Below are positions 1 to 25,931 of a DNA stretch of 25,931 nucleotides, piece after piece. Source of the stretch: a virus. Positions within the stretch are counted from its first letter, which is position 1. Every line of letters starts with the position of its first letter. Position numbers and translations under genes: made by a program. The stretch is taken from positions 1 to 25,931 of the IMG/VR virus record IMGVR_UViG_3300017963_000697; one strand, given 5' to 3'. Below the pieces are notes generated by a model. The model saw only the letters and a list, made by a program, of their open reading frames with translations, was not told the DNA's origin and did not search any database.

Positions 1-1496
1 ACTTCATCAGGTACTACGGCATCTTCAGTAAATACTACATTAACTCCTGTACCAAATGTCCATGTATTTGTAGGAGATAATTCCCAAATAGGTGTATATG
101 TTGTCGTATCATAACGCCATAGCCCTATTTCTTTTGCAGTGGCTCCACCACCATGTATAGCAACCCATCCAGATGAATCAGCTACCTCAGTGGCCGCGTC
201 ATAGTCTTGATTAAACATATCAAGCACAGTGAATTGACCACCTGTAAAATCGTTACGTAATCCTAATGTAGACTCTACTTCTCTACCTACGCCTCCATAA
301 GTTGCAGCGCCTAAGCCATTAATACTCCAAACAAGTACGTCATCTACAAAGTTTTTAGTTGTAAAAGTGTATCCATCTGATCCCCCTACAGGAGTAATAA
401 ACATCGCCGTGCCTGTAAGTTGACCAGTATCTTTAAAGTTAATAGCTTGAGTATCTATTGCTGGGGTTTGGAATCCAGCATCACCTAATCTACTTCCTCC
501 AAATACAGGAGTTTGTACACCAACCCTACCATCAAATAATTGTACTGCACCAGTAAAAGTCTTTTCTCCGCCTATAGCATATTGATTACTTACAAAATCT
601 ACATAAAGTCCAGCATGGTCTCCCCAACTAAACGCAGTGTCCCAATTAGTAGAAGAATAATTTTCAAATCTATTATTTGCTGCAACCCATCTGATTACAT
701 CATTATTGGCTGTAGCTGTTAATTGAACATCATGTAGTTCGTGAACTCCTTCATTTCCTTGTACTCTAATAAACAATGTTCCAGTACTAGCATGGGCGTG
801 TATCACAATTGCTATTGGAGATTTATATACAGTTCCTCCTATAGCAGGAGGTTGTACATTTGTTAAATCCCCAGGTGTAGTTGGGTCTAAATAAATCAAA
901 TCTCCATCAGCCCAGACTTCCCCGTAAGGAGTTCCAGTTGTATCTAATCCTCTTATCTTTCCAAACTCTGTGACTTTGCCATCCTCACCATTAAGTATCT
1001 CTTCAGTTGTTATTCCTATAAAGTAGTCAGGAGATATTGTTCCATCATTATTGTGTGGGGCAATAGTAATTCTGCCACTAGCTCCTAAAGTTCCAGTAGC
1101 CATAACAGCAGTGCCGTTTGGTATAGTTACTCCAGTATTGTTTCTTGCGTGATAATGAATTTCTTGTCCTAATTGAAGAGTTGTACCGTCCTGAATTAAA
1201 TCAACAGTTTCTTCATCAGTGTTCCAACTAAATGTGCCTTGTGTTCCCACACCTCCAGAAAGTTGAAGGGTAGGAGTTATTACAGATCCTGTAAAGGTTT
1301 TGACTCCAGCTATTGATTGGTCATTAACAAGATCAACAAATGGACCTCCTATATCAGTTAATATCTCGGCATAGGTTCTTTTAGCCAATTGGTTAAAAGC
1401 ATCTAATATAATAACATCTCCAGTAGCATTGCTTACTGTAGATACATTAATAGTTCCTAGTACTTCTAAATCTGCGTTATGTAGTATCTTAGCCAT
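1..1496 (-). CDS. Tail fibre protein (3' end beyond window)
   Basis: The reading frame opens with ATG at 1496 and stays open to the left edge, so at least 498 residues are present and the C terminus is missing. It starts MAKILHNADLEVLGTI and is rich in Gly, Thr, Val and Asn with little charge, as phage fibres are. Two copies of a fibre-type repeat are visible: FVDLVNDQSIAGVKTFTGS at about residue 50 and YVDFVSNQYAIGGEKTFTG at about residue 297. Both follow the pattern V-x(3-5)-Q-x-I-x-G-x-KTF that is common in trimeric tail fibres. The start lies one base after the stop of the preceding fibre gene (TAATATG), so the two are cotranscribed and probably translationally coupled. It is likely a distal receptor-binding fibre, but the missing C terminus would hold the tip. 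Fibre class is well supported; receptor and position on the virion are unknown. Confidence 0.8.
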   Translation of the reverse strand, partial: MAKILHNADLEVLGTINVSTVSNATGDVIILDAFNQLAKRTYAEILTDIGGPFVDLVNDQSIAGVKTFTGSVITPTLQLSGGVGTQGTFSWNTDEETVDLIQDGTTLQLGQEIHYHARNNTGVTIPNGTAVMATGTLGASGRITIAPHNNDGTISPDYFIGITTEEILNGEDGKVTEFGKIRGLDTTGTPYGEVWADGDLIYLDPTTPGDLTNVQPPAIGGTVYKSPIAIVIHAHASTGTLFIRVQGNEGVHELHDVQLTATANNDVIRWVAANNRFENYSSTNWDTAFSWGDHAGLYVDFVSNQYAIGGEKTFTGAVQLFDGRVGVQTPVFGGSRLGDAGFQTPAIDTQAINFKDTGQLTGTAMFITPVGGSDGYTFTTKNFVDDVLVWSINGLGAATYGGVGREVESTLGLRNDFTGGQFTVLDMFNQDYDAATEVADSSGWVAIHGGGATAKEIGLWRYDTTTYTPIWELSPTNTWTFGTGVNVVFTEDAVVPDE

Positions 1497-1497
1497 A

Positions 1498-3201
1498 TTA
1501 TAATGCTGGTATAAATTCTACTGAAAAAGTATCTAATGTTAATGTTGAGGCTACTGTTGATGCTATATCTACAGTAAAATTGGCGGCTAATCCTGACCAT
1601 GTTATTGCGCCTGTACTACTATGATTTCCTGGTACCACTCTACTATTAGGGCCAGTAGTTGTATAGAAAGTAGCAACTGAATTAGCGTTGAAAGAGGTAG
1701 CCCCATCTCTGATCAATATCACATCTACATTCCAAGTTCCATTAGTAGTTACACTTATAAAGTTACTAGTATTTAAACCCTGGCTCCCAGAATCTAAATC
1801 TATTTTTAATGAGATTGTTTTTGTTCCAGCTCCAGTCATTCTTCCTGCTGCTCTTATTCTATAAACATCTCCATTAGCAGTTGATTGATCAGTAGCTGCT
1901 GTAATAGTTCCAGCAGTTTCTGTTCCTGTCCCAACATTAGTAAATGTTGTTGTATCATACCCAACAACACCAACACTAGGCACATCATCAACCATTGCTA
2001 CAGTCCCTGCTTTATTTGGCCATGTAAATATCCTATCTGTTGTAAGATCATCAAAATCCAATATACCTGCAGCTTCATTAACATTAACATGATCTTGAAA
2101 GAAATAATATTGACTTGATCCTAAATACCCCATTGATCCACCAGAGGCGTATCCTACGGTAGAGGCATCGTCATTAAATATTATTCTTCCTGCTTGAGCA
2201 TGTATTGCGGAACTAAATGACTTTAGACCTCCTATTAATTCTGTGCTTGTCTTATCTACAAAGTCACTCAAATCTGAAGTTAAAGCTATTGTTCCAGAAG
2301 CGTTAGGTATGGTCAATGTTCTTACTCCTGTCAGCCCCTGTCCTAAAAATGAAAATGGTTGACTTGCGCCATCTCTAAACATGAAACCAAATGTATCACT
2401 ATGTATTATTCCGTCTTCAAGAGTTCCTGTTACAGCATGAGCATTGCCTTCTAATCTATATCCTTTTGCTATAGTTATATTATCAATTGTAGCAAGATTA
2501 TCATCAAGACTAATTTGGACCTCATTCCCAACAGACCCGCCTTGCATGTATGTTTCATTGGTAGTCGAATTAAAAAAGAATCCTTGATTACTACCTGAAT
2601 CTTTTATTTGGAATGTACCATTTATCACATTTATTCCTGTGGTCAAAAAAGAACCTTCTAAAGCCAGTGTACCAGAGGCATCTGGGAATGTATAGGTTCT
2701 GGGGGCTGTTAGATTGGTTAGTTCTAATATTGCTGCTTCAATCAGTTCTGGGTCTCCCGTATGCTGTGTGGCGCCCAATGGCTTTGCAAAATAGTATTGC
2801 AAATCCCTTTGGTATATCATACCTTGTCGGGAACTTGTATTATTAGGGAGATTGGGATCTTGAAACTCAGACAAGAACAAAATGGGAGTTGTTAAGTTTG
2901 ATAAAGATACCCTGTTAAACGTATTTAAGAAACCACTAAATGTGTTGCTAGCAGAAAATGTCTTACCTGCCGTAATTGTTTGAACAGTATCAAGAGTAAC
3001 ATAATTACCCCCACCTCCACCAGCGCCAAGGTCTATCCATGCAGAACCATCCCAACCATAAAATGATTGGTTAGCAGTATGATAAAAAACAAAACCTGCC
3101 TCTGACGCAGTGAGCGTAGGGAAGGTTAATTGATTTTCTAGTCTCTGCTTTAAAGTTTCGTTGTAGTTAAAATCTACATCTAATCCAAATATATGACTCA
3201 T
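1498..3201 (-). CDS. Tail fibre protein with C-terminal beta-rich head domain
   Basis: This is a 567-residue fibre. Residues 1-60 form a charged then aromatic N-terminal segment that includes GFVFYHTANQSFYGWDGSAW, a pattern seen near the attachment end of many phage fibres, followed by a Gly hinge (GAGGGGG). Two KTF/KSF fibre repeats follow (about residues 67-90 and 312-335). Between them lie repeated TLTIPNASGTIAL-like beta strands (for example YTFPDASGTLAL and FTWPNKAGTVAM), which look like short beta-prism or collar repeats. The last 150 residues are Thr/Ser/Val-rich without repeats and end in FSVEFIPAL, consistent with a TNF-like jelly-roll tip. Stop and downstream start are separated by one base (TAATATG). 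It lies directly after the tagged 234-residue protein. Function as a host-recognition fibre is inferred from composition and repeats. Confidence 0.8.
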   Translation of the reverse strand: MSHIFGLDVDFNYNETLKQRLENQLTFPTLTASEAGFVFYHTANQSFYGWDGSAWIDLGAGGGGGNYVTLDTVQTITAGKTFSASNTFSGFLNTFNRVSLSNLTTPILFLSEFQDPNLPNNTSSRQGMIYQRDLQYYFAKPLGATQHTGDPELIEAAILELTNLTAPRTYTFPDASGTLALEGSFLTTGINVINGTFQIKDSGSNQGFFFNSTTNETYMQGGSVGNEVQISLDDNLATIDNITIAKGYRLEGNAHAVTGTLEDGIIHSDTFGFMFRDGASQPFSFLGQGLTGVRTLTIPNASGTIALTSDLSDFVDKTSTELIGGLKSFSSAIHAQAGRIIFNDDASTVGYASGGSMGYLGSSQYYFFQDHVNVNEAAGILDFDDLTTDRIFTWPNKAGTVAMVDDVPSVGVVGYDTTTFTNVGTGTETAGTITAATDQSTANGDVYRIRAAGRMTGAGTKTISLKIDLDSGSQGLNTSNFISVTTNGTWNVDVILIRDGATSFNANSVATFYTTTGPNSRVVPGNHSSTGAITWSGLAANFTVDIASTVASTLTLDTFSVEFIPAL

Positions 3202-3202
3202 A

Positions 3203-3907
3203 CTAGTTTAAATACGCGGTTCCTGCAAATGCAGTATTAAAATCTAAAGTTAAATTATTGACATCAGTATAAGTAATAGCTCCTACTACTGTATTTCCTG
3301 ATCCATCTATTACTGTTACACTAGGATTTTTACCCAGAGCATGATTAATTACCCATGATGCTGATGCAGGAGTTTCTACGTGTACATAGTTTATATCTGT
3401 TGCACTAGCTATTAAAGCGTCCACCTCAGCTTGGGTATACTTGTCTAAGTCAGTTACATCTGCTTCTACATGTACGTGCTCAAAGTTAAGACTTACGTCA
3501 TTAATCTTTGTTGCGTCTTCGCTGAGGTATGTTTGGTCGGGATTAAATAGTAAAGTCTGTGTATCATAAGCAGTTCCTACATATCTAATAATATTAAACG
3601 TTCCAACATATAGTTGGTCAGTTACTTCTCCAAGGGCAGTACTTACATAATACTTATCTCCTGCTGTAAGAATAGGTGCGCCATAATCATAGTACCCGTA
3701 AACTAACATACTAAGAGTATTGCCTGTAGTTGCCCCAGAGAGCGCTATTTTTAACTCAGTAGTTGATTTAGAGTTAAGACTAGCAGAAGCTTGATAGTAT
3801 CTACCATCAGCTGCTAAATAACATAAGTCCCCAGCAAATAAGGTTTCTCCTGCTATATTGTTTTGCTCAACTACCTGAGCATTAATGTTAATGTTAAAAT
3901 CTGCCAT
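3203..3907 (-). CDS. Short fibre/adhesin with MAxFxININA tag and C-terminal tip domain
   Basis: This 234-residue protein opens MADFNININA, the same tag as the next two tagged genes upstream. Residues 20-110 form a beta-rich domain (FAGDLCYLAADGRYYQASA). After a short helical linker around TQAEVDALIASATD comes a C-terminal domain of about 58 residues: WVINHALGKNPSVTVIDGSG, then a VxGAITYTDxNxLTLDF strand, ending FAGTAYLN. That last module (W-x-I-x-H-x-LG-x-x-P-x-V-x-V-x-D ... AYLN) recurs at the ends of many phage tail-fibre and tip proteins. I infer a small receptor-binding or fibre-tip protein docked to the virion by its N terminus. It is separated by one base from the gene upstream and by one base from the long fibre downstream. 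Confidence 0.75.
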   Translation of the reverse strand: MADFNININAQVVEQNNIAGETLFAGDLCYLAADGRYYQASASLNSKSTTELKIALSGATTGNTLSMLVYGYYDYGAPILTAGDKYYVSTALGEVTDQLYVGTFNIIRYVGTAYDTQTLLFNPDQTYLSEDATKINDVSLNFEHVHVEADVTDLDKYTQAEVDALIASATDINYVHVETPASASWVINHALGKNPSVTVIDGSGNTVVGAITYTDVNNLTLDFNTAFAGTAYLN

Positions 3908-3908
3908 G

Positions 3909-4712
3909 TTAACAAATGTTTCCTGAGTGATTTCTATTTATTGTTCTATGCGCATTTACTGTCCCATCAGTTACATTATCTTTTACAAATAATTGTACTA
4001 CTGAATAAATTCCATTAGTTGATCCAGCATTACTAGCATCAATTTTTAGAGTGTATGTTTTATCTGCTGTAATAGTTTCTGGTAAAGTTCCTCCTGTTAT
4101 ACTACCAAACCCATCAGATATAACTCCATATACATATCTACTACTTCCTGTTGGAACTTTAACTGTTACTACCTCTTCTGTGTAACAACTAGTATTTGTA
4201 GCGCTGTCTACAGTAATTTTATCTTTAACTGCTACAGGCGCACATTCTTGGTAAGTAAGAAATATTAATCCAGATTTTACTCCTAAAGAAGCATCTGTTA
4301 CATCTATAATTTCTATATCATAGAAAATAGCAGAAGTAGCTGTTACTAAATCAGGATTATACACTAAATTAAATAAAGGAATAACAGCATCAGCAGCTAT
4401 CCCTGTTATATTTACACTTAATACTGTAACATCAGGATCAGGGTCTGGAACTAATTTAACTCCATTATATTCCATATAAAACGCTGGATCATCAGGCATA
4501 TTTAAATTTTTGATGTTTAGCGTTTTGTAGTTATTAGCTCCTGTATAATCAGTCAATAAATAATAATTGGCTGGAGTATTATTTGCCTCTATAACTCCTA
4601 ATGGTATATCTTGCTCTCCTGTTGCACAAGGATCTACATTACGATATTTTGACGCATTAGGTTGAAAAGGTATTACAGGTTCTGCGTTTATGTTAATACT
4701 AAATGTTGCCAT
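3909..4712 (-). CDS. Tagged virion/fibre-associated protein, function unknown
   Basis: A 267-residue protein beginning MATFSININA, sharing its first ten residues closely with two neighbours. The rest is Thr/Val/Asp/Asn-rich and beta-predicted with no enzyme motif that I recognise. Four cysteines are visible (near residues 29, 156, 175 and the very last residue, in HSGNIC); a cysteine as the final residue is unusual for a fibre. The stretch NPDLVTATSAIFYDIEIIDV followed by a Gly-Ser-rich region resembles Ig-like or fibronectin-like folds, but I cannot name a family. The gene lies between the 128-bp gap with an inverted repeat (upstream) and the 234-residue tagged gene (downstream, one base away). 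It is probably a structural adaptor or accessory adhesin that shares a docking site with the other tagged proteins. Confidence 0.65.
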   Translation of the reverse strand: MATFSININAEPVIPFQPNASKYRNVDPCATGEQDIPLGVIEANNTPANYYLLTDYTGANNYKTLNIKNLNMPDDPAFYMEYNGVKLVPDPDPDVTVLSVNITGIAADAVIPLFNLVYNPDLVTATSAIFYDIEIIDVTDASLGVKSGLIFLTYQECAPVAVKDKITVDSATNTSCYTEEVVTVKVPTGSSRYVYGVISDGFGSITGGTLPETITADKTYTLKIDASNAGSTNGIYSVVQLFVKDNVTDGTVNAHRTINRNHSGNIC

Positions 4713-4735
4713 TAATTGTTTTTATTGCCCAGAGG

Positions 4736-4822
4736 GTAGTAGTAGTTAAGTGGTCGACTTTATGATTGTGTCTGTGTTAGAAGAAGGGATAGACTCAAAA
4801 GCATCTTCCGCACTACTACTAC
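4736..4822. repeat. Inverted repeat with 11-bp trinucleotide arms in an intergenic gap
   Basis: GTAGTAGTAGT at 4736-4746 is the exact reverse complement of ACTACTACTAC at 4812-4822, with 65 bp between. A second pairing just outside (GCCCAGA at 4727-4733 with TCTGGGGC at 4829-4836, one bulged G) extends the potential stem. It occupies most of the 128-bp gap between two tagged fibre genes (4713-4840), the longest gap in the fibre array. The loop is long, so this is not a classical terminator. It could be an RNA processing or recombination site, or simply two (GTA)n tracts. Confidence 0.45.
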
Positions 4823-4840
4823 ACGTTGTCTGGGGCTGTA

Positions 4841-5578
4841 TTATCCTACAAATTGTCCTGAACCAGCGTCTGCTATTTCAAAGACAAAGGTTTCTAAATC
4901 TCCATCTGTGTCAACTAAATCTGGTACATAAGTCAATAATCCTGCATCTATATCTGAAAAATTAATTACAGCATTTACAGACACGGGAACTCCATTGAGT
5001 TGTATTTGTCCATCAATAGGAAGACTTGTAATTTTAAGTAAATCAGCAGCATCTGCTTCAGGATCTGAGTATGGTGGAGTAGTTCCGCTAGTAAACATAG
5101 CTCTAGTGAACACAAGTGTTGCACCATAATCTATTGTTTGACTTCCATCTCCTACTGCTGAAGGAGGTTGATTTACCTGTGCTTCTACATTTACATCAAC
5201 TGTACCAGTAAGTCCTGATAAGGTTCCAGAGCCAGAATCTGCTATATCAAAAGTAAAACTTTCACTATAAGCAGTTGTAGTTCCTGCATCAGCTGTATAA
5301 ATTAAATTACCTGCAGTAATAGACGCCACAGGAATATCTTGATTTAATGTTACAGCTACTGCGGAAAGTTCTAATGCTCCTGTAGCAGGAAGACTAGTAA
5401 TTCTTACTGTCTCTGCAGGGTCCCCTTCTGGGTCTACATAAGTAGGTACTGTACCAGTTGTAAAGTTAGCAACTGTAAAAGTATGTGCTTCATTATAGTC
5501 TAGATTAAGAGTATAAGTCCCTAATCTAGTAGGAGCACCATTAACTGCTGCATTTATGTTTATTGCAAAATTTGCCAT
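4841..5578 (-). CDS. Tagged virion protein with two cadherin-like beta repeats
   Basis: A 245-residue protein opening MANFAININA, the shared tag. After a short linker it contains two tandem repeats of about 105 residues. Each has the order DPEGD or DPEAD, then ITSLP-x-x-G-x-(I/L)-x-L, then V-x-(V/L), then AG-x-L-x-Y, then F-x-FDIAD or F-x-FEIAD followed by GSG. This pattern matches the cadherin-like/CSPG-type beta-sandwich repeats found in bacterial surface and phage virion proteins; the acidic DPE and AD motifs could bind calcium. A VNQPPS linker joins the repeats. The second repeat stops at ADAGSGQFVG, much as the neighbouring 312-residue protein stops just after ARDEGS, so the end looks natural rather than truncated. 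Its ATG overlaps the stop of the 17-codon mini-ORF (TAATG). Confidence 0.7.
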   Translation of the reverse strand: MANFAININAAVNGAPTRLGTYTLNLDYNEAHTFTVANFTTGTVPTYVDPEGDPAETVRITSLPATGALELSAVAVTLNQDIPVASITAGNLIYTADAGTTTAYSESFTFDIADSGSGTLSGLTGTVDVNVEAQVNQPPSAVGDGSQTIDYGATLVFTRAMFTSGTTPPYSDPEADAADLLKITSLPIDGQIQLNGVPVSVNAVINFSDIDAGLLTYVPDLVDTDGDLETFVFEIADAGSGQFVG

Positions 5579-5631
5579 TATGATGGTGGATTAACGTTGG
5601 TTCCGTTATTAACTATACTAAAACGTGCCAT
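5578..5631 (-). CDS. 17-codon mini-ORF carrying a fibre-type N-terminal tag
   Basis: ATG at 5631 encodes MARFSIVNNGTNVNPPS and stops at 5580-5578, with the stop overlapping the start of the tagged 245-residue gene (TAATG). The first residues (MA-R-F-S-I) match the MAxFxI tag of the three following genes, and its end (NPPS) resembles the QPPS linker that follows the tag or repeats in neighbours. It sits in the 63-bp gap between two adhesin genes. It could be a leader peptide that couples translation, a vestige of a fourth tagged gene whose body was lost by recombination, or the donor N terminus of a modular exchange. Expression is unproven. Confidence 0.45.
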   Translation of the reverse strand: MARFSIVNNGTNVNPPS

Positions 5632-5641
5632 AGGGTTTATA

Positions 5642-6580
5642 TTATTGGACCCATACCAAACTTCCCTCATCTCTAGCACTAAAGCTAAAGTTGTCAGATG
5701 ATAGTGCATCTTGGTTAGGAGCGTTATGAGTAAAGAGCCCTGCGTTTATATCTTCTCTTGTTATAATCTGTCCTTCTACAACATCTACTCCATTAAGCTG
5801 GAATACACCTAAGTTGGCCTGAGAGATCTCGTCTAGCCTAATTGCATCAATAAGATCTGCTTCTGGGTCATTATAAGGCGGTTGTAGATCGCTAGTAAAC
5901 ATAGCAAGAGTAAGTACAGTAACTGCCCTGTTAGCTGCATAAACTGTATTATCTCCAATAGTAGGTGGTTGATTACCTGCTATAGTTCCAGTTAGCGTGT
6001 TAGAAGCAATAATAGAATACAAAGGATCAATGGGATCGTCATCACTTACTCTAAATGTTAATGCCTCAGCGAAAGCTGTTTCGTCTGGGCGGGTGTATTT
6101 TAAGGTTACTATGTCATCTATATCCACAGCAATGGTTCCAGTTACTACTGTACCATTTAATGTGAAGGTTCCTGGTACACCATTTAAATACAGTATAACT
6201 GTACGTGGGCCAGTATTTTCTGGGTCTGAAAAGTTAGTTGTAAAATCTGCTGCAGTAAACCAATACTCATCTTCTTCAAGAAGTGCTATAACAGTTCCTG
6301 ATACTGTAGGAGCTGTGTTAGTTCCTGGGGCATCAAATCCAACTGTTGGTACGTATTCATTGTAGTTGCAAATCTCAGGATACTTATATTTAAGATCCTC
6401 TATTGCTGTTTTCAGACATTTATTTTCATCTTCGTATAGTGCAACTCCTTCTGTAAACTCTATATAATACTTGTACAGCTCATATATAGCTAAAGCATTA
6501 AGGTTCATTTTACCATTATGCTTAGCTTTGTTTACAGCTTTGTTTACACTAGTTACGTATATTTGTTTGTATATACTCAT
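5642..6580 (-). CDS. Virion protein with helical N terminus and cadherin-like repeats
   Basis: This 312-residue protein has two parts. Residues 1-90 are helical and charged (YELYKYYIEFTEGVALYEDE, then CLKTAIEDLKYKYPEIC). They are unlike the tagged neighbours and may form the attachment to the particle or to the Cys-rich protein encoded just upstream. Residues 95-205 and 206-312 are beta-sandwich repeats of the same kind as in the 245-residue neighbour: FSDPENTGP or NDPEADLID, V-x-LNG or QLNG, and F-x-VSDDD or FSARDEGS. A NQPPT linker separates them. The start overlaps the upstream stop (TAATG), so the pair is coupled. It is likely a structural or fibre-base component that presents adhesin-like domains. 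No enzymatic motif is seen. Confidence 0.65.
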   Translation of the reverse strand: MSIYKQIYVTSVNKAVNKAKHNGKMNLNALAIYELYKYYIEFTEGVALYEDENKCLKTAIEDLKYKYPEICNYNEYVPTVGFDAPGTNTAPTVSGTVIALLEEDEYWFTAADFTTNFSDPENTGPRTVILYLNGVPGTFTLNGTVVTGTIAVDIDDIVTLKYTRPDETAFAEALTFRVSDDDPIDPLYSIIASNTLTGTIAGNQPPTIGDNTVYAANRAVTVLTLAMFTSDLQPPYNDPEADLIDAIRLDEISQANLGVFQLNGVDVVEGQIITREDINAGLFTHNAPNQDALSSDNFSFSARDEGSLVWVQ

Positions 6581-7083
6581 TATAGTGATACGTTACTGTA
6601 AGTACCACAAGTCTTGCAATCATTTGAGCAAAACTTATCAAGAGCACCTACTAGATTAAAGGCCTCTCTATAAAACCCAGTGTCTACTGCATCTTGTAAG
6701 CCTCTTAAAAGGTGTTGGGCATTAGTTAATTTTAAAGACTTCTTTTCAAAACAGGAGTCACATAAAGCTAATGCTACTGTATCTTCTAAAATACATTCTT
6801 TGTATCTTGTTAAATCAGCAGTAATTCCAAATCTAATCTCATCTGGGTCTTGTGCTTCTATATAATATACACCATCAAACTCTGTCTCATTAATATCTGC
6901 CAGAGTAATAGTAATATTTTGAGTAGCCCCTACACCTAACAAACTAGACAAATCAACTGCTAATGTGTAATCTCTAAAGGTATCTTCTTTAAACAGCGTT
7001 AACGTAGTAGTTGTGGCTGCATCTTCTATAGTCAAATCAATCTCTGTTCTAGCAGCATTAATTTGAAATTGTGTAATTTGCAT
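6580..7083 (-). CDS. Cys-rich virion-associated protein of unknown function
   Basis: A 167-residue protein. The first 90 residues are beta-rich (FQINAARTEIDLTI, then TLTLFKEDTFRDYTLAVDLS). The C-terminal half is helical and holds six cysteines: C97, C108-x2-C111 and C152-x3-C156-x2-C159. They could bind a metal ion or form disulfides. It is the first gene after the terminator at 7095-7135, and its start codon is only 11 bases beyond the U-tract, so it may be expressed by read-through. It overlaps the following adhesin gene by TAATG. Position at the head of the fibre array suggests a tail-fibre adaptor or chaperone, but this is inference from context only. Confidence 0.55.
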   Translation of the reverse strand: MQITQFQINAARTEIDLTIEDAATTTTLTLFKEDTFRDYTLAVDLSSLLGVGATQNITITLADINETEFDGVYYIEAQDPDEIRFGITADLTRYKECILEDTVALALCDSCFEKKSLKLTNAQHLLRGLQDAVDTGFYREAFNLVGALDKFCSNDCKTCGTYSNVSL

Positions 7084-7094
7084 AGTTCTATAAT

Positions 7095-7135
7095 TTAAAA
7101 AAGGGAGAGGAGAATCAAAGACTCAACTCTCCCTT
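7095..7135 (-). terminator. Intrinsic terminator between neck/virion genes and fibre array
   Basis: Read on the minus strand, AAGGGAGAG (7135-7127) pairs with CTCTCCCTT (7109-7101). Inside it, GAGTC and GATTC can extend the stem (one G-U) around a TTT loop. A run of T follows immediately. It lies 20 bases past the stop of the 69-residue gene and just before the next ATG at 7083. Confidence 0.85.
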
Positions 7136-7155
7136 CAATCATTATGTTAATTTTC

Positions 7156-7365
7156 TTAGCTTAAAGCCGCAATCAATGCGTCTAATTTAGCTTCTAACGC
7201 GTCTAGCCTTGCCTCAATTTCTCCAGCAGTAGTGTCAATTTGACTATTTACCGCAGCATCAGTATAAGTATTTGTGGTACTTAATGCAGATGCAGAAATA
7301 TTTGCAGTTGTTCCGATAGCACTAATGTTCTGTGCTTTTGCTTTTAAACTTGCTCCTAGGTTCAT
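7156..7365 (-). CDS. Small coiled-coil virion protein
   Basis: A 69-residue protein with an Ala/Ser/Thr-rich N-terminal half (INxSASALSTTNTYTDAAV-like) and a C-terminal amphipathic heptad segment, IEARLDALEAKLDALIAALS, with Leu/Ile at regular a/d positions. This is typical of a short trimeric coiled coil, as in fibre necks or whiskers. It follows the abundant 330-residue virion protein by 19 bases and is the last gene before the terminator at 7095-7135, so it should be expressed at a similar level to it. It may be a small spike, fibre-attachment or tail-tube accessory protein; no family is recognised. Confidence 0.65.
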   Translation of the reverse strand: MNLGASLKAKAQNISAIGTTANISASALSTTNTYTDAAVNSQIDTTAGEIEARLDALEAKLDALIAALS

Positions 7366-7384
7366 AATATTTTATTTTATATTA

Positions 7385-8377
7385 TTATACCAAGTCAGCT
7401 GGAACGGCAACAGGTGCGCTGGTTAAAGCTGTTCTAAGTCCACCCAAAACTCCGTTAGTAGGAACAATAGTAGTACTATCACATAGGATAGTAAGTACTT
7501 TAGGTTGCTCTTCCAAAGAAGGGGAAATACGATCAGACTTGTACTTAACGTGAATTGCGTTATAAGTAGTAGACTGACTTGCGTAATAAGGGGTAGAACC
7601 AAAATCAGCAGGATATCCAGTGGTACGATATACTTCGTACTTGTATCCTTTAGCAAACCATTCTAGGTTAACTGCATACTTGCCAGTTCCAACACCAGGG
7701 TTGTTCTCAGCAGCAACAGTAACAGAGTTAGTAGCGATATTCTCCTGTCCTACTAGGGCAGCGTTATCAAATACTTTAGCAATTACTTCAAACTCTATTT
7801 GCTTTCCGATAATTTTACCAGGAACTACAGATTGTGCCTGTCCAGTAATACCAATTACACCAGCACCTTCGTCAACAACAGTTAGTTCGTTGCCTCCGCG
7901 CTTAGCAAGATTAGCATTAAGACTTGATACAATACCAGCAGATACTGCAGTAGCAGTAGGAACTGTAGCACCAGATACATAATATCCAGTTACTGTAGCA
8001 AAGTTCTCAGGAGAAAGAGTTCCTCCGTCATTAAAAATTCGTACTTCTACTGCGTACGTATGATTAGCAGCAAGTGGTGCGAAAGCAGCCACGTCTACAT
8101 CTTTCTGTACTTCAGCAGAGTAAGTAGCCAAGATTACCTTGTCCACTTTTTTAGGGTCAATTGTGTCGGAGAATTCATATCCGTTAACTGCCCCTGCAGC
8201 TTTCTGCAATACTTTAAAGGGCTCAAGATCAGCAACAGCTCCACCTCCAGCACCAAGTACTGCAACCTCTCCATCTGTAGCAGTAGCTATAAATGTTGCG
8301 ATAGTTGTCTCAGCAGGAGCGGTATCACCAGTGCCAATGATTGGCTCTTCGACTTGATTGGGTCCAAATACACTCAT
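7385..8377 (-). CDS. Probable abundant virion protein, tail-tube candidate
   Basis: A 330-residue protein, rich in Ala, Val, Gly and Thr, low in Cys, with alternating beta strands throughout, the composition of a major tail or decoration protein. It begins MSVFGPNQVEEPIIGTGDTA. A Gly-rich loop (VLGAGGGAVADLEPF) lies near residue 45, and a more aromatic segment (VNLEWFAKGYKYEVYRTTGY) near residue 245. It follows the capsid and neck genes, where major tail or tube proteins are often encoded in tailed phages, and it is the second-last gene before a strong terminator. I cannot match it to a named tube or sheath family. A head decoration protein is the main alternative. Structure prediction compared with gpV/Hcp-type tubes would decide. 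Confidence 0.5.
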   Translation of the reverse strand: MSVFGPNQVEEPIIGTGDTAPAETTIATFIATATDGEVAVLGAGGGAVADLEPFKVLQKAAGAVNGYEFSDTIDPKKVDKVILATYSAEVQKDVDVAAFAPLAANHTYAVEVRIFNDGGTLSPENFATVTGYYVSGATVPTATAVSAGIVSSLNANLAKRGGNELTVVDEGAGVIGITGQAQSVVPGKIIGKQIEFEVIAKVFDNAALVGQENIATNSVTVAAENNPGVGTGKYAVNLEWFAKGYKYEVYRTTGYPADFGSTPYYASQSTTYNAIHVKYKSDRISPSLEEQPKVLTILCDSTTIVPTNGVLGGLRTALTSAPVAVPADLV

Positions 8378-8412
8378 GTTAAATTAATTTTAGTTATTAA
8401 AAAATTGTTTTA

Positions 8413-9156
8413 TTATTCGTTTCGTTGTCCTAGAGCTAAGAAAGTTTGAAGCTTTTCAGGGACATAATGCCCTGCGCAAAGTTCTACTGCTCTGTCTAGG
8501 ATTTCTCTATGTATACTTTCACTTAATTTACAAGTTTGCTCACTACTGACCCCGTCTATTGTTAACCCTTCTCCTACAAAGGCAGTGGTTAAATCTGTTA
8601 GAACAATTGGTTCAGGGTATTTAATGTAGCGGTATTTATATTCAGTTACTGTGTAACCTGGTACCAACTCTACATTTTTACTACCTCCTTGTTGAGAGTA
8701 ATAGTCTAACCTCCATGCTGTGCCATCATCTGGCTTTTTAAAGGGGTTATCTTTTTGTCTCTGATACTCATCATGTGTTTTCGGTACGACACTTGCGTAC
8801 TTGCCATCAACACATTTATCAGTAGAGGATAATTTTGCTTGTTCCTGTACAATTAAAAATACATCATTTTGGATTCTAAAGAACTGTGAATTAGGATCTA
8901 TTCCTTGTGTTGAAGACACCTCAACGGTGCTCTTATCATTACGGATTAGTTCATTTAAATCATTCCTTCTTTTTGAATCCATCTCAAACCCTGTTTGGTA
9001 TTTATTACCTTTAGGGTTAAAGTAATTCTTTACGAGTTCTAACTGAGCTTTTGTCAGATAGACTGACTTCTCATACAGATCAATATCAGGTGCATCGTTA
9101 GTTGCAATGCTATTAAATTGTATATCAAACTCGTTGCTAAACTCTTCAGTTGTCAT
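8413..9156 (-). CDS. Putative neck/connector protein of Bacteroidota phage type
   Basis: A 247-residue acidic protein beginning MTTEEFSNEFDIQFNSIATN. A helical region follows (YEKSVYLTKAQLELVKNYF), then a beta-rich middle with paired motifs YRYIKYPEPIVLTDL, and a conserved-looking helical end (ESIHREILDRAVELCAGHYV). From memory, proteins with the same start (TTEEFSNEFD, YEKSVFLTKAQ) and the same REILDRAVEL ending occur in virion-gene clusters of many Bacteroidota phages, usually without assigned function. Its position between the capsid-adjacent gene and the tail candidate suggests a head-completion, adaptor or stopper protein. It is one base away from the stop of its upstream neighbour and therefore in the same transcript. 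Confidence 0.55.
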   Translation of the reverse strand: MTTEEFSNEFDIQFNSIATNDAPDIDLYEKSVYLTKAQLELVKNYFNPKGNKYQTGFEMDSKRRNDLNELIRNDKSTVEVSSTQGIDPNSQFFRIQNDVFLIVQEQAKLSSTDKCVDGKYASVVPKTHDEYQRQKDNPFKKPDDGTAWRLDYYSQQGGSKNVELVPGYTVTEYKYRYIKYPEPIVLTDLTTAFVGEGLTIDGVSSEQTCKLSESIHREILDRAVELCAGHYVPEKLQTFLALGQRNE

Positions 9157-9157
9157 A

Positions 9158-10021
9158 TTAGTCTTCTTTATCTAATCTAGCTTCTACTAGTGCGCGGACT
9201 TCTTGGTATTTTGGATTATCCAAATACTTTACCGCATTATCAAAGGAAGCAACTTGACCTTGTTCTGCTAACTCTAGTCCATCAATTGTTTCGTAGAGAT
9301 TACCTCGTCGCTTAATATATCCTGCATCAACTGCATTTTGTATAAGCACTTTAGTTTCAAAGCTAGGATCTTCAACAATGTCTAAGAAAGCTTTTGGATT
9401 CTCATCCAATTTTTCTTCTACTTTACCTTGAATCCAGTTTAAATCAGAATCGGCTGAAATTGGTTGGTTAGATTGTAATTTGAGAATACCAAGAAGTTGC
9501 TCCCTGTTGTTCTCCATACGACCATACCTTTTCCAAGCTTCTTTCCGTACATCCAATTTTGCTTTTTTCTCTGCGAACTCTTCGTCAGATCCAGTAATAA
9601 CAAACTGGTAAGTTCCTTTTTTATGTCTGTCTGCCCACGATGGAGCTATATCATTTTTAAGAGATTTCAGTATTTTATACTGAATATAATCCATTGGTTG
9701 GGACAAATCAAAGTAATTGTTTGCATCATCCTTAAATAAAGCAACTTGAAACTCATTCCAGAAATCTCCATAAACAGACAGGTTCAATCCAGTCTTAGCT
9801 TCCAAAAATTCCTTTTCTTCTGCTGTAAGCACATTAGCTACAGCTCCGTTACGTTGCAAAGGCGCTGAAAATTTCTTCTTAGCACCAGTTAGCATACCAC
9901 CTGAGATTACGTGGTTGTCTTCTACATTAGCAGCAAGACCTTTTTTTCTCTTAATAAATTTGACAGTAATTGTCTCATTGGGTAGCGTAAAAGCTCCCCT
10001 TTTAACTTCCTTGGTTTTCAT
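9158..10021 (-). CDS. Conserved protein downstream of the capsid gene, probable virion component
   Basis: A 287-residue charged protein. Residues 1-45 are basic with short strands (MKTKEVKRGAFTLPNETITV, then FIKRKKG). The rest is largely helical with aromatic-rich helices (YGDFWNEFQVALFKDDANNY, YIQYKILKSLKNDIAPSW) and a C-terminal part near ALVEARL. I recall proteins of this look directly after the capsid gene in other Bacteroidota phages, but no function that I can name. The start has a good ribosome-binding-like GGGAG four bases before ATG, which is unusual in this genome. It sits only 23 bases past a terminator, so it can be translated strongly but transcribed at a reduced level. Candidates are a head-tail joining, cargo or decoration protein. 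Confidence 0.5.
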   Translation of the reverse strand: MKTKEVKRGAFTLPNETITVKFIKRKKGLAANVEDNHVISGGMLTGAKKKFSAPLQRNGAVANVLTAEEKEFLEAKTGLNLSVYGDFWNEFQVALFKDDANNYFDLSQPMDYIQYKILKSLKNDIAPSWADRHKKGTYQFVITGSDEEFAEKKAKLDVRKEAWKRYGRMENNREQLLGILKLQSNQPISADSDLNWIQGKVEEKLDENPKAFLDIVEDPSFETKVLIQNAVDAGYIKRRGNLYETIDGLELAEQGQVASFDNAVKYLDNPKYQEVRALVEARLDKED

Positions 10022-10043
10022 TTTTCTCCCGTTTTAAATTTAT

Positions 10044-10075
10044 AGTAAAAATAAGGGGTGTTCAAAGCACACCCC
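10044..10075 (-). terminator. Intrinsic terminator after the major capsid gene
   Basis: On the minus strand GGGGTGT (10075-10069) pairs with ACACCCC (10061-10055) around a 7-base loop, followed by TTATTTTTACT. It starts 26 bases after the capsid stop codon and ends 22 bases before the ATG of the next gene, so it probably lowers, rather than abolishes, downstream transcription. Confidence 0.85.
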
Positions 10076-10101
10076 ATATAAGCTTATATAATAGTGCCTA
10101 C

Positions 10102-11610
10102 TTAATCAAGCAGGGCGGGTTTTAGTGTAGCAGTCCTTGAAGGGTCTTTTACCATCGCACCAGTACCGCACATAGCAGTCATAGTGGCAGAATCCTCCAT
10201 GTGTTGCATAACTCCACCTCGTCGTCCACTGAAAGGATCACGGATACCAGCAAGGTAACCTCTTAGCTCGTCATCTCCACGAACTTTGATCTTTTGGATG
10301 TTAGGCTCTTCCATAGAACCGATGTAAAGAATATCATATCGGTAAGACTCAGCAACACCACCATCTGGGTGAAGAATCTTGTTCCGTACTTTATCATCAT
10401 ACATTGGGTCTACTTCCAACATTACGTGAATGTTGTTAGGAGCTTTCCACTCAGTAAACTGGAATCCAGCTACAAATGCATTTGAATGGAACTTAGAACT
10501 TGTTTGCTTGATAGCAGCGCTACCAGTGTTATCAAATCCTACTGCAGTCCATCCTGAAGCTTCGCGCGTTACTGCACGGTGGAATTGAGCAGCTCCTCTT
10601 TCTCCTGTACGAAGCATAAACTTCCTTTCAGAGAAATCAAGCTTACCTTCTACCAATTCAGATAAAAGATCTTCCAGCATGCGGATAGAGAACTTATTGT
10701 AAGTAGTAGTGTTACTAACTTCCATTTGCTCCCTGATCCCAGAACCAGCTTTAATTTCGATGTTGGAGTTTCCTTTATTAAGGAACCGTCCATTTTGATC
10801 TCTGTTTGTTTTACCAAACATGAGGGTTCTCGCTTTAATACGAGACAATGCTTTTTCAAATTGCCAGTAAACTTCCTGCATCCAAGTCACAGACTTGTGT
10901 ACTTTTCCACTGTTTGGATCTCTGGTTTCAATACCAGCGAAATAAACAGGTTGTACTTTGCAGTCAATCATTGCACCAGATACCTTGTGCTCCATCCTAA
11001 GTGTGGATACACTGTTCCTCATTAAATAAGGAGAGGTAAACTGGATGTCAGCACCACGGGTAGATAGTTCATCTTCCACGTATGCAGACTCAATGCTAAA
11101 TCTGTTTCCAGCTATAAGTTCATCACCTGGTACACCATTTAGAGACTCTTGGCCTCCAAAAACTTCTGCGGTATACACATAGTTACCACCTTCTTCCACT
11201 GCTTCAGAGATCAGCCTAAACTGATAAACATCTGGGCGTGGTCCAGCAATAACATGAACTTGGCTAAAATACTTTTCTCCGAATACCAATTCAATGGTAG
11301 AGCGGGCTGCACCTACACCAGTATCACTGTCTAGAACTGTAGCTCCATTGTAACGAGCCTCTACTAGAGGGATGTTACGCTCGTCTGATCCTACTACTTT
11401 CCATACAAAATCATCAGAAGATTCAAGAACTTTTTCTGGGAACAACGAAAGAGTTGTGTCCAAGTTTTTCATTCCTGAGTTCTGAAGAAGTACAGTTGTA
11501 AGAGGAGAGACAAGTTGAGGCTGAGATCCAAAGATAGCTCCGATGTGGTTCTTTAATGTCAAACCTGACCAGGCTTTTCCCTTGGTCATTACAAACTTTC
11601 CTAAACTCAT
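10102..11610 (-). CDS. Major capsid protein
   Basis: A 502-residue protein in the expected position after portal and scaffold-like genes, and directly before an intrinsic terminator, as befits the most abundant virion protein. The N terminus (MSLGKFVMTKGKAWSGLTLK) leads into a helical arm. Residues 190-330 include YLMRNSVSTLRMEHKVSGAM and a long helix WMQEVYWQFEKALSRIKAR that resembles the HK97-fold spine. A beta-rich P-domain-like part follows. The C-terminal 100 residues (DPMYDDKVRNKILHPDGG, RGYLAGIRDPFSGRRGG) resemble the A-domain of large Bacteroidota-phage capsids of about 500 residues. A distinct prohead-protease gene is not visible next to it. Assignment rests on length, gene order and composition; structure prediction would confirm. 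Confidence 0.75.
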   Translation of the reverse strand: MSLGKFVMTKGKAWSGLTLKNHIGAIFGSQPQLVSPLTTVLLQNSGMKNLDTTLSLFPEKVLESSDDFVWKVVGSDERNIPLVEARYNGATVLDSDTGVGAARSTIELVFGEKYFSQVHVIAGPRPDVYQFRLISEAVEEGGNYVYTAEVFGGQESLNGVPGDELIAGNRFSIESAYVEDELSTRGADIQFTSPYLMRNSVSTLRMEHKVSGAMIDCKVQPVYFAGIETRDPNSGKVHKSVTWMQEVYWQFEKALSRIKARTLMFGKTNRDQNGRFLNKGNSNIEIKAGSGIREQMEVSNTTTYNKFSIRMLEDLLSELVEGKLDFSERKFMLRTGERGAAQFHRAVTREASGWTAVGFDNTGSAAIKQTSSKFHSNAFVAGFQFTEWKAPNNIHVMLEVDPMYDDKVRNKILHPDGGVAESYRYDILYIGSMEEPNIQKIKVRGDDELRGYLAGIRDPFSGRRGGVMQHMEDSATMTAMCGTGAMVKDPSRTATLKPALLD

Positions 11611-11643
11611 AGTTAATTAATTAAATTATTGATTATTATTTTT

Positions 11644-12834
11644 TTATTCTATTACTAGTTCAGAACCTACTCCACCGTAACTTTCTGGATCAGATAGGAA
11701 CGCTGGTTTGCCATTGTCCTGAAATCTAGTTTTTCTTAATTCTTTTTCTAATTTACTCACTGCAGTGCTTTCGCTTTTGCTAATTACTTTAGAGAAATCT
11801 TTGAATCCCTTAGTGAGTTCGTAGAGGTAATACAGTTTACTGTCAAATTCAATTGGGTTTTCACGCCTGTCTCTCATTAGTTGGTTTTCAGCTACTCCAT
11901 TTGGAGTCTTACCTACTACCTTAGTAATACTGTTATATACTCTATCCTGCATTGCTTTAGTAAGCTTCATGCCAGGAATAAATTCTTTAGAGTTATAGAT
12001 AGAATTTTTTAAGTCATTATCTATCTTCTCTTGTTGCGCCTTTTGAAGCTCTGCTTCTTTTTCGCGTTGTAACGCAACTTGTTCTATTCTTTTAGATTCT
12101 ACTTCTTTAAGACTTTCAAGAGATGCCTTTGCATCTTCTACTAGTTGTTCGTCTCCTAAATCAATAGATTTTTTTAGAATAGCTGCTGCCCTCTTTTCAG
12201 ATAGGCCTTGGCTGACATAATCTTGGTAAATAATTTTCTTACTAAGTTCTATGTCATTTACTAATGTGTCCTCTGTAATATTTTCTAGAGTTTGCACATT
12301 GCTATTATACTGTTGGTACTCTGCAAGACTGATGCCTTTTTCTAAAGCTTCATAACCTTCTGATCCCACCTTTGTAATAAGGTATTCCTTTACTTGGTTA
12401 TTAATTTCACTTTTAAAAGCTTCTGCAAGATCTTCTGCAGTTTCAATCTTGACTTCTTCATCTTGAAGGTCAAGAGAGGGAAGCAATCCCTGTTCGCTAA
12501 GAACTGATGCAAAGGAAGAATATATGGTGGGAGAAACATCTTCTGGGTCTCCCTCTCCTTCACCTTCTCCTTCGCCTACTCCCTCTGAGCTTTCGCCCTC
12601 AGCGTCTGGTTTATCGTTTAAGTAATCATCTAGTCCTTCTGGGGTGTCTCCTTCGCTGCCTTCCGCTGCAGGTTCTGCAGGCTCTTCAGGTTCAGCGGGT
12701 GGAGTAGGATCTGCTCCTTCTTCACCTTCATCTTCTAGACTAGTAATGTCTTCTGTGTCAATTTCTGGGATTGGTGTCATATTTAGTTCCAATCCTTCTG
12801 AGCCAAATATGCTCATTAAGTTTTCATCTTCCAT
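11644..12834 (-). CDS. Scaffold-like acidic coiled-coil protein upstream of the capsid gene
   Basis: A 396-residue protein lying between portal and capsid genes, where head scaffolds are usually encoded. Residues 20-105 are an acidic low-complexity tail (repeated EPEEPAEP, GEGEGEGEGD). Residues 105-310 are mostly charged helix with coiled-coil character (LESLKEVESKRIEQVALQRE). The C-terminal 80 residues are basic-mixed and could contact capsid subunits. A disordered acidic N terminus followed by a long helix and a capsid-binding end is the usual plan of phage scaffolds. It has its own promoter (12861-12891), with the 22-bp box upstream, and gives the first gene of a scaffold-capsid unit ending at the terminator at 10044-10075. 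I see no protease catalytic motif, so a fused maturation protease is not supported. Confidence 0.65.
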   Translation of the reverse strand: MEDENLMSIFGSEGLELNMTPIPEIDTEDITSLEDEGEEGADPTPPAEPEEPAEPAAEGSEGDTPEGLDDYLNDKPDAEGESSEGVGEGEGEGEGDPEDVSPTIYSSFASVLSEQGLLPSLDLQDEEVKIETAEDLAEAFKSEINNQVKEYLITKVGSEGYEALEKGISLAEYQQYNSNVQTLENITEDTLVNDIELSKKIIYQDYVSQGLSEKRAAAILKKSIDLGDEQLVEDAKASLESLKEVESKRIEQVALQREKEAELQKAQQEKIDNDLKNSIYNSKEFIPGMKLTKAMQDRVYNSITKVVGKTPNGVAENQLMRDRRENPIEFDSKLYYLYELTKGFKDFSKVISKSESTAVSKLEKELRKTRFQDNGKPAFLSDPESYGGVGSELVIE

Positions 12835-12860
12835 AATTAAAAATTTCTCCCGTTAATTTA

Positions 12861-12891
12861 CAAATATAATACATTTTATTAGCAAAGTCAA
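12861..12891 (-). promoter_or_regulatory. Bacteroidota-type promoter of the scaffold-capsid unit
   Basis: On the minus strand TTG (12891-12889, in TTGACTTT) is followed after exactly 20 bp by TATATTTG (12868-12861), the consensus TAnnTTTG. Transcription should start about 20 bases before the ATG at 12834. The leader contains CGGGAGAAA, also found before the 287-residue gene. Confidence 0.85.
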
Positions 12892-12919
12892 TAATTTTTA
12901 TGATTATTTTTAAAAATCA

Positions 12920-12941
12920 TATCATTAACTAATAGCTATTT
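12920..12941 (-). repeat. 22-bp direct repeat, copy 1 (portal 3' end)
   Basis: An exact copy of the box at 15398-15419. The plus-strand core is CATTAACTAATAGCTAT, with TAT before and TT after. It includes the 8-bp palindrome ATAGCTAT and a loose dyad ATTA-N2-TAAT. This copy covers the last Lys codon and stop of the portal gene, and ends 28 bp upstream of the TTG of the promoter at 12861-12891. Possible activator or operator site. Confidence 0.8.
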
Positions 12942-15320
12942 CGATGTAGCTGATTTTGCTTTTGCAGCTGCAACTTTTTTATTTTCTACTTCTATCTGGT
13001 CTTTATGCTGTGTCATCTTATCGTTGAGCTCTCTCATTTTGAGTTCATACTCATTTCTAATTTTTTCAGCATCTAGTCCTATTTTTGCACTTTCAATTGG
13101 GTCAACAATACCATCGTCCATATTAGCTCTTTCTTTAAGCTCTGCTACGTAACGTTGAGTTTCATTGTCACGCATATTAATAGCGTCTTCCAATTCTAAT
13201 TTTTGTTGCTCAAGTTGTGCCCTCTGCTCAAGATCTTGTTGTGCGATCTTATTCTGCATCTCAGCTTGCTTATTATTATTCTCATTAATTTTATCTTCAG
13301 CAATCTCAAGCTTACGTCGCATATCTTGCAGTGATGGACTAAAGTAAATATCCATGATAGTTGCAAAGCTACCACCATTCTGCATAAATGCTTGTGCGTA
13401 TTGTTTTAGACCAGCTTCCAATTCTGCTGCTTTAGCAGAAGCAGTTGCTACAAGACCGTAATCAGCCTCTGCAAAATCATCTCCTTCTACATTAAGCATT
13501 TGGATAGTTTGGTCATCCAGTATATTTTGTGCTTTTTTGTTATTACCTTTTAGTGCAATCTTAGCAGTTTCAAGAAATGCCTCCATTGCTCTAAGTTTAA
13601 CTTTCTCGTGAGTATAGAACCAAAATTCAGTAATATGGGCAGACTGATTAACAGAACGCTCAATACCTCCTTTTGTTTCGTAAGAGCTAATGGCACCTTC
13701 ACGTTGACGTGACACACCAGCAATTTCACTCATTTCCATCTTGATAAACTCAAGAAGTTGTACATGCTGCTGGATATAGTTACCAGTTTCCATATCTATA
13801 GACCTTCCGCCTGTAGTATTCATGGACCCTGCTAGTTTGCCTGTAGCTGCACCGTGGTTACCTTCTTTAAAAGAATCTACAATAGCAAGTTTATTAACTA
13901 CTGCAAAATGTAACCATTTGTCAATTTCCCATCCTTCAGGTATCTTGGCTAAGTCAAGTTCAAAGATCTTACCATAATTAGTAGAGATCGCTTTGTTCAA
14001 CCTATCCCAGATAGTATCATACATATACTGATAGTTTTTACACCTATCCAATAATGATACTGCTTTACCTTGATTAGTATTATAGATTTGGCCTATAATA
14101 CCAGGATGACATACTGATGGGTTATTTAATCTGTTGAACTGAACAGGACGCGGACGCATATTTACATATATGTCTTTTCCTATTTTAGTTCCTTCCCACC
14201 ATTCATTAACCCACATAGAAGTGGATTCTTCGCCCATATCTTTATCTTCGATATATTCTTCTGAGCGAATTTTATATTGTGTATCACCGAACTCGTCGTA
14301 ATACTTTACTTTCTTTACTTTCTTTAGACTTCTCCAGTAAACACGCAAAACTCTGATGTTCCCATTTTCATCGGTGAAATCAGAGCTAAAATAGTGACCA
14401 TTAATCTCTGCAATATTAAACAGAGTATCAAAGCCATCAGAACGTATACCTTCTACATTATCACGAAGTAGAGTGTGATTGCTATCATCATCTGAATATC
14501 TTCCACTAGTTTTAGTAGAAGTATACTCCATGATATAATCAATATCCTCTGGTTTTAATTCGTCGTGATAATAGTCTACAATTTTGCCAGGACTCCAGTG
14601 ATCCTCTAATATAATAATAGATGAATCTTCTATCCTGTCGGAATTACCAGATCTAACAGCGTGGACCTTTAAAGGGTTTAGCTTGTCAAGCACAGGCTCA
14701 GAGTGAACTATATCAACTTGATATATTTCTTCTGCCATAATAAGCGCATCTTTAAACCCGTTGTTAAACTTTTGCTCAAAGTCTTGCTCATTCCAGTAAT
14801 GCCGCAGGATTTGGTTCGCCATTTTCTCGCGAATGTCCTGCCATGAATATTTCATGTAATCCTCAATCTCCTGCATCTTCTTCTCAAGCTCATCTTCTTT
14901 ATAATTAGCTTGGACGAATTCAACTAGCTTTTGAGTCAGGGCTTGCTTCTTAGCTTCTTCTTTTTTAGTAATTGCATCTGCATTAGTCACAATCACATTC
15001 CAATCAAATCTCCTTTTAATTTCTTCACCTACAAGTAGATCAATCTTAGGAACTACAATAGGGTGATGAGGAATATTATCTGGAATAAAGGAAGCATCCA
15101 TCTGATACGGATTGACCGTAGTAGTAAGATCCCTGATATCTACTACGCCATTGTAGAGATTCAGATTTATAACTTTATTTTTAAGACTCTTCCGTACGGA
15201 CTCATTATGATAAAAAGAATGTTTATCAGCATAATCGACATTGTCTTTACGCCAAGGTTTAGTCTTTTTAATATAAGGTAGCCTCTGAGGCGGAAGCGTC
15301 AGAGTATTAATTCTCGCCAT
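12936..15320 (-). CDS. Portal protein
   Basis: A 794-residue protein forming the dodecameric ring through which DNA enters the head. Evidence is its position straight after the large terminase, its length (typical of the large portals of Bacteroidota phages, longer than the common 400-550), and sequence features. Residues 70-115 contain NPYQMDASFIPDNIPHHPIV and PKIDLLVGEEIKRRFDW, a pattern I associate with these portals. There is a long central beta/helix body (WVNEWWEGTKIGKDIYVNM) and a helical C-terminal region (residues 650-780) of Gln/Glu/Lys-rich coiled coil (EQRAQLEQQKLELEDA) that would form the barrel. The region near residue 540 (MSEIAGVSRQREGAISSYET) resembles the portal stem/wing segment. 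It has its own promoter with a very short leader, and its 3' end carries the 22-bp repeat. Confidence 0.85.
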   Translation of the reverse strand: MARINTLTLPPQRLPYIKKTKPWRKDNVDYADKHSFYHNESVRKSLKNKVINLNLYNGVVDIRDLTTTVNPYQMDASFIPDNIPHHPIVVPKIDLLVGEEIKRRFDWNVIVTNADAITKKEEAKKQALTQKLVEFVQANYKEDELEKKMQEIEDYMKYSWQDIREKMANQILRHYWNEQDFEQKFNNGFKDALIMAEEIYQVDIVHSEPVLDKLNPLKVHAVRSGNSDRIEDSSIIILEDHWSPGKIVDYYHDELKPEDIDYIMEYTSTKTSGRYSDDDSNHTLLRDNVEGIRSDGFDTLFNIAEINGHYFSSDFTDENGNIRVLRVYWRSLKKVKKVKYYDEFGDTQYKIRSEEYIEDKDMGEESTSMWVNEWWEGTKIGKDIYVNMRPRPVQFNRLNNPSVCHPGIIGQIYNTNQGKAVSLLDRCKNYQYMYDTIWDRLNKAISTNYGKIFELDLAKIPEGWEIDKWLHFAVVNKLAIVDSFKEGNHGAATGKLAGSMNTTGGRSIDMETGNYIQQHVQLLEFIKMEMSEIAGVSRQREGAISSYETKGGIERSVNQSAHITEFWFYTHEKVKLRAMEAFLETAKIALKGNNKKAQNILDDQTIQMLNVEGDDFAEADYGLVATASAKAAELEAGLKQYAQAFMQNGGSFATIMDIYFSPSLQDMRRKLEIAEDKINENNNKQAEMQNKIAQQDLEQRAQLEQQKLELEDAINMRDNETQRYVAELKERANMDDGIVDPIESAKIGLDAEKIRNEYELKMRELNDKMTQHKDQIEVENKKVAAAKAKSATSK

Positions 15321-15330
15321 AACATGTTAT
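15319..15330. promoter_or_regulatory. 12-bp palindrome overlapping the portal start codon
   Basis: ATAACATGTTAT is a perfect 12-bp palindrome whose last two bases on the minus strand are the AT of the portal ATG. It occupies essentially the whole predicted 5' leader, because the -7 element ends at 15339. It could be an operator or a short RNA hairpin that hides the start codon. Confidence 0.45.
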
Positions 15331-15338
15331 ATAACTCG

Positions 15339-15369
15339 TAAATATAGTGAATTTTTTACCAAAAGTCAA
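15339..15369 (-). promoter_or_regulatory. Bacteroidota-type promoter of the portal gene
   Basis: On the minus strand TTG (15369-15367, in TTGACTTTT) is followed after 20 bp by TATATTTA (15346-15339), one base off TAnnTTTG. The 22-bp box lies exactly 28 bp further upstream, as at the promoter at 12861-12891, and TAAAAATAA is at the same offset in both linkers. Confidence 0.75.
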
Positions 15370-15397
15370 GTGATTTGTAATTTATTTTTAGTTTTGC

Positions 15398-15419
15398 TAT
15401 CATTAACTAATAGCTATTT
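15398..15419 (-). repeat. 22-bp direct repeat, copy 2 (terminase 3' end)
   Basis: Identical over 22 bp to the copy at 12920-12941. It begins inside the terminase stop codon and runs downstream, ending 28 bp before the TTG of the portal promoter. The sequence on either side differs between copies, so the identity is confined to the box, although TAAAAATAA recurs at the same distance downstream of each. Confidence 0.8.
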
Positions 15420-17691
15420 ACTCAAATAAAATCTCTGATTTTGGTCCCTTTTTGTTTTTATAGTTGCGTGTAAAGAACGGATCGTCAGAAACTCTTTTAA
15501 TTTTTTCATCTCCTCTTTCTTTCGCAGCTTTACTTCTTTTGTATTTATCTTCTCTAAGAATAAACAACATAATACCAGCAGAAATTCTATCGAAGTTTCC
15601 ATCAGAATTCCACTTAATTGCTTCTTCAATATACGCAAGACCTCTGAGTCTATGTAAATTTAATCTACCGTCCTCTTCATCTCCGTATGCTTTACTATTC
15701 ATCCAGTCAGCTTGCAATAATCTACCCCATGCATTAACAGGTGCAGATGCTCTCGTACCTTTGGCCTTATTACCGTAGAGGTTAGTGGCTTTTACAAAGT
15801 CCATGTCCTTCAGTATCTGAGGAGTATCCGCTAGGTAATGCAGCATATTATGCTTATCAAAATAATTAAACAGCCCTTTAAGGTTACTTTCGTAATTAGC
15901 TTCTGCATTATAAAACATGCAAGTACGCAATGCTACTTCATATGCTTCATTAGCTGTACGTGGGCGTCCAGAGTATTCTGCTACAATTCTATCAGTAAAT
16001 GTATCAAGTACTAACATAGAGAACAATGATACACCAGTGTCAGCATCAATAGGGTCAATCCCTGCGATATATCTTCCACGCATTACCCGCCCATCTGCAC
16101 TTTTGCGGGGCATTTCAAATATCTCAAGTGCACCAGTTTTATCTCCTGATCCTACATCATAAGATCTAAGTGGTATCTTTTCTGCGTTAGGCTTCCAAAC
16201 TATACTGCCGTCTTGAGCTCTAATTAGTTCACCTGTGTAATGCTCTGCTAAAAAAGAGTCACGTTTTACCATAACTGATTCTAAATATTCTTTAAGATCA
16301 GCTACAGGAAAGACCGTTCCTTCTGTACGCATGACAGCTTCCTGTGGAGTAATAGGTTCTTCTGCTTTCTTCTGTGTCAATGCTCTAGCATCATTAGAAG
16401 AATATTTAACCTTGTATCTATCAAGACAAATCTCAACAAGTGCTTTGATTACATCAGGCTCTCCTATCTCCATATCGTAACATCCGTTACGGTTCATATA
16501 AGCACCCCAAAAGAAACCACAAACAGTTTGTCCATCAGTATTTCTATCAAATACGTTAGGTATTCCATAGATGTTATACGCGTCTGGGGAATAAAATAGT
16601 TTTTCAGATCCTTCAAATGAAGCACCTTCTACACCACCTGTTCCACCAGCAAGCATGTAACCAGAGGCAATACCTCCATCTTCCACGGCTTTCCTGTTTA
16701 CGTTCCAAGCTTTTTCAAGGTTAGGAAATAGTCCATCTTCTTCATAATGAATAAACGGTCCCCTAATACCCCTTGCTTTATCAGGATTATCTTTAAGTGA
16801 TATACCAAATACAGAGGACAAAAATCCTCGTCTAGTACCATACTCATCTTCAAATCCTAACTGAACTTCCATAGATCTTTTACCATCTACTAATCTCATA
16901 CGAGGTAGTGGAGTATGATCTGCAATCCAGTCTAAAGTATCTAGTACCTTTCCCCAGATTCCTTTGTCTCCTGAGAGGAACGCCTTCTCAGATGCGAGAT
17001 GGAAATTAGGATTACCAGAGCCAGGTAGTACATACATATTACGAGGCGACCAAGCACCTGCTTTGAAGGAGAACCCGACTCCCCTTGTCTTGAGGAGTTT
17101 GCCGTGCTTACCTTCTTCTTTGCCTTGATGGACATAGTGAAAAAATAAATAATCACCTAACCAGGGCTTTGGGAATCTTCGGACCCTCTCACCTTTTTTC
17201 TTACCTTTAGTACCCTCTGCCTTTTCAACTAACCAAATAGGGGAGTAGTTCCAATAAAAATATAGCTCGCCAGGAATCCACTCCCCATCAGGTCTTACTA
17301 GTCCATGCTTCCACCTATGTAATTCTTCCTTCCAGAATTGTGCATATTCAGACTTAGGGTTGCCGTTAGGTATAAGGTTTGTGTATCTTCCAGTTTTTTC
17401 AAAGAATAGTGCACGCTCACGAAAGAACTCCATATCCTCTAGGATGTGTGGATTAGCTAGGTCTACTAGCCTACGTCCGTCTTCATACTCTACTTCTTCG
17501 CCTTCATCATTTTCATAGGTCATTACAGGCCTGTCTGCAATGTGCCCACGAACATCTTCAGGTGCAATTAAGTTCTGTATAAATTTTACAGTACTTATGT
17601 ATTCTAATATATTATCGTACACCTCCTTGGGAAGATTCTCTCTGAGTTCTTCCGTTAGAGGCGTTTGATATTTATTCATTTTCATTTCCAT
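15418..17691 (-). CDS. terL: Terminase large subunit (packaging ATPase-nuclease)
   Basis: Up to 757 residues; motor that cuts and pumps phage DNA into the prohead through the portal encoded next. Residues 198-212 (LLKTRGVGFSFKAGA) occupy the Walker A position but lack the usual GK(S/T). Residues about 311-319 (PFIHYEEDG) give the Walker B strand with its acidic pair. The RNase H-like nuclease follows, with IAGIDPIDADTG near residue 545 as the first catalytic aspartate, VAEYSGRP as the next strand, and FDRISAGIM near residue 700 as the last acidic motif. The first ATG is 17691, but the third codon ATG at 17685 overlaps the GroEL stop as ATGA and may be the true start. Cotranscribed with GroEL. 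No separate small subunit is recognised. The 3' end overlaps the 22-bp box. Confidence 0.88.
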   Translation of the reverse strand: MEMKMNKYQTPLTEELRENLPKEVYDNILEYISTVKFIQNLIAPEDVRGHIADRPVMTYENDEGEEVEYEDGRRLVDLANPHILEDMEFFRERALFFEKTGRYTNLIPNGNPKSEYAQFWKEELHRWKHGLVRPDGEWIPGELYFYWNYSPIWLVEKAEGTKGKKKGERVRRFPKPWLGDYLFFHYVHQGKEEGKHGKLLKTRGVGFSFKAGAWSPRNMYVLPGSGNPNFHLASEKAFLSGDKGIWGKVLDTLDWIADHTPLPRMRLVDGKRSMEVQLGFEDEYGTRRGFLSSVFGISLKDNPDKARGIRGPFIHYEEDGLFPNLEKAWNVNRKAVEDGGIASGYMLAGGTGGVEGASFEGSEKLFYSPDAYNIYGIPNVFDRNTDGQTVCGFFWGAYMNRNGCYDMEIGEPDVIKALVEICLDRYKVKYSSNDARALTQKKAEEPITPQEAVMRTEGTVFPVADLKEYLESVMVKRDSFLAEHYTGELIRAQDGSIVWKPNAEKIPLRSYDVGSGDKTGALEIFEMPRKSADGRVMRGRYIAGIDPIDADTGVSLFSMLVLDTFTDRIVAEYSGRPRTANEAYEVALRTCMFYNAEANYESNLKGLFNYFDKHNMLHYLADTPQILKDMDFVKATNLYGNKAKGTRASAPVNAWGRLLQADWMNSKAYGDEEDGRLNLHRLRGLAYIEEAIKWNSDGNFDRISAGIMLFILREDKYKRSKAAKERGDEKIKRVSDDPFFTRNYKNKKGPKSEILFE

Positions 17692-19160
17692 AGTGTTCTA
17701 TCTAATACCATGGCTTCAGCGCCAAGGATTGTAGAAGAAACTGACACAGCGTTACGCAATGCTAGTTTAGTAACTTTAAGCGGATCAATAATATTTTGAT
17801 CAAATCTACTCTCAGTAAAATCAGTATTAATTGTAGAATCAGAATTTACATAAATTGCAAATGATGGATCAAGTAGTGCCATAAGCAACTCTTGGTTTAT
17901 ATCCTCCATATTACAAAGTACGTTATATGCTCTTACTAGAGCAACTCCCCCTCCTTCAACAATACCCTCTTCTAGTGCAGAATTTACTGCCCTTACGGCA
18001 TCATCCATTCTGTCGTATCGTTCTTTCATTTCTATTTCAGAACTTCCTCCCACATAAATAGATGAGGCTTTACCTTCCAGTGCAGCTATTCTAGAATCTA
18101 CCAGATCTTTTCCTGGGCTGTCTTCTAGAGACTCACTATATTGTTTTAACTCATTTATACGTGAAGGGTCTACTGCATCTACAGTTAAGAAAGCATTTTC
18201 AGGATTAACCTCAACTTTAGTCACTTTACCAAGAGTCACAGGAGACGCATATTTTTTGCGAGGGTCTAATACTTTAGCCCCAGTATAATATGCAATATCC
18301 TCTATTAAATCTTTTCTGTGCTTACCAAATCCTGGTGATTTAATTGGTACAATTGTAAGTGCTCCTCTATTGTGGTTATCTTTTAGGAGACTATTAACTT
18401 GTTCCCCAAAATGCTCTGCAATTATTACATAATTATCTTCATTCTCTATTTGTAGTAATCCTGCGATACAATCAAGACTATTGAGCTTTCCATCTACAAC
18501 AATGACGTTAAATGGGTCTTCGTACTTAATAGATTGCTTTTCCATTACGTTGATGAATGCTTTGTCCCAATAAGTGGTTTTAAGCTCCATCCCGTCTGTG
18601 AGCAATAACTCATCTGCTTGTTTGTGTCCTTCGTATACTTTTACAATACCCGAATGGTTGTATGCGTTTGCTATTGTTCTTCCAATTTCCAGATCATTAT
18701 TAGCAGATATAGTTGCTACATCTATTAGCCTTTCCTTAGTAAGAGGCTCTGCTCCTGCTTCAAGTTGCTTAGTAGTTTCAACTAAAATCTTTTCTAGATC
18801 TTTCTTTATTTTGTTATAAGGAGTGCCAGAATCTATAAGTCTAAATCCATTTGTTATAAATGAATTTGCTAGACAAATAGATGTAGTAGTTCCATCTCCT
18901 ACAAGTTTAAGAGTTTTCTCTGCTACCTCTTTAATTAAATCTGCAGCTGTGTTTTCAATAGGGTCTTCAAACTCTATCCTCTTAGCTACACTTACACCGT
19001 CCTTAGTAATATAAGGTGGCTCTATATCTGAAGTAAGTATTACTGTTTTACCAAATGGTCCTAAAGTAGCAATTACTGCACGAGCTAATTTATTAACTCC
19101 TGACAATAATTTGTCACGCAGGACTTCCCCCATTACTATTTCTTTAGCTGATTCTTCCAT
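17682..19160 (-). CDS. groEL: Phage-encoded group I chaperonin GroEL
   Basis: A 492-residue chaperonin, shorter than the usual 540-550. Conserved motifs: TLGPFGKTV (32-40), ITKDGVSVA (51-59), the nucleotide loop GDGTTTS (88-94), TISANND, the apical KSPGFGKHRK, the intermediate-domain VGGSSEIEMKERYDRMDDAV with the catalytic Asp region, and EEGIVEGGGVAL. The second equatorial segment is cut down by roughly 40 residues and the Gly-Met tail is absent (ends VLDRTLWK). Of the apical Y199-Y203-F204 contacts of E. coli GroEL, the middle Tyr is replaced by Ala (YWDKAFIN). I chose ATG at 19160 (MEESAKEI) because the frame upstream, to 19217, only overlaps the previous gene and does not resemble GroEL. 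A GroES-like gene lies three genes upstream. Likely folds capsid or other virion proteins. Confidence 0.93.
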   Translation of the reverse strand: MEESAKEIVMGEVLRDKLLSGVNKLARAVIATLGPFGKTVILTSDIEPPYITKDGVSVAKRIEFEDPIENTAADLIKEVAEKTLKLVGDGTTTSICLANSFITNGFRLIDSGTPYNKIKKDLEKILVETTKQLEAGAEPLTKERLIDVATISANNDLEIGRTIANAYNHSGIVKVYEGHKQADELLLTDGMELKTTYWDKAFINVMEKQSIKYEDPFNVIVVDGKLNSLDCIAGLLQIENEDNYVIIAEHFGEQVNSLLKDNHNRGALTIVPIKSPGFGKHRKDLIEDIAYYTGAKVLDPRKKYASPVTLGKVTKVEVNPENAFLTVDAVDPSRINELKQYSESLEDSPGKDLVDSRIAALEGKASSIYVGGSSEIEMKERYDRMDDAVRAVNSALEEGIVEGGGVALVRAYNVLCNMEDINQELLMALLDPSFAIYVNSDSTINTDFTESRFDQNIIDPLKVTKLALRNAVSVSSTILGAEAMVLDRTLWK

Positions 19161-19716
19161 CTTGGAATCCTTCTTCAAATGTGTTGAACTGTCTCGCTCC
19201 TTTAGTTTTGTTCTCATTATCTTCCTGTTCTTTTACAACTTCTTTATATGCAGATTTTAGGTCAGCCATAAGCTTTGGTACCTTCTGTACTGCGTTAGTA
19301 ATTTTACTAATGTCGTTGACGGGTCTCCCATTATTGTCCCGTTCATATAATAGTGCTTTAGTATTTGCTAGATAGTCTCCAATGTCAGAGGCTGCTTTAA
19401 GTGATTTAGTATAGAGCTGTTCTATTACAGACTCGCTTCTATTACGATAAAAATCAATAGCAGTTGCTACTTCTACATCTACTTGCCAATCTGAGTCTAG
19501 ACCTATATCTTTTTTAATTTCTTCAGTTCTGTCTGTCTCGTCCATGTGCAAGTAATTAGACTTAACATCAGCAAAATAGTAGACAAACAACATTTCTTTT
19601 ATAGCTTGTTCTTTGTCTTTACTTTTGTCTCTATCTAGAATTACTTTAAATGGCAGTAGCCCCCAAGCTTCCTCGGAGACTACTAATTGCCATTTTTCAA
19701 TTTTAAATAATTTCAT
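19144..19716 (-). CDS. Conserved Bacteroidota-phage protein upstream of GroEL/terminase
   Basis: A 190-residue charged, mostly helical protein beginning MKLFKIEKWQLVVSEEAWGL. Further segments are LDRDKSKDKEQAIKEMLFVY, a WQVDVEVATAIDFYRNRSES helix, and a C-terminal helix MADLKSAYKEVVKEQEDNEN ending FNTFEEGFQDGRIS. I recall similar proteins next to terminase genes of other Bacteroidota phages, without known function. No HTH, zinc or enzyme motif is visible. Its end overlaps the GroEL start by 17 bases, so translation is coupled. Being a helical protein encoded just before the terminase, a small terminase subunit or assembly factor is possible, but this is weak inference from position. Confidence 0.55.
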   Translation of the reverse strand: MKLFKIEKWQLVVSEEAWGLLPFKVILDRDKSKDKEQAIKEMLFVYYFADVKSNYLHMDETDRTEEIKKDIGLDSDWQVDVEVATAIDFYRNRSESVIEQLYTKSLKAASDIGDYLANTKALLYERDNNGRPVNDISKITNAVQKVPKLMADLKSAYKEVVKEQEDNENKTKGARQFNTFEEGFQDGRIS

Positions 19717-19907
19717 TATTTTTTCTTATCTGGAGCTGGCTTTACTTCTGCCGCTTCTTTAACTTCGAGGCTTTTAGCAAGTTCCTTAGCTACAATTTGT
19801 TTAGCTTGTTCTACAGTTGCTACGTCTCGTGAGCTTTTAAATGCTCCTTCTGATACAGCTACATCAATAGCTTGAAACAGTACGTTTAGTGCTTGATTTA
19901 ATTCCAT
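19716..19907 (-). CDS. Small helical protein, unknown function
   Basis: A 63-residue protein with one or two amphipathic helices (ALNVLFQAIDVAVSEGAF, VEQAKQIVAKELAKSLEV) and a Pro-Ala-Lys tail (KPAPDKKK). It resembles the small accessory proteins often found between early and late genes of phages, without a recognised domain. The stop overlaps the next gene's start by one base (its stop ends at 19716, where the next ATG begins), and its own start is one base after the stop of the preceding gene. Tight coupling with the genes for the GroES-like and GroEL proteins suggests joint expression, but says nothing specific about role. Confidence 0.6.
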   Translation of the reverse strand: MELNQALNVLFQAIDVAVSEGAFKSSRDVATVEQAKQIVAKELAKSLEVKEAAEVKPAPDKKK

Positions 19908-19908
19908 T

Positions 19909-20088
19909 TTATTCTTCGTTTTTATAAGGTATTAATATATCTATTCTTATAAACAAGAGTCCAATTGATATAATTGAACAATGTTTTTCTTCTCCCGTAT
20001 CTAAGTTCATAGTTACGTTATCTGGCGCGTAGTCTAGTCCTAGCAGCCAATCTTCATGAGGTAAAGTAAATGCGTATAGTAGTTCCAT
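19909..20088 (-). CDS. Small hypothetical protein (59 aa) between GroES-like and GroEL genes
   Basis: ATG at 20088 opens a 59-residue frame ending at 19909. It starts MELLYAFTLPHEDWLLGLDY, has an acidic middle (MNLDTGEEKHC) and ends with a hydrophobic strand ISIGLLFIRIDILIPYKNEE. Its start overlaps the stop of the GroES-like gene as TAATG and its stop is one base before the next ATG, which fits the packing of this operon and supports it as a real gene. No domain recognised; the hydrophobic stretch is too short and broken by charged residues to be a clear membrane helix. Confidence 0.6.
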   Translation of the reverse strand: MELLYAFTLPHEDWLLGLDYAPDNVTMNLDTGEEKHCSIISIGLLFIRIDILIPYKNEE

Positions 20089-20477
20089 TATACTCGATTA
20101 TCTAGTGCATCAACTACTCCATCATCTATTAGAGCGTAGATACGTCCGTTAATTTGTAGAGGCCTAAGCTTAATGCTAGCCATCTGTTGAAACTGATCTG
20201 TTACGTCAGGTGTAGAGACAGTCATTCGCTCTAAGTTCAAAATTACTTTTTGGCCTGGTTTAATTTCATCTCCCAAATGTTGTCCAGTTGCCATCACATA
20301 TTGGCTTTCTGCGAGCTCATTAGTAGTTACTCTTACACCATCATCACTAATATCTTCAGCAGTATTAACTGTGATAATTAGTTTACGCCTAGTAGGCTTT
20401 ACGGGGAATTCTGTAATAAGTTCTAACACCCCATCCTGTGTTAAATTCTCCGCGTTAATCAATTCTTGTTCTTCCAT
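20088..20477 (-). CDS. GroES-like co-chaperonin (putative)
   Basis: A 129-residue protein whose layout matches the co-chaperonin fold. A strand (RRKLIITVNTA, residues 30-40) is followed by a flexible acidic loop (EDISDDGVRVTTNELAE, 41-57) in the place of the GroES mobile loop, with VRV at 48-50 where GroES has its GroEL-binding IVL. Next come YVMATGQHLG (like GEVLAVGNG), EIKPGQKVILN (like VKVGDIVIFN) and a closing INGRIYALIDDGVVDAL (like VLIMSESDILAIV). It is longer than bacterial GroES (97) and phage T4 gp31 (111), with a 25-residue N-terminal extension and an insertion around residues 85-103. A GroEL gene lies three genes downstream in the same operon. Sequence similarity by eye is moderate; the context makes it persuasive. 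Confidence 0.7.
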   Translation of the reverse strand: MEEQELINAENLTQDGVLELITEFPVKPTRRKLIITVNTAEDISDDGVRVTTNELAESQYVMATGQHLGDEIKPGQKVILNLERMTVSTPDVTDQFQQMASIKLRPLQINGRIYALIDDGVVDALDNRV

Positions 20478-20761
20478 TTTTTATCGTTTAAATTTGTAAA
20501 ATGCTTCTTTTGTTTCTTCATTCGCCTAAATAAAGGCTCATGTAAATATAATTTCCCAAATGATTTATAAAGGAAATTTGTTTTCAATTCTGCCAGGTCT
20601 TCTTCTTCTACTTCATTAAATTTAATCTCACGAATCTTTAAGTACGAAAACAAAAAGGGAGACTCTACAATAGTTCTGATGTCTTCGTCTGACATCTTGT
20701 ATTTCAATCCTAATGTATGTATTAAGTTCTTAACCTTTTTCTTGTCTGTCGAACTACTCAT
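20459..20761 (-). CDS. Conserved small phage protein, unknown function
   Basis: A 100-residue basic protein with a helical N-terminal domain: KKKVKNLIHTLGLKYKMSDE, then IRTIVESPFLFSYLKIREI. It resembles small proteins I recall from many Bacteroidota phages with the pattern LGLKY-x-(M/L)-x-x-x-x-(I/V)-x-x-IVESPF-x-F, followed by an F-x-YK-x-x-G-K-L-Y-x-H segment (here FLYKSFGKLYLHEP). The Lys-rich tail (MKKQKKHFTNLNDKKWKNKN) suggests nucleic-acid or virion contact. It overlaps both neighbours by a few bases. I cannot assign a role. Confidence 0.6.
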   Translation of the reverse strand: MSSSTDKKKVKNLIHTLGLKYKMSDEDIRTIVESPFLFSYLKIREIKFNEVEEEDLAELKTNFLYKSFGKLYLHEPLFRRMKKQKKHFTNLNDKKWKNKN

Positions 20762-21113
20762 GGATTATATTGAAGTTAAAAATTACTTTAAAATCTTTTG
20801 CTCCTGGTTCCAAGTTAGGAATAAATGTTGGTGTTATTTCATTTTTATCATTAATTATATTACGTTTACGAAACAGTGTTAATACATTTTGCAGTCCTGC
20901 GTTCTTAATCCCCAGCTCTTTTTCTATTAGGAGCTTGGTATCATAATCAAATACTAGCTTCCAGAGGATCTTATCATTTGTAATTTCTTGTTTATACTTA
21001 TAATGATAATATAAGAATAACGCTAATACTTGCTTTTGTTGGTTTGTGAGATTGTGAAAAGAGCTTGTAATATCTAACCACTTCAGGAATAAATCCTTCA
21101 GTGTGATATTCAT
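20754..21113 (-). CDS. Conserved phage protein with possible winged-helix architecture
   Basis: About 119 residues from ATG at 21113 (MNITLKDLFLKWLDITSSFH). I chose this start because it follows the PhoH stop as TAATATG, a spacing used elsewhere in the window; a longer frame from 21137 adds eight residues that overlap PhoH. The body is helical (LTNQQKQVLALFLYYHYKYK), then ITNDKILWKLVFDYDTKLLI, then a helix-turn-helix-like KELGIKNAGLQNVLTLFRKR followed by a beta hairpin (NIINDKNEITPTFIP), and ends with the aromatic strand FKVIFNFNI. This recalls a family common near PhoH or terminase genes of Bacteroidota phages. The HTH-wing order suggests DNA binding, perhaps regulation of late genes, but there is no direct evidence. 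Confidence 0.55.
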   Translation of the reverse strand: MNITLKDLFLKWLDITSSFHNLTNQQKQVLALFLYYHYKYKQEITNDKILWKLVFDYDTKLLIEKELGIKNAGLQNVLTLFRKRNIINDKNEITPTFIPNLEPGAKDFKVIFNFNIIHE

Positions 21114-21114
21114 A

Positions 21115-21783
21115 TTAGCTTGTTTTACGTTTTTCATCCTTCTCTAAAAATCTAATTATTTTAGTAAGTGTATCATTTCTGTGGTTTGCTGTTAATACAT
21201 TAAACCCTACAAAATCAGTAGCACTTAGTTTGTTGGCAGACCATATACAGGAATCTTTCCCGATTGTTTTATCTACCTGTTGAATACTGCCACACAAGAT
21301 CATTTTACTGTCCTTGCCTAAGCGCGTAAGTATAGTTCTGAAGTCTGCGTAATCCATGTCTTGAAATTCATCGACAATTACAACAGAGTCCATGAAGGTT
21401 ACTCCTTTCGCTACGTCTACTGGCATGATTTCTATTTCTCCCTTTTCCATCATTCTCTGAGTAGCAGCTTTACCTTGCACCACTTCTAAATTTTGAATGA
21501 TTGGAAATATATATGGAAACATTTTTTCTTCTACTGTTCCTGGTAGAGCCGCTAGCTTATTCTTTAGCATTGGGCGTGTAATCCATATTTTGTTAAACTG
21601 CTTCTTTCTGTAAGCAGCGATTGCAGCGTATACTGCAGTTAGTGATTTTCCTGAGCCAAAATCTCCAAGAATGAAGTTAACGTCGTGCTTGTAAAAGTCT
21701 TTTATAACGTCCTTCTGCTCTTCGGTCAGCTGTACTTTAAGTCTAGGCTCTGTCTTCAGTTTGCGTTTGTTCTTGTTCTCCAT
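21115..21783 (-). CDS. phoH: PhoH-family P-loop ATPase
   Basis: A 222-residue cytoplasmic ATPase. Walker A is GDFGSGKS (residues 40-47) and Walker B is VVIVDEFQD (residues 134-142, acidic pair D138-E139). A sensor-like ILCGSIQQVD motif and a C-terminal arginine-rich end follow. The pattern FILGDFGSGKSLTAVYAA, then IWITRPML, then VVIVDEFQDMD is that of PhoH-like proteins (related to the ATPase half of superfamily 1 helicases), common in phages of marine and gut bacteria. The role in phages is unsettled; links to phosphate stress, RNA or nucleotide metabolism have been proposed. It overlaps the upstream zinc-ribbon gene by 41 bases. No PIN domain is present, so it is the short phage form. Confidence 0.88.
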   Translation of the reverse strand: MENKNKRKLKTEPRLKVQLTEEQKDVIKDFYKHDVNFILGDFGSGKSLTAVYAAIAAYRKKQFNKIWITRPMLKNKLAALPGTVEEKMFPYIFPIIQNLEVVQGKAATQRMMEKGEIEIMPVDVAKGVTFMDSVVIVDEFQDMDYADFRTILTRLGKDSKMILCGSIQQVDKTIGKDSCIWSANKLSATDFVGFNVLTANHRNDTLTKIIRFLEKDEKRKTS

Positions 21784-22081
21784 CCTTGTAGTCTAGGTAC
21801 TTTTCTATGTTTATAAAAACTTCTATCTCATTAATTGAGCCACACCTCATGCAGTGGTTATTTTCCACTTCATCTATTACGATGTGTAAGCTTTTACAAT
21901 GTTTGCACGCAGCTACAGGAAGAGAGTCATAATTAATTTCTGATTCTTCCATAAATTCTATTACTTGTTTTACAGCACTGACGTATTCCGTATCATATAC
22001 AGGGAATGGAGCCATCTCATTATAAAATGATAGGTGCTTATGTAAGTCTTTTAGTTCCTTGACGGTCTTTCGTGTGCTCAT
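21743..22081 (-). CDS. Small zinc-ribbon protein
   Basis: A 112-residue protein with a helical N-terminal part (TVKELKDLHKHLSFYNEMAP) and a four-cysteine knuckle: C59-x2-C62 and C77-x2-C80 (CKHC and CMRC) spaced by 14 residues, the layout of a zinc ribbon. The C terminus is an acidic Gln/Glu tail (GEQEQTQTEDRA) that overlaps the start of the PhoH gene. Such small ribbons in phage operons often bind nucleic acid or host polymerase, but nothing in the sequence picks a partner. The start at 22081 overlaps the end of the upstream gene by 44 bases; an internal ATG at 22015 is possible but would shorten the helical part. Confidence 0.6.
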   Translation of the reverse strand: MSTRKTVKELKDLHKHLSFYNEMAPFPVYDTEYVSAVKQVIEFMEESEINYDSLPVAACKHCKSLHIVIDEVENNHCMRCGSINEIEVFINIEKYLDYKDGEQEQTQTEDRA

Positions 22082-22277
22082 GTTTTAATACATTTAATTC
22101 AATAATCCACTTTACATTTGTTCTAGTTTTTTGTGGTTTCTTTATTTTTATTTCATATTCATAATTTGGATAGGCCTCCATAAAGATGCTCATCTTATTT
22201 ATGAAACTTTGAATATCATCTAATGCTTCTATTATTGTTTCTTTTTCGCTAACGTATCGTTTTTGTAATTGTACCAT
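22038..22277 (-). CDS. Small hypothetical protein with long overlaps
   Basis: A 79-residue protein: helix (KETIIEALDDIQSFINKMS) followed by two beta strands (YEYEIKIKKP and VKWIIELNVL) and a basic tail. It overlaps both neighbours by more than 40 bases, which is long even for this compact operon; an internal ATG would give a shorter form with less overlap. Composition and the strand pattern look like real protein. No family recognised. Confidence 0.5.
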   Translation of the reverse strand: MVQLQKRYVSEKETIIEALDDIQSFINKMSIFMEAYPNYEYEIKIKKPQKTRTNVKWIIELNVLKHEHTKDRQGTKRLT

Positions 22278-22555
22278 TCTTTCTCTGTCATTAGATCAGG
22301 GAATCTTTCCCCTTTGTTGCAGCTTTTAGTTGCGAATGCTTTATCAAAAGGATTGCAGCCACAATATATACATCCTTTCTTTCCGTCTTCATCTTCTACG
22401 AAACAGTCATCTTTACAAAGCTCATGTCTATAAGCTATTTGTTCCTGTTTATAAATTGGTAGTCCAAATAGCTTACTGCTCAGTATCGTGCTGTAAGCAT
22501 CGAAGAAACTTATTACGTTCAACAGATTGAACTTTGGCTTTGGCTTCTTGCTCAT
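22232..22555 (-). CDS. Cys-cluster (zinc-binding) small protein
   Basis: A 107-residue protein. The N-terminal 45 residues are basic and hydrophobic (FNLLNVISFFDAYSTILSSK). A cluster of six cysteines follows: C47, C51, C62, C65, C67 and C79. The order C-x3-C-x10-C-x2-C-x-C-x11-C, with GCIYCGCNPFDKAFATKSC, matches a metal-binding type I recall in phage and clostridial small proteins where a CxxCxC core is followed by a later C and W/P-rich end (ERFPDLMTEKEWYNY). It likely binds one or two zinc ions. It is encoded two genes upstream of the zinc-ribbon protein. Role unknown. Confidence 0.6.
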   Translation of the reverse strand: MSKKPKPKFNLLNVISFFDAYSTILSSKLFGLPIYKQEQIAYRHELCKDDCFVEDEDGKKGCIYCGCNPFDKAFATKSCNKGERFPDLMTEKEWYNYKNDTLAKKKQ

Positions 22556-22557
22556 CT

Positions 22558-22881
22558 TTAAACTTCTTCACTTGTAACGAAATCACCTCGTCGAATTGCT
22601 TCAATGTCGTTTGGTACTTCTTTGTCTCCATAATGCTCTTTTAAGTTGTGAATTTTTCCTTGCAACATCATCGACTCCATACCTTCGATCTTTAGATCTG
22701 TAAACTCGTATGCAAGCTCTGCGACGTTTTCTTCGGTAACCTCTTTACCTGTTCTAAACATTTTAGCAGCAACTACATCAAGTTCATCCATTATTTGATA
22801 TATTCTTTTAATTCTTTTCTTAACGTCTTTTTTCTGCTTTTTTAAACTCTCCCTTTGTCCTTTTTTAAAAAAATTACTCAT
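22558..22881 (-). CDS. Small charged helical protein
   Basis: A 107-residue protein with a very basic start (SNFFKKGQRESLKKQKKDVK) and then helical, more acidic sequence (IYQIMDELDVVAAKMFRTGK and ENVAELAYEFTDLKIEGMES), ending AIRRGDFVTSEEV. The basic segment could contact nucleic acid or membrane lipids. The start overlaps the stop of the preceding gene by eight bases. No domain recognised. Confidence 0.55.
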   Translation of the reverse strand: MSNFFKKGQRESLKKQKKDVKKRIKRIYQIMDELDVVAAKMFRTGKEVTEENVAELAYEFTDLKIEGMESMMLQGKIHNLKEHYGDKEVPNDIEAIRRGDFVTSEEV

Positions 22882-23164
22882 CTAAAAATCTTATTAGTTT
22901 TGTGTATATGTGTTCTGGTAAAACTACCATGTTAAGAGTCAATTCCGTCTGCACCATTTCTCCGTCTGGATAACTCTGTTTATCTTTTACTAAATGGTTT
23001 GCTCCCCATTTAATACTGTCATTGACTAATCTTTCTTTCATCATCGCAAGAATATCTTGATTAATAATTCCCGACTCTTGCATTGGTATAGCTACTGTTT
23101 CTTGTCCTCTTGCAAATATTGCCTCACTCTGTAGCTCATAAATCATTTCTTCTTTCTTATTCAT
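22874..23164 (-). CDS. Small hypothetical protein
   Basis: A 96-residue acidic protein (MNKKEEMIYELQSEAIFARG, ending LPEHIYTKLIRFLDE) with mixed helix and strand. The segment KWGANHLVKDKQSYPDGEMV lies in the middle. It overlaps its upstream neighbour by eight bases (the end GGAGATGAATAA contains this ATG). No motif or family is recognised; the tight coupling supports that it is a real gene. Confidence 0.55.
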   Translation of the reverse strand: MNKKEEMIYELQSEAIFARGQETVAIPMQESGIINQDILAMMKERLVNDSIKWGANHLVKDKQSYPDGEMVQTELTLNMVVLPEHIYTKLIRFLDE

Positions 23165-23453
23165 CTCCTAGTGTACTCACAATTTTACTTTCAAAATACA
23201 TTCCGTTGCTGAGGTTTTTATCCCTCTTGTATCGTATAACATCTTTAATCCACTCGTCTTCGTGCCTTACAAATATTTGAATAATCTTTTCATTGTAAGG
23301 GCCATAATCGATACTAACGTTTACATCTGTCAGTAAATTGCCTCTGTACTTTTTAGTGTAGTACTCTTTACGGTTAAATACCTCTCCCAAGTTATTTACT
23401 AGATCTTGTTTGATCGCCAAGTACTTATTAAAAACTTCTTCCTTAATTGTCAT
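23157..23453 (-). CDS. Small hypothetical protein, start corrected to the internal Met
   Basis: About 98 residues from ATG at 23453 (MTIKEEVFNKYLAIKQDLVN). A longer frame reaches 23528 but its extra 25 residues lie wholly inside the neighbouring 55-residue gene in another frame, and the internal ATG overlaps that gene's stop by 11 bases in the usual way here. Sequence continues EVFNRKEYYTKKYRGNLLTD, then strands VNVSIDYGPY and IIQIFVRHED, and ends IVSTLGDE. An alpha-then-beta small protein without known family. Confidence 0.55.
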   Translation of the reverse strand: MTIKEEVFNKYLAIKQDLVNNLGEVFNRKEYYTKKYRGNLLTDVNVSIDYGPYNEKIIQIFVRHEDEWIKDVIRYKRDKNLSNGMYFESKIVSTLGDE

Positions 23454-23610
23454 ATTCTTCTGGGTTACTTGCTTTTTCTTCCTGCTTAGAGGGTGGTTGT
23501 AATTTAATTCTTTTAAGTTCTGTACCATTCTCTACTGGTATAAATTGCTTAGTCTTTGGATCAAATATTACAAACTCCCAATTATCTTTAGACTCTAATT
23601 CCCTCGCCAT
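23443..23610 (-). CDS. 55-residue hypothetical protein
   Basis: ATG at 23610 opens a 55-codon frame, stop at 23445-23443. It starts MARELESKDNWEFVIFDPKT and continues KQFIPVENGTELKRIKLQPP, ending in a Ser/Glu-rich tail. The start overlaps the 117-residue gene by 23 bases and the stop overlaps the next gene's internal Met, so it fills what would otherwise be a gap with no other good frame. Short WEFVIFDP/FIPV strands look like real protein. Function unknown. Confidence 0.55.
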   Translation of the reverse strand: MARELESKDNWEFVIFDPKTKQFIPVENGTELKRIKLQPPSKQEEKASNPEEYDN

Positions 23611-23941
23611 ATTTTGTTAATGTTTCTATTGTTAGATCCTCTAGTACCTCTAGTGTGTAATCTATTTTATCTAACAGCTCATCTAATTGAGTCGTTGTTT
23701 CTGCCTTACCTACTGCGAAATACTCTCTGTTAAACAAAGGCTGTGTAAATGTGTTACTGATATATACTTCATTTACACTAGGTATATGTGTAAGTACAAT
23801 CAAATTAATTCTTTTACTATCTCCAAATGTTCTAGTACCTTTTGCAATGTATACTTGATTAGGTAGTAAACTCTTTTCTTCACCTTCTGGTTTCCATAGA
23901 GTGAAATTTTTTGCTTCAATGTCTCCTTGTGTAAGACTCAT
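23588..23941 (-). CDS. First gene of the PhoH-chaperonin operon, unknown function
   Basis: A 117-residue protein (MSLTQGDIEAKNFTLWKPEG) with mixed strand and helix: SLLPNQVYIAKGTRTFGDSK, INLIVLTHIPSVNEVYIS, and a C-terminal helix TQLDELLDKIDYTLEVLEDL. No recognisable domain. It is first behind the promoter at 23992-24022, with a leader of about 45 bases, so it heads a transcript that may run through some 15 small genes down to the chaperonin genes. First genes of such operons are sometimes regulators, but there is no DNA-binding motif here to support that. Confidence 0.6.
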   Translation of the reverse strand: MSLTQGDIEAKNFTLWKPEGEEKSLLPNQVYIAKGTRTFGDSKRINLIVLTHIPSVNEVYISNTFTQPLFNREYFAVGKAETTTQLDELLDKIDYTLEVLEDLTIETLTKYGEGIRV

Positions 23942-23991
23942 AATTTAATAATTTCTTTGATACTTTCTTTGTTGCTATTTTTTCAACAATA

Positions 23992-24022
23992 CAAATGTAC
24001 GAAATTTTTTTGACATATGCAA
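23992..24022 (-). promoter_or_regulatory. Bacteroidota-type promoter of the PhoH-chaperonin operon
   Basis: On the minus strand TTG (24022-24020) is followed after exactly 20 bp by TACATTTG (23999-23992), a perfect TAnnTTTG. It lies between the terminator at 24051-24074 and the ATG at 23941. Unlike three other promoters here, the -33 region is TTGCATAT rather than TTGACTTT, and no 22-bp box is present. Confidence 0.85.
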
Positions 24023-24050
24023 GTTTTTTGGCAACTTTTTTTAAAAAAAA

Positions 24051-24074
24051 TTAAAAGGGGGGCGTAAACCCCCC
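24051..24074 (-). terminator. Strong intrinsic terminator
   Basis: On the minus strand GGGGGG (24074-24069), a TTTACG loop and CCCCCC (24062-24057) form a 6-bp all-GC stem, followed by TTTTAATTTTTTTT. It lies nine bases after the stop of the 50-residue membrane protein gene and insulates the next promoter. Confidence 0.9.
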
Positions 24075-24082
24075 GTCCCTTG

Positions 24083-24235
24083 TTACTTCTTCTTAACTTT
24101 ATCCTTTACTTCATCAATGACGTCTTCTACTGTATCAGTAATGTCCTTACCTTTTTTATAAGATAAGTAATTCTTGTAGACAAATACGCCAGCAACAAAA
24201 GCAGCGGCATGCGTTAAAACTAGTGTTAAAACCAT
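24083..24235 (-). CDS. 50-residue single-pass membrane protein
   Basis: ATG at 24235, stop at 24085-24083. The N-terminal 20 residues are hydrophobic (MVLTLVLTHAAAFVAGVFVY), long enough for one membrane helix. A basic patch (KNYLSYKKGK) and an amphipathic acidic/basic helix (ITDTVEDVIDEVKDKVKKK) follow. This is the plan of small YtxH-like or holin/antiholin-like membrane proteins. It follows the HExxH metallopeptidase gene and is directly followed by a strong terminator. A lysis or envelope role is plausible from context only. Confidence 0.65.
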   Translation of the reverse strand: MVLTLVLTHAAAFVAGVFVYKNYLSYKKGKDITDTVEDVIDEVKDKVKKK

Positions 24236-24257
24236 AAGTATATATTTAAGGGGTTAA

Positions 24258-24752
24258 TTATTGTTTCAGTTTGTATTCTATTATACGGCTCGTAGTAAAT
24301 GCTTCGACTTCCCAAGGACGTAGTCTATAAGGAACAAAATATAAATTATATTCTTTACTCCTATAAATAACTACATGGGGTCTGTCATGAACGAATCGTA
24401 ATAGTCCTTCTTCATATTGTTTAATATGAACCATTTCATGCGCGACTATCTCAGCCACGTTATAACGAGTTACTCTGTTTGTTATGTTAATTACGTATTG
24501 GTGGTTCTCAGGGTCACCTATTACCCATGCGTAGGTTGTCGTTTCTCCAGTGCTTAATGGATCATCTACGTATCGAATAACCACATGTACAGAATCTTCT
24601 GGCAGCTCTAAGATCTCTCTTACATCTGCTATAGTATCCTCTACACGATCTTCTAATACAAAGTCTGACTTAGTACTGAAGAATAGTGCCATCAATATGC
24701 CAATCATTATTGTTATTACTATTACTATAATAGCGTATGCTTTTTTGCTCAT
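24258..24752 (-). CDS. Membrane-anchored HExxH zinc metallopeptidase (putative)
   Basis: A 164-residue protein with one N-terminal membrane helix (residues 6-25, IIVIVITIMIGILMALFF-like) and a short soluble domain. HEMVH at 105-109 (in EIVAHEMVHIKQYEEG) is the zinc-binding helix with catalytic Glu, and the later PWEVEAF (residues 146-152) can supply a third acidic ligand, as in gluzincin-like minimal peptidases. Helix orientation predicts a single anchor with the peptidase domain outside the cytoplasm, although basic residues before the helix are few. It is translationally coupled (ATGA) to the helical 62-residue protein upstream. It may trim an envelope or virion protein, act in lysis, or alter host surface proteins. 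The domain family is inferred from motif only. Confidence 0.65.
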   Translation of the reverse strand: MSKKAYAIIVIVITIMIGILMALFFSTKSDFVLEDRVEDTIADVREILELPEDSVHVVIRYVDDPLSTGETTTYAWVIGDPENHQYVINITNRVTRYNVAEIVAHEMVHIKQYEEGLLRFVHDRPHVVIYRSKEYNLYFVPYRLRPWEVEAFTTSRIIEYKLKQ

Positions 24753-24937
24753 CTATTCATTAAATGTTTAAAATCGATTACTTCTCTATTAGCTAGTTTT
24801 TTATACATAGCTTCTGCAGCATCAATATTCTCATTGAGTTCGTCCCTCATGTCCGAAGGCATACCTGCAGCTCTTAGCAGTTGATTATATACTGCTATAA
24901 TGTGTTGTAGTTGTTCTAAGATTTGGTGTTTGTCCAA
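24749..24937 (-). CDS. Small helical protein
   Basis: A 62-residue protein made of two helices with a turn: MDKHQILEQLQHIIAVYNQL, then DMRDELNENIDAAEAMYKKL. Leu/Ile spacing in the first suggests a helical hairpin or coiled coil. It overlaps the membrane protein gene upstream by 22 bases and the metallopeptidase gene downstream by ATGA, so the three are one unit. No family recognised; an adaptor or inhibitor for the peptidase is possible but untested. Confidence 0.6.
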   Translation of the reverse strand: MDKHQILEQLQHIIAVYNQLLRAAGMPSDMRDELNENIDAAEAMYKKLANREVIDFKHLMNR

Positions 24938-25509
24938 TGTTCTATATATTTAAGTTTATTTCTTTTTAGTTTTAAGTCTAGGTATGGTTCACCTCTTTGG
25001 TTCCATCCTGCCTTTATTGTTATTAGGAGGTATTTAGTTATCTTTGCTAAAGTGAATCTCCAGTACTTTTTTCCATTAGGCGCTTTCCACCTAAAGAATT
25101 CAGATCCCACTCGACTCTTAGCCTCATCTAATCTCTGTCCTACATTGAATGTCCAGTCCGACACCCACTGTCCATCGATCAGTTGTTCCCAGCGGAATTT
25201 ATATTCAGGAGGTAATGTCAGTCCTACAGTAGATGCTCTAAGGTAGTAGTAGTTTAAATTAAAACTATTGTTCCTCCACAGCGACCAGCGAACAGCCGAC
25301 CAAAAGGAAGGTTTTAATCCCTTATCTCTTAACCAGTACTCTTCACCAAAGTCCGTTTCATCATTTAACCATACCCAAAGGAACCAAGCATAAATAGACT
25401 TGTCCATGTGCTTACGTGCCCAGCCCCTACAAATAAATGCTAAGGGCCATACAAAATGTGACACAATATATGCCACGGCTTTCAATAATATTACTCCTAT
25501 CCATTTCAT
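24916..25509 (-). CDS. Conserved phage membrane-anchored protein, almost leaderless
   Basis: A 197-residue protein. Residues 4-27 form a hydrophobic anchor (LLKAVAYIVSHFVWPLAFIC). The rest is Trp/Tyr/Arg-rich with YAWFLWVWLNDETDFGEEYW, then AVRWSLWRNNSFNLNYYYLR, and a C-terminal part of strands and basic loops (KITKYLLITIKAGWNQRGEP). The W-x-LWRN-(8-10)-Y pattern recalls a family of phage membrane proteins I have seen in several Bacteroidota and enterobacterial phages, of unknown role. The nearest upstream promoter's -7 element ends only six bases before this ATG, so the mRNA probably begins at or within a few bases of the start codon. First gene of the metallopeptidase unit. Confidence 0.6.
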   Translation of the reverse strand: MKWIGVILLKAVAYIVSHFVWPLAFICRGWARKHMDKSIYAWFLWVWLNDETDFGEEYWLRDKGLKPSFWSAVRWSLWRNNSFNLNYYYLRASTVGLTLPPEYKFRWEQLIDGQWVSDWTFNVGQRLDEAKSRVGSEFFRWKAPNGKKYWRFTLAKITKYLLITIKAGWNQRGEPYLDLKLKRNKLKYIEHWTNTKS

Positions 25510-25515
25510 AATCTA

Positions 25516-25546
25516 CAAATATACAACATTAAAACTCAAAAGTCAA
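25516..25546 (-). promoter_or_regulatory. Bacteroidota-type promoter, probably leaderless transcript
   Basis: On the minus strand TTG (25546-25544, in TTGACTTTTGAG) is followed after 20 bp by TATATTTG (25523-25516). The ATG at 25509 is only six bases further on. The next downstream Met is 34 residues in, beyond the membrane anchor, so the first ATG is the likely start. Confidence 0.85.
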
Positions 25547-25568
25547 GTTTTTCGTATAATTTTTTTAA

Positions 25569-25931
25569 TTATAACAAATCTTTTAGTCTTTCATTAAGCA
25601 TTCTTTTGTATTTAGTAGAGTCTATCATGAATAGTCCTCTCATCATAATTTCAGCAGCAACATGGCCCATTAATCTATCACCATCTCCAAACTTAATATC
25701 TTTTCTAGGCAGATCATGAAAACTAACAAATTGCTCTGTACCTAAACGAAATATAAAGGCATCCTGATCAAGATGATCCTTTCCATAAGCCATATTTATA
25801 TCTAGTCTATAATTACCTACTTTATCTTTTGATATTTGTTTAAGTAGTTTATAAAAAGGATTTGATAAAATCTCAGGTATAATATCTACATACCAAACCT
25901 TATCTCCTTTAAAAGTGGGTTTTAAATTCAT
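25569..25931 (-). CDS. Hypothetical protein (start at or beyond the window edge)
   Basis: At least 120 residues, ending at 25571-25569. An ATG coincides with the last base of the window (25931), so it could be the true start or an internal Met. Sequence: MNLKPTFKGDKVWYVDIIPE, then YRLDINMAYGKDHLDQDAFI, FRLGTEQFVSFHDLPRKDIK, and a helix HVAAEIMMRGLFMIDSTKYK at the end. No family recognised. A new promoter follows it at 25516-25546, so it belongs to an upstream transcription unit. Confidence 0.55.
   Translation of the reverse strand: MNLKPTFKGDKVWYVDIIPEILSNPFYKLLKQISKDKVGNYRLDINMAYGKDHLDQDAFIFRLGTEQFVSFHDLPRKDIKFGDGDRLMGHVAAEIMMRGLFMIDSTKYKRMLNERLKDLL

Follow-up and report, generated by a model that had tools for sequence, protein, structure and literature searches.

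Two head-gene promoters in a genome fragment from a crAss-like phage of environmental origin, a 25.9-kb virus record analyzed over all of its 25,931 nucleotides (hereafter the window), carry the same upstream box, which is a real, rigidly spaced, and selectively placed promoter element. Judging from sequence comparisons among relatives, the box is probably the site of a phage-encoded DNA-binding protein acting on the host RNA polymerase at head-gene promoters and often at the promoter of a noncoding RNA (ncRNA).

The terminase, portal, and major head proteins matched crAss-type PHROGs in a PHROG search, placing the source phage in the Crassvirales. Its nearest named records belong to the Steigviridae/Asinivirinae, and the closest cultured relative found was Cellulophaga phage phi14:2 (Crassvirales, Steigviridae). 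The hosts of the named relatives are Bacteroidota. For comparison, relatives were found at well over 100 loci in scans of viral contigs. The genes around the box are as follows.

10102 to 11610, minus strand: major head protein (phrog_11589, E = 5e-143).
11644 to 12834, minus strand: p3, the gene between the portal and the major capsid protein, with a homologue in 16/16 genomes, in phi14:2, and in crAss001.
12936 to 15320, minus strand: portal protein (phrog_6547, E = 9e-163; 59.8% identity to that of phi14:2).
15418 to 17691, minus strand: terminase large subunit (phrog_6681, E = 4e-97).

The late block of the window also encodes a GroEL-like chaperonin (17682 to 19217) and a PhoH-like protein (21115 to 21783); in crAss001, no homologue of GroEL was found.

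The initial annotation had reported an identical 22-bp repeat, and TATCATTAACTAATAGCTATTT does occur exactly at both places, with no further match of up to three mismatches elsewhere in the window or in 100 dinucleotide shuffles. The two-copy box is a correct observation, far beyond chance. Since the genes and both box promoters lie on the minus strand, its functional reading is AAATAGCTATTAGTTAATGATA. The geometry had been described accurately as well: exactly 28 bp separate the box from the TTG at both copies, TAAAAATAA begins at offset 7 of both linkers, and both promoters read TTG-N20-TATATTT. The box had also been located at the 3′ ends of the portal and terminase genes, which holds with the refinement that one copy overlaps the portal stop codon and the other abuts that of the terminase; the promoters downstream of the boxes serve the portal and p3-capsid genes, not portal and terminase. 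The gapless similarity of the two copies extends over ca. 80 nt at 71% identity and is complete in the box only. The two other promoters of the window, said to lack the box, are strong, lie on the minus strand, and are indeed box free. The promoters have the features of the Bacteroidota housekeeping type, i.e., TTG, a gap of 19 to 21 bp, and TAnnTTT(G) near the gene start, as do many in the relatives.

12861 to 12891, minus strand: promoter of p3 and the major capsid gene, TTG at 12889-12891, N20, and TATATTTG at 12861-12868 (Bacteroidota-type -33/-7, score 22.2).
12900 to 12920, minus strand: AT-rich hairpin ATGATT...AATCAT between box and -33, at copy 1 only (fold z = -3.9).
12920 to 12941, minus strand: box copy 1, upstream of the p3-major capsid promoter (exact repeat; 22.4 bits, spacing 68; contains the portal stop codon).
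15339 to 15369, minus strand: portal promoter, TTG at 15367-15369, N20, and TATATTTA at 15339-15346 (score 15.4).
15398 to 15419, minus strand: box copy 2, upstream of the portal promoter (exact repeat; 22.4 bits, spacing 68; abuts the terminase stop codon).
23992 to 24022, minus strand: box-free control promoter, -7 at 23999 (score 17.2, box score -32).
25516 to 25546, minus strand: box-free control promoter upstream of 24916-25509, -7 at 25523 (score 22.9, box score -19).

Among the relatives the box is degenerate, with the core AGCTATTA and the consensus AAtAGCTATTA(G/C), followed by an A-tract (AAAATAA) at +25 to +31, TTG at +44, and TATATTTG at +67. The A-tract explains the common motif noticed in both linkers of the window, and because a similar tract is also found at promoters without the box, it is a feature of this type of promoter and not of the box. 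In an unselected search for GCTAT, its distance to TAnnTTT was 66 to 68 bp in 56/77 portal-end loci and 28/86 terminase-end loci, while that to the preceding gene's stop codon ranged from -12 to +67. Spacings of 86 bp in this search were an artifact in which a later -7 match had been chosen (the site concerned in G005 is at 67). With matrices for the box, -33, and -7, the box was found at 66 to 68 bp in 73 of 93 nonredundant promoter loci, and in five loci (L015, L077, L081, L082, and L089) it lies within the terminase gene. The position of the box is tied to the promoter and independent of where the upstream gene ends, and in most loci its distance to -7 is fixed, as expected of a class I-type upstream activator site. 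Some of the departures are whole helical turns, as in L077, both promoters of which have the box at 46 bp, two turns (21 bp) closer, and in L125 and L129 (47 bp); the p3 promoter of L091 does not fit, since its 61 bp are about half a turn off, so that the face-of-helix rule is not strict. Since only sites spaced at exactly 67 bp went into training the box matrix, the spacing rests on the unselected count, on the ncRNA promoters, and on a collection scan with a shifted control (the latter two described below). Phage phi14:2 resembles the window in having the box at both promoters at 68 bp, in the variant AAACGCTATTAAAA, and no box was found in the distant relatives crAss001 and cr111_1.

In this large group of crAss-like phages the box stands before only two or three promoters, and its presence divides promoters sharply. 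Of 89 strong promoters in 15 near-complete genomes, 31 have the box, all at 66 to 68 bp, and the scores split cleanly (at least 9.9 bits for these 31, at most 6.7 bits for the other 58). The box promoters comprise 14 of p3, 9 of portal, and 8 at a locus that has no long open reading frame (ORF). Strong promoters without the box precede other virion-region genes and a gene for one subunit of the virion RNA polymerase (crAss001 Gp45 and Gp50 homologues), so the box is not a general late-gene signal. The proposal that it is specific to morphogenesis genes is not supported, on two counts: a third site drives an ncRNA locus in half of the genomes, and both other structural genes and RNA polymerase genes have strong box-free promoters. 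Scanning 2.9 million viral contigs for AGCTATTA-N37-TTG-N20-TATATTTG retrieved 62 matches, 42 of them unique, namely, 34 at p3/major capsid protein genes, 4 at portal genes, 2 at the RNA, a truncated copy at the 3′ end of a portal gene, and a match preceding a GIY-YIG-like gene. Shortening the first gap by 5 bp left a single unique match, in coding DNA. The window itself, with 68 bp, does not match this exact pattern. The module before the GIY-YIG-like endonuclease gene (L230:297-372 and L251:3402-3477) is the sole unique one away from head genes and the RNA.

The initial annotation had suggested looking in related phages for the core at a fixed spacing, and there the spacing proved rigid across dozens of them, with the copies before promoters. 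It had also named what would speak against a regulatory role of the box, i.e., promoters retained without the box or its spacing, or copies inside genes without promoters, and the outcome favors such a role. A mobile or replication repeat was rejected, as only 5 of the 22 box-like sequences of at least 16 bits in 16 genomes lacked a promoter.

At the locus with no long ORF, most of the box promoters precede a structured RNA of ca. 165 to 187 nt that is common to 14 sequences from relatives. The promoters of this RNA were not used in training the box matrix and form an independent set; the box stands at 66 to 67 bp in all 13 for which the upstream DNA could be assessed. A 5′ hairpin and a long-range stem are predicted for the RNA, the latter with two-sided changes at four base pairs. 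Searches of Rfam gave nothing credible even at a permissive threshold, and the RNA model matched neither the window nor the phi14:2 stretch searched (L221). Representative positions are as follows.

L018:2203-2374, L034:681-850, L045:980-1145, L049:1458-1626, L096:2255-2420: ncRNA examples.
L103:1961-2138, L106:3345-3527, L108:3253-3422, L118:3562-3731, and others: further ncRNA examples.
L199 (G013:7402, minus strand), L168 (G002:99233, minus strand), L207/L121 (G014:71878, plus strand): alternative noncoding stretches.

These are two other, unrelated-looking noncoding sequences behind the box promoter at this locus, one in G013 and one in G002 and G014. The second is conserved between G002 and G014, where an apparent endonuclease-type ORF follows. 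In L096 a tRNA lies between the box promoter and the ncRNA. Other RNAs met in these contigs were phage-encoded tmRNA genes (Rfam RF00023; L139:19054-19370, L147:15075-15413, and L198:6151-6514) and, in a crAss-like phage, a Hatchet ribozyme (Rfam RF02678; L174:824-974, minus strand) ca. 1 kb from the ncRNA promoter.

The box varies between genomes at positions -2, -1, +5, and +7 to +13, and this variation is coordinated within genomes. Over columns -2 to +13, the portal and p3 promoters agreed at 0.695 within and 0.535 between genomes (permutation P < 5e-5, although permutation does not fully remove shared ancestry), while columns 19 to 25, just downstream of the box, showed no within-genome agreement. 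The covariation also holds between the RNA and p3 sites, and it persisted when the set was thinned to 12 divergent genomes, in which the effect on the spacer was only small. Spacing follows the same pattern, with agreement of 92% within and 69% between genomes (paired values are 68/68 in the window and phi14:2, 66/66 in G001, and 46/46 in L077). Boxes that are alike within a genome and unlike between genomes, next to DNA that is not, point to a trans-acting factor carried by the phage lineage. The initial annotation had left the choice between a phage and a host factor, and this covariation makes a phage factor the best reading.

Host RNA polymerase is reported to be the likely enzyme for late transcription in crAss001 and phi14:2 (PMC8375218; PMC10136315). 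At the box promoters, a phage-encoded factor would bind the box, probably as a dimer (some variants have the half-symmetry ATTAnnTAAT), on a single face of the helix and ca. 70 bp ahead of the likely start site, as class I activators such as CRP do. Once bound, it would recruit or stabilize the host RNA polymerase, perhaps assisted by the A-tract midway, and the head proteins and the RNA would be made late and in quantity. The box had been proposed to be an activator or operator site; that it is a promoter-linked regulatory site stands, given its rigid spacing and its absence from other promoters, while activation over repression is what we infer. Activation is the most likely effect: the orientation, the fixed distance of ca. 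70 bp, and the mostly helix-phased variants (46/47 and 67, but not 61) suggest an activator touching the polymerase. Against it, the box promoters have good -33 and -7 elements, so an activator might not be needed.

The same apparent strength could indicate that the box is instead the operator of a phage-encoded repressor keeping the head genes off until replication is done, to which its specificity, its restriction to a phage lineage, and the covariation would apply equally well. The site of a simple repressor usually overlaps the core promoter, and changes in its spacing are tolerated, whereas this site is fixed ca. 67 bp upstream of -7, hardly varies in spacing, and is mostly helix phased, as is typical of activators; repression is unlikely, if worth weighing. 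A regulator of the host whose site the phage has adopted would suit the host-type promoters and the Bacteroidota hosts of the named relatives, and differences in host between phages could mimic the covariation. However, variants common to the sites of one phage genome and differing between phages fit a phage-borne factor better, and we consider a host regulator improbable.

Two further readings deny the box any role in promoter control. Because it lies at gene ends in most genomes, and a stable hairpin occurs between box and -33 in about a third of 62 sites, it might be a terminator or an RNA 3′-end processing signal of the upstream gene. Yet an intrinsic terminator would have a stable hairpin followed by a T-run at each site, and about two-thirds of these sites have no significant hairpin. 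The box can also be inside the terminase gene or, at the RNA locus, follow noncoding DNA, and its distance to the stop codon, unlike that to the promoter, varies widely. This highly improbable reading was rejected, as the spacing tracks the promoter rather than the gene end. Inverted repeats of varying sequence, often overlapping -33, were seen between box and -33 in the window (12900-12920) and in L037, L057, L064, L079, L107, L109, and L128, and these may terminate transcription of the upstream gene or serve as additional operators. The identity of the window copies within a common gapless frame of 80 nt could also mark a functionless remnant of promoter duplication kept alike by gene conversion. 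This is barely credible, as the homogenization is almost wholly limited to the box columns, ordinary recombination would need a longer tract, and dozens of divergent phages have retained the module.

As for the phage factor favored here, one protein of the window is the best candidate.

20754 to 21137, minus strand: winged-helix-like protein of 127 residues, candidate box-binding factor, homologous by alignment to crAss001 Gp13 and phi14:2 gp109.

Homologues are present in 16/16 genomes, and crAss001 Gp13 is annotated as a "VpsT-like transcriptional regulator." AlphaFold2 gave a high-confidence helical model (pLDDT 93), for which Foldseek returned only weak MarR/SlyA-type winged-helix matches (probability ca. 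0.5), and there was no Pfam match, LuxR/GerE (the VpsT-like family) included. Both crAss001 and cr111_1 have a homologue though they are box free, which leaves two options, a different site for the crAss001 protein or a different protein as the factor. In partial Mantel tests over 12 flanking and 44 core families, no protein stood out; terminase, portal, HU/IHF-like, zinc-ribbon-like, and winged-helix proteins alike ranked fairly high. Pfam and PHROG scans found no clear DNA-binding family among the small core proteins and named no phi29 p4, Mu C, or P2 Ogr among the candidate and its neighbors. The fuller proposal for this branch of crAss-like phages, a dedicated switch for head assembly in which a new winged-helix activator coevolving with the box turns on only the portal and capsid promoters and a hitherto undescribed structured RNA acting in head assembly or packaging, is distinctly unlikely.

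In crAss-like phages, the virion RNA polymerase transcribes the early genes, and the host enzyme presumably the late ones; the papers searched contained no late control element for this group. For late-gene switching in these phages there are now a precise element, a spacing rule, and targets, and since the group includes the cultured phi14:2, the question of late control is directly testable. The box promoters also exposed a conserved phage RNA outside Rfam.

Among known systems, the box resembles the p4 site of the Bacillus phage phi29, where a phage activator works at a host-polymerase late promoter (A3) from well upstream of the core promoter. Phage phi29 has a single such late promoter with a poor -35, whereas here there are two or three with a good -33, in another phylum and with another sequence. 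In Escherichia coli, CRP class I sites lie at helix-phased distances of ca. -60 to -90, but CRP is a cellular global regulator and the box is phage-lineage-specific with two or three targets. In phage P2, the Ogr protein turns on a few late promoters by way of a conserved site upstream of them. Likewise, Mu C is one phage protein that activates a few late promoters via a conserved upstream site (PMC4461284), and p4, according to the same source, acts through the polymerase alpha subunit (PMC4461284). The sites of Mu C and Ogr differ from the box in adjoining or lying nearer -35, and sequence, distance, and host polymerase differ too. Activator sites of phage late promoters are thus already known from phi29 and Mu, while this sequence, its spacing, its targets, and the host phylum are new as far as the searched papers show.
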